64,000 nt of DNA from Actinomycetota bacterium (GTDB taxonomy: Bacteria > Actinomycetota > Thermoleophilia > Gaiellales > F1-60-MAGs149): NCBI GenBank assembly GCA_009885805.1, contig VFJZ01000010.1, positions 1 to 64,000 on the forward strand, read 5' to 3'. The translations under genes were made by a program, and so were the position numbers. Below the pieces are notes generated by a model. That model was not told the origin of the DNA. It ran no database searches and worked only from the letters and a program-made list of their open reading frames with translations. Shown here piece after piece: positions 1 to 64,000 of this stretch (the stretch's first letter is position 1; each line of letters opens with the position of its first letter).

Positions 1-1
1 G

Positions 2-1837
2 GTGCGGGAGTTCTCGACCCGGCGCCAGCAGATCCTCACACACCTGGCCGAGCAGGGCACCGACGGGTGGCGGGCCGCCCAGGTGGCGGCGATCACGACT
101 CGCGACCGCAAGCAACCACTCGACCTCGAGGCGCTCAGGGCGGACTGGTCGGCGCGAGCGGCGGAGCACGGCTTCGGGCCGCGCCAGCGCGCCGCGGTGC
201 TCAGCCGGCGCGACTGGCAACGGCCGACCGCGGCCGAGTGTCAGGCGATCGCGCAGCGGCTGGTCTCGCCGGACGGGTTGACCGCGACCCGCTCCAGCTT
301 CACCGACACGGATGCGATCCAGGCCTGGTGTCAGGCGCTGCCCGACGGCGCGCCGGTCGACGGGATCCTGGCCACCGTCCGCGACTTCACGCGGCTGCCG
401 GCGGTCACGGCGGTTGACGCCTGCGAGCCTGGCGTCGGGTTCCCGCGCGCGTTCACGACGGCTGAGCTCGTGGCGGTCGAGCAGCACGCCTTAGCACTGG
501 CGCGCGGCGGCCTGCGCAGCGACCGGCTCGTCCTCAACCCCGATGGAGTGCGGTCGTTGCTGGCGGAGCGGTACCCGGACCTGAGCGGCGAGCAGGCGGC
601 GATGGTGACGAGGGTCGCGGCGTCGTCGGAGCGGGTGGTGTGCATAGTCGGGCCGGCCGGCAGCGGCAAGACCACCGCCACCGCCGCCCTCCACGACGTC
701 CTCCGCCCCGCCGGCGTACCGGTGGTAGGTGCGGCGCCGTCCGGGATCGCCGCCGAAACACTCCAGAACGCAACCGGGATCCGTTCGTCGACGCTTCACC
801 GCTTAATCGCCGACGTCGACCATCGCCGCCGCCTGCCACAAGGCTGCGTGCTGGTGGTGGACGAGGCCGGGATGGCCGACACCCGCACCCTCACCCGCCT
901 CCTCGAGCGCGTCCGCGAGGCGGACGCGAAGCTGGTGCTGATCGGCGACCCGCACCAGCTCGGCGCGGTCGGCCCCGGCGGCCTCTACCCCGCCCTCTGC
1001 GACACCCTGGGCACCATCACGCTGACCGCCAACCAGCGCCAACACGACCCCGCCGAGCGCGCCGCGCTGGCAGCGCTCCGCGAGCATGATCCTGATCGGT
1101 ATCTGGAGTGGGCCGCCGGGCAAGGCCGGCTGGTTGCCTGCGACAGCGAGCTGGCCGCGCGGGGTGCGTTGCTGGCCGACTGGGCCACCCACACCCTCCA
1201 GCAGCCAGACAGCGGAGCGGTGATGATCGCCTACCACCGCCGCGACGTCGCCGCCCTCAACCACGCCGCCCGCCAACTCCTCCGCCACCACGGCGTCCTG
1301 CGCGCCGACGCGCACACCACGCCGGGCGGGCTCGGTCTGGTGCGTGGCGACCGGGTCGTCTGCCTCCGCAACGACCCAGCCCTGCGCGTCATGAACGGCA
1401 CCCGCGGCACGATCGTCACGGTCGGCCGCGACCGGCTCCTGATCCGCACCACCAGCGGGGAGTGGCGGACGCTGCCGCTCAGCTACGCCGACCACGGCCA
1501 CCTCACCCACGGCTACGCGATCACCGGCCACAAGAGCCAGGGCCAGACCGTCCACCACGCCTTCGTCCTCGCCCCGCACCGCCGCGAACTCGCTGAGTGG
1601 GGCTACGTCGCCGCCAGCCGCGCCCGCACCGAAACACGCCTCTACCTCGCCGAACCCGACCTCGCCGACGACCACCACGCAACGCCAGTCGCCGCGGACA
1701 CCGTCGAGCACCTGGCAAACGCCCTGGTACGCACCGCGAACGACGAGCTCGCGACTCGCCAGCTCGTCGTCGCGCGACCGCTCGACCATAGCCGGGCGCG
1801 GGGTGTCGAGCACGAGCCGGCCGGCCTCGAACTCTGA
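2..1837 (+). CDS. MobF-type conjugative relaxase, C-terminal helicase part (5' end outside window)
   Basis: The frame is open at the left edge, so this is the C-terminal 611 residues of a larger protein. It is a superfamily I (RecD/TraI-like) helicase: Walker A GPAGSGKTT near visible residue 217, Walker B VVDEAGM near 286, GDPHQLGAVG, and late motifs YAITGHKSQGQTV and YVAASRART. The first residues (EFSTRRQQIL, then AAQVAAITTR) match the linker that follows the relaxase domain in TraA/TrwC-type MobF proteins. Such proteins nick and unwind DNA for conjugal transfer. The relaxase domain itself is not visible, so the MobF assignment is inferred from the linker, the helicase type and the neighbouring integrase. 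Confidence 0.75.
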   Translation: MREFSTRRQQILTHLAEQGTDGWRAAQVAAITTRDRKQPLDLEALRADWSARAAEHGFGPRQRAAVLSRRDWQRPTAAECQAIAQRLVSPDGLTATRSSFTDTDAIQAWCQALPDGAPVDGILATVRDFTRLPAVTAVDACEPGVGFPRAFTTAELVAVEQHALALARGGLRSDRLVLNPDGVRSLLAERYPDLSGEQAAMVTRVAASSERVVCIVGPAGSGKTTATAALHDVLRPAGVPVVGAAPSGIAAETLQNATGIRSSTLHRLIADVDHRRRLPQGCVLVVDEAGMADTRTLTRLLERVREADAKLVLIGDPHQLGAVGPGGLYPALCDTLGTITLTANQRQHDPAERAALAALREHDPDRYLEWAAGQGRLVACDSELAARGALLADWATHTLQQPDSGAVMIAYHRRDVAALNHAARQLLRHHGVLRADAHTTPGGLGLVRGDRVVCLRNDPALRVMNGTRGTIVTVGRDRLLIRTTSGEWRTLPLSYADHGHLTHGYAITGHKSQGQTVHHAFVLAPHRRELAEWGYVAASRARTETRLYLAEPDLADDHHATPVAADTVEHLANALVRTANDELATRQLVVARPLDHSRARGVEHEPAGLEL

Positions 1838-1858
1838 CCCGCCGCCGGCAGCGGAGCG

Positions 1859-2380
1859 CTACAGGTCGAGGCCGACGTCGCGGCCCCGCTCCAACTCCAC
1901 CAATCGCCGCAACTGGCTCCGCACCGCGGCGTCCTGCTCTCGGTCGAGCGCGGCGCTCATCCGCACCAGATCATCCAGCGACGCCACCGGTACCCGCAAC
2001 CCGTCGCCGAGCGACTCGCGGTTGGCGTGCAGCCGCAGATCATTCCAGCCACCGCGCGTCCCCTCCGGCACCGCCACCACCTGCAACACGCCAACGGCCG
2101 TCTCGCGCCGGAGCACCGCCTCGGCCGCCGGCTGCGGATCGGCCCGCTCCGGCGCGATCAACGCCGCCACCGGCGGCGCACCGAGCTCCGCCAGCGCGGC
2201 GTCGAGCCGCTCCAGGTTCTCCGCCCGTCGCTGTGGACAGATATCCACGCCGCTCGTCACCTCGTCCGTGCCCTGCAGCACCCGGGCGAGAGCACCGATC
2301 ACGACGTACGCCACCCGGTGGCGTTCCAGCACCTGCAGCAGCCCGCGCGGATCGAACCCGTCGCCCGACTCAGCGGCCAC
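1859..2380 (-). CDS. Nucleotidyltransferase-fold protein, probable toxin/effector partner of XRE gene
   Basis: This small protein (about 173 residues) has an N-terminal AbiEii/MNT-like pattern: YVVIGALARVLQG followed by TSGVDICP and then AENLERLDAALAELGA. In the usual T-x-D-x-D-I signature the first Asp is Gly here, so catalysis is uncertain, although this may be normal for its subfamily. It overlaps the upstream XRE gene by 11 nt. GTG at 2380 sits 5 nt after GGGAGG and is preferred to GTG 2386. XRE + nucleotidyltransferase pairs on mobile elements often act as toxin-antitoxin or phage-defence modules; that role is inference here. Confidence 0.6.
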   Translation of the reverse strand: MAAESGDGFDPRGLLQVLERHRVAYVVIGALARVLQGTDEVTSGVDICPQRRAENLERLDAALAELGAPPVAALIAPERADPQPAAEAVLRRETAVGVLQVVAVPEGTRGGWNDLRLHANRESLGDGLRVPVASLDDLVRMSAALDREQDAAVRSQLRRLVELERGRDVGLDL

Positions 2381-2684
2381 CAGCACCTCCCAACGGCTTG
2401 GAACGGCGTGCCAACATCCGATCCAGGCGCTCCTTCGGCGTCAAAGCCGACGTCGCATCCAACACCGGCAACGACTCGCTCGACGCCGGCACCAGATCCA
2501 GCGACAAATCGAACCCGCACGCCCGCACCAGCTCCACCAGCGTCTCAAAGCCGGGCATCACGACGTCTCGTTCCCACCGCGCGATCTGCGCCCGATCCTT
2601 GCCCGACCGCTCACTCAACTCGGCCTGCGACAACCCCGCCCGCAGGCGCGCCTCCCGCACTATCGAACCGCTGCTACGAACCAT
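2370..2684 (-). CDS. XRE-family helix-turn-helix regulator (putative antitoxin)
   Basis: A protein of about 104 residues with a classic XRE HTH near its N-terminus: IVREARLRAGLSQAELSERS, then RAQIARWERDVVMPGFETL. The C-terminal 50 residues are not recognisable and probably contact the partner or dimerise. It is the first gene of a two-gene minus-strand unit with the nucleotidyltransferase, which it overlaps. ATG at 2684 is chosen because the HTH starts directly after it; GTG 2693 or a start at 2723 is possible. It probably represses its own promoter in the divergent gap to 2747. Confidence 0.7.
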   Translation of the reverse strand: MVRSSGSIVREARLRAGLSQAELSERSGKDRAQIARWERDVVMPGFETLVELVRACGFDLSLDLVPASSESLPVLDATSALTPKERLDRMLARRSKPLGGAGGR

Positions 2685-2746
2685 CGCAAGCACGCTCCGA
2701 GGAGGTCCTTGCCAACAAGTCATGAGACATATAAGCTACAAGCATC

Positions 2747-3142
2747 GTGAAAGGCAGTGAACAGCTCGATCTTGGAATCTCGGTAGCGGATCCAGCGCAG
2801 GATACTAACTCGGCCCGGCGTCGAGCTCGCGCCGGTGACGCACCCCGGGCAGCCGGGCTCGTCACGTCGCAGCCGCGCGGCGATCGGATCGACACGACTG
2901 CGACCGCGGTGCGCTCGCCCTACTTGACGACGGATGACGTTGCGCGACGGCTCCACTGCTCGCGGCGCTCCGTCCACGAGCTGACGCGGACTTCGGCGAT
3001 CCCGCATCGGCGGCCACCGGGCGCGCGACGCTGCCTATTCCTCGAGGCGGAACTGACCGCCTGGCTCGATGGCGCGAGCCTCGACGCCCGCGACCTTCCG
3101 CGCGGTGGGCGCGTCGTCAAGCCGAGCGCGCCGGCGGGTTGA
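2747..3142 (+). CDS. Excisionase-like HTH (MerR/HTH_17 type) protein
   Basis: This 131-residue protein has a winged-helix excisionase domain in its second half: PYLTTDDVARRLHCSRRSVH, then IPHRRP and RCLFLEAELTAWLDG. The pattern of helix-turn-helix, basic wing and a terminal helix ending in a conserved Trp is typical of phage and ICE excisionases. The first 55 residues are low in recognisable features, so the true start may lie downstream of the GTG at 2747. The gene sits directly upstream of the integrase on the same strand, the usual Xis-Int order. It would bend attachment-site DNA and direct excision. Confidence 0.6.
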   Translation: MKGSEQLDLGISVADPAQDTNSARRRARAGDAPRAAGLVTSQPRGDRIDTTATAVRSPYLTTDDVARRLHCSRRSVHELTRTSAIPHRRPPGARRCLFLEAELTAWLDGASLDARDLPRGGRVVKPSAPAG

Positions 3143-3209
3143 TCGCACGCCGGCGACGCACGACGCCACGGCGGTACGGTTCCCGGTCGACGACGAAAGG
3201 AACGCCACG

Positions 3210-4394
3210 ATGGCCAGCGTCCAGGCGCGACACGCGCGAACGTGCCGACTCGAGAAGGCGTGGTCGCCATTCGAGCTCCCGTCTGGCTGCTCGTGCGAGC
3301 CAACCTACTACGTCGTGGTTCGCGAGGGCACGAGGCTGCATCGTGAGCGCGTTGGGAAGAACCGCAAGCAGGCCGAACGGGCGCTGCGGAAAATCGGCAC
3401 GCAGGTCGACGACGGCGCCTACCAGCCTCAGCTGCACGCGAAGTTCGCCGACTGGGCCGCTCGGTGGCTGTCGACGCTCGAGACGAAGCCGACGACCCGC
3501 GCCTCCTACGCCTCCACCATCGCGTACGCAACGCGCGGCGTACCGCAGGACCGCGCCGGTCTCGTGCGGATCGCTGGGCTGGGCGAGAACGACGTCCGCC
3601 AGATCCGGGCGGCGGCGATCGGCGACTTCAACGCCGCCTTGCGCAGCGCCGGCCTGTCCGACTCGACCCGCGCCAAACACCTCCGCGTCCTGAACGCCTG
3701 CTTCGAGGCGGCACAGGCGCACGGCTACATCGCGGACAACCCCGTCAAGCGCCTCCCGAGAGCGCAACGGCCTCGACCGGCCAAGAAGGAGGCGGCGTAC
3801 TTCGAGGACGCCGAGCTCGCCCGGCTCGTCGTGGAGGTCACGCCCGGCGTGTTCCGCACGCTGGTCCTGACGGCTCTCAAGACCGGGATGCGGCAGGGTG
3901 AGCTCGCCGCACTAACCTGGCGCGACGTCGACCTCGCCGACGCCGTCATCCGCGTCCGACGGTCGATCACCGACGGCCACCTCGGCATCCCGAAGAACCA
4001 CGAGCGCCGCGACGTCGACATCACCCGCGACCTGGTCGACCTGCTCGGCGGCTGGTGGGGCGAAAGCGACACATCCGCCGACAGCGAACTCGTCTTCCCG
4101 GGCGACGGTCGCGACGGGTTCCTGGTGTCGTCGACGATTCTGAAGCGCGAGCTCTATCCCGCGATGCGCCGAGCCGGCGTTCCACGCGAGGGCCCCACCG
4201 GTGCACTGCGGACGTTCCACTCCCTCCGCCACACCTATGCCCGCATCGCCCTCGAGCACGGAGCGGAGCTCACCTGGCTCCAACGCCAACTCGGTCACTC
4301 GAGCCTCGCCGTCACCGTCGGCATCTACGGCCACTGGAGCCGCGAGCAGCGGAAGGTGCACGCAGAGCGGATGGAAGGCGCCTTCTCGATCTAA
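3210..4394 (+). CDS. Tyrosine recombinase / phage-type integrase
   Basis: A 394-residue integrase that would catalyse site-specific insertion of the element. The N-terminal part (to about residue 60) resembles an arm-binding domain. A SAM-like core-binding region includes FADWAARWLS. The catalytic domain shows the first Arg in TGMRQGELAALTW, HxxR in HSLRHTYARIAL, LGHSS, and the nucleophilic Tyr in VGIYGHWS. ATG 3210 is preceded by AAGGA at suitable spacing, so it is preferred to the upstream in-frame GTG at 3069. Its position beside the tRNA-Lys 3' end identifies the likely attachment site. Confidence 0.9.
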   Translation: MASVQARHARTCRLEKAWSPFELPSGCSCEPTYYVVVREGTRLHRERVGKNRKQAERALRKIGTQVDDGAYQPQLHAKFADWAARWLSTLETKPTTRASYASTIAYATRGVPQDRAGLVRIAGLGENDVRQIRAAAIGDFNAALRSAGLSDSTRAKHLRVLNACFEAAQAHGYIADNPVKRLPRAQRPRPAKKEAAYFEDAELARLVVEVTPGVFRTLVLTALKTGMRQGELAALTWRDVDLADAVIRVRRSITDGHLGIPKNHERRDVDITRDLVDLLGGWWGESDTSADSELVFPGDGRDGFLVSSTILKRELYPAMRRAGVPREGPTGALRTFHSLRHTYARIALEHGAELTWLQRQLGHSSLAVTVGIYGHWSREQRKVHAERMEGAFSI

Positions 4395-4418
4395 AGCGCT
4401 GCGCGCCGGGGTTGTCTC

Positions 4419-4443
4419 CAGCCCGGGCTGCCCGACCGTTTTT
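4419..4443 (+). terminator. Weak candidate terminator after the integrase
   Basis: A 12-bp palindrome (CAGCCCGGGCTG) is followed by CCCGACC and a run of five T. It lies 25 nt after the integrase stop. It could be an intrinsic terminator of the integrase, or part of the recombination site region. The stem is self-complementary with almost no loop, so folding as RNA would need unpairing of the centre. Confidence 0.3.
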
Positions 4444-4530
4444 CGGAGTTCGTACTACCACGGTACGCGCACCAGCTTGACGTAAAGGAGGCGAGGCGCC
4501 GTATTTGGCTCTATAAAACGCTTCGCTGCA

Positions 4531-4603
4531 TGGGCCGTGTAGGGATCGAACCTACGACCTTGGGATTAAGAGTCCCCTGCTCTACCAGCTGAGCTAACGG
4601 CCC
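4531..4603 (-). tRNA. tRNA-Lys (anticodon CTT)
   Basis: The minus-strand sequence folds as a full tRNA: acceptor GGGCCGT, D-arm GCTCAGCTGGTAGAGC, anticodon loop CTCTTAA with CTT at 4568-4570, T-arm AGGTTCGATCCCT, and acceptor partner ACGGCCC with discriminator A. The outermost anticodon-stem pair is a G-A mismatch by my alignment. CCA is not encoded. Its 3' end faces the integrase, making it the likely chromosomal integration site; after insertion the element must restore the 3' end. Confidence 0.95.
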
Positions 4604-4625
4604 GCGAGGCCGATCTTACCCCGGC

Positions 4626-4985
4626 TCAACCGTCGAGGTCGAGGTCGTCGAGCGCGGCGCGCCGGGAGTCGTACAGCGTGAAGGCCTGGTCGACGCCGGT
4701 CGCGGCGAGGACCGCGCGCAGCTCGTGCCGGGGCGGCGCGGCGATCGCGACGAGCCCGTCGCGAACGCGCAGCACGCGGGCGAGTTCGTAGAGGCCGGCC
4801 AACGCGCCCGGGTCTTCGACGCTCGCGTCGGCCAGGTCGACGACGACCCGACGGGCGCCGCCGCGGCCCGCCGCCGACAACGCCTCCGCGACGTCGTCGG
4901 ACTCCAGCGGACCGACGCGACCCGTCACGACGACCAACTCGGCCTCCAGGCCGGCAGCGAAGCGCGAGACCGCGAAGGCGGTCAC
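4626..4985 (-). CDS. STAS-domain protein (anti-sigma-factor-antagonist-like)
   Basis: A 119-residue protein with the alternating strand/helix pattern of STAS domains: AELVVVTGRVGPLESDDVAE, VVVDLADASVEDPGALAGL, LVAIAAPPR and a C-terminal helix. STAS proteins usually bind anti-sigma kinases and are controlled by Ser phosphorylation at a D-x-S motif; here DASVEDPGAL occupies that place. It overlaps the upstream TPR gene by 4 nt (GTGA), so the two are co-translated. No anti-sigma kinase gene is in the neighbourhood, and its partner is unknown. Confidence 0.75.
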   Translation of the reverse strand: MTAFAVSRFAAGLEAELVVVTGRVGPLESDDVAEALSAAGRGGARRVVVDLADASVEDPGALAGLYELARVLRVRDGLVAIAAPPRHELRAVLAATGVDQAFTLYDSRRAALDDLDLDG

Positions 4986-5941
4986 GGCGCCGTCGTCGTG
5001 CCGGCCTCGGCGCTCGTCGCCGCGGGCGGCTCGTCGGCCGTCGTCGCAGCCGTTGTGTCGGTCGGCGCCGGCTTCCCCTCGAGCTGGTCGATCGTCGCCT
5101 GCACCTGCTCGGCGAGCGGATCGCCGGGCGCCAGCTCGACGAACTTCTTGTACGCACGGATCGCATCCGCCTTGTAGCCGTCGCCGGCCGCGGTATCCGT
5201 GAACGGCACGGCGCTCTGCGCGGCGAGCGACGCGCCCCCGAACTCGAACCAGATCGCCGGATCGTCAACGCGCAGCTCGACCAGCTTCTCCCAGACCGTG
5301 TGGGCCGCCAGGATCGCCTCGTTCGAACGATCCTGGAGCGGCGTCTCCGTCTCGCGAAGCGCGCTCACCGCGGCCGAGATCTGGCTGTCGCGCGCCTGTG
5401 TGATCGGGTCGAGCGTGGCCAGTGGACCTGTCGGCAGAAGCGTCGAGATCGGCGACAGCCCGGAGCTGATCGCCCGAGCGCGTTCCTCGATCTGCTGGAT
5501 CTCGGACTGCAGCGACGACGACTGCGCAGCGTACGCCGTGGCCAGGCCCTTGAGCGTATCGACGTCGCTCGCCTTGAGGTCGCGCGCGCGCTCCCACGCC
5601 TCGACCGCGCGACCGTACTCGTCGTGCGCGCCCGACAGGTCGCCGGCGGCGGACTTCTCCGCAGCGGAGGCCTGGTAGGCCTGCCCGAGCCGCACCCAGA
5701 CGGTCGGATCGTTCGGCGTCGCCGTCGACGCCGCGAGGGCGTCCTTCAGGTCGCCGGCCTCGACCTCGGTCGTCGCACCGCCGCCGTCACCGCCCGACTG
5801 CAGGATGTCCTGCAGGCCAACCGACCCGGTGGAGCCGACGCCGAACAGCACGAACGAGGCTGCGAACACGATCGCGAGCACGAGAAAGACCCACTTGCCG
5901 CCGCCCTTCAGGCGCTCCGTGAAGAGCTTCCCCTCAGGCAC
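4982..5941 (-). CDS. Membrane-anchored TPR-repeat protein
   Basis: A 319-residue protein with a single N-terminal membrane helix (WVFLVLAIVFAASFVLFGVG, residues about 17-36). The outside or cytosolic part contains TPR-like helices (VWVRLGQAYQASA, AWERARDLKASDVDTLKGLATAY, AIRAYKKFVELAPGDPLAEQV) and ends in a Thr/Ala-rich tail. It resembles SurA/YfgM-like TPR proteins of Actinobacteria with no assigned role. GTG 5941 is the only canonical start in the frame before the upstream stop, although a Lys-rich stretch is open just upstream. It is transcribed with the STAS gene. Confidence 0.7.
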   Translation of the reverse strand: MPEGKLFTERLKGGGKWVFLVLAIVFAASFVLFGVGSTGSVGLQDILQSGGDGGGATTEVEAGDLKDALAASTATPNDPTVWVRLGQAYQASAAEKSAAGDLSGAHDEYGRAVEAWERARDLKASDVDTLKGLATAYAAQSSSLQSEIQQIEERARAISSGLSPISTLLPTGPLATLDPITQARDSQISAAVSALRETETPLQDRSNEAILAAHTVWEKLVELRVDDPAIWFEFGGASLAAQSAVPFTDTAAGDGYKADAIRAYKKFVELAPGDPLAEQVQATIDQLEGKPAPTDTTAATTADEPPAATSAEAGTTTAP

Positions 5942-6088
5942 CTCGCCGCGGAGCGGCTTCTTGGCGGACCTCTTCGGGTCCTGCTTCGTGCCGACGGAGT
6001 ACCCCTGGCTGCCCCGTGCCTTCTTCTCGGCGATGACGTCCCGGCCTTCGGTCGCGGTTGAAGTCTCAGGCTAGCGCAGGACTGCGCA

Positions 6089-6874
6089 TCAGCCATCGGG
6101 AACGACATCGACGTCGTCGACGTCCTCATCTCCACGACGCTCGACGGCCTGCGAGAGGAAGATCGAGAGCTCGTAGAGGACCAGCAACGGCGCCAGCTCC
6201 ATCAGCATCGTCACGGGGTCGATCCCCGGAAGCGCGGCGGCGATGACGGCGAGGACGACGATCGCGTAGCGGCGATAGCGGCGCATCAGCCGCGAGTTGA
6301 CGATGCCGGCGCGCGTCAGCAGCAGCACCGCCGCAGGCATCTCGAAGATGATCCCGACCGCGAGCATCATCGTGACGCAGAACTCGTACCAGTCGAGGGC
6401 GCGCGGCTGGACGATGTACAGCTCGGAGTCGAACTTGAGCAGGAAGTCGGCGGCTGCCGGGATCACCACGATGTACGCGAACACCGCGCCGCAGGCGAAG
6501 AGCGCCGGCACCATGATCAGCACCGGCCAGGAGCGGGCGTTGTAGTCGGGGTTGAACGCCGGCAGGACGTAGGCGTAGAGCTGGTAGAACAGCACCGGCA
6601 ACGCGACGAGGACCGCGGCCCAGAACGAGATCGTGACAGCGATCTTGAACTGCTCGCCGACGGCCAGCACCACCAGGTCGATGTCGCGCCCGTCGTTCGT
6701 CTTCGGGATCTGCCGCTTCAGCAGTTCGATGATGTCGGTGTGACGCCAGAACGCCACCGAGAAGCCAACAGCGAGGCAGCCGAGCGCGATGAAGAGCCGG
6801 TTCCGGAGCTCGTCGAGGTGCTCGACGACCGTAACCTCCTCCTCGTGCTCCAGTCGGCGCGTACGGAGCCGCAT
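6089..6874 (-). CDS. tatC: Sec-independent protein translocase TatC
   Basis: A 261-residue polytopic membrane protein. It begins with the conserved TatC entry motif VVEHLDELRNRLFIAL, followed by six hydrophobic segments and the conserved FEMPAAVLLLTRAGIV region in the second half. TatC is the receptor for twin-arginine signal peptides and forms the Tat translocon with TatA in the inner membrane. The acidic C-terminal tail (GDEDVDDVDVV) is cytosolic. It lies 14 nt downstream of tatA in the same direction. No tatB is in the window; minimal TatA/TatC systems are common in Gram-positive-type bacteria. Confidence 0.95.
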   Translation of the reverse strand: MRLRTRRLEHEEEVTVVEHLDELRNRLFIALGCLAVGFSVAFWRHTDIIELLKRQIPKTNDGRDIDLVVLAVGEQFKIAVTISFWAAVLVALPVLFYQLYAYVLPAFNPDYNARSWPVLIMVPALFACGAVFAYIVVIPAAADFLLKFDSELYIVQPRALDWYEFCVTMMLAVGIIFEMPAAVLLLTRAGIVNSRLMRRYRRYAIVVLAVIAAALPGIDPVTMLMELAPLLVLYELSIFLSQAVERRGDEDVDDVDVVPDG

Positions 6875-6888
6875 GCGGGACGACCGGC

Positions 6889-7206
6889 CTAGCGGGGCTC
6901 GTCGGCAGCCGCGGCTGCCGGCTCGGCGGCGGCCTCGACGACGACCTCGGCAGGAGCAGGCGTCGCGACGACGGGGGCCTGGACGATCGGAGCCTCAACG
7001 ACCGCGGTCGGCGGAATCTCGGCCTTGGTCTTCGTCTCTTCTTCCTTGCGCTCGTCGTCGTCGTCGCCCGAGACGGCGCGCTTGAAGTCGCGCATGCCGC
7101 GACCGAGGCCCTTCCCGAGCTCCGGGAGCTTCTTGGGACCGAAGATGAGCAGGGCGATGACCAGAATGATCGCGATCTCGCCAGGGCCAATGGTGTTGCC
7201 GAACAT
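6889..7206 (-). CDS. tatA: Twin-arginine translocase subunit TatA
   Basis: A 105-residue protein with the hallmark TatA/E architecture: short N-terminus, membrane helix (EIAIILVIALLIFGPKKLPEL), the FGPKKLPELG hinge, amphipathic helix (GKGLGRGMRDFKRAV) and a charged tail. The tail is Glu/Lys-rich and then Ala/Pro/Val-rich. It forms the pore or membrane-thinning component of the Tat pathway. The start has a strong GGGAGGA ribosome-binding site. It is the first gene of a tatA-tatC unit, with a TACCCT -10-like box at 7240-7245. Confidence 0.95.
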   Translation of the reverse strand: MFGNTIGPGEIAIILVIALLIFGPKKLPELGKGLGRGMRDFKRAVSGDDDDERKEEETKTKAEIPPTAVVEAPIVQAPVVATPAPAEVVVEAAAEPAAAAADEPR

Positions 7207-7283
7207 GCTCGCGTTCCTCCCTCGCGTGCTCTGAACCTGAGGGTACCACGGTCGCGGCGTTCGACGGTCCGGCGCCAGTGGAC

Positions 7284-7289
7284 TACGGT
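7284..7289 (+). promoter_or_regulatory. -10 box TACGGT, leaderless promoter for the VWA gene
   Basis: TACGGT is followed by a 7-nt gap and then the GTG start at 7297. This spacing places transcription start at the start codon. Confidence 0.5.
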
Positions 7290-7296
7290 TCGGCTC

Positions 7297-8997
7297 GTGG
7301 ACGCGAAACTCCTACGCGGAATTGCCATCCTGGCCGGAATCCTGGTGGTGCTCGTCGCTGCCCTCGTCAAGGTGGTGGGTGGCGACGATGCGGGCTCCAC
7401 CACCGGCGCGACGGCGACGTCCGAGGCTCCGCCGGCGGACGCAGTCGTGATCACCGTCGCCTACTCACCGGAGAAGGAGGCGCTGTTCAACGAGGCCTTC
7501 GCCGAGTTCAACGACCGCAAGGTCGAGGTCGGCGGACGCGTCGTCTTCGCACAGGGCGAGAAGGTGTCGTCCGGCGCCGCCTTCGACCGGCTCCGCGCCG
7601 GAACGCTACAGCCGGTGATCTGGACGCCGTCGTCCTCGCTCTGGGGACGATTGCTGACGCAGGTCGGCGACGTCACGTGGATCGCCGACCGCAACGCGTC
7701 GTTCGTCCGCACGCCGCTGGTGATCGCGATCTGGGAGGATCAGGCGCAGGCGCTCGGCTGGCCCGCCAAGGCCCTCGGCTGGGAGGAGATCCTGGCCGAG
7801 TCCCAGAACGCGGAGGGCTGGGCGAAGTACGGCCACCCGGAGTGGGGCCCGTTCCGGCTCGGCCACACGAACCCTGACTTCTCCACGTCAGGCCTGTCGG
7901 CCGTCGCCGCCGAGTACTACGCCGCCACGGGCAAGACCGAGGGACTCCGACTCGAAGACGTCGAGGATCCGGCCGTCCGCCAGAAGGTGCGCGACATCCA
8001 GTCGGCGATCGTCCACTACGGCGACACGACACTCTTCTTCGCCGAGCAGCTGGCAGGCCGCGGCCCCTCGTACGCCTCGGCCGTGGCGATGGAGGAGACG
8101 ACGCTGGTCGACTTCAACACGCGCCTGCGCGGCCCGGACCGGAAGCTCGTTGCGATCTATCCGAAGGAGGGGACGTTCTTCTCGGACAACCCGCTGATGG
8201 TGATGAACGCGCCGTGGGTGACGGCGGAGCAGAAGGAGGGCGCCGCCAGCCTGATCGAGTACCTGACCTCGCCGGAAGTCCAGGCGCGGGTGCCGGCGCT
8301 CGGGTTCCGTCCGGCAGAAGGCGAACCGGCGTCGCCGGGGACCCTGACAACGGCCAACGGCGTCGACCTCACCGTGGTGCCGCGTCTGCTGTCGCTGCCC
8401 GAGCCGCGCGTGCTCGCCCGCATCAAGGAGCTCTGGCGCGAGGACCGCAAGCCGGCCGACATCGTCCTCGTGCTCGATACGTCGGGGTCGATGGGCGACG
8501 AAGGGAAGCTCGCCCAGGCACAGCAGGGCCTCGTGCGGTTCCTCGACCAGCTCTCGGCGCGCGACCGCGTCGCCCTCGTCGCCTTCGCCGACCAGCCGTC
8601 GCTCGTCCGGCCCCTCGCCGAGATGCAGCCCGCTGCGAAGCAGGGCCTCGCGGCCGCGATCCAGGGGTTGTTCCCTGACGGCGGGACAGCCGTCTACGAC
8701 GCCACGAACCTGGGCGTCGACTACCTCCTGAAGGAGCAGAACCCGAAACACATCGCCGCCGTCGTCGTACTCACCGACGGCGAGGACAACAAGTCGACGG
8801 CCGTCGTCCAGGACGTCGTCACGAGGCTGCGCGGCACGAGCGAGTCGGGCACCGTCCGTGTCTTCACGATCGCCTATGGCGTCGAGGCGAACCGCGACGC
8901 GCTGAAGGCGATCGCCGAGGCGGGCGGCGGGAAGCAGTACGACGGCGACCCGAACAACATCGACGCCGTGTACGTGTCGATCTCCTCGTTCTTCTGA
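7297..8997 (+). CDS. Membrane-anchored solute-binding/VWA-domain fusion protein
   Basis: A 566-residue protein with an N-terminal membrane anchor or signal (residues about 8-27). This is followed by a periplasmic-binding-type domain (VITVAYSPEKEALFNEAFAE, then FSDNPLMVMNAPWVT and IEYLTSPEVQARV) and a C-terminal von Willebrand A domain. The VWA domain has an intact MIDAS: DTSGSMGDEG (about residue 394), the Thr in PDGGTAVYDA, and LTDGEDNKS. The combination suggests an extracytoplasmic ligand or metal-dependent adhesion function. It starts the row VWA-SBP, membrane protein, PspA, all on the same strand, which hints at an envelope-stress role (inference). Confidence 0.8.
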   Translation: MDAKLLRGIAILAGILVVLVAALVKVVGGDDAGSTTGATATSEAPPADAVVITVAYSPEKEALFNEAFAEFNDRKVEVGGRVVFAQGEKVSSGAAFDRLRAGTLQPVIWTPSSSLWGRLLTQVGDVTWIADRNASFVRTPLVIAIWEDQAQALGWPAKALGWEEILAESQNAEGWAKYGHPEWGPFRLGHTNPDFSTSGLSAVAAEYYAATGKTEGLRLEDVEDPAVRQKVRDIQSAIVHYGDTTLFFAEQLAGRGPSYASAVAMEETTLVDFNTRLRGPDRKLVAIYPKEGTFFSDNPLMVMNAPWVTAEQKEGAASLIEYLTSPEVQARVPALGFRPAEGEPASPGTLTTANGVDLTVVPRLLSLPEPRVLARIKELWREDRKPADIVLVLDTSGSMGDEGKLAQAQQGLVRFLDQLSARDRVALVAFADQPSLVRPLAEMQPAAKQGLAAAIQGLFPDGGTAVYDATNLGVDYLLKEQNPKHIAAVVVLTDGEDNKSTAVVQDVVTRLRGTSESGTVRVFTIAYGVEANRDALKAIAEAGGGKQYDGDPNNIDAVYVSISSFF

Positions 8998-9003
8998 TGC
9001 CGC

Positions 9004-9009
9004 TACGCT
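9004..9009 (+). promoter_or_regulatory. -10 box TACGCT, leaderless promoter for 9016 gene
   Basis: TACGCT, a 6-nt gap, then GTG 9016. The box sits between the stop of the VWA gene and the next start, so the PspA unit may have its own promoter. Confidence 0.45.
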
Positions 9010-9015
9010 AGGCAC

Positions 9016-9783
9016 GTGGCTGGTCAGCGAGAGCGACTCTTCTGGAAGGTGCTGCTCAACGCCGCCACGAAGCCGCTGAACGTGCTCGTGCTGGCCGTGA
9101 TGGCCGCCGCTGCGATCCTCACGACGCCGTGGGTGCTCGGCGCGGCCCTCCCGATCTACGGACTGATGATGGCCTCGACGATCCGTGACCCGGACGAACT
9201 CGCGAAGCTCGCCCTCCGCGCCGAGGGCGGTGCCGCCGCGATCGGCGGACGCCGCTCACTCGAGGGCATCACCGGTGTGCTGCGAGAGGAGGTGATCGCG
9301 GTCCTGAACGAGGAGCGCGGCATCGGCCAGGAGCTGGCGCGGGCCCCCGTGAAACCGGAGGGGATCGCCGACGCCGTCGACGCCCTCTGCGACGAACTGA
9401 TCGTGAATGCGCGGCGGGCCTCGGACATCGACCTCTACCTGGCGAGCATCGACGTGCGTGACCTGCAGGAGCGACTCGTAGGGTTCGCCAGGAGCGACTC
9501 GGGCCGCGTCGCCGACGCGGCGAAAGCCGTCGCCGAACAGCTGCAGGTCGTCGAGGCGCTCGTCGCCAAGCGGCTCGCGTTCGACGAGGAGGTCGCTCAT
9601 CTCAACGCGAGTCTCGGTACGATCCGCGCGCGCCTCGTGCAGGCACGCGCGGAGGCGGCCGCGCCAGCCGTCGGCGCGGCCGACGTCACCGAGTTGCGCG
9701 ACCGCATGCGCGCGCTCGCCCAGAGCCTCGCGGAGGCCTACGGGCACAATGATCCGAGTCCGAACACGATGAAGGGAACCTGA
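9016..9783 (+). CDS. Membrane protein of unknown function, PspA-linked
   Basis: A 255-residue protein with two adjacent hydrophobic segments near the N-terminus (about residues 20-55), followed by a long helical, coiled-coil-like cytosolic part (residues 80-245) rich in Ala, Glu and Arg. I do not recognise the family. It ends 2 nt before the pspA start, so co-expression with PspA is very likely. A membrane-anchored coiled-coil protein next to PspA could act as its docking partner; this is inference from context only. Confidence 0.7.
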   Translation: MAGQRERLFWKVLLNAATKPLNVLVLAVMAAAAILTTPWVLGAALPIYGLMMASTIRDPDELAKLALRAEGGAAAIGGRRSLEGITGVLREEVIAVLNEERGIGQELARAPVKPEGIADAVDALCDELIVNARRASDIDLYLASIDVRDLQERLVGFARSDSGRVADAAKAVAEQLQVVEALVAKRLAFDEEVAHLNASLGTIRARLVQARAEAAAPAVGAADVTELRDRMRALAQSLAEAYGHNDPSPNTMKGT

Positions 9784-9785
9784 CC

Positions 9786-10592
9786 ATGGGCTTTTTCGGC
9801 CGTCTCTGGGGATACGTCAAGGCGCTCGTTACGGGCGGCGTGGAGAGCCGGATGCGTCCGGAGGTCCAGATCGAGCAGGCGCTCGCCGAGGCGCGCAGGC
9901 AGGACCTCGAGCTACGGAATCAGGCGGCACGGGTGATCGCCCATCGCACCGAGCTGCAGATGAAGCTCGATCGCTCGATCGAGGACTCCGCGGAATCCCG
10001 CGCGCACGCCGCACAGGCACTCAAGAACGCCGACGCGGCGACGCGGGATGGCGACGCAACCGAGGTCGACAAGTGGACGCGGACGGCGCAGGCGCTGGCC
10101 ATGAAGCTCGAGACCGCGGAGTCGATGGTCGAGAGCCTCAAGACGCAGTACGGGACGGCGACGCAGCAGGCGGAGATCGCGAAGGAGCAGGTCAACGACA
10201 ACGCCATGCGCCTACAGGAGCTGTCGGCCAAGCGAATGGAGCTACTCGGCAAGCTCGAGCAGGCGAAGATGCAGGAGCAGGTCAATGCGACCCTCGAGCA
10301 GCTCTCGAAGCCGATGGAGTCGAATGCCGGGCCGACGCTGAAGGAGATCGAGGACAAGATCAACCGGCGGATGGCGATGGCCGGCGCGAAGGCGGAGCTC
10401 GACTCCAGCTCGATCGAGGGTGCCCAGCGCGACGTCGAGCGCTCGCTCTCCCAGGCCTCGGCCCAGGTGCGACTCGAGAAGCTGCGCGAGGAACTCGGGT
10501 TGCCGGCTCCCAAGCCGGCCGAGGCGGAGGCGACAGCACCGACGCAGGTCGAGGCGCCGGCCGAGCCCGCCGAGGGCGGCACCACCCAGTAG
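9786..10592 (+). CDS. pspA: PspA/IM30 (Vipp1) family envelope-stress protein
   Basis: A 268-residue, almost entirely helical protein. The N-terminal amphipathic helix (MGFFGRLWGYVKALVTGG) is followed by long coiled coils with the PspA pattern (QALAEARRQDLELRNQAARV, LETAESMVESLKTQYGTATQ), and then a Pro/Ala/Glu tail. PspA/IM30 proteins form ESCRT-III-like rods on damaged inner membrane and maintain proton-motive force. The family is normally about 220-260 residues, so this is full length. It is the last gene of the VWA-SBP unit and converges with the YbhN-type gene 2 nt away. Confidence 0.85.
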   Translation: MGFFGRLWGYVKALVTGGVESRMRPEVQIEQALAEARRQDLELRNQAARVIAHRTELQMKLDRSIEDSAESRAHAAQALKNADAATRDGDATEVDKWTRTAQALAMKLETAESMVESLKTQYGTATQQAEIAKEQVNDNAMRLQELSAKRMELLGKLEQAKMQEQVNATLEQLSKPMESNAGPTLKEIEDKINRRMAMAGAKAELDSSSIEGAQRDVERSLSQASAQVRLEKLREELGLPAPKPAEAEATAPTQVEAPAEPAEGGTTQ

Positions 10593-10594
10593 CG

Positions 10595-11527
10595 TCAGTG
10601 CGCCTCGGCGTGCAGGTGCCGGAGGCGGATCGAGCCGAACACCACGAGCAGCGCGGTCAGCCCGAGGGCGACGTTGACGACGGTGATCGCGACCTGCGCG
10701 CCAACCGAGTAGGCGAGCAACGCGGACGTCGTCGCTTCCCCGGCGAGGACGAGCACCAGCAGCGCCTGCTGCGGGCCGGCGCCGCCGGGCGTGATCGGTA
10801 GCAGCGTCGACACCGATCCCACCACCATCACGAGCGCCGCGTTCTCGATCGTGGCATGGACACGGAATGCGTCGAGCAGGAAGTAGGCGCTGCCCAGCCG
10901 GCAGAACCAGCCGACGAACTGGTACGGCACGACCTGCGTCAGGTAGCGGCGCGGCGTGCGCAGGATCGCCATGCCCTGCCCGATGCGGCGGCGGAAGGCA
11001 CGGACGTGCCCGGCCAACCACCGGTAGAGCACGGCGCCGCCGACGAGCAGACCCGCCGCCAGAACCAGGGCGAGGCCGGGGTTCGCGGCGACGAACGACA
11101 GCTCGAAGGCCGCGGCGTCCGGCAGCGTCGGCAGGCCCGGCAGGCGACCAGTGGCGTACGCCCAGCCGATCAGGGCACCGACCGCGACGGCGTCGAACAG
11201 GGTCTCCGGGAGGAGACTGGAGGCGACCGCTGGAACGCTCGAGGTCGGGACGCCCTTACGGACTGCGGCGACCTTGACGACGTCGCCGCCGCGAGCGGGC
11301 GCAAAGGCGTTGACGCCGACGCCGGCGACGTACGCCCCGACGACCACGCGCAGCGGGACATAGTCGTCGGGAAACGCCGCCCGCAGGATCGCCAGCCAGG
11401 CGCGTGAGCGGAGAAACAGGTTCGACAGGTGCAGGACGAGGGCAACGCCGAGCGGCGCGAGGGCGATGTGCGAGAGGTAGTCGCCGAAGGCGGCAACGGC
11501 GTCGAGAAAGGACTGCAGCGATTCCAT
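10595..11527 (-). CDS. YbhN/LPG-synthase-TM family membrane protein
   Basis: A 310-residue polytopic membrane protein with the UPF0104 (flippase-like) pattern: RSRAWLAILRA near the first loop, GVNAFAPARGGDVVKVAAVR (the conserved P-x-R-x-G-D motif, about residue 75), and LLPITPGGAGPQQALLV (the conserved PGG/GxG motif, about residue 230). The fold is that of the transmembrane part of MprF; substrates in this group are probably lipid-linked, but which one is unknown. ATG 11527 overlaps the upstream stop by 1 nt (TGATG), so translation is coupled to the channel-like gene. Confidence 0.8.
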   Translation of the reverse strand: MESLQSFLDAVAAFGDYLSHIALAPLGVALVLHLSNLFLRSRAWLAILRAAFPDDYVPLRVVVGAYVAGVGVNAFAPARGGDVVKVAAVRKGVPTSSVPAVASSLLPETLFDAVAVGALIGWAYATGRLPGLPTLPDAAAFELSFVAANPGLALVLAAGLLVGGAVLYRWLAGHVRAFRRRIGQGMAILRTPRRYLTQVVPYQFVGWFCRLGSAYFLLDAFRVHATIENAALVMVVGSVSTLLPITPGGAGPQQALLVLVLAGEATTSALLAYSVGAQVAITVVNVALGLTALLVVFGSIRLRHLHAEAH

Positions 11528-12141
11528 CAGGCCGCCGTCTGCTCCGGCTGGTCGGGCTCGCGACGCGCCAGGAAGTCCGTGAAGCTCGAGAGGTAGGTCG
11601 TGACGAGTGCGAGCGCGGTGATCATCTCGATCAGCGTCGCGGCACGGGCGCCGCGCGACGCGGCGACGATGTCGTTCGGCGGCGAGATCAGGCCGGTCGA
11701 GACGGCGTAGAAGAAGAAGTCGGCGAACCGCGGCTCGACAGCGAGCCCGCCGAAGGCGCCGCCGGGCCGGTACCACCAGACGCCGATGTAGACGAACGTC
11801 CAGATCAGGAAGAACCCGAGGCCAACGAGAGGGAGCCCCGTCAGCCGCAGGAGACCGAGAGTCGCGCCGACGTGGCGCTCCGCTCGGCTGAGCCCGGCGA
11901 CCCGCCTCGCGATGCGGGCCTGCAGGACGCGCTCGAAAACGCCGAACAGGAGCAGGGCAGCGACCAGGAGCCCGAATCCGACCAGCATCACCTCGGCGGC
12001 GGCATCTCGCCCGAACCGCGGACTCGCCATCTCGACCAGCAGCACGAAGAGGCAGAGAACGAGCAACCTGACGGCGCCGAGCAGACCACGATGCGAGCGT
12101 CCGATCCCGGCCTGCCGCAGGACCGTACGCCCCATCCGCAT
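11527..12141 (-). CDS. Pore-domain-like integral membrane protein
   Basis: A 204-residue protein with about four membrane segments. The C-terminal half looks like the two-helix-plus-pore-loop of ion channels: FADFFFYAVSTGLISPPND between hydrophobic helices, followed by a helix ending in TTYLSSFTDFLARRE. The canonical potassium filter TVGYG is absent, so ion selectivity cannot be assigned. ATG 12141 lies 7 nt from the -10 box TACCGT and is the preferred start. It is followed without a gap by the YbhN-type gene. Confidence 0.55.
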   Translation of the reverse strand: MRMGRTVLRQAGIGRSHRGLLGAVRLLVLCLFVLLVEMASPRFGRDAAAEVMLVGFGLLVAALLLFGVFERVLQARIARRVAGLSRAERHVGATLGLLRLTGLPLVGLGFFLIWTFVYIGVWWYRPGGAFGGLAVEPRFADFFFYAVSTGLISPPNDIVAASRGARAATLIEMITALALVTTYLSSFTDFLARREPDQPEQTAA

Positions 12142-12148
12142 ACGCCTC

Positions 12149-12158
12149 ACGGTAGCGT
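12149..12158. promoter_or_regulatory. Divergent promoter with overlapping -10 boxes sharing one TA
   Basis: On the minus strand TACCGT (12149-12154) lies 7 nt before ATG 12141. On the plus strand TAGCGT (12153-12158) lies 8 nt before GTG 12167. The two boxes share the palindromic TA at 12153-12154. Confidence 0.45.
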
Positions 12159-12166
12159 GTGCCCTG

Positions 12167-12403
12167 GTGCCAGGCACGACCATCGCCGTCCTCGCCCTGC
12201 TCGTCGCAGTCTCCCTGTGCGCCGTGGCGCTCGCGTACCGCCGCGATACGACCCGGGGCTGGAACGCGCTCGGCCTGTTCGCCGTCGGCGGCGTCATCGG
12301 CGCGTACGGCCTGCTGGCGGAACTGCTCGACGCGGCGGCGCCGATCGCGGTCGGTGTCGGGGGAGTGGTGGCAGCGGCGGGCCTCGCCCTGCTTCTACGA
12401 TGA
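12167..12403 (+). CDS. Small hydrophobic membrane protein
   Basis: A 78-residue protein made of three hydrophobic stretches (TIAVLALLVAVSLCAVALAY; LGLFAVGGVIGAYGLLAEL; VGVGGVVAAAGLALLL). No family is recognised. The GTG start is chosen because it sits 8 nt after the -10 box TAGCGT. Its TGA overlaps the ATG of the PfkB gene (ATGA), which supports that it is a real, translated first gene of that unit. Confidence 0.6.
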   Translation: MPGTTIAVLALLVAVSLCAVALAYRRDTTRGWNALGLFAVGGVIGAYGLLAELLDAAAPIAVGVGGVVAAAGLALLLR

Positions 12404-13197
12404 TCGCGGTGATCGGCCAGAGCACGCTCGATCGCGTCCGTGACCCAGCGGGAACGGTTCGGGAGCGGCTCGGAGGTTCGCCGCTGTACGCCGCGACCGC
12501 GCTCGCAGCTGTGGGCGCCGATGCCGTCATCCTCACGCGCGGCGGGACGGCCGAGTTGCGAGCGCCGCTCGCTGGTTTCGGGTTCGAGGTCGTCGCCGCG
12601 GACGGGACGGCGACCTTTACCTCGGAGATCGAGCTGCTCGCGACTGGCGAGCGACGTCACGCGATCGCAGCCCTCGGCGACCCCTTCCTGCCGGCCGACG
12701 TGCGGGGCTGGATGGCCCCGCATCTCGCGAGCGCCGCGGTCGTCGTCTGCGGCGCGCAGTGGCGCGCCGACTTTCCGCCCGAGACGTTGCGGCTCCTCGC
12801 CAAGCGGCACCTGGTGCTGCTCGACGCCCAGGGGCCGGTGCGCCCCGCCCGGCTCGGGCCGGTCGTGCCCTCCGGGCCGCTCGACAGCGCGTCGCTCGCC
12901 GGCGTCGGCGTGCTGAAGTGCTCCGAGGACGAGGCCGCCGCCTGCGCGGGCTGCGGCGTCGGCGTCCTGGTCGTGACGCGGGGCGCCCGCGGCGCAACCG
13001 TGATCGAGGCCGGTCGCACGGTCGACGTCCCGGGCGACGCGGTCGAGGGGCTCGCCGACACCGTCGGCGCGGGCGACATGTTCCTCGCCCTCCTCGGCGC
13101 CGCGCTGTCCGTCGGCCGGGACGTTGTTGACGCGACGGCGTCGGCGTGCGCCGGTGTCACGCGCCTACTGCGCTGCCGTCTCGATTCGGGTGCGTAA
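12400..13197 (+). CDS. PfkB-family (ribokinase-like) sugar or nucleoside kinase
   Basis: A 265-residue protein with PfkB features: an N-terminal strand IAVIGQSTLDRV, the GG motif in ERLGGSPLYAATAL, ILTRGG, a late VTRGARGATV segment, and the catalytic-base signature DTVGAGDMFLALL near the C-terminus (Asp in GAGD). It would phosphorylate a sugar-type hydroxyl with ATP; the substrate cannot be read. It is slightly short for the family (about 300). A TACGAT box lies on the ATG itself, so a leaderless start at GTG 12409 is a possible alternative. It converges with the thioesterase, overlapping it by 33 nt. Confidence 0.8.
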   Translation: MIAVIGQSTLDRVRDPAGTVRERLGGSPLYAATALAAVGADAVILTRGGTAELRAPLAGFGFEVVAADGTATFTSEIELLATGERRHAIAALGDPFLPADVRGWMAPHLASAAVVVCGAQWRADFPPETLRLLAKRHLVLLDAQGPVRPARLGPVVPSGPLDSASLAGVGVLKCSEDEAAACAGCGVGVLVVTRGARGATVIEAGRTVDVPGDAVEGLADTVGAGDMFLALLGAALSVGRDVVDATASACAGVTRLLRCRLDSGA

Positions 13198-13560
13198 CGC
13201 CTCGGGGAGCGCAATCGGCGTCGCGAAGTCGTCGTCGAGCAGGACGATGACGCACTGGGCGCGCGCGACCAGCCGTCCATCCGAGACCGCGTGCACCTCC
13301 TCCGCGGTCACGATGCTCGTCCGGCCGGCGCGACCGAAGGCGATCGTGATCCGCGCGATGTCGTCCGCCTGGGTCATCTGCGAGAGGTAGTCGATCTCGA
13401 TCCGGCGGATGATGAACCGCGCTGCGTAGCCCTCCCCGACGAGAGCGTCGATCCACTCGTCACGCCCCTCCTCGAGCAGGGCAAGGAACGAGCGGTGCCC
13501 GACGTGCCCGAATCCGTCCAGGTCGGACCAGCGGATCTCGACGTCTTTCGTGTGTCTCAC
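13165..13560 (-). CDS. Hotdog-fold acyl-CoA thioesterase (4HBT type)
   Basis: A 131-residue protein with the 4-hydroxybenzoyl-CoA thioesterase pattern: EIRWSDLDGFGHVGHRSFLA (the Asp of W-x-D-x-D-xx-xH-x-x), then a central helix and strands (IIRRIEIDYLSQM; VTAEEVHAVSDGRLVARAQC). These enzymes hydrolyse acyl-CoA thioesters. GTG 13560 overlaps the stop of the upstream glycosyltransferase (GTGA), so the start is well defined and translation is coupled. Substrate not assignable. Confidence 0.8.
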   Translation of the reverse strand: MRHTKDVEIRWSDLDGFGHVGHRSFLALLEEGRDEWIDALVGEGYAARFIIRRIEIDYLSQMTQADDIARITIAFGRAGRTSIVTAEEVHAVSDGRLVARAQCVIVLLDDDFATPIALPEALRTRIETAAQ

Positions 13561-14981
13561 AGGGCCTCGCGGAGACGGTACACCGGGATCCGGCCGACGA
13601 GGCGCACCAGTTCGTAGCGCTCGCGCAGCGTGCGTGACACCGCCCCGGAGTCGTCGATCGCGTCTGGCGACTGGTAGACGGCGACTGCGTGGGGCGGCTC
13701 GGGGCCCGTGAGGACCGCGCGCACGGCTGCCGCGGCGCCGGGTATGCGCTCGACGTTCAGGTACCACAGGTAGCGGAATGCCGGCCGTCGCCGGGGCGCG
13801 TACCAGTAGACGGCGGCATTCGCCCAGATCACGTAGATGCGGTCGCCCGGGGCGGTCTCGGCGACGAGCGCGCGGCCGACCGCGCTCGCCGAGGCGAGCC
13901 GCGAGTCGCTGCTCGTCAGGGCCGAAACCCGCTGCGGGTCGCGCTCCGCATACACCTCGGTCGAGAAGGCAACGACGACCAGGAGGGCGGCCGCGGCCGC
14001 CAGGCGCAACGGGCGACCGGCCCGGACGAAGGTCCACGCTGCGAGCACGGCGAGCGGCGGCAGTAGCTGCAGCCAGTAGTGCGGGTGATAGAGGCCGCCG
14101 CCGAGGAAGCCGAGCGCGGCGGCGGCGAGCCAGAGCGCCGGCAGCGACCGCACCCCGCCGCTGATTGCGAGGCCGACCACTGCGAGCAGCAGTAGCGGCG
14201 CGAGGTCCTGCAGCGCCGGTGGGACGGCGTCCGCGAGGAGCGCGAGCCGGCCGCCGAGGTCACCGGCGATCGCCGATTCGGTCGACGAGCGGTAGCCGGC
14301 GATGGCGTACCACCAGGAGCCGGCGCCGGCCGTCGCGAGGAAGGCGTGCCCGAGCGCCACGGCGGCCGGCGCCAGGCCGCCGCCGGCCACGATCAGGAGG
14401 TTCCGCCAGCGCCCGATCGGTTGCAGCGCGGCCGCAACGGCGACGACGATCGCACCGTCGATCGCCGACTGCTTGACGAGCGGCGCGCAGCCCGCGAGGA
14501 GTGCCGCCGCGACGAGCAGACGGCGATCACCGCCGCGGCGCCACCAGAGCGCAAGGGCGACCGCTCCCGTCGCAAAGGTGGCGGACAGTAGCTCGCCGTT
14601 CGCCGCGAACCCCTCGAGGTGCGGCGCCGGCGAGAGCAGCGCATACGCCGTGGCGGCGACGACGGCGGTGAGGCGTCCGGCGACCGCCCAGGCCGCCGCC
14701 GCGACGCCGATGGTCGTCAAGGTGCCCGCGGCGACTGCAAGGAGGCGCAGGGCCTCGTCCCAGCCGGCGATGCCCGCGAGCCGGAACAGGACAAGGAGGC
14801 CCTGCGGACGGTCGACCCAGGCGACGTCGCCGTAGAGCGTCTCCCCCTCGCGCCAGAGCCGGGCGATCGCGGCGAAGCCACCCTCGTCGGTGTTGAGGGG
14901 GACGGCGAGGAAATGCAGGCGCAGGGCGATCCCGCCGACCGTCGCCGCCGCGACCAGGACGAGGGCCCGGCGCCGCGTCAT
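13557..14981 (-). CDS. Polytopic GT-C glycosyltransferase (ArnT/PMT-like)
   Basis: A 474-residue membrane protein with about ten hydrophobic segments. The first extracytoplasmic loop carries the GT-C acidic motif (VPLNTDEGGFAAIARLW), and a soluble C-terminal part includes an AVYWYAP motif. Such enzymes move sugars from polyprenyl-phosphate donors to lipids or proteins at the outer face of the membrane. Donor and acceptor are unknown. It is between folE and the thioesterase, same strand, with 8 nt to folE, so the three form one unit. Confidence 0.75.
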   Translation of the reverse strand: MTRRRALVLVAAATVGGIALRLHFLAVPLNTDEGGFAAIARLWREGETLYGDVAWVDRPQGLLVLFRLAGIAGWDEALRLLAVAAGTLTTIGVAAAAWAVAGRLTAVVAATAYALLSPAPHLEGFAANGELLSATFATGAVALALWWRRGGDRRLLVAAALLAGCAPLVKQSAIDGAIVVAVAAALQPIGRWRNLLIVAGGGLAPAAVALGHAFLATAGAGSWWYAIAGYRSSTESAIAGDLGGRLALLADAVPPALQDLAPLLLLAVVGLAISGGVRSLPALWLAAAALGFLGGGLYHPHYWLQLLPPLAVLAAWTFVRAGRPLRLAAAAALLVVVAFSTEVYAERDPQRVSALTSSDSRLASASAVGRALVAETAPGDRIYVIWANAAVYWYAPRRRPAFRYLWYLNVERIPGAAAAVRAVLTGPEPPHAVAVYQSPDAIDDSGAVSRTLRERYELVRLVGRIPVYRLREAL

Positions 14982-14989
14982 CGCCGCGC

Positions 14990-15547
14990 TCAGCTGCCGC
15001 GGACGAGCGTCAGGAACTCACCGCGCGTCCGCGCGTCCTGCCGGAGCGTGCCGCGGACGGCCGACGTGATGGTACGCGCGCCGGGCGTGCGCACACCGCG
15101 AACCGTCATGCAGAGGTGCTCGGCCTCGAGCACGACGCCGACGCCGCGGGGCTCGAGTTCGGTCTCCAGCCAGTCCGCCACCTGGGTCGTCATCCGCTCC
15201 TGCACCTGCAGGCGGCGGGCGTACATCTCCACCACGCGCGCGAGCTTGGAGAGACCGACGATGCGCCGGCCTGGCAGGTAGGCGAGATGCGCAACGCCGG
15301 TGAACGGCATCAGGTGGTGTTCGCAGAGCGACGAGAACGGGATGTCGCGCACGATCACGAGTTCGTCGTAGTTGCCGTCGTTGGGGAACGTCGTGACGTC
15401 GAACGCGGTCGGCTCGAGCAGCTCGGCGTACATTCGCGCGACGCGACGGGGTGTCTCCGCGAGCGACTCGTCATCGACGTCGACGCCGAGCGCCTCGAGC
15501 ATGTCGCGGACGGCTCGCTCGGCGCGCGCGAGGTCTCGGTCAGCCAC
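14990..15547 (-). CDS. folE: GTP cyclohydrolase I (type IA)
   Basis: A 185-residue enzyme that converts GTP to 7,8-dihydroneopterin triphosphate, the first step of folate biosynthesis. Diagnostic motifs: FSSLCEHHLMPFTG (zinc Cys and His residues), GRRIVGLSKLARVVEMYARRLQVQERMT, and HLCMTVRGVRTPG with the third zinc Cys. The length is normal for the bacterial enzyme. GTG 15547 lies 6 nt from a TAGACT -10 box, so the mRNA is probably leaderless. The other folate genes are not in the window. Confidence 0.95.
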   Translation of the reverse strand: MADRDLARAERAVRDMLEALGVDVDDESLAETPRRVARMYAELLEPTAFDVTTFPNDGNYDELVIVRDIPFSSLCEHHLMPFTGVAHLAYLPGRRIVGLSKLARVVEMYARRLQVQERMTTQVADWLETELEPRGVGVVLEAEHLCMTVRGVRTPGARTITSAVRGTLRQDARTRGEFLTLVRGS

Positions 15548-15553
15548 GCCAGG

Positions 15554-15559
15554 AGTCTA
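15554..15559 (-). promoter_or_regulatory. -10 box TAGACT, leaderless promoter for folE
   Basis: Minus-strand TAGACT, 6-nt gap, then GTG 15547. The 156-nt gap between folE and the ferredoxin gene shows no recognisable gene. Confidence 0.5.
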
Positions 15560-15703
15560 CGCGGCAACTCGCATCGCCACGAACGCATCGTTGACGGCAA
15601 CGCCATCGTCGACCAGCTCCGTCGGTTCCAGCCCGACGTGCAGACAAGCGGAAGATCAGCCACGTCGTCCCCATCGCCCGCCACGCGTCGGCCGGCTGTG
15701 TTC

Positions 15704-15889
15704 TCACGACTCGACGGACAGCGCTCCGACCGGACAGGTATCGCAGATGCGCTGGGCGCGGGCCTCGTCGAGCTCCGCGATCAGGACGCGGGCACAGCCA
15801 TGGTCGTCGAGTTCGATCGCAGCGGGGTCCTCGGCGATGCACTCTCCCGAGCCGATGCAGGTGTCCTCGTCGACGATCAGTCTGGCCAT
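15704..15889 (-). CDS. Small ferredoxin ([3Fe-4S]-type spacing)
   Basis: A 61-residue ferredoxin: CIGSGEC (Cys-x5-Cys) near residue 10 and CDTCPVGAL near residue 50. The Cys-x5-Cys...CP arrangement is that of the small ferredoxins that serve P450s and Rieske-type oxygenases in Actinobacteria. ATG 15889 has a GGAGCAA site just upstream; the in-frame start at 15925 is less likely. It follows the ferredoxin reductase by 13 nt on the same strand, so they form an electron-transfer pair. No P450 is present in the window, so the terminal acceptor is unknown. Confidence 0.9.
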   Translation of the reverse strand: MARLIVDEDTCIGSGECIAEDPAAIELDDHGCARVLIAELDEARAQRICDTCPVGALSVES

Positions 15890-15902
15890 GATTGCTCCTC
15901 GC

Positions 15903-17012
15903 TCATGGGTTGGCGCCGGCCGCAACGAGCTCGCGGGCCTCGCGTAGGCGGGCCGGGGCGTTCAGGAACAGCACGGCGACGATGCGCCCCACGTCGTCCC
16001 GTCCGATTGTAAGACCGTCCTCGACGCGCCACTCCGCGGCGGCCGTCGCGAGGCCGACCTGCTGGATCCGCAGCGGGCCGATGTCGGAGAAGTAGTAGGG
16101 CTCGCGCACGTACGGGGTGTCGTCGCCGAGCAGGCTGTCAGCCGCGTGCCGGCCGCTGTACAACGCGTGATCCCAGTGGGGAATCTGGAGCCGGCCGTGC
16201 CGCGGATGCGGGAAGGCGATGCAGTCGCCACAGGCGAAGACGTCCGTCGTACCGACCACGCGGAGGCGCTCGTCGACGTCGACGGTGAGTGAACGCCCGT
16301 CCGGCGCGAGCGCGGTCGGCAGGCTCGTCCGGAACCCGGCCGCCGAGACGGCGACGTCGCAGGGCAAGGTTCCGTGCGTCGAGGTGCGCACGGAGGAGGC
16401 GGTGATCTCCTCGATCCGCGCTTCGGCCAGGAAGGTCACGCCGAGATCGGCCAGGGTGCGCGCCGCCGCTGCCGACGCGGTCGGATGCAGCCGCGCGAGC
16501 GGCCGGTCGAGCATGTCGACGAGGGTGACGCGGTGACGGCCGGCGAGGGTGGCGGCCGTCTCCGAGCCGATCAGCCCGGCCCCGATCACGACGACGTCGC
16601 GGCCCTCGACCGCGGTGCGGGCGGTCAGGTCGAGCATCGTTGCGCCGGTCGTGTTCTCCGCCGCGAGCGCGATACCGGCAACGGGCGGTCGAGGGTACGC
16701 GAGACCGGTCGCCCAGACGATCTGGTCGGCCTCGATCTCGCTGCCGTCATCGATCACGAGGCGATGGGTCGCGAAGTCGCAGTCCACGACCCGGCCGTCG
16801 ACGTGGCGGACGCCCTTCTCGGTCAGCCGGTCCGCGTCGGCGAGCAGCGGCACCCGACCGGAAACGAGTGCGCGCTTCGAGAGTGGCGGCCGGTCGTGCG
16901 GCAGGCCCGGTCCCACCATCGTCACGTCAACTCCACGCTCGCCGAGACGCGCCGCGCACGACCAGCCGGCGACACCGTTCCCGACCACGGTCACGCGTCC
17001 GACCGCGGACAC
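15903..17012 (-). CDS. FAD-dependent ferredoxin reductase (NAD(P)H)
   Basis: A 369-residue two-dinucleotide-fold flavoprotein: N-terminal VTVVGNGVAGWSCAARLGERG (FAD), a second GxGxxG in VVVIGAGLIGSETAATLAG (NAD(P)H), and the FAD-binding TTDVFACGDCIAFP motif near the C-terminus. It is a BphA4/PdR-like reductase that passes electrons from NAD(P)H to the adjacent ferredoxin. The first GTG (17012) is used; an in-frame GTG six codons later is an alternative. Upstream to 17198 there is no convincing gene. Confidence 0.88.
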   Translation of the reverse strand: MSAVGRVTVVGNGVAGWSCAARLGERGVDVTMVGPGLPHDRPPLSKRALVSGRVPLLADADRLTEKGVRHVDGRVVDCDFATHRLVIDDGSEIEADQIVWATGLAYPRPPVAGIALAAENTTGATMLDLTARTAVEGRDVVVIGAGLIGSETAATLAGRHRVTLVDMLDRPLARLHPTASAAAARTLADLGVTFLAEARIEEITASSVRTSTHGTLPCDVAVSAAGFRTSLPTALAPDGRSLTVDVDERLRVVGTTDVFACGDCIAFPHPRHGRLQIPHWDHALYSGRHAADSLLGDDTPYVREPYYFSDIGPLRIQQVGLATAAAEWRVEDGLTIGRDDVGRIVAVLFLNAPARLREARELVAAGANP

Positions 17013-17198
17013 GTCAGTCGCCCGCCGCTGCCGGTTCGAGACGACACCTGTCCGCGCCGACGCCGACGCCGACGAGGGTCGCGGGCGTGATGTCGACGAA
17101 GGCGCTCGCCCGCGTGATGTCCCGGAGGGCGGTGGAGATGACGATCATGCTCCACGTACCATGCCGCGCGAATCCGCATCCTGCATGGCGTTCCTGTC

Positions 17199-17894
17199 AT
17201 GAACGGTGTCGAACCCACTCAAACTCGTACATTGTTCGACGCCCTTGGACGCGGCTGGCCCGAGGCGCTCGCGCCGATTGCCGGCACGCTCTCGCAACTC
17301 GGCGACTTCCTGCGCGCCGAACGTGCCGGCGGCCGCGGCTTCCTTCCCGCAGGCGGACAGATCCTGCGGGCGTTCGAAATGCCGATCGCCGACGTCCGAG
17401 TCCTGATCGTCGGTCAGGATCCGTACCCGACACCCGGTCACCCGGTCGGCCTCTCGTTCTCGATCGCAGCCGACGTGCGTCCGCTCCCGAAGAGCCTCGT
17501 CAACATCTTCCGCGAGTACCGCGACGACCTCGGCCTGCCGACGCCGGCGACCGGCGACCTGTCGGGCTGGGCGGCGGCAGGCGTGATGCTGCTGAACCGG
17601 GTCCTGACCGTCCGGCCGGGGGAACCCGGATCGCACCGCGGCCAGGGGTGGGAGACCGTGACCGAGCAGGCGATCCGCGCGCTCGTCGCGCGCGGCGGGC
17701 CGCTCGTCGCGATCCTCTGGGGTCGCGACGCACGCAACCTCGCGCCGCTGCTCGGCCCGACGCCGCGGATCGAGTCGGCGCACCCGAGCCCGCTGTCCGC
17801 GGCGTCCGGCTTCTTCGGTTCGCGACCGTTCAGCCGCGCCAACGAGATCCTCGCCAGCCAGGGCGCGGCTCCGATCGCCTGGTCGCTACCGTAG
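17199..17894 (+). CDS. ung: Uracil-DNA glycosylase (family 1)
   Basis: A 231-residue DNA repair enzyme that removes uracil from DNA. It carries the water-activating motif [20 protein letters not shown] (Asp and Tyr), the [11 protein letters not shown] segment, and the catalytic-His minor-groove motif SAHPSPLSA followed by GFFGSRPF. These are the family 1 Ung signatures and the length is standard. A TACCAT sequence about 40 nt upstream could be the -10. It is followed by the AAA-protease fusion gene, which has its own promoter. Confidence 0.95.
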
Positions 17895-17897
17895 TGT
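17892..17897 (+). promoter_or_regulatory. -10 box TAGTGT, leaderless promoter for the AAA-M41 gene
   Basis: TAGTGT overlaps the ung stop codon and lies 6 nt before GTG 17904. Confidence 0.45.
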
Positions 17898-17903
17898 GAG
17901 GCC

Positions 17904-19928
17904 GTGGCCCTCGACGCGGAGATTCGCGACCGCTACGTCGCCATGCGCGATGCGACCGACAAGGCATCGCGGAGCGAGGTCGACGCCTTCGTCGCGACCA
18001 CGACGGAGCGCTTCGGCGCCGACTCCCTCGAGCGTGCGTACGCGATCGCGATCCTCGCGCGCTGGAGCCGCTGGCACGCCGAGGATCAGGCTGCGGGCTG
18101 CGCCGCTGCCGCGGAGGCGACCCGTCTGGGCCGCGCGCACGGCGCTGCGAACGACGCGCTCGCCTTCTGGCACGACCTCCTCGGCCTGCTCTCCGCCGAT
18201 ACGGGTGACATGCCGGCCGCGATCGCAGCGGCCGATCTCTGCGTCGAGCACTGGCTGCTCGCCGGACAGTCGTCGCTGCCGTACATGGCCCACCGCCAGG
18301 CGCAGGCGATCGTCATGCGGCTCGCGCTGGAACCGGTCGGGCCCCTGCTGGTACGACTCGAACCACCCTGGCGGCAGATGGACGACTATGGCCGGGGCGA
18401 GCTCGTCAAGCTGCTTGGACAGGTCGTCCGGCGGCGACGGGACCTGACCGACGCCGAGCGGGCGGCCCTCGGCGGGGTCGACGCGACCGTCGATGCAATT
18501 GCCCGAATCGCGCCGCCGCCGACTGTGGAGCCGGATCACGAGGCGCTCGCCGAGGTTCTCGACGAACTCGACCGACTCGTCGGCCTGGCGGCGGTCAAGG
18601 CCGAGGTCCACGAGCTCGTGGCGCTGCTGAAGGTGCGGGAGATGCGCCGCGCGGCCGGCTTGCCGGTGCCAGACACCGCCAACCACCTGGCGTTCCTCGG
18701 GCCGCCCGGGACCGGTAAGACGACGGTCGCGCGGCTGCTCGGGAGGGTCTTCAACGCCCTCGGCCTGCTCGCGAAAGGCCAGGTGGTGGAGGCCGATCGT
18801 GCGGAGCTGGTGGCCCAGTACATCGGACAGACGGCACCGAAGGTCGATGCGCTGGTGACACGCGCAATGGACGGCGTGTTGTTCATCGACGAGGCGTACA
18901 GCCTGTTCAACTCGTCGGAACTGGACTTCGGACACGAGGCGGTGGCGACGCTCCTGAAGCGGATGGAGGACGATCGCGATCGGCTGGTGGTCGTCCTCGC
19001 CGGGTACACCGACGAGATGGAGCGCCTCCTGGAGTCGAACCCGGGCCTGCGCAGCCGCGTGCCGACTACGATCCGGTTCGACAGCTTCTCGGGCGACGAA
19101 CTGGCGCTGATCTTCGACGGCATGGCCGCGGACGGCGGCTACACCGTCGACGGTGAAGCCCGGGCGCGGGTCCGCCAGCTCGCCGGCCTGATGAAGGGCA
19201 GCGCGGACGGCCGCACCTTCGGCAACGCCCGCGACCTGCGCAACCTGTTCGAGGACACGCTCGCGCGGCAGGCGACCCGGCTCGTCGCCGACGGCAGGAC
19301 GCCTGACGCCGCCGCGCTGCGGCAGCTCCGCTGCGAGGACATCCACTGGACGGAACTGGGCGACCCCGACGCGGCGCCGCTTGTCGGCGAGGAGGCCCGG
19401 GTCGTCGCCTACCACGAGGCCGGCCACGCGCTCGTCCGGCACGTCGCCGGCGGCGGTCCGCCCGCCCTCGTCACGATCGTTCCCTCGGCGCGCGCCCTCG
19501 GACGCACCTTCTTCGCCGAAGACTCGCGCCAACTGTTCCGCCGCGAGGACCTGATCGCGATCGCCGCCAGCGCACTGGGCGGTCGCGCCGCCGAGGAGGC
19601 CGTCTTCGGCGAGGCCAACGCCGGCGCGATCGATGATCTGCAGGTCGCGGAACGGATCGTCCGGACGGTGCTCCGAGCAGGGCTCGGCGAGACGGACACG
19701 GCGGACGCGATGGCGACGTATGCGGCGACCGGCGGCAGCGGGCTCGACCAGGGCTGGCACGGCGACCGCACCCGCACCGAGATCGGCGAGCTGCTCGCCG
19801 AGGCATACGCACTGGCCGAGCGAATCGTCACCGAGCACCGCGCTCCGCTCGCCGCGCTGGCCGAAGCCCTGCTCGAACAGCGGACCGTCGCGGGCGACGA
19901 GATCGCCGCGCTGTTGACGCTCAAGTGA
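17904..19928 (+). CDS. CbbX-type AAA+ ATPase fused to FtsH-type M41 metalloprotease
   Basis: A 674-residue protein. Residues 1-215 are helical and TPR-like. Residues about 220-480 form a CbbX/SpoVK/EccA-type AAA domain: Walker A GPPGTGKTT (about 266), pore-loop region YIGQTAPKVD, Walker B GVLFIDEAYSL (about 323), GYTDEME, and the lid motif TFGNARDLRNLFE. Residues about 498-660 are an M41 peptidase: zinc motif HEAGH at 504-508 and third-ligand region GAIDDLQVAE at 574-583 (Asp 578). All protease residues look intact. There is no membrane helix, unlike FtsH. It would be a soluble ATP-dependent protease or remodeller; substrate unknown. Confidence 0.85.
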   Translation: MALDAEIRDRYVAMRDATDKASRSEVDAFVATTTERFGADSLERAYAIAILARWSRWHAEDQAAGCAAAAEATRLGRAHGAANDALAFWHDLLGLLSADTGDMPAAIAAADLCVEHWLLAGQSSLPYMAHRQAQAIVMRLALEPVGPLLVRLEPPWRQMDDYGRGELVKLLGQVVRRRRDLTDAERAALGGVDATVDAIARIAPPPTVEPDHEALAEVLDELDRLVGLAAVKAEVHELVALLKVREMRRAAGLPVPDTANHLAFLGPPGTGKTTVARLLGRVFNALGLLAKGQVVEADRAELVAQYIGQTAPKVDALVTRAMDGVLFIDEAYSLFNSSELDFGHEAVATLLKRMEDDRDRLVVVLAGYTDEMERLLESNPGLRSRVPTTIRFDSFSGDELALIFDGMAADGGYTVDGEARARVRQLAGLMKGSADGRTFGNARDLRNLFEDTLARQATRLVADGRTPDAAALRQLRCEDIHWTELGDPDAAPLVGEEARVVAYHEAGHALVRHVAGGGPPALVTIVPSARALGRTFFAEDSRQLFRREDLIAIAASALGGRAAEEAVFGEANAGAIDDLQVAERIVRTVLRAGLGETDTADAMATYAATGGSGLDQGWHGDRTRTEIGELLAEAYALAERIVTEHRAPLAALAEALLEQRTVAGDEIAALLTLK

Positions 19929-19976
19929 ACAGCGGCAGGTGCCGAGATCGTTGGCGTGAAGCGATCGGAGGGTTCG

Positions 19977-20342
19977 ATGTCGGCATGGCTCGAAGATGGT
20001 GAGAGGGTCGTGCTCGAGGATCGTCGGAGCGGACGGCTCGAGGGACGGCTCCGTGCCTTCACCGGCGCCATCGTGGCGACGGATCGGCGTCTGCTCTTCC
20101 TCGAGCGCCCGCGCTGGGCGTACGCGTTCGGCCTGATCGGCCTGCTGCTGACGAAGCCGACCGAGCGAAGGCTGGACGCGGCCTTCGCGGACATCGCGAG
20201 CGTCGGCGTCGGCAGCCATGGGCGTGCGAAGACGCTCGAGATCGAACTGACGTCGGGCGAGTCGCACCGGCTGCTGGTGAAGGATCCCGAGCCGTGGCTC
20301 GCGGCGATCGGACCGCAGAGCGCGGAGCGGGCGGCGGCGTAG
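19977..20342 (+). CDS. Small PH-like domain protein of unknown function
   Basis: A 121-residue protein with a strand-rich pattern like bacterial PH domains: GERVVLEDRRSGRLEGRL, AIVATDRRLLFLERPR, a short hydrophobic stretch (YAFGLIGLLLT), then IASVGVGSHGRAKTLEIEL and WLAAI. The VATDRRLLFL phrase is typical of the bPH/YvbH-like group. ATG 19977 is preceded by GGAGGG at good spacing and preferred to GTG 19956. It follows the AAA-protease gene by 48 nt on the same strand; a functional link is possible but not shown. Confidence 0.6.
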   Translation: MSAWLEDGERVVLEDRRSGRLEGRLRAFTGAIVATDRRLLFLERPRWAYAFGLIGLLLTKPTERRLDAAFADIASVGVGSHGRAKTLEIELTSGESHRLLVKDPEPWLAAIGPQSAERAAA

Positions 20343-20353
20343 CGCTGCGCCGT

Positions 20354-20390
20354 GCGTGTCGCAAAGGCGTGCGGCACGAATGCGACACGC
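20354..20390. promoter_or_regulatory. Palindromic operator candidate upstream of the exporter
   Basis: Perfect 9-bp inverted repeat GCGTGTCGC (20354-20362) / GCGACACGC (20382-20390) with a 19-nt centre, which itself holds CGTGC-G-GCACG. It covers the expected -35 region of the promoter whose -10 is at 20399. A dimeric repressor (TetR or GntR type) site is the simplest reading; the regulator is not adjacent. Confidence 0.5.
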
Positions 20391-20398
20391 AGGCCGGC

Positions 20399-20404
20399 TA
20401 GCCT
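20399..20404 (+). promoter_or_regulatory. -10 box TAGCCT, leaderless promoter for the ABC exporter
   Basis: TAGCCT, a 6-nt gap, then ATC at 20411. The same spacing recurs at many starts in the window and marks ATC 20411 as the first codon. Confidence 0.5.
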
Positions 20405-20410
20405 GCCCGC

Positions 20411-21367
20411 ATCGCCGGCATCGTCGAGATCGAGGGCGTCACCAAGGCGTTCGGTGCGACCCGCGCCCTCGCCGGTGTCGATCTCGAGATCCCGGAGGGA
20501 TCGATCCAGGGCCTCCTCGGCCCGAACGGCGCCGGCAAGACGACCATCGTCCGGATCCTCGCCACCCTGCTCAAGCCCGACCAGGGCAGGGCGCGGGTGG
20601 CGGGCCTCGACGTCGTCCGTGACGCGCAGCGCGTGCGCGAGGTGATCGGTCTCGCCGGCCAGTTCGCGGCGGTCGATGATCAGCTGACCGGACGGGAGAA
20701 TCTCGAGATCGTCGGCAGGCTCTACGGCCTCAGCGTTCGGGAGGCGCGGACGCGAGCCGGCGAGGCCCTGGAGCGCCTGGGTCTCGTCGACGCCGCCGAC
20801 CGCCTCGCCCGCACCTACTCGGGCGGCATGCGGCGCCGGCTCGACCTTGGCGCGAGCCTCGTCGGGCGGCCGCGGGTGCTGCTCCTGGACGAGCCGACGA
20901 CCGGACTCGACCCGCGCACGCGGCTCGAACTGTGGGAGCTGATCCGCGACCGTGTGCGCGCCGGCGCGACGCTCGTGCTGACGACCCAGTACCTGGAGGA
21001 GGCCGATCAGCTCGCCGACCACATCGTCGTCATCGACCACGGCACGGTGATCGCGCGGGGCACCTCCGACGAGCTGAAGTCTCGCCTCGGCGCCGACGTG
21101 ATCGAGATCGTGCTGGCCGACGCCGCGCTGCAGGAACGCGCCTGCGATCTGCTGCGACCGCTGGCGGTGGAGCGCCCGCAGGTCGATCGTGACGGCACGC
21201 GCGTGAGCGTCCCGGTCGCCGGCGGCTCGATGACCCTGCTCGCGGTGGTGCGCGCCCTCGACGAGGCGCAGATCCCCGTCGTCGATGTCGGCCTCAGGCG
21301 CCCGTCGCTCGACGACGTGTTCCTTGCGATCACCGGGCACGCCGCCGAGGAGGCCGCGGCCGGATGA
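20411..21367 (+). CDS. DrrA-type ABC exporter ATPase with apparent ATC start
   Basis: An ATPase of about 318 residues: GLLGPNGAGKTTIVRILATL (Walker A), YSGGMRRRLDLGASLVG (signature), VLLLDEPTTGLDP (Walker B) and TQYLEEADQLADHIVVIDHG (D-/H-loop). The C-terminal DrrA-type domain ends RRPSLDDVFLAITGH. The frame upstream has no ATG, GTG or TTG between the stop TAG (20399) and the Walker A motif; the first canonical start (GTG 20597) would delete Walker A. ATC 20411 lies exactly 6 nt after TAGCCT, so a leaderless ATC start is proposed; a base error is the alternative. It overlaps the permease by 4 nt (ATGA). Confidence 0.85.
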   Translation: MAGIVEIEGVTKAFGATRALAGVDLEIPEGSIQGLLGPNGAGKTTIVRILATLLKPDQGRARVAGLDVVRDAQRVREVIGLAGQFAAVDDQLTGRENLEIVGRLYGLSVREARTRAGEALERLGLVDAADRLARTYSGGMRRRLDLGASLVGRPRVLLLDEPTTGLDPRTRLELWELIRDRVRAGATLVLTTQYLEEADQLADHIVVIDHGTVIARGTSDELKSRLGADVIEIVLADAALQERACDLLRPLAVERPQVDRDGTRVSVPVAGGSMTLLAVVRALDEAQIPVVDVGLRRPSLDDVFLAITGHAAEEAAAG

Positions 21368-22113
21368 GAGCCGTTCGCGACTCGCTGATCGTCGCGCGGC
21401 GGAACGTCCTGCGGATCCGGCGGACGCCGCAGCTGATCATCTTCGCGACGATCCAGCCGGTCATGTTCGTCCTCCTGTTCACCTACGTGTTCGGCGGCTC
21501 GATCCCGACCGGCGACCTCGACTACGTCGACTACCTCGTCCCCGGCATCCTCGTGCAGACCGCAGCGTTCGGGTCGTCGTCGACGGCGATCGGACTTGCC
21601 GACGATCTCAAGCGCGGCATGGTCGACCGGTTCCGCTCGCTGCCGATGGCGCGATCCGCGTTCCTCGCCGGCCGGACGATCGCGGACGTCGCCCGCGCCG
21701 TCCTCGTCGTCACGATGGTGATCGGGATCGGCTTCGTGGTCGGGTTCCGCCCGAGCGGCGGCCTCGTCGCGATCATCGGCGGCCTGCTGCTCGTCATCTT
21801 CTTCTTCTCCGCGATGTCGTGGCTGTTCGCCTGCCTGGCGCTCCTGGTGAAGGATCCCGAGAGCGCTGCGACGGCGGGCTTCATCCCACTCTTCCCGTTC
21901 GTCTTCGCGAGTTCGGTGTTCACGCGGACGGAGACGATGCCAGACTGGCTCGCGACGTTCGCCGACGCGCAGCCGCTGACGCGCGTCACCGACGCCGTCC
22001 GCGGGCTGATGCTGGCCGGAGACACCGGCGACGTGCTCGCCGCGGTCGTCTGGACGGCGGCAATCACGCTCGTGTTCGCGCCGCTGGCAGTACTCCTCTA
22101 CCGGCGCAGCTGA
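21364..22113 (+). CDS. DrrB-type ABC-2 exporter permease
   Basis: A 249-residue protein with six membrane segments and the ABC-2 pattern: NVLRIRRTPQLIIFATIQPV at the N-terminus, DYLVPGILVQTAAFGSSSTA, the conserved DLKRGMVDRFRSLPMAR loop that contacts the ATPase, and a closing PLTRVTDAVRGLMLAG. With the preceding ATPase it forms a drug, lipid or antibiotic exporter. The DrrA/DrrB family usually secretes hydrophobic compounds; the substrate here is unknown. Its 3' end overlaps the convergent methyltransferase gene by 16 nt. Confidence 0.9.
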   Translation: MRAVRDSLIVARRNVLRIRRTPQLIIFATIQPVMFVLLFTYVFGGSIPTGDLDYVDYLVPGILVQTAAFGSSSTAIGLADDLKRGMVDRFRSLPMARSAFLAGRTIADVARAVLVVTMVIGIGFVVGFRPSGGLVAIIGGLLLVIFFFSAMSWLFACLALLVKDPESAATAGFIPLFPFVFASSVFTRTETMPDWLATFADAQPLTRVTDAVRGLMLAGDTGDVLAAVVWTAAITLVFAPLAVLLYRRS

Positions 22114-22973
22114 CGCGCGAGCTCGGCGATCTGCTCCGGGCCGATGCCGCAGCAGCCGCCGATCAGGGTTGCGCCCGCTTCGGCCCAGGTGCGGGCGAAG
22201 GCGTGGTAGCCGACCGGGTCGAGGTCATCGCGGATCTCGGTGATGCGATCGTTCGCCTCGTGGTCGTCCGTCAGCGGGGGGAAGGCGTTGGCGTACGCGC
22301 CGATCACGAGGTCGGGCTCGGCCGCGATCGCCTCGGCGAGCGCGGCCACCATCCACTCGGGCTGGCTGCAGTTGAACAGCACGGCGGCAGCGCCGGCGCC
22401 GCGAGCCGCGCGAACGGCCTCCGCAACCGTCTCGCCGGAACGCAGCCGCGGCGGACCGTCGTCGTCGCGGACGGTGAACGAGACCCAGCGGGGCCGGCCG
22501 TCGTCCGGGAGGGCGGCGAGGGCGGCCAGCGCCTCGGCGACGAGGCTCTGCGTCTCGGCCAGCCACAAATCGACGTGCGGTGCCAGCCCCTCGATCAGGG
22601 GTCGGAGCAGGGCGGGTGCATCAGCCGCGACGTAGAGGTCGGGCCGGTACGACCCGAACACGGGCGGCAACGACCCGGCGACCAGGACCGGCCGCGGCGC
22701 GGCGTCTGCCTCTGCTCGGGCGAGACGGCCGGCGAGGTCGGCGAGCTCCTGGCCGCGCTCGGCGAACAGGGCGTCGCCGATGTGGAACGGGACGACGGCA
22801 TAGGTGTTCGTCGAGATCACATCGGCGCCGGCATCGATGAACGCGCGATGTGCGCGGGCCACCCAGTCGGGGCCCTCGATGAGGGCGAGCGCCGACCACT
22901 CCGGCTGACGGAACGGGGCCCCCATCCGATCGAGCTGACGGCCCATCCCGCCGTCGAGAATGGTGATGGTCAC
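22098..22973 (-). CDS. Homocysteine S-methyltransferase family protein
   Basis: A 291-residue (beta-alpha)8 enzyme: N-terminal TITILDGGMGRQL, DVISTNTYA, the first zinc Cys in VLFNCSQPEWM, and the paired zinc Cys residues in LIGGCCGIGPEQI. These are the motifs of MmuM/BHMT-type methyltransferases that move a methyl group from S-methylmethionine or betaine-like donors to homocysteine. GTG 22973 lies 6 nt from a TACGAT -10 box, so it is probably leaderless. Its promoter and first 26 codons are duplicated at 23492-23578. Confidence 0.88.
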   Translation of the reverse strand: MTITILDGGMGRQLDRMGAPFRQPEWSALALIEGPDWVARAHRAFIDAGADVISTNTYAVVPFHIGDALFAERGQELADLAGRLARAEADAAPRPVLVAGSLPPVFGSYRPDLYVAADAPALLRPLIEGLAPHVDLWLAETQSLVAEALAALAALPDDGRPRWVSFTVRDDDGPPRLRSGETVAEAVRAARGAGAAAVLFNCSQPEWMVAALAEAIAAEPDLVIGAYANAFPPLTDDHEANDRITEIRDDLDPVGYHAFARTWAEAGATLIGGCCGIGPEQIAELARQLRR

Positions 22974-22990
22974 GCGGCGATCGTAGACGA
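22899..22990. repeat. Repeat copy 1: promoter and 5' end of the methyltransferase gene
   Basis: This stretch matches 23492-23585 in the same orientation with a few substitutions. It covers the first 25 or so codons, the start codon and the TACGAT box (22980-22985). Confidence 0.85.
22980..22985 (-). promoter_or_regulatory. -10 box TACGAT, leaderless promoter for the methyltransferase
   Basis: Minus-strand TACGAT, 6-nt gap, GTG 22973. In the duplicated copy the box reads TGCGAT. Confidence 0.5.
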
Positions 22991-23070
22991 CGTTTGGGCG
23001 ACGACGGCCCGCGCTGCCGTGTTCGACGGGTCGCGGATCGCGCGGGTTGCTGAGAGATCAGCCGGATACG

Positions 23071-23476
23071 ATGTTTGCGCTAGTAGGGATTGCGTTGCAC
23101 GCCGAGATCGGCGAGACCTTCGCCAAGACGTCGGCTGGATCAGGTCGATGCGGTCACGCGCGACATGCTCGGCGGCGTGCTCGAAGTGCCCGAGAACTCG
23201 TTCGACCTCGATGTCCGCGTCGTGTTCCCGACCGACGTGCAGGCGAAGGTCGATCGTGTCCGGCGCCTGCTGGGCGATGCCGCGAAACTGGAGGCAGAGG
23301 CGGCGGCCGCGAATCGGGCGACCGCGCGCGAGCTCGCGGCCAGCGGCATGCCGATCCGCGATGTCGGCAACGTGATGGGCGTGTCGTACCAGCGCGCGCA
23401 GCAGTTGGTCGGTTCGCGCAGGTCGGCGACGAGCGGCGTGGGGGCGTCGCCGGTCGCGGCGAATCGCGACGGGTGA
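23071..23476 (+). pseudogene. Frameshifted HicB-like antitoxin / HTH protein
   Basis: From about 23150 a clean frame encodes LDQVDAVTRDMLGGVL, a strand-type segment (SFDLDVRVVFPTDVQAK), a coiled helix and a C-terminal HTH (ELAASGMPIRDVGNVMGVSY, then QRAQQLV). This is the layout of actinobacterial HicB-like antitoxins. The expected lead-in (EIGETFAKT, 23101-23127) lies just upstream in another frame, so one small indel near 23128-23133 separates them, and the N-terminus is also short. No toxin gene is adjacent. Either a decayed antitoxin or an assembly error. If intact, translation could begin at ATG 23165 and yield the HTH only. Confidence 0.55.
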
Positions 23477-23491
23477 GTCGGTGGCCGTCCG

Positions 23492-23585
23492 CTCCGGCTG
23501 ACGGAACGGGGCCCCCATCCGCTCCAACTGACGGCCCATTCCGCCGTCGAGGATCGTGATGCTCACGCGCCGATCGCAGACGACC
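23492..23585. repeat. Repeat copy 2: truncated methyltransferase 5' end (pseudogene fragment)
   Basis: It encodes on the minus strand SITILDGGMGRQLERMGAPF and a few more matching residues, then loses all similarity to the intact gene. The region upstream of its GTG is also copied, but the -10 box is TGCGAT (23573-23578) instead of TACGAT, changing the most conserved A. It now lies in the upstream region of the NCS1 permease. Confidence 0.85.
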
Positions 23586-23647
23586 GTTTGCATTGCCGAT
23601 CCGCCGCCGTCAGACTCATCGCGGACATTGTCGAAGGAGGGGCTCGA

Positions 23648-25072
23648 ATGGGTGACGTGACGATCGGCACCGACGAGGCGAATCCGCGCTTCGGCGTCGA
23701 GCAGCGCGGAATCGAGTTCATCCCCGAGAGCGAACGGGGCATGAGCGTCAGGCAGCTCGCCCTGTTCTGGGTCGGCTCGAGCCTGTACCCGTTCAACGTC
23801 CTGCTCGGCGTGCTCGCGTTCGGCCTCGGTCTGCCCGCCTGGGCGGCCATCCTGGTCTGCATCATCGGCGCGCTCGGCTACGTCTACCCCGCGTTCGGTT
23901 CGATTGCCGGCGCCCGGAGCGGCATGGCGACCTACGCGGTCTCGCGCGCCACCTTCGGCATCAACCCGGGGCGCATCAACGCGCTATTCGCATGGCTGAC
24001 GGGCATCGCGTACGAGGTGATCAACGTCATCGTCGCCGTCTTCGCCGGCGTCGCCCTGCTGACCAAGATCGGCTGGAGCGACCCGGGCGACGTCGGCACG
24101 GTGATCGCGCTGATCGTCGTCTACGGCATCTCGGTCGCGCTGCCGTACCTCGGGCACGCGACGATGGTCTACGTCCAGCAGTTCTTCGCGGTGTTGCTCG
24201 CGATCGTCTCCATCCTGGTGTTCGTCTACCTGCTCGGCGACCTCGATCTCGGCGCGAAGATCGACTCCGGCATTCCAACCTGGTCGGCCTGGCTGATCGC
24301 GCTCGGCATCACGTTCTCCGGGTCGCTCGCGTACGTCATCACACCCTGCGACTACACGCGCTACCTGCCCTCGAAAACGTCCGGGCGGTCGATCTTCTGG
24401 ACCGTGCTGATCGCGGCCGGCGCCCCGGCCGCCTTCCTCGGCGTCGTCGGGGTCCTGATGGCCGCCCAGGGCGGCGACGCGCTTGGTGCCGATCCGATCG
24501 GCAACGCGACCGCGGTGCTACCGGACCTCCTGTTCGTGCTGTGGTTGATCGCGGCGATCGGCGGCTCGATCGCCAACCTCTCGCTGACGATGTACTCCGC
24601 GAGCCTTGCGGCGCAGGCGACCGGCCTGCCGCTGAAGCGCTACCAGGCGACCGTCGTCGACGCGATCATCGCCACCGTCGGCATCGTCTACATCCTGTTC
24701 ATCGATGACGCGACCTTCCTCACCTGGCTGGGCAGCATCGTCGTGTTCGTGATCATCTGGATCGGCCCGTACGGCGCCATCTGGCTGATCGACCTCGCCT
24801 GGCGCGGGTACCGGGTGACGCCGGAGCAGGTGCACGCCGGTGCTGGCTCAGCGTTCTGGGGTCTCACCGGTCCCCGAACCGCGGCCTGGATCTCGCTCGT
24901 CGCCGGGATGATCGCGGCCTGGCTGACGATCTCCGTGCCGAAGTACACCGGGCCGATCGCCGAGGCGCTCGAGTTCACCGACGTGAACTGGCTCGCCGGC
25001 CCGATCGTCGCCGGCGTGCTCTACCTGATCCTCGGCCGCGCCGCCGTTCGGCGGGAGGTCTCCGGCGGCTGA
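23648..25072 (+). CDS. NCS1-family nucleobase/allantoin-type permease
   Basis: A 474-residue transporter with twelve hydrophobic segments. NCS1 features: N-terminal GIEFIPESERGMSVRQLALFW (loop before the first helix), ARSGMATYAVSRATFGINPG, and ITPCDYTRYLPS in the middle. The family imports cytosine, purines, allantoin, hydantoins or thiamine precursors with H+ or Na+. ATG 23648 has a strong GGAGGGG site. It heads an operon with two SDR enzymes and a deacetylase-fold hydrolase, so the imported compound is probably catabolised by them. Confidence 0.9.
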   Translation: MGDVTIGTDEANPRFGVEQRGIEFIPESERGMSVRQLALFWVGSSLYPFNVLLGVLAFGLGLPAWAAILVCIIGALGYVYPAFGSIAGARSGMATYAVSRATFGINPGRINALFAWLTGIAYEVINVIVAVFAGVALLTKIGWSDPGDVGTVIALIVVYGISVALPYLGHATMVYVQQFFAVLLAIVSILVFVYLLGDLDLGAKIDSGIPTWSAWLIALGITFSGSLAYVITPCDYTRYLPSKTSGRSIFWTVLIAAGAPAAFLGVVGVLMAAQGGDALGADPIGNATAVLPDLLFVLWLIAAIGGSIANLSLTMYSASLAAQATGLPLKRYQATVVDAIIATVGIVYILFIDDATFLTWLGSIVVFVIIWIGPYGAIWLIDLAWRGYRVTPEQVHAGAGSAFWGLTGPRTAAWISLVAGMIAAWLTISVPKYTGPIAEALEFTDVNWLAGPIVAGVLYLILGRAAVRREVSGG

Positions 25073-25077
25073 GGTCT

Positions 25078-25751
25078 ATGTCATCTCGGGTGCGGCGTCG
25101 GGCATCGGCGCCGCGACCGCCGCCCTGCTGCGGGCAGAGGGCGCGCGTGTTGTCGCGATCGATCTGACCGCGGCCGCGAGCGTCGACCTCGCGGTGCAGG
25201 CCGACGTCACCGACGCGGCCGCCGTCGAGGACGCCGTGGCACGGGCCGAGCGCGATCTCGGACCGGTCAGCGGCTGCCTCACCGCCGCCGGCGTCTACCG
25301 GCGCGGCGCACTCGGATCGATCGCAGTCGAGGACTGGCGGTCGATGCTGGCCGTCCACCTCGACGGGACGGCGAACGTCTGCCGCGCCGTCTACCGGCGT
25401 CTCCTGCTCCGTAGGAACGGCGCGATCGTCACGATCGGCTCGGAGCTGGCCCTCGTGGGCGACGGCGACGCGCCGCACTACGCGGCCGCCAAGGGCGCGA
25501 TCCACGCCTTCACGAGGAGCCTGGCGAGAGAAGCCGCGCCGCACGGCATCCGCGTGAACTGCGTCGCTCCCGGCCCCACCGACACGCCACTGTTGAAGCC
25601 CGAGTACGCGCCGCCGGACTACGTCGCCTCGCTCGTCCTGCAGCGGCTCGTGCGACCGGAGGAGATCGCCGCCGCCGTCCGCTTCCTGCTGCGCGAGGAC
25701 ACGAACATGGTCGGCCAGGTCGTCTCCCCGAATGCCGGCGCGGTGATCTGA
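25078..25751 (+). CDS. SDR-family dehydrogenase with a defective 5' end
   Basis: Short-chain dehydrogenase of about 224 residues: cofactor motif VISGAASGIGAATAALL, catalytic segment IVTIGSELALVGDGDAPHYA (Tyr) followed by AAKGAIHAF (Lys), and RVNCVAPGPTDTPLL. The frame carrying the cofactor motif has no ATG, GTG or TTG before it; the first canonical start (GTG 25194) would remove the whole nucleotide-binding motif. An ATG at 25078 is one base out of frame: a single extra base after it would give M-x-ISGAASGIG. So there is a 1-nt deletion, a non-standard start, or an assembly error. It ends on the start of the next SDR. Confidence 0.75.
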
Positions 25752-26488
25752 TGGAAGGCCTCGCGGGCCGGACGGCCCTGGTCACGGGAGCCGGTCAGGG
25801 CATCGGCCGGGCGATCGCGCGCCGGCTCGCCGCGGAGGGCGCTCTCGTGCTGTGCAATGACCTCGATCCGGCACGGGCCGACGCCGCCGCGGCCGAGGTC
25901 GGCGGTGTCAGCGTGCCGTTCGACTGCGCCGATCCCGACGCCGTCCGCCGCGCGGTTGCCGAACACCAGCCGATCGACCTGCTGGTCGCGAACCACGCGT
26001 TCATGACGATGGCACCGTTCCTCGAGGTCGATCCGGGCGAGTGGCGGCGGATGCTCGAGACGAACCTGCTGGGGACGGCGTGGCTGGTGTCGGCGTGCGG
26101 CCCGGCGATGGCGGAGCGCGGCTACGGGCGCATCGTCTGCATCGCGTCGGAGTGGGGCGTGACCGGCTGGCCGAACGCGACCGCCTACACGGCCACGAAG
26201 GGCGGCATCATCTCGCTCGTGCGCTCCGCCGCCCACGCCCTCGGACCGCGCGGCGTCGCGGTGAACGCGATCGCACCGGGAGTGACGGACACGCCGCAGC
26301 TCGACGTCGACGCGCTCGACGCGGGCGTCTCGCACGACGAGATGGCCGCGATCTACGCGCGCGACATCCCGCTCGGACGGATCGGGCGACCGGACGACAT
26401 CGCGGCCGTGGCCGTGTTCCTCTGCTCGACCGCCGCCGCGGCGCTGGTCGGCCAGGTGCTGATGCCGAACGGGGGGTACGTGACGTGA
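25751..26488 (+). CDS. SDR-family NAD(P)-dependent oxidoreductase
   Basis: A 245-residue classical SDR: ALVTGAGQGIGRAIARRLAA (cofactor), LVANHAF (NAG-like position), RIVCIASEWGVTGWPNATAY with catalytic Ser and Tyr, TATKGGIISL with Lys, and VNAIAPGVTDTPQ. It would oxidise a secondary alcohol or reduce a ketone. The start overlaps the previous stop by 1 nt and its own stop overlaps the next start by 4 nt (GTGA), so the four-gene operon is tightly coupled. Confidence 0.9.
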   Translation: MEGLAGRTALVTGAGQGIGRAIARRLAAEGALVLCNDLDPARADAAAAEVGGVSVPFDCADPDAVRRAVAEHQPIDLLVANHAFMTMAPFLEVDPGEWRRMLETNLLGTAWLVSACGPAMAERGYGRIVCIASEWGVTGWPNATAYTATKGGIISLVRSAAHALGPRGVAVNAIAPGVTDTPQLDVDALDAGVSHDEMAAIYARDIPLGRIGRPDDIAAVAVFLCSTAAAALVGQVLMPNGGYVT

Positions 26489-27342
26489 GCCTCTATCCAG
26501 CGGGCTGCACCAGCGCTCTGGCGCTGACCTTCGACGTCGACGCCGAGTCGCCGATCCTCGCGACCGATCCGTCGATCGCCCGCGATCTGATGGTGATGAG
26601 CCACCAGGCGTTCGGGCCGCGGGTGGGCGTCCCGCGGATCCTGAAGCTGCTGGAGGAGGAGGGCGTGCCGGCGACGTTCTTCGTCCCCGGCTGGACCGCG
26701 CGCGCCTGGCCCGCGACGCTGGAGGCGATCCTCGCCGCCGGTCACGAGGTCGGACATCACTCCGACCTGCACCACGACGTGCCGCACCAGACCGACGAGG
26801 CGCAGCGCAGCGACTTCGCGCGCGCTCTGGAGACCCTGCGGGCGGCCGGCGTCGACGTCCGCGGCCACCGCGGCGCGATGTGGCGCGCGACGCGGACGAC
26901 GTTCGACCTGATCGCAGCCGCCGGCCTCGAGTACGACTCGACGTTGATGGACGCCGACGCGCCGTACCTGCTCGCGGTCGCGGGTCACCGGTTCGCGGAG
27001 ATCTGTCCGTTCTGGGGCCTGGACGACTGGGAGCAGTACGGCTACCTGCCCGAGCCGAACATCGGCAGCCAGATCGAGGCGCCGTCGAAGGTCGTCGAGC
27101 TGGTCACCGCCGAGATCGATGCGAAGCGCCGCTGGGGCGGCGTCACGTGCATGACGTTCCATCCGTTCCTGTCCGGCCGGGCGAGCCGCGTCGAGGCGAT
27201 CCGCCAGATCATCGATCACGCCCGCAGCGCCGGCGACGTCTGGATCGCGTCGATGCACGAGATCGCCGCGCGGGCGCTCGCGACACCGGGCATCGAGTGC
27301 CGCCCGCCGCACGAGCCCGACCTCAGCCTCGGGCCGTACTGA
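26485..27342 (+). CDS. Cytosolic polysaccharide-deacetylase-fold hydrolase (PgdA/PuuE-like)
   Basis: A 285-residue NodB-fold enzyme: ALTFDVDAESP (metal Asp), FFVPGWTARAW, GHEVGHHSDLHHDVP (metal His pair), RGHRGAMWRAT, and TFHPFLSGRASR near the end. There is no signal peptide, so it acts in the cytosol, like PuuE allantoinase or HpPgdA relatives rather than wall deacetylases. Next to an NCS1 permease and two SDRs it more probably hydrolyses a C-N bond of an imported small molecule than a polysaccharide (inference). Confidence 0.82.
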   Translation: MSLYPAGCTSALALTFDVDAESPILATDPSIARDLMVMSHQAFGPRVGVPRILKLLEEEGVPATFFVPGWTARAWPATLEAILAAGHEVGHHSDLHHDVPHQTDEAQRSDFARALETLRAAGVDVRGHRGAMWRATRTTFDLIAAAGLEYDSTLMDADAPYLLAVAGHRFAEICPFWGLDDWEQYGYLPEPNIGSQIEAPSKVVELVTAEIDAKRRWGGVTCMTFHPFLSGRASRVEAIRQIIDHARSAGDVWIASMHEIAARALATPGIECRPPHEPDLSLGPY

Positions 27343-27661
27343 GGTGCCGATGACGACCACGAACGACGGCGCCGGCCTCTAGCACGAGGACCATGGTTCC
27401 GGCTGGTCGCGCTCGACTTGTGGCTATCGACGCAGCGACGTCACGAAGCGCCGGCTGCGCCCGAGTCGCGACCGAGGTGCGCGCGAAGTCCCGCACCGAG
27501 TACGAGTGGAGTGAGGACGTCCAGCCTCGGCCAGCCACAAGCAGGACCCGGCGACCGTCCGCGAGTTCGGCCTCCTGATGCACCGACACGGACATCACGC
27601 GGGCGTCAGCAACGTCATCGCAGACATCGGCGAACGTAACCAGGCGTGACACCGCAGCCAC
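27323..27661 (-). CDS. Hypothetical protein, possibly decaying
   Basis: A 112-codon frame whose middle part looks protein-like: SVHQEAELADGRRVLLVAGR, then GWTSS and VRDFARTSV. This resembles an uncharacterised actinobacterial small protein in which a GRRVLLL...RGWTSS phrase is followed by a T-rich helix. The C-terminal third shows no such pattern and overlaps the end of the deacetylase gene by 20 nt, so the gene may be shifted or truncated. The rest of the gap 27662-27782 holds nothing I can recognise. Confidence 0.35.
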   Translation of the reverse strand: MAAVSRLVTFADVCDDVADARVMSVSVHQEAELADGRRVLLVAGRGWTSSLHSYSVRDFARTSVATRAQPALRDVAASIATSRARPAGTMVLVLEAGAVVRGRHRHLSTARG

Positions 27662-27782
27662 GGGTTCATCGTCGCAGATCGCCGCGAGGTATCACGACTG
27701 CCGAGAAACGGGTTGTCCGGGCAGGCGCCATCCGCGGCTCAGCGGGGCTGACCTCGTGCTCAACGTCTGGCGGCGAACCCTC

Positions 27783-28160
27783 TCACCGGACCGGATGGCC
27801 ATAGAACGTCTTGTGGACGATGCACCACTGGCCGTCGACCTTGAGCATGGACAGGTCGTCGCTGTACCAGACGCCGGCAAAGTCGCCGCCAACGGTGACC
27901 AGGGCAGTGTCGCCCTCGAGGGAGAGGTGATCCACCCGCCACTGGCCGGGCCCCTGCTCGGCGGCGTACTCCTTGCACTCGACGATGAACTCCGCGAGAT
28001 TCTTCCAGTACAACTCGCCGTCCTCGTTGCCGACGATGCACGCGCGCGGGTGGAACGCGCGGGCGAGCAGCGACTCGTCGCCCCTGATCATTCCGTCGTA
28101 GTAGACACTCGCGACCTCGGTCACCGCCGCAATGTCCGCCTCGTTCGTCTCCTCGGCCAC
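27783..28160 (-). CDS. SnoaL/lumazine-binding-like (NTF2-fold) protein
   Basis: A 125-residue protein with the NTF2-like pattern: VASVYYDGMIRGDESLLARA at the N-terminus, FHPRACIVG, WRVDHLSLEGDTALVTVGGD and a closing strand CIVHKTFYGHP. Putative lumazine-binding/SnoaL-like members of this fold act as small isomerases or hydrolases or have unknown roles. The GTG start has a GAAGGGAC site and a TAGACT box at 28194-28199 about 35 nt upstream. It stands alone. Confidence 0.75.
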   Translation of the reverse strand: MAEETNEADIAAVTEVASVYYDGMIRGDESLLARAFHPRACIVGNEDGELYWKNLAEFIVECKEYAAEQGPGQWRVDHLSLEGDTALVTVGGDFAGVWYSDDLSMLKVDGQWCIVHKTFYGHPVR

Positions 28161-28240
28161 GGTGCGCCCGTCCCTTCTCTGCGGGTCGCAGCGAGTCTAC
28201 ACCTCGCCTGCTGACGCCGCCGGACCCCTTCTCGCCCCAA

Positions 28241-28313
28241 TGCCCCCGGCATGACTCGAACATGCGACACATGGTTTAGGAAACCATTGCTCTATCCCCT
28301 GAGCTACGGAGGC
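28241..28313 (-). tRNA. tRNA-Arg (anticodon CCT)
   Basis: Minus-strand cloverleaf: acceptor GCCTCCG with partner CGGGGGC and discriminator A, D-arm GCTCAGGGGATAGAGC, anticodon stem ATGGT/ACCAT with loop TTCCTAA (CCT at 28278-28280), and T-loop TTCGAGT. CCA is not encoded. No integrase or element is next to it. Confidence 0.95.
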
Positions 28314-28376
28314 GGGCGGCCGACAGCGTAGCCCGGCGATGGCGGACTCGCTGATGCGCACGCCGCCGCGGGGGCG

Positions 28377-28382
28377 TATCAT
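28377..28382 (+). promoter_or_regulatory. -10 box TATCAT, leaderless promoter for the secreted protein
   Basis: TATCAT, 6-nt gap, ATG 28389. Confidence 0.5.
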
Positions 28383-28388
28383 CGGCTG

Positions 28389-29108
28389 ATGGTGTCTCCC
28401 CGCGTCCTCGTCGCCGCCACGCTCGCCGTCCTCTCGTCGGCGCCGACCGCAGCGGCGACGGTCGACCTCACAGCGCATCGCATTCGCGTCGGCGCCCACC
28501 CCGCACTCGTGCGGGTCGTTGTCGACTTCACCGACGGCACCTTCGGCCCGAACGACGTCGATCTCGTTCAGGGGTCGATCGACCACACCGGCGCGGCGCG
28601 CATCGACCTGCACCGACCCAACGCCCAGGCGCAGGCGGCTGCGGTGAGTCGCCACGGCATCCGCGTGTCCGTCGTTCAGATCGCCGGCGCCGCCGGCCTG
28701 CGCGTCCGGCTCCTCGCGCCGCCGCGGCGCTTCAAGTTCGTCGGCTACACCGTGCTCCACCACCCGGAGCGACTGGTGATCGACGTCTACCGCCGGAGCG
28801 CGCTCGTGGCCGCAGCGCGCGGGGGCTGCTTCGATATCCGGTCAACGACCGCCGCGCCGGGCACCGTCTCGGCGCGCGGGACCGTGCTCGAGCGGATCTT
28901 CGAGAACTCCTTCCGACTCCGTCTTCGGCGCGCCGACGGTCAGGTCGTGTCGGCCCGCAGCGTGATCTTCCCGCCCGGCCCCTGGGCGGGCACGGTCCGG
29001 CACGGCCTCGCGCAGCGCCAGCGCGGCCTGTTCGAGGTGATCGAGTTCTCCGCGAAGGACGGCTCGCTCGAGTGCCTCGCGCAGACGCCGGTGACGCTCG
29101 TCCCCTGA
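28389..29108 (+). CDS. Secreted protein with AMIN-like and Gmad2-like domains
   Basis: A 239-residue protein with a signal peptide (VLVAATLAVLSSAPTAAA). Residues about 25-140 look like an AMIN-type domain (TAHRIRVGAHPALVRVVVDF, LRVRLLAPPRRFKF, HPERLVIDVYR). Residues 150-239 resemble the immunoglobulin-like Gmad2 domain seen with spore-germination or lipoprotein modules (TVSARGTVLERIFENSFRLR). Such pairs bind cell-wall or envelope components. The ATG lies 6 nt from TATCAT, so the mRNA is probably leaderless. Confidence 0.65.
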   Translation: MVSPRVLVAATLAVLSSAPTAAATVDLTAHRIRVGAHPALVRVVVDFTDGTFGPNDVDLVQGSIDHTGAARIDLHRPNAQAQAAAVSRHGIRVSVVQIAGAAGLRVRLLAPPRRFKFVGYTVLHHPERLVIDVYRRSALVAAARGGCFDIRSTTAAPGTVSARGTVLERIFENSFRLRLRRADGQVVSARSVIFPPGPWAGTVRHGLAQRQRGLFEVIEFSAKDGSLECLAQTPVTLVP

Positions 29109-29167
29109 CCCGCGCCGACGCCAGCCCCCTGTAACTGCGGCCGCCCACGTGCGACGATACGAGCACG

Positions 29168-29821
29168 ATGCTCTTCTCCCGCACCCCAGCCATGCCGACT
29201 CCGGACGAGGCGCTCCCCGGCCGCGCCGCCGCCATTCCCATTCCCGAGCGTCACACCATCCTCGGCACTCCCCTTGCGCCGCCCTTCCCGCCGGGGGTCG
29301 AGACGATCCAGGTCGCGCTCGGCTGCTTCTGGGGCGCCGAGCGCCTGTTCTGGAGCCTGCCGGGCGTCTACACGACCGCGGTCGGCTACGCCGGCGGCTC
29401 CACCGAGAACCCGACGTACCGCGAGGTCTGCTCGGGCCGCACCGGGCACACCGAGGTGGTGCTCGTCGCGTTCGACCCCGCCCAGATCTCGTTGGACGCC
29501 GTGCTGAAGACGTTCTGGGAGGGCCACAACCCGACCCAGGGCATGCGCCAGGACAACGACGTCGGCACCCAGTACCGCTCGGCGATCTACTGGACGACCG
29601 AGGCGCAGCGGGACGCCGCGATCGCCTCGCGCGACCTGTTCGCCGGCGCTCTGGCCGCGCGCGGCCTCGGCCCGATCACGACTGAGATCGCCGAGGCCGG
29701 TCCCTTCTACTACGCCGAGGACTACCACCAGCAGTATCTCGACAAGAACCCCGGCGGCTACTGCGGTCTCGGTGGCACCGGTGTCGCCTGCCCGATCGGA
29801 ACCGGCGTCAGCACGGCCTGA
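29168..29821 (+). CDS. msrA: Peptide methionine sulfoxide reductase A
   Basis: A 217-residue enzyme that reduces methionine-S-sulfoxide in oxidised proteins. Motifs: catalytic Cys in [64 protein letters not shown], and [20 protein letters not shown] with a C-terminal recycling Cys in GVACP. It has a 40-residue N-terminal extension relative to minimal MsrA; the second ATG at 29192 is an alternative start. Confidence 0.95.
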
Positions 29822-30299
29822 ACCGATCGCGTTCACCGGCTTCCCGCCAGAGAGCCTCCGGTTCCTGGAGTCGCTCGCGTCGCACAACGAGACGGCCTGG
29901 TTCGACGCGAACCGCGCGACCTCCGACGACGCCCTGATCGAGCCGGCACGCGAACTCGTGATCGCGGTCGGCGAGCGACTCGCCGCCGTCGCGCCTGACA
30001 TCAACGCCGCCCCGCGCGTCAACGGCTCGATCTTCCGCATCAACCGTGACCGACGCCTCGCGACCGATCGGCGGCCGGACAAGGAACACCTCGATCTGAT
30101 GTGGTGGCGCGGCGCCGGCCGCAGCCGCGGGCGTCCGGGCTTCTTCGTCGGCCGGGGCGGCGGTCTACACGCCTTCCTCTCGCTGCCGTCGCCGGCAGCG
30201 CTTCGGGAGACCCGCCTCGGCGACCTCATCGCAACGCACTTCGTGACCCTCGGGCCCTTCTGCGAGCACGTCCGGCGGATCATCGACAATACGCTGTAG
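29772..30299 (+). CDS. DUF2461-like protein, atypical C-terminus
   Basis: A protein of about 175 residues whose first 110 match the DUF2461 pattern: [44 protein letters not shown] and [10 protein letters not shown]. The family is usually about 210-230 residues, and the part after [15 protein letters not shown] does not follow it, so a truncation or small frame change is possible. The start (GTG 29772 or 29781) overlaps msrA by 40-50 nt. Function unknown. Its stop overlaps the next start by 1 nt. Confidence 0.6.
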
Positions 30300-31078
30300 T
30301 GCTGCGTCTGCTGGCGAGCGCGATCGGCACGACGCTCGCCGTGACCCTCGCCGGTCGCGCGGGCGAGCGCTTCGGGCCGCTCGGCGCGGCCCTGGCGATG
30401 GCGTTTCCCCTGAACGCCGGCCCCGGCTACCTGCTCGTGATCGTCCACGGTGCGGACGCGGCGTTCATCGAACGCGCAGCGCTCGTCTCCCTCGCCGGCT
30501 GCGGCGCCGTGCTGCTGTTCACGGCGCTCTACGTGCGCCACGTCGACGGACGCGGCTTCCGCTACGGCGTCATCGTCTCCCTCGCCGGCTGGGCGGCGCT
30601 GGCCCTGCCGCTCGCCATCGTCCGGCCCACGTGGCCGGCTGCCGTCGCCCTGATCGTGGTTGGTGCCGCGCTCGCCCGGGTCTTCTGGCGCTCCCCCGCG
30701 ACCGCCTCGGCGCCGCCCGCGACACCACCGACGTGGTCGTTCCTCATCGTCCGCGGCGTCATCGTCGGCGCCACCGTCTCCTCGGTGGCCGCACTCGCCG
30801 GCTCGCTCGGCCCGGTCTTCGCCGGGCTCGCCTTCGCGTTCCCCCTGATCCTGCTCTCGTCCGCGATCGTGCTGGAACTCGGTTACGGCCGCGGCCTCGC
30901 GCTCGCGAGCCTTGCCGCGGTGCCCCGCACGCTGTGGGTCTACGGCGTGTTCTGCGTCGTCCTGTACGTCACCGTCCACCCCGTCGGCCCGCTCGGCGCC
31001 TGGTGCGCCGCAGCCGGCGCCGCCGTGGTCACGGCAGTGGTAACGGCCCGCGTCGCGCTCAGCGCTCCGTCGCGCTGA
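30299..31078 (+). CDS. Integral membrane protein of unknown function
   Basis: A 259-residue protein with about eight hydrophobic segments arranged as two similar halves. Each half has a GPxxAALAMAFPL-like phrase (FGPLGAALAMAFPLNAGPGY; LGPVFAGLAFAFPLILLSS), so it looks like an internal duplication. No transporter family is recognised with confidence. GTG 30299 overlaps the DUF2461 stop (TAGTG). It converges with the VLRF1 gene, overlapping it by 20 nt. Confidence 0.65.
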   Translation: MLRLLASAIGTTLAVTLAGRAGERFGPLGAALAMAFPLNAGPGYLLVIVHGADAAFIERAALVSLAGCGAVLLFTALYVRHVDGRGFRYGVIVSLAGWAALALPLAIVRPTWPAAVALIVVGAALARVFWRSPATASAPPATPPTWSFLIVRGVIVGATVSSVAALAGSLGPVFAGLAFAFPLILLSSAIVLELGYGRGLALASLAAVPRTLWVYGVFCVVLYVTVHPVGPLGAWCAAAGAAVVTAVVTARVALSAPSR

Positions 31079-31688
31079 CCGCGGCCGCGAACAGGTCGTA
31101 GGGGAGCGCCTCCAGCACCCGCAGCCGCGGGTCGGGGACGGTCAGGAACCGGTCGACCGCCAGCGTCGCCACCGCCGCCAGGTCGGCGCGCTCGGCGAGC
31201 GTCGCGCGCACCGCTTCACGGTCGCCGCCGAGGACGACGGCCTGGAGGTCGCCGAGACGCGGCAGAAGGATGCGCGCGGCGGTGGCGGCGGCCGCCTCGT
31301 GCAGAGCCGCCGCCTGCTCGTCACGCCGCCGCCGGAACCGGTTCGCGGACGACCCGCCGGCGCGGTGCCGCGAGTGGACGAGCCGGGTACCGACCTTGGA
31401 CGCGTCGAGGCGGTCGCCGACGAAGACGGCGGCGGCGTAGCCACCGAGCCGGACGAGCAGCACGCCCACGACGGTGTCGCGCTCCAGTGCCTCGACGCAC
31501 GGCCCGACCCGCACGCGCTCGTAGACGGCCTCGTGCGACATCCCGAACGCGGGTCGGACGGCGAGGGTCTCGTGCTCACGCTCGAACGTCGCCTCGCCGC
31601 CGGCGTAGACGCTGCGACCGGGCTCGCCGTCGATCGCCGCCAGCCGCAGGACGACGTTGCGCCGCCCGATGAAGCGGCGCTCAGGCAA
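31059..31688 (-). CDS. acVLRF1-type (Vms1-like) peptidyl-tRNA hydrolase / release factor
   Basis: A 209-residue protein with the eRF1-like VLRF1 fold. The conserved loop is HSRHRAGGSSANRFRRRRDE (about residues 105-124), the counterpart of the GGQ loop, where VLRF1 proteins carry a GGxS sequence. The surrounding strands (VVGVLLVRLGGYAAAVFVGD; DLQAVVLGGDREAV) fit. In ribosome rescue such proteins release nascent chains from tRNA. The start is TTG 31688, overlapping the MFS stop by 8 nt. This is the actinobacterial branch of the family. Confidence 0.75.
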   Translation of the reverse strand: MPERRFIGRRNVVLRLAAIDGEPGRSVYAGGEATFEREHETLAVRPAFGMSHEAVYERVRVGPCVEALERDTVVGVLLVRLGGYAAAVFVGDRLDASKVGTRLVHSRHRAGGSSANRFRRRRDEQAAALHEAAAATAARILLPRLGDLQAVVLGGDREAVRATLAERADLAAVATLAVDRFLTVPDPRLRVLEALPYDLFAAAVSATER

Positions 31689-32904
31689 CGGCGAAGCGCC
31701 GCGCCGCGCGGCGCACCAGGGGGACGGCGATCACGCCGACGAGGAACGTCGCGAGCGCCATCGCCAGGAACAGCGACCGCAGCGACATCACCGTCGTCAG
31801 GGCGCTGGCGAGCGCCGTGCCGACCGTCATCGACGCCGTCATCAGCATCCGCCCGGAGATGCCGACGCGCGCCTGGAGCTCTTCCGGCGCCCGCCGCTGG
31901 CGCTCGCCGATGAAGACGCTCATCACGATCCAGTCGACGAGGTTGACCGTGATCATCGCGACGAGCGCGCCCCAGAAGCCGGTCGCCAGAGCAAGCAGCG
32001 CGATCGGCGGCGCGCTGCAGAAGATCGTCATCACGTACAGCTGCGGGCCGCTCCAGCGCCGCTCGATCCGGTGCAGGACGGGCGCCGCCGCGATCCCCGC
32101 GATCGCACCCGCGGCGAGCGCCGCACCGGCCTCGTGCGAGGACAGCCCGATCTCCTCGCGCAACAGTGGCACGGACAGCGCCCAGGAGCCGGCTGCAGCC
32201 AGGTTCCAGAGCGTGCCGACGCCGTTCAGCGTCCGCAGGAGCGGGTCGGCCAACAGGAAGCGGACGCCCTCCCAGATGCCCTCCAACGCGGAGCCCGTCG
32301 CCGGCACCGCCTCGCCGAAGCTGCCCCGGACGAGCAGGATCAGTCCAGCCGCACAGGCGAACGCAACCGACTGTGCGCCGAGGGTGGCGGCCGCGCCAAC
32401 GAGGCCGATCAGGGCGCCACCGACGGCGGGGCCGGCGACGAACCCGATCGACCAGGCGGCACCGAGCAGCGCCTGGCCGGACGAGAAGTTCTCCCGACCG
32501 ATCAGCGATGACACGGCGCCGAAGGCCCCGGCGTCGGAGAACGCGCGGGCGCCGCCGACGAGGAACGCCGTCGCCGCGACGACGAGGATCGGCGGCGGGC
32601 CGGCGATCGCCCACAGCGGCACGACGACCGCGAACAGCGCCTGGAGCGCGTGGGCGACCCAGATCACGGCGCGTCGCGGCAGACGGTCGGCGACCAGCCC
32701 GGCCGGGAGGCCGAACACCACGTACGGCGCCACCCCGAGCATGAAGACCAGGCCGGCCTGCGCCTCGGATCCCGTCGCGTCGAGCACGAGCCACGGCAGC
32801 GCGACCTGCGCAACGCCGGTCGCGGTCGCGTCGAGCGACTGTGCGGCGAGGAACAGGCGGCCGTCGCGCGTCTGCAGCATCGCGTTGTCGCGGAATCGGG
32901 CCAC
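31681..32904 (-). CDS. MFS transporter (DHA3/enterobactin-exporter-like)
   Basis: A 407-residue, twelve-helix major facilitator. DHA3 features: FLAAQSLDATATGVAQVALP in helix 1, GLVADRLPRRAVI (the loop 2-3 motif G-x-x-x-D-R), and the long hydrophobic GVGTLWNLAAAGSWALS later. The group includes macrolide and siderophore exporters, so drug or metabolite efflux is likely. GTG 32904 lies 8 nt from a TACGAT box. It is divergent from the aminotransferase gene. Confidence 0.8.
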   Translation of the reverse strand: MARFRDNAMLQTRDGRLFLAAQSLDATATGVAQVALPWLVLDATGSEAQAGLVFMLGVAPYVVFGLPAGLVADRLPRRAVIWVAHALQALFAVVVPLWAIAGPPPILVVAATAFLVGGARAFSDAGAFGAVSSLIGRENFSSGQALLGAAWSIGFVAGPAVGGALIGLVGAAATLGAQSVAFACAAGLILLVRGSFGEAVPATGSALEGIWEGVRFLLADPLLRTLNGVGTLWNLAAAGSWALSVPLLREEIGLSSHEAGAALAAGAIAGIAAAPVLHRIERRWSGPQLYVMTIFCSAPPIALLALATGFWGALVAMITVNLVDWIVMSVFIGERQRRAPEELQARVGISGRMLMTASMTVGTALASALTTVMSLRSLFLAMALATFLVGVIAVPLVRRAARRFAVA

Positions 32905-32912
32905 GGCCGCTG

Positions 32913-32937
32913 ATCGTACCGGCGCGGCCGTTACCGT
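32913..32937. promoter_or_regulatory. Divergent leaderless promoters, MFS and aminotransferase
   Basis: Minus strand: TACGAT (32913-32918), 8 nt before GTG 32904. Plus strand: TACCGT (32932-32937), 6 nt before ATG 32944. The two genes share a 39-nt intergenic region. Confidence 0.5.
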
Positions 32938-32943
32938 TCGCCC

Positions 32944-33756
32944 ATGCGGGAGATCGTCGTACTGGTCGACGGGCAGGAGCGCGATCCGACGGCTGGCGCC
33001 GTCGGTCCACTCGATCCTGGCCTGCTCGGTCAGGGCGTGTACGAGTCGATCCGCACCTACGACGGCGTCCCCTTCGGCCTCGCCGATCACCTCGACCGCC
33101 TCGCGGCGGGCGCTGCCGCCCTCGCGATCCGCTGCCCGACTGCCGATCTGGCGAGCGAGGTGCCGCACGCCGTCCGTCTTCGCGCCGCCGACGGAGAGAC
33201 GCGCGTCCGGCTGATCCTGACGGCCGGCGGCACCCGCATCGTGATCGCCGACGCCCTCCCCGACCGGCGCGGTGACCGCGAGCATGGCATCGCCGCCGTG
33301 CTCCTTCCCTGGCCACGCGACCCGCACGGTCCGACCGCCGGCGTCAAGGCGGCCTCTACCGCCGCGGTGCGCGTAGCCCAGCGCTGGGCCTCGGACCGTG
33401 ACGCGGCGACCGGCATCTGGCTCACCCCGGACGGCGACGTGTCGGAGGCGCTCGCTGCAAACGTCTTCGCGGTCGTCTCCGACGAGGTCGTGACGCCACC
33501 CCTCAGCGACGGCGCCCTCGCCGGCGTGACGCGCTCGAAGCTCCTGTGCTACGCGGACGATGCCGGCATCGACTGCGTCGAGCGGCACCTGAGCGCCGGC
33601 GAGCTCGCCGGCGCGGCCGAAGCGTTCGTATCGGCGACCTCGGAGCCGGTGGTGCCGCTCGTGCAGCTCGACGGATCACCGATCGGCGCTGGCCGGCCCG
33701 GACCGGTCACGCGCCGGCTCCAGGAGCTGTTCGAGCGCCGGGCGCGCGATCACTGA
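32944..33756 (+). CDS. Class IV (D-alanine/branched-chain/ADC-lyase type) PLP aminotransferase
   Basis: A 270-residue fold-type IV PLP enzyme: GLLGQGVYESIRTYDGVPFG (N-terminal substrate loop), the catalytic Lys in GVKAASTAAVRVAQ, DGDVSEALAANVFAV (the Glu that holds the pyridine nitrogen), and a late FVSATSEPVVPL. Members include branched-chain aminotransferase, D-amino acid aminotransferase and aminodeoxychorismate lyase. Sequence alone does not separate them; the next-door genes give no clear pathway. Leaderless start. Confidence 0.82.
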   Translation: MREIVVLVDGQERDPTAGAVGPLDPGLLGQGVYESIRTYDGVPFGLADHLDRLAAGAAALAIRCPTADLASEVPHAVRLRAADGETRVRLILTAGGTRIVIADALPDRRGDREHGIAAVLLPWPRDPHGPTAGVKAASTAAVRVAQRWASDRDAATGIWLTPDGDVSEALAANVFAVVSDEVVTPPLSDGALAGVTRSKLLCYADDAGIDCVERHLSAGELAGAAEAFVSATSEPVVPLVQLDGSPIGAGRPGPVTRRLQELFERRARDH

Positions 33757-34223
33757 TCGTCGGCGAGCGCCTCGAGAGCGTAGGCGTGAGCGTCGCTGCC
33801 CGGCCGCGCGATCGCCGCGAGGTGGTCGGCCCGAGCGCGCAGGCGATTGCGCCACCGCCAGTCGTCCGGTGCCGGCTCCGCCAGGAGGCGGCCGACCGCT
33901 GCGACGAGCCGATCGACACGGATCGCGTTCTCCGGCGTCGCCTCGACGAGGTCACGCAGCCAGTCGCCGCGCAGGAACGCGTCCCAGGCGTCGTCGAGCT
34001 CGTCCGGACCCGCGACCGCGCCGTAGGTGTCAGCGGCGATCACGTACCTCCCCTCGACGTGCGCGCGCAGCCCGCCGATGCCGCCGGCCTCGGCCAGCAG
34101 GCGGAGGTAGTCGACGGGCACGAGGTCGCCCTCGAGTGGAGGCGGATAGCGGCCCTCGGCGACGTAGACGCGGATCTCCGACAGACGCTCGCCGCAGACA
34201 GCGGAGACGGGGCGGAGATCCAT
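33750..34223 (-). CDS. Hypothetical protein (DUF6058-like pattern)
   Basis: A 157-residue soluble, mainly helical protein. VYVAEGRYPPPLEGDLVPVD, then YLRLLAEAGGIGGLRAHVEG and a late DDWRWRNRLRARADHLAAI segment resemble an uncharacterised group found in Actinobacteria. No catalytic motif is apparent. ATG 34223 lies 6 nt from TACGGT. It is divergent from the ABC-F gene and converges by 7 nt with the aminotransferase. Confidence 0.6.
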   Translation of the reverse strand: MDLRPVSAVCGERLSEIRVYVAEGRYPPPLEGDLVPVDYLRLLAEAGGIGGLRAHVEGRYVIAADTYGAVAGPDELDDAWDAFLRGDWLRDLVEATPENAIRVDRLVAAVGRLLAEPAPDDWRWRNRLRARADHLAAIARPGSDAHAYALEALADDQ

Positions 34224-34229
34224 GACCGC

Positions 34230-34239
34230 ACCGTACGAT
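34230..34239. promoter_or_regulatory. Divergent promoter with overlapping -10 boxes sharing one TA
   Basis: Minus TACGGT (34230-34235) is 6 nt before ATG 34223. Plus TACGAT (34234-34239) is 7 nt before GTG 34247. The TA at 34234-34235 belongs to both boxes. Confidence 0.5.
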
Positions 34240-34246
34240 GCGGAGC

Positions 34247-36151
34247 GTGGCGACGTTGCATGTCACCGGGCTCGCCAAGAGCCACGGCGCCGACGTCCTG
34301 TTCCGCGACGTCTCCTTCCGCGTGCCGCCAGGGCAGCGCCTCGCCCTCGTCGGGCGCAACGGCTCGGGCAAGACGACGCTGTTGCGCATCCTCGCGGGGG
34401 AGGTCGGTTCCGACGGCGGCGAGATCGGCTTCCCCCGGAGCGGCCGCATCGCGCTCCACGACCAGCGGCCGCCACGCACCGCCGGCAAGTCACTGGCCGA
34501 ATACGTCGGGGAATCGCTCGCCGACGTCCACGCTGCCGAAGCGCGCCTTGCGAAACTGGAACAGCGGATGGCCGACGGCGACCACGGCGCGGCCACGATG
34601 CAGGCGTACGCCACCGCCCAGGCCGGGCTGGAACAGGCCGGTGGCTACCAGTGGCGCTCGCGGCTGGAGTCGATCCTGCGCGGCCTCGGCTTCTCGAACG
34701 CCGACGCCGACCGCGACCTCGGAACATTCTCCGGCGGTGAACTGACACGCGCCTCCCTGGCGCGCGCGCTCGCCATGCGTCCCGAGCTCCTCCTCCTCGA
34801 CGAGCCGACGAACCATCTCGACCTGCAGTCACTGGAGTGGCTCGAGCGGGAGCTGCAGACCCTCGACACGTCGATCGTCCTGGTGTCACACGACCGCTGG
34901 TTCCTGGAGTCGGTGGCAACGGGCGTCGTCGAACTCGAGCTCGGGCGGGCGCGCGTCTTCGAGGGCCGCTACTCGGACTACCGCCGGGAGAAGGCCCTTG
35001 CGATCGCCCAGCAGGCCGAAGCGTTCGAGCGCCAGCAGGTCGAGCTCGAGCGGCTGCAGCGGTTCGTCGACAAGTGGCGCGCCGGCACGCGGTCGCGGCA
35101 GGCCCGCTCGGTCGCGAAGCGACTCGACCGGGTCGAACTCGTCGACCGGCCACGCCAGCAGCGGGCGCTCGCGTTCGGCTTCCCGAAGACCGTCCGGCCC
35201 GGCCGCGACGTGCTCGAGGTGACCGACGCCCGGGTCGTGGCGGGGGACAAGCTCCTGCTCGAGCGCGCGTCGTTCGCGATCGAACGCGGTCAGCGCGTGG
35301 CGCTGATCGGGCCGAACGGAGCCGGCAAGACCTCGCTCGTGGAGTCGCTCCTGGGGCGCCGTACGCTCGCCGCCGGCCGTGTCCGGATCGGCCACAACGT
35401 GACGCCGGCCTACTTCACCCAGCACGAAGAGGAGCTGCCGCCGAACGCGACCGTGCTCGAGGCGACGTGCGCGGCGACGCCCCTCAACCAGGGACAGGCG
35501 AGAACACTGCTCGGGCGCTTCCTGTTCAGCGGCGAGATGGCGGATCGCAAGGTGTCGGTGCTGTCGGGTGGTGAAAGGCGACGGCTGTCGCTGCTGCGCC
35601 TGGTTGCGAGCGGCGCCAACTTCCTCGTCCTCGACGAGCCGACCAACCACCTCGACGTCGAGAGCCGCGAGGCGCTCGAGGAGGCGATCGACGCCTACGA
35701 CGGGACCGTACTGATGGTGTCGCACGATCGCGCACTGATCGACGCCGTCGCGACCCACACGCTCGCCCTCGAGGACCACGATCTGACGATGCGACCGGGC
35801 GACTACAACGACTACGTGCTCGCCCTCGGCGACGCGGCCACCCAGGCGCCACCGCCGCCACCCGCCGTACGGGCGAAGCGGGCGCCGAAGGTCAAGGCGA
35901 CCGTCGAGGCGAAGGTCGCGACGAAGCGCGAGGCGCCGCAGCGCGTCCGCCGGAAACTGACGGAGCTCGAGCGGCGGATCAGCGAGCTCGAGATCGAGAA
36001 GCTGCGACTCGAGTCCGAACTCGCCGACCCGGCCGTGATCGCCGACTACGAACTGCTCGGCGCCGTCGGCGGCAAACACCGCGCCGCGCAGGAGGAGCTC
36101 GCCTGGCTGTACCGGGAGTGGGAGTCGGTCGCCGAGTCCGCCGGCGTTTGA
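34247..36151 (+). CDS. ABC-F family ATPase (ribosome-associated)
   Basis: A protein of about 634 residues with two ABC domains and no membrane segments: Walker A GRNGSGKTTLLRIL and GPNGAGKTSLVESL, signatures FSGGELTRASLARAL and LSGGERRRLSLLRL, and twin LLLDEPTNHLDLQS / LVLDEPTNHLDVES. The linker between them is charged and helical (residues about 240-310), as in ABC-F factors that act in the ribosomal E site, and a coiled C-terminal tail follows. GTG 34247 is favoured because ATG 34238 falls inside the -10 box. It could be a translation factor or an antibiotic-protection protein. Confidence 0.9.
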   Translation: MATLHVTGLAKSHGADVLFRDVSFRVPPGQRLALVGRNGSGKTTLLRILAGEVGSDGGEIGFPRSGRIALHDQRPPRTAGKSLAEYVGESLADVHAAEARLAKLEQRMADGDHGAATMQAYATAQAGLEQAGGYQWRSRLESILRGLGFSNADADRDLGTFSGGELTRASLARALAMRPELLLLDEPTNHLDLQSLEWLERELQTLDTSIVLVSHDRWFLESVATGVVELELGRARVFEGRYSDYRREKALAIAQQAEAFERQQVELERLQRFVDKWRAGTRSRQARSVAKRLDRVELVDRPRQQRALAFGFPKTVRPGRDVLEVTDARVVAGDKLLLERASFAIERGQRVALIGPNGAGKTSLVESLLGRRTLAAGRVRIGHNVTPAYFTQHEEELPPNATVLEATCAATPLNQGQARTLLGRFLFSGEMADRKVSVLSGGERRRLSLLRLVASGANFLVLDEPTNHLDVESREALEEAIDAYDGTVLMVSHDRALIDAVATHTLALEDHDLTMRPGDYNDYVLALGDAATQAPPPPPAVRAKRAPKVKATVEAKVATKREAPQRVRRKLTELERRISELEIEKLRLESELADPAVIADYELLGAVGGKHRAAQEELAWLYREWESVAESAGV

Positions 36152-36170
36152 GGTTACACTCGCCGTCGAG

Positions 36171-36557
36171 ATGTTCGGCGCGATGGACCGCATTCAGGAG
36201 CTGATCGCACGCCTCACATCCGAGGTGCAGCAGCTGATCCGCCTCGAGATCCAGCTCGCGCAGACCGAGGTGGGCGACAAGCTGAAGTCGGCCTCGCGCG
36301 CAGTCGCCTACGCGGCGGTCGCCGGCGTCTTCGCCTTCTTCTCCGTCTTCGGGCTGCTGATCGCCGCGATCTGGGGCGTCGGCGAGGTCCTGCCGATCTG
36401 GCTCGCCGCGCTGATCGTGGCCGGGGGCTTCCTGCTCCTCGCCGGCCTCGTCGGGCTGATCGCGTGGAAACGGGCGCAGCGGGCCTCGCCGCCCTACCCC
36501 GACGCTGCCCTCGAGGACCTGCGGGCGATCCCCGACGAGCTGAAGGGCGCCCTGTGA
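36171..36557 (+). CDS. Phage-holin-superfamily-III-like membrane protein
   Basis: A 128-residue protein: N-terminal amphipathic helix (QELIARLTSEVQQLIRLEIQ, then LAQTEVGDKLK), two membrane helices (residues about 45-68 and 75-98) and a short charged tail. This is the actinobacterial holin-like/DUF1469 layout, normally chromosomal and not linked to phage lysis. A TACACT box lies 10 nt before the ATG. The stop overlaps the next start by 4 nt. Confidence 0.75.
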   Translation: MFGAMDRIQELIARLTSEVQQLIRLEIQLAQTEVGDKLKSASRAVAYAAVAGVFAFFSVFGLLIAAIWGVGEVLPIWLAALIVAGGFLLLAGLVGLIAWKRAQRASPPYPDAALEDLRAIPDELKGAL

Positions 36558-36760
36558 GCCGGCGAGAGAAGGAGCGGCTCCGGCGCGAGGCGGACGAGGC
36601 GCGGCAGCGTCTCGTCGCGACCGTCGGCGAGCTCGGCACCGTCGCCCGCGAGACGAGAGCCGAGGCGGTCGCGACCGTCAAGCGGTTCGCACCCGCCGCC
36701 GGTGGCACCGTGGCCGGGCTCTTCCTCCTGCGGCTCCTCGGGCGGCGCCGCAGACGGTGA
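36554..36760 (+). CDS. Small DUF3618-like protein
   Basis: A 68-residue protein: basic N-terminus, a helix (EADEARQRLVATVGELGTVA) in the DUF3618 style, and a short hydrophobic C-terminal helix (AAGGTVAGLFLLRLLG) ending in five Arg. It is translationally coupled (GTGA) to the holin-like gene, a pairing common in Actinobacteria. It probably sits at the membrane; its role is unknown. Confidence 0.7.
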   Translation: MSRREKERLRREADEARQRLVATVGELGTVARETRAEAVATVKRFAPAAGGTVAGLFLLRLLGRRRRR

Positions 36761-36789
36761 AAGATCGGGATCTGATCCCTTTCTTTCAC
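36757..36789. terminator. Bidirectional intrinsic terminator holding both stop codons
   Basis: Arms GTGAAAGATCGGGATC (36757-36772) and GATCCCTTTCTTTCAC (36774-36789) pair at 14 of 16 positions around a single T; in RNA the central ATCTGAT would form the loop. The TGA of the plus gene (36758-36760) and the TGA of clpS (36786-36788) both lie in the arms. The T-rich ends favour termination in both directions. Confidence 0.75.
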
Positions 36790-37079
36790 TGCTCGAGCGG
36801 CGCCATCGTGAGACCGAGGCCGCGCAGCTCGTCCCAGTAGTGCTCCGCCAGCTCGAGGTGGCCGCTCCAGACGACCGCCAGGCCGGCGCGGTGGATCCGG
36901 TTCGCGAGCGCCATCCCGCGGTCGTAGGTGAGGCCGGGGATCGTCGCGGACAGCGCGAACGCAACGCCCTCGAACGTGTTGTGGTCGTCGTTCAGGACGA
37001 TCACCCGCCAGACCGCATCCGAGCCGACGTCGCCACCCGTGCGATGCTCCTCGCGCGTCGGGGTCTGCGTCTCCGCCAT
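36786..37079 (-). CDS. clpS: ATP-dependent Clp protease adaptor ClpS
   Basis: A 97-residue adaptor that delivers N-degron proteins to ClpAP/ClpCP. Signature: WRVIVLNDDHNTFEGVAFAL (the N-end-rule pocket and NDDxxT), then GMALANRIHRAGLAVVWSGH and LAEHYWDEL. The flexible N-terminal tail (first 22 residues) is typical. ATG 37079 lies 6 nt from a TAGCCT box that is inside the end of the response-regulator gene, so it can be transcribed separately or with it. Confidence 0.92.
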   Translation of the reverse strand: MAETQTPTREEHRTGGDVGSDAVWRVIVLNDDHNTFEGVAFALSATIPGLTYDRGMALANRIHRAGLAVVWSGHLELAEHYWDELRGLGLTMAPLEQ

Positions 37080-37081
37080 CC

Positions 37082-37657
37082 TCAGAGGCTACCGTCGTCG
37101 AACGTCGCGAGCAGCGCTTCCGCGATCACGCGCATCGGCCGACCGGAGATCTGGCTGGCCTTCCTGATACGAGCGAAGGCCGCCTCCTCGCTGAGCTGGT
37201 CGCGCGCCATCAGGATGCCCTTCGCCCGCTCCAGCACCTTGCGCGTCGCGAGGGCCTCCGACAGTGATGCCGCCTCCGCGCGGAGGGCCTCCAGTTCGAC
37301 GAAGCGCGCGTGCGCAGTCGCGATCGCCGGGACCAGGTCTGCCTCGCGGAACGGCTTGACGAGATAGCCGAACGCCCCCGCACCGGTCGCCCGATCGATC
37401 AGGTCAGTCGAGGCGTACGCCGTCAGCATGACGACCGGCACGGGCCGCGTCGCGACGATCCGGCGCACCGCCTCGATGCCGTCGAGGCGCGGCATCTTGA
37501 CGTCCATGACGACGAGGTCAGGCCGGAGCCGCTCGGCGAGCGATACGGCCTCGTCGCCGTCACGGGCCTCGCCGATGACGGTGTGACCGGCACGTTCCAG
37601 CAGCGTCTTCAGGTCGAGACGGATGATCGTCTCGTCCTCGGCGACCAGCACCCTCAT
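37082..37657 (-). CDS. ANTAR-domain response regulator (PdtaR-like)
   Basis: A 191-residue response regulator: receiver domain with the acidic pair in VLVAEDETIIRLDLK, phospho-acceptor Asp in LVVMDVKMPRLDG, Thr in VVMLTAYAS and Lys in GYLVKPF. It is followed by a C-terminal ANTAR RNA-binding domain (ALATRKVLERAKGILMARDQ, AFARIRKASQ). ANTAR proteins act by antitermination on paired hairpins in leader RNAs. The ATG overlaps the kinase stop (ATGA), so kinase and regulator are coupled. Its RNA target is not visible here. Confidence 0.92.
   Translation of the reverse strand: MRVLVAEDETIIRLDLKTLLERAGHTVIGEARDGDEAVSLAERLRPDLVVMDVKMPRLDGIEAVRRIVATRPVPVVMLTAYASTDLIDRATGAGAFGYLVKPFREADLVPAIATAHARFVELEALRAEAASLSEALATRKVLERAKGILMARDQLSEEAAFARIRKASQISGRPMRVIAEALLATFDDGSL
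37086..37091 (-). promoter_or_regulatory. -10 box TAGCCT, leaderless promoter for clpS
   Basis: Minus-strand TAGCCT, 6-nt gap, ATG 37079. Confidence 0.45.
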
Positions 37658-39126
37658 GGCGCCGGCCACCGCACGACGGCGCGGGTTCCAGGCGCCGCCG
37701 TCTCGAGCGCCAGGTGACCGCCGAGATCCTCGTCGGCGAGTGCCGTGGCGATCGTGAGCCCGAGGCTCCGCTTCGGATCGAAGTCGTGCGGGAGCCCGGG
37801 GCCGCGGTCGCGGACGATCAGCTCGACGTGGCCGTTCACCGGCACGAGGCTGACGTCGACGTCCCCGCCGCCGTGTTCCATGGCGTTGGCGTAGAGCTCG
37901 CAGAAGATCAGCGCGACGGCAGTTGCGACCTCGCCGGGCACGTCGAGTGGCACGAGTTCGGGTTGGGTGACCGAGGTGCCGATGCCACGCCGCAGCTTCG
38001 TCGCGAGACGGCCGACGAGGTCGGCGAGATCAACCTCGCCCTCACGGCTCGTGGTCAGGAGGTCGTGGACCTCCGCGATCGCCAGCACCCGCTCGACGGA
38101 GTCATCGAGTGCGTGCCTCGCGTCGGCACCGCCCGCGCGAAGACGAAGCAGAGAGGCCACCATCTGCAGGTTGTTCTTGACCCGGTGATGGACCTCCTGC
38201 GCGAGCAGGCCGCGCATGATGCCGCGGCCGGACTCGGCCGCGATCGCCGCGTGGTGCGCGATCGTCCCGAGCAGGGCGCGCTCCTCGACCGTGAACGGCG
38301 ACGCGCGAACGGCGACGAGCGCGCCGACGTCGCGGGCCCTGAACACGAGCGCGACCGCGAGCGTGCCACCGGCGTCGTACGGCGCCCGCGAGGCAATCTG
38401 CAGGACGACTTCGTCGTCGGCACCCTCGGCGCCGGACCGCTGTGCCACGTGCAGGCCGTCCGCCCCGCGCAGGACGAGCGCGCAGGTGTCGGCCCGGCTC
38501 GCGGCCCGCGCGGTCTCGACGATCTCGGCCAGAGTCTCGGCGTTGTACAGCGACCCCGATACGGCAGCGGAGATCCGTGCGAGCGCTTCCAACTCCTCGA
38601 CCCGGCGCTGTGACCGCTCGTACAGCCGGGCGTTCGCAATTGCCTGAGCGACCTGCATCGCGATCGTCTCGAGCAGGGCCACCTCGTCTGGCTGCCAGGT
38701 CCGCGGCCGCGTCGTACGGACGTTCATCGCGCCGAGCAGCTGCCCGGCCCGATCGAGGATGGGGACGGCGAGCAGCGACTCGAGCCGGTCCTCGTCGAGC
38801 CCCGGAAATGGCCTGAAGCGTGGATCGTGACGGGCCGCCGCGGCGACCGCAACTGGCTGCCGCTGCGCGGCGGCGACCCCGGTCAAGCCCTCGCCGGGAC
38901 GCAACCGCGGCCGCGGCGCAGATGGATCCAGACGGGCGCCGTGGACTGCCTCGAGATGCAGTGCGTCGGCGGGCGGGTCGTAGCTGTAGACGAAGCAGGC
39001 GTCCGCCTCGAGAGCCCTCGCCACGGCACGGGCGACGTTCGCGGAAACAGTGGCGACGTCGAGCGACGACGTGACGGCGGTGATGGTCTCGGACAGGAGG
39101 CGAACATGTCGCGCTGCCCGATCCAC
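37654..39126 (-). CDS. GAF-containing HisKA_2-type sensor histidine kinase (PdtaS-like)
   Basis: A 490-residue soluble kinase: a GAF domain (residues about 20-170, with RLESLLAVPILDRAGQLLGA), a second GAF-like segment (180-300), the phospho-acceptor box QEVHHRVKNNLQMVASLLRL near residue 320, and a C-terminal ATPase (FCELYANAMEHG, N-box; DRGPGLPHDFD, G-box). HVKNN-type kinases pair with ANTAR regulators, as here. No membrane segment, so it senses a cytosolic signal. GTG 39126 lies 6 nt from TATTCT. Confidence 0.9.
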   Translation of the reverse strand: MDRAARHVRLLSETITAVTSSLDVATVSANVARAVARALEADACFVYSYDPPADALHLEAVHGARLDPSAPRPRLRPGEGLTGVAAAQRQPVAVAAAARHDPRFRPFPGLDEDRLESLLAVPILDRAGQLLGAMNVRTTRPRTWQPDEVALLETIAMQVAQAIANARLYERSQRRVEELEALARISAAVSGSLYNAETLAEIVETARAASRADTCALVLRGADGLHVAQRSGAEGADDEVVLQIASRAPYDAGGTLAVALVFRARDVGALVAVRASPFTVEERALLGTIAHHAAIAAESGRGIMRGLLAQEVHHRVKNNLQMVASLLRLRAGGADARHALDDSVERVLAIAEVHDLLTTSREGEVDLADLVGRLATKLRRGIGTSVTQPELVPLDVPGEVATAVALIFCELYANAMEHGGGDVDVSLVPVNGHVELIVRDRGPGLPHDFDPKRSLGLTIATALADEDLGGHLALETAAPGTRAVVRWPAP

Positions 39127-39132
39127 TCTGCC

Positions 39133-39138
39133 AGAATA
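39133..39138 (-). promoter_or_regulatory. -10 box TATTCT, leaderless promoter for the kinase
   Basis: Minus-strand TATTCT, 6-nt gap, GTG 39126. The large palindrome at 39144-39181 covers the expected -35 region. Confidence 0.5.
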
Positions 39139-39143
39139 GCGCT

Positions 39144-39181
39144 GGCCGGTGGATGCGCTTCCCCCCGCGCATCCACCGGCC
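39144..39181. terminator. Perfect 15-bp hairpin: terminator or operator
   Basis: Arms GGCCGGTGGATGCGC (39144-39158) and GCGCATCCACCGGCC (39167-39181) are exactly complementary around TTCCCCCC. It starts 3 nt after the stop of the small membrane protein gene, so it can end that transcript, but no U-tract follows. It also lies over the -35 region of the kinase promoter, so an operator role is equally possible. Confidence 0.65.
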
Positions 39182-39183
39182 GA

Positions 39184-39306
39184 TCAACGCTCACCGGCCC
39201 GGCGCATCAACAGGCGATGAAAGGCCGTCACGACGGCCGCGAGCCCGCCTGCGACGAGCAGTGTTGCGGCCATCCAGTCGATCCAGGTGATCTCGCTCGT
39301 GAGCAT
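39184..39306 (-). CDS. Small single-helix membrane protein (40 aa)
   Basis: Begins MLTSEITWIDW, then one hydrophobic helix (MAATLLVAGGLAAVVTAFH) and a basic end (RLLMRRAGER). The ATG is preceded by a strong GAGGAGG-type site at good spacing, which supports translation. It follows the multicopper oxidase by about 90 nt on the same strand and could be a small membrane partner. No family is recognised. Confidence 0.6.
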   Translation of the reverse strand: MLTSEITWIDWMAATLLVAGGLAAVVTAFHRLLMRRAGER

Positions 39307-39397
39307 CGCGTCCTCCTCGGGGGACGTGGGATACACCGAGGACGCGAGGCCGCGGAAGAGCGGTCCCCCGAACATTCGTTCGGGAGACCGGCGTGGA

Positions 39398-40486
39398 TCA
39401 GTGGGACGCGGTTCCGGCCGGATCGCCGACCTTGACGAGGCCGACCTGACCCAGATCGACGGACGCGAACGAATGGGAGACGAACGGGTAGAAGCCGTCG
39501 TCGTCGAAGTGAGCGTCGAAGACGGCGCCGCCACCTGCCGGCACGTTCATCGTCTGCACACCCCGGAACACGTGCGTCGGATCGCCATCGGGCCAGGCAC
39601 GGTCCATGACCGTCCCGACGATGTGGAAGGCCGTGTCGAGCGACGGGCCGGCCGCGACGACGAAGAAGCGAATGTTCTCGCCCTGCTCGGCCGGCAGCGG
39701 ATGGTCCTTGTACTGGGCGGCGTAGCCGTTCCACGTCACGTAGTCGGGGTGCACCTGGCGCGCCTTCGTCAGGTCGAGGGTCGCCGGCTGGTCCGTACCG
39801 TCGCCGTTCAGGTACCACTCGCTCGAGACCATCACGTAGGAGCGGTCCGCCTTCGGCTGCCAGCCGCCCGCCGGCTCGACGACGATCGCGCCGTACATGC
39901 CGTTCGCGATGTGAGCCAGCACCGGCGGCGTGCCGCAGTGGTACATGAAGACGCCGGGATCGCCGGCGACGAACTCGAAGTCGAACGACTCGCCCGGAGC
40001 GACGTCCTTGAAGGCGACGTTCGGCGCGACGCGAGCGGCGTGGAAGTCGATCGAGTGCGGGATCGCGCCCTCGTTCGTCAGCGTGACGTGGACGGTCTGT
40101 CCCTGCCGGACGTGGATCGCCGGGCCCGGCGCGCCGCCGGCAAACGTCCACGACGAGTACCGCACGCCGGGAGCGATCTCGACCGTGACGTCCGTCAGGG
40201 CGATGGCGATCTCGACCCGGTCCGACGCCTGCAGCGGCGGCAACTCGGCCGGGAACGGCTCGCGTGCGACGGCTGCAGGCGATGGTGCGGGAGTGTGATA
40301 GCTCGGGATGACGACATTCGGATCCGCTGCGGCGGCCACCGGCACGGCGCTCGCCGCGTCGCTACCGAGGCGTGACGCCCAGACGAAGATCAGCGTCATC
40401 ACGACGAGGCCGGCCATGAAGATCGAAAGGGCGACGACCGCGGGATGCCCGGCGGTTGGTCGGTGGTCGGCAGGGATGGTGGACAC
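39398..40486 (-). CDS. Membrane-anchored two-domain multicopper oxidase (NirK-like)
   Basis: A 362-residue protein with an N-terminal membrane anchor (residues about 17-40) and two cupredoxin domains. Domain 1 holds HSIDFH (type 2 His) and the type 1 site FMYHCGTPPVLAHIANGMYG (His, Cys, His, Met). Domain 2 holds AFHIVGTVMD and PFVSHSFASVDLGQVG. The ligand pattern is that of copper nitrite reductase and related two-domain oxidases. Whether it reduces nitrite or oxidises metals or phenols cannot be decided. GTG 40486 follows a GGAG site; the preceding frame is not credible. Confidence 0.85.
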   Translation of the reverse strand: MSTIPADHRPTAGHPAVVALSIFMAGLVVMTLIFVWASRLGSDAASAVPVAAAADPNVVIPSYHTPAPSPAAVAREPFPAELPPLQASDRVEIAIALTDVTVEIAPGVRYSSWTFAGGAPGPAIHVRQGQTVHVTLTNEGAIPHSIDFHAARVAPNVAFKDVAPGESFDFEFVAGDPGVFMYHCGTPPVLAHIANGMYGAIVVEPAGGWQPKADRSYVMVSSEWYLNGDGTDQPATLDLTKARQVHPDYVTWNGYAAQYKDHPLPAEQGENIRFFVVAAGPSLDTAFHIVGTVMDRAWPDGDPTHVFRGVQTMNVPAGGGAVFDAHFDDDGFYPFVSHSFASVDLGQVGLVKVGDPAGTASH

Positions 40487-40593
40487 GACGGCAGGTCTCC
40501 TCGGCGTTCGACACCCTGACCCTATGCACGGCGAGCGGTCGACCCATCCGGGGAAACCCGCATCCAGAGCACGGCCCCGTACCGGTCCCGTGC

Positions 40594-40599
40594 TACCGT
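40594..40599 (+). promoter_or_regulatory. -10 box TACCGT before a short ORF
   Basis: TACCGT, 6-nt gap, GTG 40606, as at other leaderless genes of the window. Confidence 0.35.
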
Positions 40600-40605
40600 G
40601 ACCGG

Positions 40606-40722
40606 GTGAGCCCGGTGACGACGAGCACACGTCTCCTACCGAGCGGCGGCGCCGGCCAGTCGAGCACGACCGCCGCCACCGGGACGGCGGTTTCGTCGTG
40701 GACGCCGGTGCGAACGCGGTAG
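40606..40722 (+). CDS. Short ORF (38 aa) with leaderless-type promoter
   Basis: GTG 40606 follows TACCGT at the standard 6-nt gap. It encodes a Ser/Thr-rich peptide (VSPVTTSTRLLPSGGAGQSS then TTAATG) that ends just before the MITE-like element. The minus strand of the same stretch also has a protein-like open frame (VHDETAVPVAAVVLDWPAP, ending at 40593), which could be the 3' remnant of a gene cut by the element. Only one of the two can be real, and I cannot decide which. The remaining sequence from 40487 to 40593 shows only the MCO leader. Confidence 0.25.
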   Translation: MSPVTTSTRLLPSGGAGQSSTTAATGTAVSSWTPVRTR

Positions 40723-40728
40723 CGGCGG

Positions 40729-40989
40729 CTAGTAGTTCGACACGGAAATGGCGTTGTGGTCGAGGTTTCTGGAGCGAGCGGGAGGCTCGCCCGTCGCGCA
40801 GGGCTTGCCGGAGCAAGTCCAAGCGGCGGGCGGGTCACCCGTGAAGCCCGCGGCGGCGCCGCTTGCGGTGCAGCTGTCGGTCGCCGCAGCGCGTTGGAGA
40901 TGCGGTCGGCCCTTCGACCGCGTCGCCCTCACGCGCAGGACGATCCAGGGGCCTCCGAACACCGCGCCATTTCCGTGGCGCACCACTAG
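40729..40989. mobile_element. MITE-like element with 25-bp terminal inverted repeats
   Basis: The ends (40729-40753 and 40965-40989) are inverted repeats matching at 22 of 25 positions, with a perfect 13-bp core CACGGAAATGGCG. The unit is 261 bp, too small for a transposase, and the enclosed 85-codon minus-strand frame has no recognisable fold. The right repeat contains the TAG stop of the DUF4446 gene. CTAG is present at both tips. No second copy was seen in the window and no clear target duplication is visible. Confidence 0.55.
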
Positions 40990-41465
40990 GACGCCATCGC
41001 GCGGTCGACTGCCTGACGCTCCTCGGGCGTCAACTCGACGGACGCCGCGTCGCCCGTCAGCACCTCCTTGACGTAGATCCGGGCGGCGTCGCGACCCTGG
41101 ATCGCCGAGATCACGACACCCGACCCCTTCGCATCGAGCAGGGCGATCGAGGATGACTGCTTGCCGCCGCTGTCCTTCAGCGCGTCGTAGCGGACCAGCG
41201 CGCGTCGCTGGTAGCAGCTGTCGAGTCGGCGACGCTGCGCCGTGACCTCGGCGACGGCCTTCGCGACGACGCCTTCGACCTGCTCGATCCGCGTCTGCAT
41301 GCCGACCGCGAACTCGACGAGATCGGCGGTCTCACCAACGACCAGCGCGCGCTGCGCACGTCTGATCCGCCGCAGCCAGCGCGCGCTCCAGGCGGCGAGG
41401 ACGAGTGCGATCAGCGCGACGGCGCTCGCGCCGACCGCGACCCACCAAACCTCGTCGACGCTCAT
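40986..41465 (-). CDS. DUF4446 family protein
   Basis: A 159-residue protein: N-terminal membrane helix (residues about 8-28), coiled-coil middle (VVAKAVAEVTAQRRRLDSCY), and the conserved DUF4446 C-terminus VRYDALKDSGGKQSSSIALL, then GSGVVISAIQGRDAARIYVK. Function unknown; found widely in Firmicutes and Actinobacteria. Its stop codon lies inside the right terminal repeat of the MITE-like element, so the very last codons may be new. It overlaps the CARDB-like gene by 4 nt. Confidence 0.8.
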   Translation of the reverse strand: MSVDEVWWVAVGASAVALIALVLAAWSARWLRRIRRAQRALVVGETADLVEFAVGMQTRIEQVEGVVAKAVAEVTAQRRRLDSCYQRRALVRYDALKDSGGKQSSSIALLDAKGSGVVISAIQGRDAARIYVKEVLTGDAASVELTPEERQAVDRAMAS

Positions 41466-42676
41466 AGTTTGAAGAGGACGCTGTAGCTCCGGGTGTTGTT
41501 GTCCTGGTTCGTCTCGCCGGGGACGGCGTCGACGTTGATCTTCACGGTCAGCTTCCTGTTAAGGATCGGTTCGCAGGGAATCGTTACCTCGGCCGTCGCG
41601 CCGGCGTCGAGCACCGCGATCACCGACTTCGCGCCGGTCGGCTCGCCGTCGATGAGCGCCTGAACCGAGACCTGCGTCTCCTGGAAGTCGCCGCCATTCT
41701 TCAGAATCACGGTGATGACGTTGTTGCCCTCAGGACCGAACGGGACGTTGACGACGGCATTCGCGTCGAGCGCCGTACCGTTGATCGACACCCCTTCGAT
41801 GGAGGTGCCGTGCAGGCCCGGAGTGGGCTCCGGCGCGACGCAGTCGGGGTCCGCCGGATCGTTCGGGTCGCAGTCCGGCGACGGGGTGGCCGGCGGCTGC
41901 GGGCCGCCGCCGCCGATCGAGGCCAGGCGGGCGCCCATCGACTCCGGACTGACGAAGCGCAGCAGGTTCGCATCGATGAACACCGAGGTATCGAAACTCG
42001 CATCAGAGACGTTCTTCGCCTCCAGGATCCGCTCGGAGGGCAACTTGAACGAGTCCGTGTAGACCACGTCGCCGGCGACGATCCGCGCGTACAGCTGCGC
42101 GATCTGCGCGGCCTTGTCGGCGGCGACCGTACCGCCGCTGCCGAAGGCGTCGGGGAGTGCAGTGGCCATCCCACTGATGCCGTTCAGCCGCAGCTGCTGG
42201 GCCTCGAGCAACCGGCCCTGCATCTCGGCCAGCGGGCCCGGTGGGTCGAGCGCCTGCACCGCCGTCACGACGGCCTTCTGCTGCTTGGCCTGTTCCGCGA
42301 GGTCGGCGATGAGCGCGTCCGGCTTCTGGCCCGCCCTGAGGATGGCCTCAGATAGCGCCTTGCCGACGCGATTGGCGGCGGTCGTGGTGGTGTTGGCACC
42401 CTCGACGTAGCTGCGGTAGGCGTCGACCTCCTCCGCGCGCTGGCAGCGCTGGACGTACCAGTAGCCCGCCACCGCGAGCACGACGACGGCGAGCGCGAGG
42501 AGCACCACGCGCCGGAGCTGGAAGCCGCCTCTCCGCCCACCGCCACCGCCGGGCGGGTCCTCGTAGTCGTCGTAGTCGTCCTCGTCGCGTCCGGCCGCAC
42601 GCGAACCACGCCGCTCACGCGGCGGTGGCTCTTCGCCAAAGTCGAGCTCTTCAAAGAAGGATCCGAAAGGGAGCAT
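41462..42676 (-). CDS. Membrane-anchored protein with C-terminal CARDB-like domain
   Basis: A 404-residue protein: acidic, Tyr/Asp-rich cytosolic N-terminus (DEDDYDDYEDPPGGGGG), one membrane helix (residues about 54-73), a helical region (75-220), a Pro/Asp-rich linker, and a C-terminal beta domain like CARDB/Ig (NNVITVILKNGGDFQETQVS; AVLDAGATAEVTIP; VDAVPGETNQDNN). Such proteins are thought to bind envelope or wall components. It is divergent from the kinase operon and co-translated with DUF4446. Confidence 0.7.
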   Translation of the reverse strand: MLPFGSFFEELDFGEEPPPRERRGSRAAGRDEDDYDDYEDPPGGGGGRRGGFQLRRVVLLALAVVVLAVAGYWYVQRCQRAEEVDAYRSYVEGANTTTTAANRVGKALSEAILRAGQKPDALIADLAEQAKQQKAVVTAVQALDPPGPLAEMQGRLLEAQQLRLNGISGMATALPDAFGSGGTVAADKAAQIAQLYARIVAGDVVYTDSFKLPSERILEAKNVSDASFDTSVFIDANLLRFVSPESMGARLASIGGGGPQPPATPSPDCDPNDPADPDCVAPEPTPGLHGTSIEGVSINGTALDANAVVNVPFGPEGNNVITVILKNGGDFQETQVSVQALIDGEPTGAKSVIAVLDAGATAEVTIPCEPILNRKLTVKINVDAVPGETNQDNNTRSYSVLFKL

Positions 42677-42730
42677 CGCGAAACGGGTCTCGTGCCTTCT
42701 GTTGCGCGAGGATTCGCCACCTTATCACGC

Positions 42731-42750
42731 ACCCCTGCAGGACCAGGGGT
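42731..42750 (+). promoter_or_regulatory. Leader hairpin covering the kinase ribosome-binding site
   Basis: ACCCCTG (42731-42737), loop CAGGAC, CAGGGGT (42744-42750): a perfect 7-bp stem whose 3' arm contains AGGGG, the only Shine-Dalgarno-like sequence before ATG 42757. Folding would hide the site. Confidence 0.5.
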
Positions 42751-42756
42751 AGCGCA

Positions 42757-44598
42757 ATGACGACCCAACCGCTGCGTGCGGGCCACCACATGCCGGCGCT
42801 GTTCCCGTCGGGCGTGGTCGCGGACCGGTTCCAGATCGTCCGCGTCCTCGGCATCGGCGGCACCGGCACGGTCTTCGAGGCCGTCGACGCGACGAACGGA
42901 CAGAGCGTCGCGCTGAAGGCGATTCCCCGCGACGAACGCATGCAACGCCGGGCGCGGCGCGAGATGCGCGTGGCCGCGGCGCTCGATCATCCCGCGATCG
43001 TCCGGCTGATCGACAGCGTCGATGACGCGGACTACATCTACGTCATCTTCGAACTCGTGCGCGGCGACGACCTCGCGCACGTGTTCCAGGAGGGGCTGCT
43101 CGACGATGCCGCGACGCTGCGCGCGGTCGCCGCGGTCTGCGACGCCCTCGCCCACGCCCATGCCCGCGGCGTCGTCCACCGCGACATCAAGCCCGGCAAC
43201 GTGCTCGTCCGCGACGACGGCGTCCTGAAGCTGACGGACTTCGGCATCGCCCTTGTCTCCGACCCGGACGCGACCGTCGACGACCGGCTGCTCGGCACAC
43301 TCTCGTACATGGCACCAGAGCAGGCGCTCGGTCGCGACGTCGACGGCGCGGCGGACATCTTCAGCGCCGCGCTGATGCTGTACGAGGCCCTTGCCGGCGC
43401 CAACCCGTTCCGCGCCCGGACGCCACGAGAGTTGGCCGAGCGCCACGCCGCAACCGCACTGACCCTCTCCGCCGAGCGCCCGGACCTGCCGTCCGTGGTG
43501 CTGCGCCACATCGACCGCGCCCTCCTCCGCGACCCTCGCCGTCGACCGACTGCCGCCGAGCTGCGCGACGCACTCCTGCACGGCGCGCGCGCGATCGAGC
43601 GCGGCATGGTCGAGGACGAGCCCGAACCCGCGCTGATCGGCGAGCAGACGGGGCCCGGTCTCGCCGCCCGCGCCGCCGGCGCCGCTCGCCGCGCGATCCC
43701 GAGCCGGCGGCCGCGCCTGCACCTGGTGACGAGCACCAGCGGGCCCGGTACGGCCGAACGCATCGGTGCGGCGCTCCCCCGCGCCGCCGCCCGCGGGCGC
43801 GGCCGCGTCGCGCCGGCGGCGCTCGCCGGCATCAGCGCGACGCTCGGACTCGGCGCGCTGCCGTTCTATCCGACCGTCAGCATCCCCGTGCTGGCGCTGA
43901 CGGTCGCCGCCGTCAGTCTCTGGCGGCCGCTCGCGGGACTGATCGCAACCGCCCTGCTGATCCTGCCGCTGGCCGGGAACCTCGCACTCGGACTGGTGCC
44001 GGTCGTCGCAGGCGCGGCCGCGATCTGGGTGATCGCCGTCGCTCGCTCGCCCGGCCGCGGCTTCCTCCCGGCCCTCGCGCCCGTGTTCGCGCTCGCCGCG
44101 TTGTGGCCGGTCTACCTGGTCACGTGCGCGTCCGCACCGCGCGCGCACATCCGCTTCGTCACCGGCGCCGCCGGACCCCTCGCGATCGCCCTCGTCTGCG
44201 GGCTCGCCGGGATCGTCTCGCCGCTCGCCGGGAGCGTGCCCGCACAGGGACTCGCGGGGCGACTCGCCGGCTCGGAGTCGATCGCCCAGGTCGCCGATGA
44301 CCTCGTCGCGGCCGTCGGAACGGGCGTCGTCGTCCAGTCGCTCGGCTGGGGTCTCCTCGCGCTCGCCGGCCTGCCGCTGACGCGCCTGACGGGGGCGCGA
44401 CTCCGCTGGTTCGGCGCCGTCTGGCTGGGCGCCGGCCACGCCACGACCGTGCTCGGCCCGGCGCTCGCCGGGCACGCGCCCGCACCGCAGGGCCTCACGG
44501 CGGTCGCCGTTCTGGCGGCGGCTATACTCATCGGCCTGCGCTCGGTGGCGCCACGGCCTGTTGACAGGACGGGAGCCGCGCCGGATGCGACGAGCTGA
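42757..44598 (+). CDS. Ser/Thr protein kinase with polytopic membrane C-terminus
   Basis: A 613-residue protein. Residues about 23-280 form a Hanks-type kinase: GIGGTGTVFEA, Lys in VALKAI, HRDIKPGNVLV, TDFGIAL, GTLSYMAPEQA, ADIFSAALMLYEALAG. All catalytic residues are present. Residues about 350-600 contain about seven or eight hydrophobic helices with no external sensor domain, unlike PknB. It heads the cell-division operon in the position where other Actinobacteria have PknA near the end. The C-terminal membrane part may sense a membrane or lipid signal (inference). Confidence 0.85.
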   Translation: MTTQPLRAGHHMPALFPSGVVADRFQIVRVLGIGGTGTVFEAVDATNGQSVALKAIPRDERMQRRARREMRVAAALDHPAIVRLIDSVDDADYIYVIFELVRGDDLAHVFQEGLLDDAATLRAVAAVCDALAHAHARGVVHRDIKPGNVLVRDDGVLKLTDFGIALVSDPDATVDDRLLGTLSYMAPEQALGRDVDGAADIFSAALMLYEALAGANPFRARTPRELAERHAATALTLSAERPDLPSVVLRHIDRALLRDPRRRPTAAELRDALLHGARAIERGMVEDEPEPALIGEQTGPGLAARAAGAARRAIPSRRPRLHLVTSTSGPGTAERIGAALPRAAARGRGRVAPAALAGISATLGLGALPFYPTVSIPVLALTVAAVSLWRPLAGLIATALLILPLAGNLALGLVPVVAGAAAIWVIAVARSPGRGFLPALAPVFALAALWPVYLVTCASAPRAHIRFVTGAAGPLAIALVCGLAGIVSPLAGSVPAQGLAGRLAGSESIAQVADDLVAAVGTGVVVQSLGWGLLALAGLPLTRLTGARLRWFGAVWLGAGHATTVLGPALAGHAPAPQGLTAVAVLAAAILIGLRSVAPRPVDRTGAAPDATS

Positions 44599-44599
44599 G

Positions 44600-45484
44600 A
44601 TGGGGATCCTGCGCCGCATAGAGACCGGGCTGGAGCGCACCTTCGAGGGCGGGTTCAGCCGGACGTTCAAGTCGAGCGTGCAGCCGGTCGAACTGGCGCG
44701 CAAGCTGGCGAAGGAAATGGACGACCACCGCACGATCTCGGTGTCACAGGTGTACGTCCCGAACATCTACTCGATCTACCTGTCGCCGCTCGACCGCCAG
44801 CAGTTCGCGACGTTCGAGGCGTCGCTGCGCACCGAGCTCGCGGGGTACCTCACGCAGCACGCGAAGCGCCAGGCGTACACGCTGCCGGGACGGATCAGGG
44901 TCGTGATCGAGGTGGCCGACGAGCTCGATATCGGGCTGTTCGGCATCGCCGTCGCGACCGAGGAGGAGCCGCGGTTCCACGACCTGCCGCCGCACTCCGA
45001 ACGAGCCGTCGAAACACCTGACCCGCCGCCGCTGCCGCCGGAGTTCCTGGACGAGCCGCCGGCGGTCGTGCCGGAACCGCCCGCCGCCGTCGCACCGATC
45101 GACCCGGACATCCCGCTCGTCCCTGCCGTCGACGAACCGCCGGCGGCGAGCGAGACGGCGCTGATCTCCGCGCGCGACGCCAGGCTCGCCGACCTGTCGC
45201 GGACGGAGTACGCGCTCGAGTGGGACGGCCAGCGCCAGTCGCTCGGCGCGGGCTCGGTCGTCCTCGGCCGCTCCCGCGACTGCGACGTCGTGATCGACGA
45301 CCGGAACGTCTCGCGGCGGCACGCCGAGCTCGTGCGCAGCGGCGACGGGTTCGTGCTGCGCGACCTCGACTCGACGAACGGCTGCGCCGTCAACGGGCGG
45401 CGCGTGCGCGAGTCGGCGGTGAAGCCGGGGGACGTCCTCAGCCTCGGCACCATCACCCTGACGTTCGTCGAGACGCGGACGTAG
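44600..45484 (+). CDS. fhaA: FhaA-type protein (DUF3662 + FHA)
   Basis: A 294-residue protein: N-terminal DUF3662 domain (MGILRRIETGLERTFEGGFS, then VQPVELARKLAKEMDDH), a Pro/Glu-rich linker, and a C-terminal FHA domain (VVLGRSRDCDVVIDDRNVSR, RDLDSTNGCAVNG). The FHA domain binds phosphothreonine on kinases such as PknB. ATG 44600 is 1 nt after the kinase stop and starts with the family's MGILR sequence, so it is preferred to upstream starts. A consensus-like TATACT at 44523 could give an internal promoter. Confidence 0.92.
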   Translation: MGILRRIETGLERTFEGGFSRTFKSSVQPVELARKLAKEMDDHRTISVSQVYVPNIYSIYLSPLDRQQFATFEASLRTELAGYLTQHAKRQAYTLPGRIRVVIEVADELDIGLFGIAVATEEEPRFHDLPPHSERAVETPDPPPLPPEFLDEPPAVVPEPPAAVAPIDPDIPLVPAVDEPPAASETALISARDARLADLSRTEYALEWDGQRQSLGAGSVVLGRSRDCDVVIDDRNVSRRHAELVRSGDGFVLRDLDSTNGCAVNGRRVRESAVKPGDVLSLGTITLTFVETRT

Positions 45485-45493
45485 CACCCCCGG

Positions 45494-45985
45494 ATGGTCG
45501 AGCAGGCCCTCCTCCTCGCCCGGGTCGCCTTCGTCGTCCTGCTGTACCTGTTCGTCTGGCGCGTCGTGCGTCTGTCCGTGCGCGACGTCCGCGCTCCCCA
45601 GGAGAGTCTGATCCTCTCCCCCGAGGCGGCCCGGGCGGCGGGGTTCGATCTGGGCGAGCCACCCGCGGCCGCCGCCGACGAGCCCGGCGAACTGGTCGTC
45701 CGCGACTCACCCGTGTTCCCGGTCGGCACCCGCGTCGTTCTCGACGACGAGGTCGTGTTCGGGCGCAGCGAGGACTGCGAGGTCGTGCTGGCTGCGGACG
45801 CGACGGTCTCGGCCCGCCACGCGCGGGTGTTCGAACGCGGCGGCGCCCGCTACCTGGAGGACCTCGGCTCGACCAACGGCACCTTCGTCAACGGCGTGCA
45901 GCTGGCGGCGGAACGCCAGCTGCGGCCAGGGGACACGGTGCAGATCGGCGCGACCGAACTCGTCTACGGACGGAGCGGTCGATGA
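45494..45985 (+). CDS. fhaB: FhaB-type FHA-domain membrane protein
   Basis: A 163-residue protein: N-terminal membrane helix (LLLARVAFVVLLYLFVWRVV) and a C-terminal FHA domain (VVFGRSEDCEVVLAADATVS, ARHARVF, LEDLGSTNGTFVNG). FhaB (FipA-partner type) is phosphorylated by PknA/PknB in mycobacteria and links kinases with division. Its stop overlaps the start of the phosphatase gene (ATGA). Confidence 0.92.
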   Translation: MVEQALLLARVAFVVLLYLFVWRVVRLSVRDVRAPQESLILSPEAARAAGFDLGEPPAAAADEPGELVVRDSPVFPVGTRVVLDDEVVFGRSEDCEVVLAADATVSARHARVFERGGARYLEDLGSTNGTFVNGVQLAAERQLRPGDTVQIGATELVYGRSGR

Positions 45986-47109
45986 CGCCACTGCACGTCG
46001 TCGAGTTCGCCTCCGCGTCGCACACCGGAATGGTCCGCCGCGCGAACGAGGATGCACACCTGACCCGCCCACCGGTCTTCGCGGTCGCCGACGGCATGGG
46101 TGGGGCCCGTGCCGGTGAGCAGGCGGCGCGGATCGCCATCGAGACGTTCGAGCGCGTCGAGGCCGCCGCGGGCGCGCCCGAGGATGTCCTGCGAACGACC
46201 GCCAGCGAGGCCAACCGCCGGATTTACGAGGCAGCGACGCGCGACCCGAACGCCGCCGGGATGGGCACGACACTCGTCTCGTCGATCGTCACCGGCGGTG
46301 CCATCTCCTTCGGGCACGTGGGAGACTCGCGCGCCTACCTCTGGCGCGCCGACACCCTTCAGCAGCTGTCCGACGACCACTCGCTCGTCGGCGAGCTGAT
46401 CCGTCGCGGAGCGCTCACCCCCGAGGAGGCCGAGCGCCACCCGCAGCGGTCGATCATCACCCGCGTACTCGGCACGGAGGCGGCCGTCGAGGTCGACACG
46501 TGGACGATCGAGGCGCGCGACGCCGACGTCGTGCTGCTCTGCTCGGACGGGCTCACCGGGATGCTGCGCGATGACGCGATCGCGCAGATCCTGCGCATCG
46601 CGCCGACGCTCGGCGACGCCGCCCGTGAGCTGGTAGCAGCCGCGAACGCGGCCGGCGGTGAGGACAACACGACCGCGGTGCTGTTCCGGATCGGCGACGG
46701 CCCCGCCGCGACAATGCCGGCGGAAGGCGTCGCCGCCGGGCCGCCGACGATCGTGTACGCGGACGGTCCGCCAGGGCGGGGCCGCCGCGGCGTGCGGCGA
46801 CTGGTCTTCGTCGCCTCGGCGATCGTGGTCGGCGCCGCACTCGCGGTCGGCGCGATCGCCGGTCTCCGGCAGTCGCACTTCGTCGGCGCGACCGACGACG
46901 GCCGCATCGCGATCTACCAGGGCCTGCCATTCGACCTCGTCGCCGACGTCCGGCTGTACCGGCGGGTGCGCACCTCCGCGGTGCCGGTCGCCGCCCTCTC
47001 GGCCGCCGAACGCGGAGCGCTGTTCGACCACGCCATCCTGTCGCTCGGGGCGGCGCAGAGGCGGATCGACCGACTCCCCGCGGCGGTGTACTTCCGGGAC
47101 GGCTCGTGA
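45982..47109 (+). CDS. pstP: PP2C-family Ser/Thr phosphatase PstP
   Basis: A 375-residue phosphatase: GMVRRANEDAHL, FAVADGMGGARAG (metal Asp), GMGTTLVSSI, HVGDSRAYLWR, VVLLCSDGLTGML and GGEDNTTAVLF. This is a full PPM/PP2C motif set. A membrane helix follows (residues about 275-297) with a roughly 80-residue external part. It reverses phosphorylation by the operon's kinases. Overlaps fhaB and ftsW at both ends. Confidence 0.93.
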   Translation: MTPLHVVEFASASHTGMVRRANEDAHLTRPPVFAVADGMGGARAGEQAARIAIETFERVEAAAGAPEDVLRTTASEANRRIYEAATRDPNAAGMGTTLVSSIVTGGAISFGHVGDSRAYLWRADTLQQLSDDHSLVGELIRRGALTPEEAERHPQRSIITRVLGTEAAVEVDTWTIEARDADVVLLCSDGLTGMLRDDAIAQILRIAPTLGDAARELVAAANAAGGEDNTTAVLFRIGDGPAATMPAEGVAAGPPTIVYADGPPGRGRRGVRRLVFVASAIVVGAALAVGAIAGLRQSHFVGATDDGRIAIYQGLPFDLVADVRLYRRVRTSAVPVAALSAAERGALFDHAILSLGAAQRRIDRLPAAVYFRDGS

Positions 47110-48404
47110 TCGCCGCGCTGCGCACGGCGCGCAATCGGGAGCTCGTCAACCTCGTACTCGTCTCGCTGCTCGTCGTGACCGGGTTCGGCGCCGTGTTCGT
47201 GGCGCGCGAGAACGCCGTCGAGAGCTCGTCGCTGTCGTATGCCGCCCTCTTCATCGCGCTGTACCTGGCCGCGCACGTCGTGCTCCGCCTCACGTTGCGC
47301 AACGCCGACCCGTACCTGTTGCCGCTGGCTGCGCTACTGACCGCGGTCGGGCTGATCGAGATCTACCGGATCGATCCCGAGCTGGCGCGCGACCAGGGAC
47401 TGTGGATCGTGCTCGGCCTCGTCCTCTTCACCGCCGTCGTCGTCGCGTTCCGCGATGTCCGCCGTCTGGAGCAGCTGCGCTACACCTGCGGCGTCGCCGC
47501 GGTGATCCTGCTCGCCGCGACGGCGGTGCTCGGTACCGAGGTGAACGGCGCTCGGCTCTGGATCCGGGCCGGCGGCTACCAGATCCAGCCCGGGGAGTTC
47601 GCCAAGGTCCTGCTGGTCGTCTTCGTCGCCGGGTACCTGCGCGCCAACCGCGAGGTGCTGACCCACCCAGCGCGGCGCCTGCTCGGCGTCGGCCTGCCGG
47701 CCCTGCGCCACCTGCTGCCGCTGCTGTCGATGTGGGGGGCCGCGCTGGTGCTCCTCGTCGCGGTCAACGACCTCGGCTCGTCCCTGCTGTACTTCTCGAT
47801 CCTCCTCGCGATGGTCTACCTGGCGACCGGCCGGTGGCTCTACGTCGGCGGTGGAGTTGCGGTGTTCGCAGTCGGCGCGCTCGCCGCCGTGCAGGCGGCG
47901 CCCCACGTCCAGGACCGGATCGACATCTGGCTCGATCCCTGGCGCACGCCGCAGACGACCGGCTACCAGATCGTGCAGTCGCTCTACTCGATCGCCGACG
48001 GCGGCGTCTTCGGCACCGGCTTCGGCCGCGGCTTCGTGCTCGTCGGCGACCGCACGGTCATCCCCGACGCGCACACCGACTTCATCTTCTCGGTGATCGC
48101 GACCGAGACGGGCCTGGCCGGGGCTGCCGGCCTGCTCCTCGTCTACCTGGCCTTCGTCTATCGCGGCATGAAACTCGCCTCGCTCGCCGACGACGGCTTC
48201 ACGAAGCTGCTCGCGGCCGGGCTCTCCTTCGCCCTCGGCTTCCAGGCATTCGTGATCGTCGCCGGCGTAACAAAGCTGCTGCCGCTGACCGGCATCACCC
48301 TGCCCTTCGTCTCCTACGGCGGCTCGTCGATCGTCGCCAACTTCGGGCTGCTGGCCCTGCTGCTCTGCGTGTCGAACCACGTCAACCGGCCCGCGGGCAC
48401 GTGA
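47106..48404 (+). CDS. FtsW/RodA/SpoVE-family peptidoglycan polymerase
   Basis: A 432-residue, ten-helix SEDS protein: the first long loop with a catalytic-type Asp region, WIRAGGYQIQPGEFAKVLLV, NDLGSSLLYFSILLAMVYLA, and the late motif FVSYGGSSIVANFGLLALLL. SEDS proteins polymerise lipid II glycan strands and work with class B PBPs, here the next gene. By operon position it corresponds to mycobacterial RodA; FtsW cannot be excluded. Confidence 0.92.
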   Translation: MIAALRTARNRELVNLVLVSLLVVTGFGAVFVARENAVESSSLSYAALFIALYLAAHVVLRLTLRNADPYLLPLAALLTAVGLIEIYRIDPELARDQGLWIVLGLVLFTAVVVAFRDVRRLEQLRYTCGVAAVILLAATAVLGTEVNGARLWIRAGGYQIQPGEFAKVLLVVFVAGYLRANREVLTHPARRLLGVGLPALRHLLPLLSMWGAALVLLVAVNDLGSSLLYFSILLAMVYLATGRWLYVGGGVAVFAVGALAAVQAAPHVQDRIDIWLDPWRTPQTTGYQIVQSLYSIADGGVFGTGFGRGFVLVGDRTVIPDAHTDFIFSVIATETGLAGAAGLLLVYLAFVYRGMKLASLADDGFTKLLAAGLSFALGFQAFVIVAGVTKLLPLTGITLPFVSYGGSSIVANFGLLALLLCVSNHVNRPAGT

Positions 48405-49861
48405 ACGCCCGGATCACACGGCTGTACCGCGCGATGGCCCTCGCCTTCGCGGCGCTGATCGCGACGTGCACCTACTGGCAGGTGTGGGCGGCGCCGTCCC
48501 TCGAGGCGCGCCAGGACAACCCGCGCCTCGTCTACCGGGAACTCGCGGTGAAACGCGGCCGGATCATCTCCGCGGACGGCATCACCCTCGCGAACAACCG
48601 CTCCCGGCAGGCGAACGGCCGCACCATCTACCTGCGCCGCTACCCGCGCGGCGGCGATGCCGCCGCCGTCGTCGGCTACTCGTCGGTGCAGGCGAGCCGC
48701 GCCGGCATCGAGCGCACCCGCAACGACTACCTGACCGGCGCCAACACCGATCTCGCGGGCGGCGTCGAACGGCTGATCGACACCGTCCAGGGCCAGACGG
48801 TGCAGGGAAACGACGTCATCCTCTCGCTCGACGCCCGCGCCCAACGGCTCGCGATCAGGGCGCTGGAGGCGACCGGGCAACCCGGCGCCGTCGTCGCCAT
48901 GGAACCGGAGACGGGACGGATCCTGGTTATGGCCTCCTGGCCGACGTTCGACCCGAACCTCGTCGACCGCGACTTCGCCTCGGTGCTCGACGCGCCCGAC
49001 GCGCCGCTGCTGAACCGGGCGACGCAGGGCCTCTATCCGCCGGGCTCGACCTTCAAGATCGTCACCGCGGCGGCAGCGCTCGAGTCCGGCGAGCTCACAC
49101 CCTCCACGAAGTTCGCCGGCGGGCGCTGCGTGAAGACCCAGGGTCCGGACCTGTGCAACGCGGCGGGCGAGGTCGCACCGGACCCGAACCGGCTCGACGA
49201 CGCGCTCGTGCACTCGTACAACACGACGTTCGCCCAGATCGGCGAGGCCGTCGGGCAGGAGCGCCTGGTCGAGCAGATGACGGCGTTCGGCTTCTTCGTT
49301 CCGACGCCGATCGACTACCCTCGCGAGCAGATGGAGATCAGCGGCATCTACCGCCGAGCCGGTCGGATCGCCGATCCGTCACGACCCGTGGACGTGTCTC
49401 GCGTCGCCATCGGCCAGGCGGGATTGCTGACGACGCCGCTCCAGATGGCGATGGTCGCCGCCGCCATCGGGAACGGCGGCGTCCTGATGGCGCCCCGCTT
49501 CGTCGATCGCGTCCGCAGTCCCTCCGGTCGGCTCGTGACGGCACCGCCGAGCGATGAGATCGGCCGGGCGGTGTCGACCGCGACGGCACGGACGCTGGCA
49601 GACATCATGAGGCGCGTGGTCGATGAGGGAACGGGGCAGGCCGCGCAGATCGGCGGGCTCGACGTCGCCGGCAAGACCGGCACCGCGCAGACCGGGCGGC
49701 GTGACGCGAGCGGCCGTCCCCTGTCGGACGCGTGGTTCGTCGCCTTCGCGCCGACGTCGGCACCACGGGTGGCGATCGCCGTCGTCGTGGAGGACTCCAC
49801 CGGGTTCGGCGGAACCGTGGCGGCACCGATCGCGCGCGACGTGATCGAGGCTCTCCTGTGA
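48401..49861 (+). CDS. pbpA: Class B penicillin-binding protein (PbpA-like transpeptidase)
   Basis: A 486-residue transpeptidase: N-terminal membrane helix (RAMALAFAALIATCTYWQVW), a dimerisation/pedestal domain starting at RLVYRELAVKRGRIISADG, and a transpeptidase domain with the active-site Ser in YPPGSTFKIVTA, SYNTTFAQIG (SxN) and VAGKTGTAQTG (KTG). It cross-links peptidoglycan with the SEDS partner. The GTG start overlaps the ftsW stop by 4 nt, and its stop lies 28 nt before pknB. Confidence 0.93.
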   Translation: MNARITRLYRAMALAFAALIATCTYWQVWAAPSLEARQDNPRLVYRELAVKRGRIISADGITLANNRSRQANGRTIYLRRYPRGGDAAAVVGYSSVQASRAGIERTRNDYLTGANTDLAGGVERLIDTVQGQTVQGNDVILSLDARAQRLAIRALEATGQPGAVVAMEPETGRILVMASWPTFDPNLVDRDFASVLDAPDAPLLNRATQGLYPPGSTFKIVTAAAALESGELTPSTKFAGGRCVKTQGPDLCNAAGEVAPDPNRLDDALVHSYNTTFAQIGEAVGQERLVEQMTAFGFFVPTPIDYPREQMEISGIYRRAGRIADPSRPVDVSRVAIGQAGLLTTPLQMAMVAAAIGNGGVLMAPRFVDRVRSPSGRLVTAPPSDEIGRAVSTATARTLADIMRRVVDEGTGQAAQIGGLDVAGKTGTAQTGRRDASGRPLSDAWFVAFAPTSAPRVAIAVVVEDSTGFGGTVAAPIARDVIEALL

Positions 49862-49889
49862 CGCGAGTGAGACAATCCGGCGGAGCCCC

Positions 49890-51779
49890 TTGAGTTTCGA
49901 CGACCACACCACCATCGAAGGTCGCCTGTTCGACGGGCGCTACCGGATCGTCCGCCGCATCGGCGCGGGCGGGATGGCACGCGTCTTCCTGGCCGAGGAC
50001 GTCGACCTGCACCGCGACGTCGCGATCAAGGTCCTGCACGAGCGCTTCGCGGAGGACGAGCAGTTCGTGGAGCGCTTCTCCCGTGAGGCGCGCGCCGCCG
50101 CCGGGCTCAACCACCCGAACATCGTCGCGGTCTACGACCGGGGCCACGCCGACGGCTCGTACTACATCGCGATGGAGTACCTCGACGGCGACACGCTCAA
50201 GGACGTCATCACGAAGCAGGGGCCGGTGCAGCCGAAGCGGGCGATCGACATCGCCCTGCAGCTGCTCGCGGCCCTGCGCTTCGCGCATCGGCGCGATGTC
50301 ATCCACCGCGACGTCAAGCCGCAGAACGTGATGGTGCTGCGCGATGGCCGCGTGAAGGTCGCCGATTTCGGCATCGCCCGCGCCGGCGACTCCGACATGA
50401 CCGAGGCGGGCTCGATCGTCGGCACGGCCCAGTACCTGTCACCGGAGCAGGCCCGCGGTCAGCACGTCGGCCCCGAGTCCGACCTCTACTCCGTCGGCGT
50501 CGTGCTGTACGAGATGCTGTGCGGACGCGTGCCGTTCACCGGCGACTCCGCCGTCGCCATCGCGATGAAGCACGTTCAGGAGCCACCGATCCCGCCGAGT
50601 CGGATCGAGCCGTCGATCCCACCGGAGCTCGAGGCGATCGTCCTGCGGGCGATGCAGAAGGACGCGACACGGCGCTACCACTCGGCGGACGAGATGGGCC
50701 TCGACCTCGACCGCGTCCGCAAGGGGCTCGGGGTGTCGCCGGCCACGACCGTGATGGCCGCAAACGAAGCCTACGCCGACACCGGGCGGACGATGGTGGC
50801 GCCACCCGTGATGTCGAGGCCGGCCGCGAAGGCCGCGACAGCGCCGCCGCGGCGGACGTGGCCGTGGATCGTCGTGCTGGCGCTCCTCGCTGCCGTCGCG
50901 GGGCTTGCCGCGTACGTCTTTCTCAACCTGGGCGACTCCGGTGGCAGCAGCACCGCGACGACCGCCACCACATCGACCCTGGTCGCTGTGCCCGACCTGA
51001 TCGGGTTCCCGGCGGAGGGTGCCACGGGGATCCTCGAGGAAGCCGGCTTCGAGGTCGTCGAGGTGCGCCGCTTCTCGGCCCGGCCGAAGGACAACGTCAT
51101 CAAGCAGGAGCCGGCCGCCGGCGAGTCCGTCCCGTTCGGGACCGAGATCACGATCACGATCTCCGACGGCATCGAGCAGGTGGATGTGCCCGACGCAGTC
51201 GGCAAGCAGTACGAGAACGTCGAGCCGGTGCTGAAGGCGGCCGGCTTCAAGGTCACCAGGCGCACGCGGGCCTCCGACGACGTTGCCGCTGGAGAGGTGA
51301 TCTCCCAGGACCCGGCCGCCGGAACGACGGCCGACAAGGGCTCCGAGGTGATCCTCGTCGTCTCCAAGGGCAAGGCCCAGGTGACGGTGCCGAACGTCAT
51401 CAACCAGAGCGAGGGCGACGCCCGCTCCGAGATCGAGGGTGCCGGCTTCGATGTCGCCGTCGAGACGGCACCGTCGGCGACGATCGGCGCCGGACTGGTG
51501 ATCGATCAGGACCCGGGCCCCGGTGACAAGGCCGAGCGCGGGTCGACGGTGACGATCGTCGTTTCCACCGGCCCGGTGCAGGTCGCCGTGCCCGACGTCG
51601 TCGGCCAGACGTCGGCGGACGCGACGACCGAACTCGAAGCGCTCGGCTTCAACGTCGTGCCGCAGACGACGGTCGTCGTCGACCCGGCGCAGGTCGACAT
51701 CGTGCAGTCCGTCGATCCGCCACCAGGCACCCGGCTCGACGAGGGCGCGGACGTCACGATCGTCGTCGGGCGCCTGTGA
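49890..51779 (+). CDS. pknB: PASTA-domain Ser/Thr protein kinase PknB
   Basis: A 629-residue kinase: residues about 12-270 catalytic (RIGAGGMARVFLAED, Lys in VAIKVL, HRDVKPQNVMVL, ADFGIAR, GTAQYLSPEQA). A membrane helix spans about residues 324-346, then come four external PASTA repeats (each beginning V-P-D/N; starts near 353, 429, 497 and 565). PASTA repeats sense muropeptides or lipid II and control wall growth. The start is TTG 49890 after GGAG. Confidence 0.95.
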   Translation: MSFDDHTTIEGRLFDGRYRIVRRIGAGGMARVFLAEDVDLHRDVAIKVLHERFAEDEQFVERFSREARAAAGLNHPNIVAVYDRGHADGSYYIAMEYLDGDTLKDVITKQGPVQPKRAIDIALQLLAALRFAHRRDVIHRDVKPQNVMVLRDGRVKVADFGIARAGDSDMTEAGSIVGTAQYLSPEQARGQHVGPESDLYSVGVVLYEMLCGRVPFTGDSAVAIAMKHVQEPPIPPSRIEPSIPPELEAIVLRAMQKDATRRYHSADEMGLDLDRVRKGLGVSPATTVMAANEAYADTGRTMVAPPVMSRPAAKAATAPPRRTWPWIVVLALLAAVAGLAAYVFLNLGDSGGSSTATTATTSTLVAVPDLIGFPAEGATGILEEAGFEVVEVRRFSARPKDNVIKQEPAAGESVPFGTEITITISDGIEQVDVPDAVGKQYENVEPVLKAAGFKVTRRTRASDDVAAGEVISQDPAAGTTADKGSEVILVVSKGKAQVTVPNVINQSEGDARSEIEGAGFDVAVETAPSATIGAGLVIDQDPGPGDKAERGSTVTIVVSTGPVQVAVPDVVGQTSADATTELEALGFNVVPQTTVVVDPAQVDIVQSVDPPPGTRLDEGADVTIVVGRL

Positions 51780-52819
51780 CGGCTGCGGCGCCGCGAATCC
51801 GCGTCGCCGTGCTCGCCGGCGGACGCTCCTCCGAGCACGCCATCTCGATCGCCTCGGCCGCGTCGGTCGTCGCGGCGCTCGACCCGGCGCAGTACGAGGT
51901 GCTCGAGATCACGATCGGCCGCGAGGGGCGCTGGGAGCTACCGGCCGCACGCCCTGCGGCGCTGCTGCCCGGCACGGCGCAGTCGATCGTCGCCGCCGAC
52001 GGCGGGTCGATCGCCGGGGTCGATGTCGTCCTGCCGATCCTGCACGGGCCATTCGGTGAGGACGGAACGGTGCAGGGTCTGTGCGAGATGCTCGGGGTCG
52101 CCTACGTCGGCGCCGGGGTGCTCGGCTCGGCGCTCGGCATGGACAAGGCAGTCTGCAAGGCCGTGCTGCGCGACGCCGGCATCCGCACCGCCGAGTCGCT
52201 GACGCTGCTGGCGCACCGCGACGATCCGGACGACGACGCCCTGCACGATCGCGTCGAGGCGGCGCTCGCGCTGCCGTGCTTCGTGAAGCCGGCGCGTCTC
52301 GGTTCCAGCGTCGGCATCTCCAAGGCGCACGACCGCGCCGAGCTGGCGGCGGCGATCGCACTCGCCTTCGCGCACGACGACAAGGTCCTCGTCGAGCGGC
52401 TGCTGACGGGCCGCGAGGTCGAGTGCGGGGTCCTCGGCAACGAGGCGCCGATCGCCAGCGCCGTCGGCGAGATCTGTCCGCGCAACGAGTGGTACGACTT
52501 CGAGGCGAAGTACGTCGAGGGTGCGTCCGACATCATCATTCCGGCGCGGATCGCCAGTGCGGACATGGCCCGCATCCAGGAGGCGTCGCTGGCCGCGTTC
52601 GCGGCCTGCGACCTCGCTGGAATGGCGCGGATCGACTTCTTCCTGGAGCCGGACGGCGGGCTGGTGCTGAACGAGATCAACACCATCCCCGGCTTCACCT
52701 CGACGAGTGTCTACGCCAGCCTGTTCGCCGCCAGCGGCCTCCGGTACGCGGACCTGCTGCAGCGCCTGATCGAACTCGCGCTCGACCGACATGCGCGCCG
52801 CTCGCGCCTGCGGTACTGA
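51776..52819 (+). CDS. ddl: D-alanine--D-alanine ligase
   Basis: A 347-residue ATP-grasp enzyme making D-Ala-D-Ala for the peptidoglycan stem. Motifs: AVLAGGRSSEHAISIASAAS, LPILHGPFGEDGTVQGLCEM, FVKPARLGSSVGISKAHD, and LNEINTIPGFTSTSVY with metal ligands. The GTG overlaps the pknB stop by 4 nt, so a precursor enzyme is co-translated with the PASTA kinase. Confidence 0.95.
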   Translation: MTAAAPRIRVAVLAGGRSSEHAISIASAASVVAALDPAQYEVLEITIGREGRWELPAARPAALLPGTAQSIVAADGGSIAGVDVVLPILHGPFGEDGTVQGLCEMLGVAYVGAGVLGSALGMDKAVCKAVLRDAGIRTAESLTLLAHRDDPDDDALHDRVEAALALPCFVKPARLGSSVGISKAHDRAELAAAIALAFAHDDKVLVERLLTGREVECGVLGNEAPIASAVGEICPRNEWYDFEAKYVEGASDIIIPARIASADMARIQEASLAAFAACDLAGMARIDFFLEPDGGLVLNEINTIPGFTSTSVYASLFAASGLRYADLLQRLIELALDRHARRSRLRY

Positions 52820-52821
52820 GG

Positions 52822-53160
52822 CTACGCGAAGATGTCGATCGTCTGGTGCGGCAGCGCCGCGGTGCTCGCGGCATTGCGATAGGCGGCGATCGCGGTACCC
52901 GGCGCGGCCAGGCGCATCGGCGTCTGCGGCATCGCGAACGCCGGCCTGGTGGCGCCGAGATCGGGCGTGTACGCGTCCTCGCCGTCCTCCCAGATCACCT
53001 CGACGTCGATGATGTCGCTGCTGTCGGCGAGGCGATCAGCGGCGGCGTTCCGGGCGACCCGCGCAAACTCGCCGGCGGCGTGCGCGGAGCTACGCCCCGG
53101 AGCCTGAAGCTGGCGGACGGTTCCGAGGAGTAGGGCCGCTGCGGGGGAGACCGGCTGCAC
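52822..53160 (-). CDS. Hypothetical protein
   Basis: A 112-residue protein, Ala-rich, with a helix (GEFARVARNAAADRLADSSD), an acidic strand (IIDVEVIWEDGEDAYTPDL) and a C-terminal helix ending ALPHQTIDIFA. I do not recognise it. The GTG lies 8 nt from a good -10 box with a matching -35, the clearest sigma-70-like promoter in the window, which supports that it is real. It converges with ddl, 2 nt apart. Confidence 0.5.
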   Translation of the reverse strand: MQPVSPAAALLLGTVRQLQAPGRSSAHAAGEFARVARNAAADRLADSSDIIDVEVIWEDGEDAYTPDLGATRPAFAMPQTPMRLAAPGTAIAAYRNAASTAALPHQTIDIFA

Positions 53161-53168
53161 CGTTCACA

Positions 53169-53197
53169 ACTTTATCTGTTTGAAGAGATAAATGCAA
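53169..53197 (-). promoter_or_regulatory. Sigma-70-like promoter with spacer dyad
   Basis: Minus strand: TTGCAT (-35, 53192-53197), 17-nt spacer, TAAAGT (-10, 53169-53174), then GTG at 53160. A 7-bp dyad TTTATCT/AGATAAA (53171-53177 and 53186-53192) spans the spacer. It is the most AT-rich stretch of the window. Confidence 0.6.
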
Positions 53198-53200
53198 GCC

Positions 53201-54289
53201 CTACAATGCCTCGCTCTTATGGGTGAAGAGGACGAGGTTGTCGCGATGCACGGCGGCCTCGGAGCCGCGTTTCCCCATGACCCGGCGCAGATCACTCGCA
53301 GTGCGCTCCGCCAGGCCCTTGGCGAACACGGCGCCGTCGGACCCGGCAACCTCGACGGCGTCGCCGACGCCGAACCGGCCGTGGACGTCCGTGACCCCGA
53401 CCGGGAGCAGTGACCCGCCGTCGCGCTCCAACGCGCGGCGGGCGCCATCGTCGACGTCGATGCGACCTGCGGGCGGCCGGCCGTACCGGATCCAGAGCTT
53501 GAACGAGGACACGGCGCGCTCGTCCGCGAGAAACCGCGTCCCGACGACCTCGCCGGCGAGCGCACGCGTCAGGGTCTGCGGGCCGGCGCCGCTCGCGATC
53601 ACCGTACCGACGCCGCCGGCACTCGCCATCTCGGCCGCGACCACCTTGGAGCGCATGCCGCCGGATCCCCAGACGGAGCCACGACCGCTGACGTCGAGTT
53701 CGTCCAGCAGCCGGTGGTCGCGGACCTCCCGCACGAGTTCGGCCTCCGGGTGCCGGGGGTCACGCGTGTACAGGCCCTCCTGGTCCGTCAAGAGCAGCAG
53801 CAGCCGGGCGTGCAGCAGCACGGCGACCTGGGCGGCGAGGGCGTCGTTGTCGCCGAACGTGATCTCGTCGGTCGCGGTCGAATCGTTCTCGTTGACGACC
53901 GGAACCACGCCCCAACGCAGGAGCGCGGTCAGCGTCGCGCGCGCGTTCAGGTAGGTCGTCCGCTGCCGCACGTCGGCGGCCGTCAGCAGCACCTGACCGG
54001 CACGGACGCCGTGACGGCCGAGCGCGGTCTCCCACGATCGCTGGAGGATCGCCTGGCCGACCGCAGCGGCGGCCTGCAGCTCGGCGACCTTGCGCGGACG
54101 CACCTCCCGGCCGAGCGAGCCGAGGCCGAGCGCGATCGCCCCGGACGAGACGACGCAGACGCCGACGCCCGCCGCCCGGACGGCGGCGATATCGGCGGCG
54201 ATGGCGGCGAGACGGGTCCGCCGCACACGTCCGCGACCGTCGACCAGCGTCGACGAACCGAGCTTGACGACGACCGGGCCGCGCGCCAT
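53201..54289 (-). CDS. proB: Glutamate 5-kinase
   Basis: A 362-residue enzyme for the first step of proline synthesis. Amino-acid-kinase domain: VVVKLGSSTLVDG, VCVVSSGAIALGLGSLG, VVNENDSTATDEITFGDNDA, and GSVWGSGGMRSKVVAAEMAS. A C-terminal PUA domain follows (GVTDVHGRFGVGDAVEVAGS). Length and domains are standard. The start overlaps the DadA-like stop by 1 nt (TGATG). proA is not in the window. Confidence 0.95.
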   Translation of the reverse strand: MARGPVVVKLGSSTLVDGRGRVRRTRLAAIAADIAAVRAAGVGVCVVSSGAIALGLGSLGREVRPRKVAELQAAAAVGQAILQRSWETALGRHGVRAGQVLLTAADVRQRTTYLNARATLTALLRWGVVPVVNENDSTATDEITFGDNDALAAQVAVLLHARLLLLLTDQEGLYTRDPRHPEAELVREVRDHRLLDELDVSGRGSVWGSGGMRSKVVAAEMASAGGVGTVIASGAGPQTLTRALAGEVVGTRFLADERAVSSFKLWIRYGRPPAGRIDVDDGARRALERDGGSLLPVGVTDVHGRFGVGDAVEVAGSDGAVFAKGLAERTASDLRRVMGKRGSEAAVHRDNLVLFTHKSEAL

Positions 54290-55512
54290 CAGCGGCCCGG
54301 CGCGAACGGCGCCAGCTCCGGCCCCGTGCGACCGTCGAGGATCAGCGGCGCGACCAGCGCGGCGGTCGCCGGCGCGAGCGTCACACCGAGCATGCCGTGC
54401 CCGCTCGCCACGAACACGCGCGGGGCGATCTCGCCGATCAGCGGCAGCCCGTCCGGCGTCGCCGGACGAAGACCCGCCCAGCTCTCCATCGTCGAGGCAT
54501 CCGGCCTCCAGTCGGCGAGGTAGCCGACGGCGCGGTCGACGAACACGCCGATCCGCCGTCGGTCGATCGTCGTGTCCCGGCCCGGCAACTCGAACACGCC
54601 GGCGATCCGCACGGCGTCGCGGTAGCCGGAGACGCCGACCTTGGCCTCGGCCAGGTACAGGGCCGTGGACGGCGCCGTCCCCGACCCGCTGGCGGTGATC
54701 GAGTAGCCCTTCGCGCCGAGGATCGGCAGGCGGACACCGAGCGTCGCCGCGAGCGCGACGCTCCCGACGCCGGTCGCGATCAGGGCCCGGTCGACGCGCT
54801 CCCCGGCGACCACGATGTCACTGCCGATCCGGGCGATCCGGTCGACGCGAACGTCCTCGCGCACCTCGACCCCGAGGGCGCGGGCCCGCCCGAGGAGCCC
54901 GGCGACCAGCGACTCAGGCCGGACGAAACGGTCGGTCACGCAGTGCAGGCCGCATGACACCGCCCCCGGATCGAGGGCCGGCTCGACGGCCACCAACTGG
55001 TCGCGATCGAGATCCTCGAGTCGCGACTCGTGTCCGGCGCGACGCAGCTCCGCGAACAGCTGTCGATAGGTGCCGAGGCCAGCCTCCGTGCGGGCAGCGA
55101 CGACCAGGCCGCCCGCGTGCATCTCGAACGGGACACCGTCGGCGGCGTAGGCGTCGAGCAGCTCGATCGTGCGGGTGTTCAGTGCGGCCAGAGCCCGGGT
55201 CGCCTCGGCGAAGCGCTCCGTCGTGCACCGCTCGCGAAATCGCCACAGCCAGCGCAGGTACGACGGGTCCGGGACCGGCCGGAGGACCAGCGCGCCGTCG
55301 CGGTCGAGCGCCGAGCGGAGGCCCTGCCGCACCACCCCCGGCGCGGCGAGCGGGTACGAGAAGCTCGGCGTCACCCAGCCGGTGTTGCCGCGGGACGCGC
55401 CCTGGCCGACGGTGCCGGCATCGACGAGCACGACCTCCGCGCCGGCGCGCGCGAGTTCGTAGGCGCAGGCCACGCCGATCACGCCCGCGCCGATGACCGC
55501 CACCCGCTGCAC
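54289..55512 (-). CDS. DadA-like FAD-dependent D-amino acid dehydrogenase
   Basis: A 407-residue flavoprotein: FAD motif VAVIGAGVIGVACAYELARA, GASRGNTGWVTPSF, then GLHCVTDRFVRPESLVAGLL, and the C-terminal LRPATPDGLPLIGEIAPRVF, then VASGHGMLGVTLAP. These are DAO/DadA traits; it would oxidise D-amino acids (or a proline-type imino acid) to keto acids. GTG 55512 follows TATCCT by 7 nt. It is transcribed with proB, which suggests amino-acid turnover, though the exact substrate is unknown. Confidence 0.82.
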   Translation of the reverse strand: MQRVAVIGAGVIGVACAYELARAGAEVVLVDAGTVGQGASRGNTGWVTPSFSYPLAAPGVVRQGLRSALDRDGALVLRPVPDPSYLRWLWRFRERCTTERFAEATRALAALNTRTIELLDAYAADGVPFEMHAGGLVVAARTEAGLGTYRQLFAELRRAGHESRLEDLDRDQLVAVEPALDPGAVSCGLHCVTDRFVRPESLVAGLLGRARALGVEVREDVRVDRIARIGSDIVVAGERVDRALIATGVGSVALAATLGVRLPILGAKGYSITASGSGTAPSTALYLAEAKVGVSGYRDAVRIAGVFELPGRDTTIDRRRIGVFVDRAVGYLADWRPDASTMESWAGLRPATPDGLPLIGEIAPRVFVASGHGMLGVTLAPATAALVAPLILDGRTGPELAPFAPGR

Positions 55513-55519
55513 GCCGGGC

Positions 55520-55544
55520 AGGATACGCGCCGCGCCGATACGAT
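55520..55544. promoter_or_regulatory. Divergent leaderless promoters, DadA-like and GNAT
   Basis: Minus TATCCT (55520-55525), 7 nt before GTG 55512. Plus TACGAT (55539-55544), 6 nt before GTG 55551. The genes share a 38-nt gap. Confidence 0.5.
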
Positions 55545-55550
55545 GGCCGC

Positions 55551-56141
55551 GTGGAGGTTCGCGTCGCATCGCCAGCGGATGCCGGGGACATCGCCACCCT
55601 CTTCGCCGCCGCGTTCCAAGACGACCCGTGGCTCGGCTGGACGTTCCCCGACCGGACCGCACGCCCGCACCAGCTGACGGCGTTCATGGCCCGCCTGGTC
55701 GACCAGGCGATCGCGGCCGGCTGGGTTCTGATCGGCGCCGGTGGCGCGACCGCCGCCCTCTGGCACCCACCGGAGGGCGTCGACGGCGGCGAGGCCGGCG
55801 CCCACCGGCGGTTCCTGCGGGGCCTGATCGGCGACCACGCGGCGGCCGTACTGGCGGCCGGCGCCGAGGTCGCCTCGCTGCGCGCCAGGTTCGCACCCCA
55901 CTTCTACCTGAGCGTGATCGCGACCGATCCGGCCCGACGCGGGCATCGGTTCGGGCGCCGGCTCCTGCACGAGAGCCTCGAGCGGATCGACGCACGGGCG
56001 GGCGACGCGTACCTGGAATCGACGAACCCGGCGAACGTCCCGTTCTACGAGGACCTCGGCTTCGCGGCGGTCGGTGCGGTGCGGGCGCCCGCTGGACCAA
56101 CCCTCACGGCGATGCATCGTCCTGGATCGATGTCCCGCTGA
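55551..56141 (+). CDS. GNAT-family acetyltransferase
   Basis: A 196-residue protein: VRVASPADAGDIATLFAAAF and WTFPDR near the start, then the acetyl-CoA site HFYLSVIATDPARRGHRFGR (the V-x-P-x-x-R-x-x-G-x-G/R pattern) and YLESTNPANVPFYEDLGF at the end. This resembles the GNAT subgroup next to Streptomyces puromycin-acetyltransferase-like enzymes. Substrate unknown. Leaderless start. Confidence 0.85.
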   Translation: MEVRVASPADAGDIATLFAAAFQDDPWLGWTFPDRTARPHQLTAFMARLVDQAIAAGWVLIGAGGATAALWHPPEGVDGGEAGAHRRFLRGLIGDHAAAVLAAGAEVASLRARFAPHFYLSVIATDPARRGHRFGRRLLHESLERIDARAGDAYLESTNPANVPFYEDLGFAAVGAVRAPAGPTLTAMHRPGSMSR

Positions 56142-56231
56142 CGGAACGGCTTGCGTGGCGGTGACCCCTCACCTATGGTCTCCCAACATGACTGCGGCAT
56201 CTCATCCGTACCTCCGGCGGGACGCCGTCCC

Positions 56232-57317
56232 GTGAAGGCGGCCGTCTGCCGGGCATTCGGGACGCCGCTGACGATCGAGGACGTCGTCCTCGCGCCACCG
56301 GCGGCCGGCGAGGTGCTCGTCGCCGTTCGTGCCTGCGCGATCTGCCACAGCGACATCCACGCCGCCGAGGGCGCCTGGGGCGGCCACCTGCCGGCCATCT
56401 ACGGGCACGAGGCGGCAGGCGTCGTCCGCGAGGTCGGCGAGATGGTCGCGGGAGTCGCGGCCGGCGACCACGTCGTAGTCACGCTGATCCGCTCGTGCGG
56501 GCACTGCTTCCAGTGCAGCCGGGGAGATCGCGTGCTCTGCGAGACACGGTTCGCGATCGAGAGCCCGGGCCCGCTGACCGATCGCGACGGGCGGCGGATC
56601 GCCCAGGGGATCGGCACCGGCGCCTTCGCCGAACAGGTCGTCGTGCACGCCTCGCAGGTCGTCCCGATCGCCCGCGACATCCGGTTCGACGTCGCCTCCC
56701 TCCTCGGCTGTGGCGTCATCACGGGGTTCGGCGCCGCCGTCAACACCGCGGGGGTCGCGACCGGCGACAGCGTCGTCGTGATCGGTGCCGGCGGCGTCGG
56801 CCTGAACGCGATTCAGGGGGCGCGGATCGCCGGCGCTAACCCCGTGATCGCCCTCGATCTCGCGGGGACGAAACGCGACGCGGCGCTGACGTTCGGCGCC
56901 ACGCACGCGCTCGACGCGGCCGGCGCCGACGTCGCCGCCGAGGTGCGGGCGCTGACCGGCGGTCGCGGCGCCGATCACGTCCTCGTCACCGTGGGCGCCG
57001 GCCCGGCCGCCGCACAGGGCCTTACCCTGGTGCGCCCGGGCGGGCAGACGGTGATCGTCGGCATGCCGGCGACCGGGGTGACGGTGCCGTTCGAGATGGC
57101 CGACCTCGCGTTCTACGAGCACCGCATCGTCGGCTCGAAGATGGGCTCGACCCGGCTGCCGGTGGATATCCCGGCACTGATCGCGCTCTACCGCACCGGC
57201 CGCCTCAAGCTCGACGAGCTGATTACCGACCGGTATCCGCTCGAGCAGATCAACGAGGCCATCCGCGCCGTCACCGACGGCGCCGCGCTTCGCAACGTGA
57301 TCGAGTTCCCGGCGTGA
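56232..57317 (+). CDS. Zinc-dependent alcohol dehydrogenase (MDR)
   Basis: A 361-residue medium-chain dehydrogenase: catalytic zinc ligands in CAICHSDIHAAEG, YGHEAAGVV and the later Cys of LLGCGVITGFGA; structural zinc Cys cluster CGHCFQCSRGDRVLC; and NAD site VVIGAGGVGLNAIQGA. It would oxidise an alcohol or reduce an aldehyde. GTG 56232 starts at the typical VKAAVCRAFG; longer starts at 56175 or 56151 add about 20 residues without similarity. It heads a three-gene operon with overlapping ends. Confidence 0.88.
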   Translation: MKAAVCRAFGTPLTIEDVVLAPPAAGEVLVAVRACAICHSDIHAAEGAWGGHLPAIYGHEAAGVVREVGEMVAGVAAGDHVVVTLIRSCGHCFQCSRGDRVLCETRFAIESPGPLTDRDGRRIAQGIGTGAFAEQVVVHASQVVPIARDIRFDVASLLGCGVITGFGAAVNTAGVATGDSVVVIGAGGVGLNAIQGARIAGANPVIALDLAGTKRDAALTFGATHALDAAGADVAAEVRALTGGRGADHVLVTVGAGPAAAQGLTLVRPGGQTVIVGMPATGVTVPFEMADLAFYEHRIVGSKMGSTRLPVDIPALIALYRTGRLKLDELITDRYPLEQINEAIRAVTDGAALRNVIEFPA

Positions 57318-58513
57318 AGGTCGCGGGCATTCGCACGTTCGTCGTCGGCAACCCGAACCCGGGCGAGGGCGGCCGCTACTTCCTGTTCCTGAAGCTCGTC
57401 ACCGACGACGGCATCGAGGGCCTCGGCGAGGTCTACACGGCGACCTTCGGGCCGCACGTGGTGGAGCGGATGATCGTCGACGTCGCCGAGCGCCACGTCG
57501 TCGGGCGCGACCCCTTTCGGATCGAGGCGCTGTGGCGGGACGTCTACTCGGCCGGCTACACCGCGCGACCGGATCTGTCGCTCGGCGCCGTGCTGTCGGG
57601 CATCGAGATGGCGCTCTGGGACATCATCGGCAAGGCCGTTGGGCGGCCGGTCTACGACCTGCTCGGCGGTCGTGTCCGTGACGCGCTGCGCTCGTACACG
57701 TACCTGTACGGCGAGCCCGGCGATGCCGTCGACGTGTACCGCGACCCCGATCTCGCGGCGAGCCGTGCGGCCGAGTACGCCGCCCGAGGGTTCACGGCGG
57801 TGAAGTTCGATCCGGTCGGGGCCTACGCCGCCCACGACCCGCGCCAGCCCGAACTGGTGACGATCGAGCGCACCGAGCGATACGTCGCGGCGATGCGTGA
57901 GGCGGTCGGGTCGTCGTGCGATCTCCTCCTCGGCACCCACGGCCAGTTCACCACGTCGGGCGCGATCAGGCTGGCACGGCGCCTGGAGCGTTACGACCCG
58001 CTCTGGTTCGAGGAGCCGGTGCCGCCGGAGGCGCCGGAGGAGATGGCGAAGGTCGCCGCTGCCACCTCGATTCCGATCGCGACCGGCGAGCGGCTCGTGT
58101 CCAAGCACGAGCTCGCCCGGGTCCTCGACACCGGTGCGGCATCGATCCTGCAGATCAACCTCGGGCGGGTCGGCGGGATCCTCGAGGGCAAGAAGATCGC
58201 GGCGCTGGCCGAGGTGCGCTACGCGCAGATCGCGCCGCACCTGTACTGCGGACCGGTCGTCGGCGCTGCGAACATCCAGCTCGCCACCTGCACGCCGAAC
58301 TTCCTGATCCTCGAGGGCATCCGCGACTGGGGCGGGTTCCACGCCGAGATCCTCAGGCAGCCGATCGTGTGGCAGGACGGCCACGTCATCCCGCCGACCG
58401 GCCCGGGCCTCGGCGTCGAACTCGACGAGGCGGTCGCCGCGCGCCACCCGTACGAGGGCGACGCCCTTCATCTCGAGACGCAGCCGGGCGAGTACCGGGA
58501 CACGGCACGGTGA
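57314..58513 (+). CDS. Enolase-superfamily (mandelate racemase/galactonate dehydratase-like) protein
   Basis: A 399-residue protein: N-terminal capping domain (VVGNPNPGEGGRYFLFLKLV), barrel with GIEMALWDIIGKAVGRPVYD and LLGGRVRD, FTAVKFDPVG (base position), WFEEPVPPEAPE and PIATGERLVSKHE (metal Glu residues), and IAPHLYCGPVVGAANIQLA. The first metal position reads LLLGTHGQFT with no Asp where many members have one, so the exact subgroup and reaction are uncertain. Sugar-acid dehydration is the usual role. Coupled to both neighbours. Confidence 0.85.
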   Translation: MKVAGIRTFVVGNPNPGEGGRYFLFLKLVTDDGIEGLGEVYTATFGPHVVERMIVDVAERHVVGRDPFRIEALWRDVYSAGYTARPDLSLGAVLSGIEMALWDIIGKAVGRPVYDLLGGRVRDALRSYTYLYGEPGDAVDVYRDPDLAASRAAEYAARGFTAVKFDPVGAYAAHDPRQPELVTIERTERYVAAMREAVGSSCDLLLGTHGQFTTSGAIRLARRLERYDPLWFEEPVPPEAPEEMAKVAAATSIPIATGERLVSKHELARVLDTGAASILQINLGRVGGILEGKKIAALAEVRYAQIAPHLYCGPVVGAANIQLATCTPNFLILEGIRDWGGFHAEILRQPIVWQDGHVIPPTGPGLGVELDEAVAARHPYEGDALHLETQPGEYRDTAR

Positions 58514-59424
58514 GGGTCGCGTTCGTCGGCGTGGGGAGCCTCGGCGGGCACCTCGCCGCCAGCCTGCTGCGCGCCGGCCACGACGTCGTCGTGCACGACC
58601 GCGATCAGGGTGCCGTCGACGCCCTGATCGCCGCCGGCGGCGGGTCGGCCGCCACGCCGGCGGCCGCCGCCCGGGGCGCCGACTGCGCCGTCACGTGCCT
58701 GCCGTCGCCCGCCGCCGTGACGGCCGTCGTTGCCGGCCCCGAGGGGATCCTCGCGGGTCTGGCGCCAGGGACCTGCTGGATCGACTCCTCGACGAACGAC
58801 CTCCACGAGCTCCAGCGTCTCGCGGCACTCGCAGCCGCCCGGGGCATCGACACGCTGGAGGCCCCGGTGACCGGCGGGGTGCACCGCGCGGCGGCCGGAC
58901 TGATCACGGTCATCATCGGCGGCGACACGGCCGTCGCCGCGCGCTACGCACCCGTGTTCGATGCCGTCGGCGGCGAGGTGTTCCACGTCGGCCCGCTCGG
59001 CAGCGCCTCGACGATCAAGGTGATCACGAACATGCTCGCCTTCATCCACCTGGTCGCGACCGGTGAGGCGCTGATGCTGGCGAAGCGCGGCGGACTCGAT
59101 CTGGCACAGGCGTTCGACGTGATCCGCGCCAGCTCGGGGACGAGTTTCGTCCACGAGACCGAGGGTCAGCTGATCCTCAACGGCTCCTACGACGTCGGCT
59201 TCAGCAACGACCTGGCACTGAAGGACCTCGGCTTCGCAACGGCGCTCGGACGTGAGCTCGGCGTCCCGCTCGAGCTCGCGGCGCTCGTCGAGCAGACGTT
59301 CGTGCGCGCCCGTTCGGTCTACGGCGGCGGCGCCCAGTCCACGCAGGTCGTCAAGCTCCTCGAGGACGCCCTCGGCACGGACCTCCGCGCGCCCGGGTTC
59401 CCGGCGCGGCTCGAGCCCGGCTGA
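58510..59424 (+). CDS. 3-hydroxyisobutyrate-dehydrogenase-family oxidoreductase
   Basis: A 304-residue beta-hydroxyacid dehydrogenase: NAD(P) motif VAFVGVGSLGGHLAASLLRA, substrate motif DTLEAPVTGGVHRAAAGLIT, the catalytic Lys segment GSASTIKVITNMLAFIHLVA (Lys-x-x-x-N), and a C-terminal domain with SNDLALKDLGFATA. It is like tartronate-semialdehyde or 2-hydroxy-3-oxopropionate reductases. With the preceding enolase-superfamily enzyme and ADH it suggests sugar-acid or diol catabolism (inference). Confidence 0.88.
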   Translation: MRVAFVGVGSLGGHLAASLLRAGHDVVVHDRDQGAVDALIAAGGGSAATPAAAARGADCAVTCLPSPAAVTAVVAGPEGILAGLAPGTCWIDSSTNDLHELQRLAALAAARGIDTLEAPVTGGVHRAAAGLITVIIGGDTAVAARYAPVFDAVGGEVFHVGPLGSASTIKVITNMLAFIHLVATGEALMLAKRGGLDLAQAFDVIRASSGTSFVHETEGQLILNGSYDVGFSNDLALKDLGFATALGRELGVPLELAALVEQTFVRARSVYGGGAQSTQVVKLLEDALGTDLRAPGFPARLEPG

Positions 59425-59452
59425 CCGTCTGCGCCGCCGGTCGGTCAGACGG
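59425..59452. terminator. Hairpin between convergent operons
   Basis: CCGTCTG (59425-59431) pairs with CAGACGG (59446-59452) around a 14-nt GC-rich loop, directly after the HIBADH stop and over the stop of the lyase homologue. No T-tract is evident. Confidence 0.45.
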
Positions 59453-60890
59453 CGGCGAAGGCGCCGGCGCGGACGAGCTGGACGAGCTGCTCGATGTCGG
59501 ACGGGACGGGATCGCCGTCTCCCGTGGGCGGGATGCAGCTGCGAACGAGCGCGTGGGCGGCACCGGTTCCGGCGCCGTGGCGAAGGCCCGGTCGCAGGTC
59601 GCAGGCCCGTGCCGCTACCACCAGTTCGATCGCCACGATGCGCTCGCCGAGGGCGACCATCTCCGCGACGCGGCGGGCCGCCAGCGGCGCCATCGTCATC
59701 CGGTCCTCGATCCCCTCGGCCTGGGTCGAGCTCGCGATCTCGAAGGAGACCGGAGCGGCCAGGAGTCGGGCCTCGGCGACGAGCGACTGGCCGGCGACCC
59801 CGAACTCGGTGAAGCTGTCGTCGGCCCGATCGGCGTGGGCGGCGAGGCCTGGCGGGAGGCCCGAGAAGCCGGCGTGCAGGAGCTTCATCACGCGTTCGTT
59901 CGCGCTCGTCAGCACCGGGGCGAGCGCAATCCGGGCCAGGTCGAGGGCGGTCGCGAGCGGTAGCACCTCGAACGAGCCGCCGGACAGGATCCGCTCCTCG
60001 TCCACGTCGACCAGGGGGTTGCTCTGCGCCGCGTTCAGCTCGATCGCCAGCTGACCCTCCGTGAAGGAGAGCGCGTCGCGGAGCGCGCCGCTCAGCTGCG
60101 CGAGGCAGCGGAAGGTGAGCGGGTCCTGCAGGTTCCGGGCCGCCCCGTCCTCCCACAGCCAGCTGCCCTCGAGCAGCTCCCGCAGCCGCGCGGCCGACGC
60201 CTGCAGCCCCGGGTAAGGCCGCTCGCGGACGATCCGATGAAGGATCGAGAGGTTGCCGGCGAACGCTTCGAGGTCGAGGGCGCCCGCGACCTCCAGGGTG
60301 GCGGCGAGGCGCTGCAGATCGGCCATCGCCAGCGCAGCGCTGGCGGTGGCGAAGGCGTTGTTGTCGATCAGCGCCAGCGCCTCGCCGCCGGCGAGCTCGA
60401 ACCCGTCTCGATCGAGCAGGCCCGCGGCAAGGTCGGCGAGCGGTAGCAGGTCGGCCTGCCCGACCGAGCCGAGCGTCCGCATGGATATCGGCCAGTCCTC
60501 GTTCAACGCCCGGATGCACAGCTCGGCGGGCTCGGGCCGAACGCCGCACACACCGCGCGCGAGGTTGTTGGCCAGCCGCAGGAGGGTCGCGCGAACGACC
60601 GGTCCGCTCGCGGGCGGACCCTGCCCGACGAGGCAGTTCATGACCATCATCCGGTTGAAACGGGCGAGCTCGTCGGCGGTCACGCGGACGCGCTTCAGCG
60701 CGCCGACGCCCGTCGAGAGGCCGTAGACGGTCTCCTCCCGCCGGATGAGGTCCTCGACGACCCGTCGCGACCGGGCCATCCCGTCGATCGCGTCCGGAGC
60801 GATGGCGACCGCGGCCCCGTGGCGCGCCACGGCGACGAGCGCCGCGAGGTCGAGCGAGCGGCCGTCCAGGACGACGGTCACTCGCGCCAT
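59445..60890 (-). CDS. Histidine/aromatic ammonia-lyase homologue lacking the MIO triad
   Basis: A 481-residue member of the HAL/PAL fold: YGLSTGVGALKRV (Tyr 56, the catalytic Tyr position), MNCLVGQG, LNEDWPISMRTLGSVGQADL, EALALIDNN, and LQDPLTFRCLAQLSGAL. In working HAL the motif is GSVGASGDLAPLAH, and Ala-Ser-Gly cyclises to the MIO group. Here residues 141-147 read GSVGQAD with one residue fewer, so no Ser-Gly is available. The second Tyr of the QDPYSLR motif is also replaced (QDPLTFR). A standard MIO elimination is therefore unlikely. It is the last gene of the hut-like operon, 10 nt after the oxygenase. Confidence 0.85.
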   Translation of the reverse strand: MARVTVVLDGRSLDLAALVAVARHGAAVAIAPDAIDGMARSRRVVEDLIRREETVYGLSTGVGALKRVRVTADELARFNRMMVMNCLVGQGPPASGPVVRATLLRLANNLARGVCGVRPEPAELCIRALNEDWPISMRTLGSVGQADLLPLADLAAGLLDRDGFELAGGEALALIDNNAFATASAALAMADLQRLAATLEVAGALDLEAFAGNLSILHRIVRERPYPGLQASAARLRELLEGSWLWEDGAARNLQDPLTFRCLAQLSGALRDALSFTEGQLAIELNAAQSNPLVDVDEERILSGGSFEVLPLATALDLARIALAPVLTSANERVMKLLHAGFSGLPPGLAAHADRADDSFTEFGVAGQSLVAEARLLAAPVSFEIASSTQAEGIEDRMTMAPLAARRVAEMVALGERIVAIELVVAARACDLRPGLRHGAGTGAAHALVRSCIPPTGDGDPVPSDIEQLVQLVRAGAFAAV

Positions 60891-60899
60891 CTCGCCCGC

Positions 60900-61724
60900 T
60901 CAGGCGGTGCGGCCATAGAACATCCTCTGGGTCAGCTCGTTGAGCCGGTGGTCCGGCCGGTCGGCGAAGGACAGGACGGCGTTCGTGCGCAGCACGTCGC
61001 CGCGGATCGGCGTGACGCGGTGGATCGAGTGTCGTCCGCGGAAGAACGCCAGGGTGCCGGCACCGCTCGGCGCGTGGTGGACGCCGGCGGGGTCGCCCTG
61101 CAGCAACCGGGCGACCGCGGCGTAGTTCTCGTCGGCATCGCTGCGGAGGTTCGGGACGTAGTCGAAGTCGCCCCCCGTGACGGCCGGCTGCAGCATCAGG
61201 GTGACCACGAACTCGGCGCGATCGAAGTGCCAGCCGAGCTCGTCGCCCTCGGCGTAGTAGACGAGGTTGAGCGCCCCGAGCGGGTCGGCGTTCCGGTAGA
61301 AGGGAGCCTTGCCGAGCGCCGCGCCGACGAATGCGAGCAGCTCGTCCGACTCGTAGAACGCGCGGATCGTGGCATCGGCCGGGATCAGGTCGTAGGCGAC
61401 CGTCGCCTGCGAGGCGCGCTCCATCATGCCCCTCGGGTCGTCCGGAGCGATGCCGGCCGGGACGTCCTCGAAGTAGACGTTGTGGATCGCCTCGTTGCGG
61501 AACGACACGCCCTTGAGATCGTCCGCTTCGGCCGCCAGCCGCTCGATGGCGGCCGCCTGGATGAAGCCCTCGAGCTGGCAGGCACCGCGGGCGTCGAGGT
61601 CGCTGCGGCAGCTCGCGACGAGCTGTCGTCCGGCCGCGCCGTCGAGCTCGTGGATCGGGTACCGCTCGAGGTCGACGAGATCGCCGATGGCGGTCGCTGC
61701 CGGATTGCTGGCTGGAGTGGTCAT
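60900..61724 (-). CDS. 2-oxoglutarate/Fe(II)-dependent oxygenase
   Basis: A 274-residue cupin-fold oxygenase: facial triad HFD at 166-168 (GWHFDRAEFVVTLMLQP) and the distal His in GRHSIHRVTP (His 235), with Arg 246 (VLRTNAVLSF) for 2-oxoglutarate. The Asp is present, so hydroxylation is expected rather than halogenation, which in BesD/HalD-like relatives goes with loss of this Asp. The substrate is probably a small molecule or free amino acid. The ATG has a GGGAGCG site and a possible TATCTT -10 about 30 nt upstream. It sits between the M24 gene and the lyase homologue. Confidence 0.82.
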   Translation of the reverse strand: MTTPASNPAATAIGDLVDLERYPIHELDGAAGRQLVASCRSDLDARGACQLEGFIQAAAIERLAAEADDLKGVSFRNEAIHNVYFEDVPAGIAPDDPRGMMERASQATVAYDLIPADATIRAFYESDELLAFVGAALGKAPFYRNADPLGALNLVYYAEGDELGWHFDRAEFVVTLMLQPAVTGGDFDYVPNLRSDADENYAAVARLLQGDPAGVHHAPSGAGTLAFFRGRHSIHRVTPIRGDVLRTNAVLSFADRPDHRLNELTQRMFYGRTA

Positions 61725-61817
61725 GGTCGCTCCCAGATCGGTGCTACGGGCAGAAGATACGGGCGGAGTCCCCGTCCGTGGTAGGAGTGGTTCTCGCCAT
61801 GTGCGAATCCCTGGCGC

Positions 61818-63041
61818 TCATCCGAGCAGACGCTCGTCGTAGGGGTACTCGCAGAGCAGCTCGACGCCGCCTTCGGTGACGAGGACCTGGTCCTCCAGCT
61901 TGACGCCGAACGATCCGCCCACCGTCCCCGTGTACGCCTCCAGGCACAGGACCATCCCCGGCTCGATCGTGCGGCCGCTCGCGAGCACGCTGTGGTCGGC
62001 GAGATCCTCGAGGTACCAGATCGACGGTCCCTCGTCCTCGAGCCCCGCCTGGTGCGCCCGGGCGTAGTACCGCTGCTCGCGGTAGCGCTCCGGCAGCGCC
62101 GGCGCCGCCGTCGCGAACTCCTCGAACGTCATGCCCGGGTGGATGAGATCGGCCATCGCGGTCACCTGCTCGTGCGCCACCCGGTAGGCGTCGCGCTGCT
62201 CGGCCGTCGCGCGGGTGCCGCACAGGAACGTCCGGGAGACGTCGATCACGTACCCCTCGTAGCCGACGGCGTCGGTGTCGACGCCGACGAGATCGCCGTC
62301 GAGCACGGCGCGGTCGGTCGCCTCGCTGCCCCACGGGTTGGCGTTCGGACCGGACGCGACGAGACCCGTGAACAGGTACTCGCCGCGACAACGGAGGAGC
62401 GCCTGCGCGAGGACTGCGAGGAGCTCGCACTCGCGCACGCCGGGCGTGACCGCGTCCTCGAACGCGGCGAGCATCCTCCTCCCGATCACGCCGTTCATCC
62501 GCATGAGAGAGATCTCCTGCGAGGTCTTCACCTCGCGCGCGTCGACCGTCGCCGGGCTCGAGTCGACCAGTTGGATCCCCTCGGCATGGAGGGCGAGGAA
62601 GCCCGGCGTGTCGAGCTTGTCGACTGCGAGCGGCTCGCCGCCGAGGCCGAGCTCTTCGAGCACGGATCGCACCTCGGCGGCCCACCGCCGCACGTACTCG
62701 GCGGTCGGCGCCCCCTCCATGTACCAGTAGTGCGCCGGCCGGACGTCGTCGACCAGGCCGCGCGACAGGTGGAGGGCGTCCTCGCCCTCGAACAGGATCG
62801 GCGGGGCGTCGGCCGGCACGATGCAGTAGCGGGCGAACGCGCTCTCCGCCCAGGCGCTCATCGCGTTGCTGCCGGTGGCGTAGCGGATGTTGGCCGCGTT
62901 GAAGAGCAGGCAGGCGGGGAGACCGTGCCGGCGCATCATTCCCTGGAGGCGCTCGAGCCGGTCGGCGCGGAGCCGGGCGAAGTCGATCGTCGACGGGTCG
63001 GGGATCCAGCGTGGCCCCGCCTCTCCGTTGCTGCCGGTCAT
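61818..63041 (-). CDS. M24-family (pita-bread) hydrolase, DddP/creatinase-like
   Basis: A 407-residue pita-bread fold protein: N-terminal creatinase-type domain (residues 1-165) and a catalytic domain with metal ligands Asp255, Asp257, Asp267, His330, Glu368 and Glu383. The segment LVASGPNANPWGSEATDRAV, then VGVDTDAVGYEGYVIDVSRT, resembles the DMSP lyase DddP more than classic prolidases; the six-ligand spacing is also close to DddP as I recall it. Xaa-Pro peptidase or amidino-hydrolase activity remains possible. ATG 63041 overlaps the hutF stop (ATGA). Confidence 0.82.
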   Translation of the reverse strand: MTGSNGEAGPRWIPDPSTIDFARLRADRLERLQGMMRRHGLPACLLFNAANIRYATGSNAMSAWAESAFARYCIVPADAPPILFEGEDALHLSRGLVDDVRPAHYWYMEGAPTAEYVRRWAAEVRSVLEELGLGGEPLAVDKLDTPGFLALHAEGIQLVDSSPATVDAREVKTSQEISLMRMNGVIGRRMLAAFEDAVTPGVRECELLAVLAQALLRCRGEYLFTGLVASGPNANPWGSEATDRAVLDGDLVGVDTDAVGYEGYVIDVSRTFLCGTRATAEQRDAYRVAHEQVTAMADLIHPGMTFEEFATAAPALPERYREQRYYARAHQAGLEDEGPSIWYLEDLADHSVLASGRTIEPGMVLCLEAYTGTVGGSFGVKLEDQVLVTEGGVELLCEYPYDERLLG

Positions 63042-64000
63042 CGCTGCTCCTTCGCGGTCGGAGGCGCGCCGTTCCGCCGCTCCGGCCGGGCGTGCCGGCG
63101 GCGCATGACGGCGTCGACGCGCCGGCGGGCCTCGGCCTCGGCCGGGTGGCGGCCGCCTTCGATCACGGCCCGCCCGGCGACGAAGACGGTCCGCACCACC
63201 GTGTCCGAGGCCGTCGAGAAGATCCACGCGTCGAGGACGGTCGTCGGTGTCTGGCCGGCGAGCGCCGGATGATCCGCGTCGAGCTCGACGAGGTCGCACC
63301 GCTTGCCCGGGCGGAGGGCGCCGAGCGGCTGGCCGAGCGCCTGCGCGCCACCCTCGCGGACGAGGCGGAGGAGCGTCTCGCCGACGCTCGTCTCGCCCGC
63401 CGCGAGCAGCGTCTCGCGTCGGCGCTCGGTGACCCGCTGGCCGTACTCGAGGACGCGCAGCTCCCCGGGCAGGTCGATCAGGTGGTTGGCGTCCGTCCCG
63501 ACACCGAGCCGACCGCCACCGTGCCGGTACGGCGCCAGCGGGAAGAGGCCGTCGCCGAGGTTCGCCTCCGTGAGCGGGCAGAGACCCGCGACGGCGCCGC
63601 TCGTCGCGAGGCCGTGGCGCTCGGCCGCCGTCATGTGGGTGGCGTGGATCACGCTCCAGCGACGGTCGATGCCGGCGTGCGCGAGCAGCCACTCGACCGG
63701 GCGGGCGCCGAGCCCGGCGACGATCTCGTCCACCTCCTCGGTCCGCTCCGCGGCGTGGATGTGGACCGGGCCCGTCGCACGCGCCGCCAGGAGCCGGGCG
63801 AGCTCGTCCGTGCGGACGGCGCGGAGGCTGTGCGGCGCGGCGCCGATCTGCAGCAGCGGATCGACGGCCGCAGCGCGGTCGAGCAGCTCGAGGAGGGCGA
63901 GGTACTCGTCGACGCTGGTCGTGAACCGGCGCTGCTCGGGCTCCGGCGGTCGGCCGACGCCGCCCGAGGTGTAGAGCGCGGGAAGGAGCGTGAGCGCGAT
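63038..64000 (-). CDS. hutF: Formimidoylglutamate deiminase-like amidohydrolase (N-terminus outside window)
   Basis: The visible C-terminal 320 residues belong to an amidohydrolase: VHIHAAERTEEVDEIV (metal His), WSVIHATHMTAAE, AGLCPLTEANLGDGLFPL, RLGVGTDANHLIDLPGELRV (metal Asp). The motif TEANLGDG with GTDANH is the HutF (N-formimino-L-glutamate iminohydrolase) signature, which releases ammonia to give N-formylglutamate in histidine degradation. The gene runs off the right edge. It is the first visible gene of the minus-strand operon; other hut genes would be expected to the right. Confidence 0.85.
   Translation of the reverse strand: MALTLLPALYTSGGVGRPPEPEQRRFTTSVDEYLALLELLDRAAAVDPLLQIGAAPHSLRAVRTDELARLLAARATGPVHIHAAERTEEVDEIVAGLGARPVEWLLAHAGIDRRWSVIHATHMTAAERHGLATSGAVAGLCPLTEANLGDGLFPLAPYRHGGGRLGVGTDANHLIDLPGELRVLEYGQRVTERRRETLLAAGETSVGETLLRLVREGGAQALGQPLGALRPGKRCDLVELDADHPALAGQTPTTVLDAWIFSTASDTVVRTVFVAGRAVIEGGRHPAEAEARRRVDAVMRRRHARPERRNGAPPTAKEQR

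Follow-up and report, generated by a model that had tools for sequence, protein, structure and literature searches.

Most accounts of AAA+ proteases present a small set of fixed motor-peptidase pairs. In FtsH and in the i-AAA and m-AAA proteases an AAA+ motor is followed by a C-terminal M41 domain with an HExxH motif and a distal Asp, and FtsH has membrane helices. CbbX (the red-type Rubisco activase), SpoVK and EccA belong to another higher-order AAA clade, united against FtsH by a Gly-Tyr pair at sensor-1, an Asn before the Arg finger and a sensor-2 Arg (PMC10659427). These three act on dedicated targets, members of their clade have been suggested to aid assembly and activation, not degradation, and the evolutionary survey of the clade, the only one we found, reports no peptidase fusion or physical link, unlike most well-characterised classical AAA proteins (PMC10659427). 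No publication pairing CbbX with M41 was found in the literature searched, most subscription papers lying outside that search.

The window, meaning the whole 64,000-nucleotide stretch of DNA that was analysed, contains a gene that the first-pass annotation had read as a CbbX-type ATPase fused to an M41 protease. Its layout is as follows.

17904..19928, + strand: fusion gene, 674 aa, a single open frame (start GTG 17904, stop TGA 19928)
17904..18518, + strand: all-helical N-terminal domain, residues 1-205, putatively substrate-recruiting (AlphaFold2 secondary structure, hydropathy)
18534..19349, + strand: CbbX-type AAA+ module, residues 211-482 (PDB 3syk, NCBIfam, Foldseek)
19350..19388, + strand: linker from lid to protease, residues 483-495, near which the closest TPR-CbbX relatives stop
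19389..19910, + strand: Peptidase_M41 domain, residues 496-669 (Pfam PF01434)

The domain search bears out this composition, with Pfam matches to AAA (264-392, 64.8 bits), AAA_lid_6 (418-480, 44.0 bits) and Peptidase_M41 (496-669, 100.5 bits) that all exceed the curated cut-offs (29.9 bits for PF01434). The best PDB matches divide the chain in the same manner, CbbX (3syk) over 211-482 (E 5.8e-59) and FtsH over 496-672, and the NCBIfam FtsH models match chiefly residues 496-670. No stop interrupts the 674-codon frame, and GC3 lies between 0.79 and 0.95 in each 75-codon block, junction included, which indicates one gene and not the frameshift product that had been raised as a possible objection. 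The opposite strand is likewise open (793 aa), as is frequent for antisense frames in DNA of about 72% GC; the domain matches come from the + frame, on which the search was run.

The motor carries the motifs listed here.

18699..18725, + strand: Walker A GPPGTGKTT, residues 266-274 (motif search)
18819..18827, + strand: YIG candidate pore loop, residues 306-308 (motif and alignment; role by analogy)
18882..18896, + strand: Walker B FIDEA, residues 327-331 (motif search)
19002..19007, + strand: sensor-1 Gly-Tyr signature, residues 367-368 (motif and alignment; SpoVK/CbbX/EccA hallmark, PMC10659427)
19038..19052, + strand: Asn379, four residues before Arg383, in NPGLR (motif and alignment; hallmark, PMC10659427)
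19155..19343, + strand: AAA_lid_6, residues 418-480, with the GNARDLRN sensor-2 segment at 440-447 (Pfam PF17866 and alignment)

All three published hallmarks of the SpoVK/CbbX/EccA clade are present (G367-Y368; N379 and R383 in NPGLRSR; the sensor-2 Arg), and the residue corresponding to the sensor-2 Arg, kept within GNARDLR (440-446), is absent from the FtsH rows of the alignment. The YIG at 306-308 is a candidate pore loop by comparison with CbbX and FtsH (F-V/A-G). The NCBIfam models of the clade match the AAA domain well below their equivalog cut-offs, SpoVK at 261 bits (cut-off 423), EccA at 246 (467) and CbbX at 231 (459), so that it is none of these proteins proper. It shares the CbbX motifs and lid, at 45% identity to the crystal structure over the AAA module; differences from CbbX are the added M41 and the large N-domain. 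Like the fusion, EccA has a helical-repeat N-domain (PMC10659427), whereas neither EccA nor SpoVK has a protease domain. From FtsH the fusion departs in the clade of its AAA domain (sensor-2 Arg, GY, Asn before the Arg finger), in its AAA_lid_6 and in having a soluble helical N-domain in place of membrane helices. A role as Rubisco activase was rejected: no Rubisco large-chain match occurs in the genome, the score lies below the CbbX cut-off, and the domain falls outside the CbbX clade.

AAA-domain trees (27 to 60 domains each) agree with the motifs and HMM scores in placing the motor on the CbbX-like side, as the first-pass annotation had proposed. FtsH AAA domains are set apart from the fusion's clade at 100/100 support, CbbX of Rubisco operons forms a separate clade, and the fusion groups with CbbX-like ATPases of its own class that have helical repeats (support 90/90 and 89/92, not starred). 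Forcing the fusion into the FtsH clade lowers the log-likelihood by 214 and is rejected by the AU test (p = 4e-5), and an earlier, looser constraint under which it merely branches at the base beside FtsH gave AU p 0.42. An apparent kinship to ATPases of the same family that lack Walker A was discounted, a long-branch effect being the likely cause. In four small genomes of the family, CbbX-like proteins have lost the Walker A lysine (GDPGTAEDEV or GEPGTGEDEV) and are apparent pseudo-ATPases of the SpoVK/CbbX/EccA clade. At eight loci, from Bacteroidota, Pseudomonadota, Exiguobacterium and others, the CbbX-like chain holds two or three AAA domains in tandem.

The closest AAA domains found belong to TPR-CbbX-like ATPases at six loci, which align with the fusion at 53-58% identity over the AAA part, have a helical-repeat N-domain and a similar length up to the lid, and stop no more than about 40 residues past it, without M41. 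Beyond their end region the fusion continues through its short linker into M41, which sits at the C-terminus, the same position as in FtsH. Because these closest relatives lack M41, the simplest history, well supported by the sequence comparisons, would be the addition of M41 at the C-terminus of a helical-repeat CbbX-like ATPase. A second CbbX-like ATPase is encoded in the same genome (contig 8), 52% identical to the fusion over the AAA part.

The maximum hydropathy over 19 residues is 1.32 in the fusion, compared with 2.2-2.6 in three FtsH proteins; the fusion therefore has no membrane anchor, and the expectation of a non-membranous N-terminus is borne out, no transmembrane segment being detected. 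The description of the N-terminal domain as TPR-like holds in part. AlphaFold2 predicts helical hairpins (pLDDT about 90 at residues 21-80, lower after 120), but Pfam gave no match on the domain and a profile comparison with the TPR domains of the relatives revealed no recognisable homology. Among those relatives TPR matches do occur in the N-domain, exceeding the cut-off in two of the four scanned.

The protease domain retains its active-site residues.

19413..19427, + strand: zinc motif HEAGH, residues 504-508 (motif and alignment)
19635..19637, + strand: Asp578 as third zinc ligand, in register with the 'NDL' Asp of FtsH (alignment)

In the alignment with FtsH neither the catalytic Glu nor any of the three zinc ligands has been lost, as had been read from the sequence at first pass. 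Divergence elsewhere is high: identity to any FtsH retrieved is at most 42%, the maximum being reached with a short FtsH from the order that has a single helix (a tree placement without support), it is 32% and 39% to the two regular FtsH proteins of the same genome, and the branch leading to the domain is very long, at 4.1-4.9 changes per site. This branch could reflect relaxed constraint, though the motifs are intact. This short type of FtsH, which has a single apparent transmembrane helix and lacks a large extracytoplasmic domain, occurs widely in the order alongside classical FtsH, with one member on contig 64 of genome G000 and many relatives. Another FtsH-like protein of that genome (L004:1123-3204, - strand, contig 98; 693 aa) has a hydrophobic N-terminus, a long AAA insertion and a diverged M41 domain, 26% identical to that of the fusion. 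A plasmid match to the M41 part (Caballeronia) turned out to be a membrane FtsH-type gene.

An AlphaFold2 model built on 42 aligned sequences has a mean pLDDT of 83.5, with most of the AAA domain above 90, most M41 helices high and those around the zinc site mostly above 90; its pTM is modest (0.62), which makes the relative placing of the domains tentative. The top Foldseek match of the model is CbbX (E 5.5e-19; target TM 0.71-0.77 for 3syl/3zuh), followed by FtsH and mitochondrial AAA proteases (crystal and cryo-EM FtsH chains) over about 470 columns spanning AAA and M41. The predicted layout thus resembles that of FtsH and the i-AAA and m-AAA proteases, and the model backs the same order of motor and protease as in FtsH.

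Across all genome, plasmid and phage searches, one genome alone yielded the fusion. No second example occurred in 80 relatives, in 129 genomes of the order, among the 299 genomes sampled from the class, the 396 from the phylum, the 256 from the Streptomyces phylum or the 200 from another phylum, in the plasmids, phages or viral contigs searched, or among the best 80 of 405 matches when about 85,000 species genomes were scanned by motif; the genome samples share members, and fusions too distant for the cut-offs would have escaped. One match has identical coordinates and score in two of the samples (G106 in that of the phylum, G864 in that of the Streptomyces phylum), from which the phylum of the window appears to be the one that contains Streptomyces. 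The fusion is rare or lineage-specific, a result that establishes rarity and not uniqueness. The earlier caution that the fusion might be a one-off frameshift artefact is contradicted by the continuous frame, though the fusion is known from the single genome. An origin in mobile or defence elements was considered and dropped, there being no plasmid or phage copy and only weak generic ATPase matches from PADLOC.

Two genes closely flank the fusion.

17199..17894, + strand: uracil-DNA glycosylase superfamily gene (Pfam UDG, 43.8 bits), its stop 9 nt before the fusion start; adjacency only
19956..20342, + strand: small protein, 128 aa, beginning 27 nt past the fusion

The PH-like label given earlier to the 128-aa protein, a candidate partner of the fusion in that first reading, is not confirmed, as the protein has no match in Pfam, NCBIfam or PDB; its single-sequence structure model is poor (pLDDT 53.5). 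Together the neighbours (uracil-DNA glycosylase, 128-aa protein, ABC-2 transporter) point to no clear substrate. Farther upstream, 2.3 kb from the fusion, FolE is 82% identical to its counterpart in G001, a genome of the same family with which the left flank of the contig is syntenic, the genes neighbouring FolE lying close by there too. The glycosylase, the fusion and the 128-aa gene have no counterpart in the syntenic G001 stretch; judged from these comparisons, they form a lineage-specific block in a contig of this family. The continuous frame together with the left-flank synteny makes a frameshift or simple contamination unlikely. In the same window a DrrA-type ABC ATPase frame (20402-21367, + strand) offers none of the start codons ATG, GTG and TTG ahead of its Walker A; its first listed start, at 20597, falls past that motif. 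This suggests a non-standard start codon or an upstream sequence error. Among the 80 CbbX-like loci from other phyla, two have ftsH within a few kb of the CbbX-like gene (L052, and L078 with FtsH at about 2244-4089 and the CbbX-like gene at 6001-7611), which may be chance.

We consider it probable that the fusion is a soluble, self-contained, ATP-dependent zinc protease, hexameric, in which M41 is fed by a CbbX-type ring; a cytosolic location is the most likely one for such a product. Six chains would assemble into a ring through their CbbX-type AAA domains, with the helical N-domain pointing away from the protease side and recruiting a dedicated substrate. The YIG pore loops would then engage the substrate at a terminus or a loop, draw this segment through the ring by ATP hydrolysis and pass it to the hexameric M41 disk below, where it would be cut by zinc held on His504, His508 and Asp578. 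We infer hexamer, threading, proteolysis, dedicated substrate and the coupling of remodelling to proteolysis by analogy with the described systems. Substrate range is likely narrow, because the clade of the motor acts on dedicated targets (PMC10659427). Loss of the anchor would be no obstacle provided that the ring forms, since a soluble engineered YME1L is active (PMC5095350) and the soluble domains of FtsH hexamerise without a membrane (PMC9020784).

The most serious competing explanation, itself unlikely, is that the fusion works as a remodelling chaperone in which M41 provides a scaffold for oligomerisation or cleaves nothing but itself or an adaptor bound to it. This would suit both the strong divergence of M41 and the characterised members of the clade, which are non-proteolytic dedicated chaperones (PMC10659427), but a scaffold would be expected to lose the zinc ligands and catalytic Glu, which are kept here among confidently predicted M41 helices. 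With the fusion known from a single genome, there are no orthologues on which selection on the M41 active site within it could be shown. The chain might alternatively be one subunit of a mixed ring, shared with the contig 8 CbbX-like ATPase or with an FtsH, and not form a homohexamer. We give this a small chance: the 52% identity of the two AAA parts and the FtsH heterohexamers known where several FtsH proteins exist (PMC9020784) would allow it, yet the genes share no operon or co-occurrence pattern and the fusion is complete alone.

Slightly less probable again is an assembly or binning artefact that joined a CbbX-like gene to the 3' end of an ftsH. The fusion does come from one draft genome only (101 contigs, 3.3% contamination) and is absent from the other genomes of the order searched; however, reading frame and codon pattern run on unchanged across the join, FolE and the local synteny tie the contig to its family, and M41 is too diverged from every FtsH retrieved, the genome's own included, to be a copy of a local gene. 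This divergence speaks against its having been joined on recently from a local ftsH during assembly. The reading as an ordinary FtsH paralogue, one whose N-terminus is unusual, we regard as virtually ruled out, since the AAA domain of the fusion scores about 230-260 bits with the CbbX-clade models and nesting within FtsH is rejected, even though its M41 domain is FtsH-like.

Reading the fusion as a soluble protease, we lean towards regarding it as a previously undescribed type of soluble AAA+ protease and the first case of a peptidase coupled to a motor of the SpoVK/CbbX/EccA clade. If this is true, a motor for remodelling complexes would be convertible into a degrading machine by the addition of M41. 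If the protein works, it would amount to a natural test of whether the M41 disk can be driven by a different classical AAA motor, and it would offer a soluble M41 protease that sidesteps the membrane-protein problem of FtsH.
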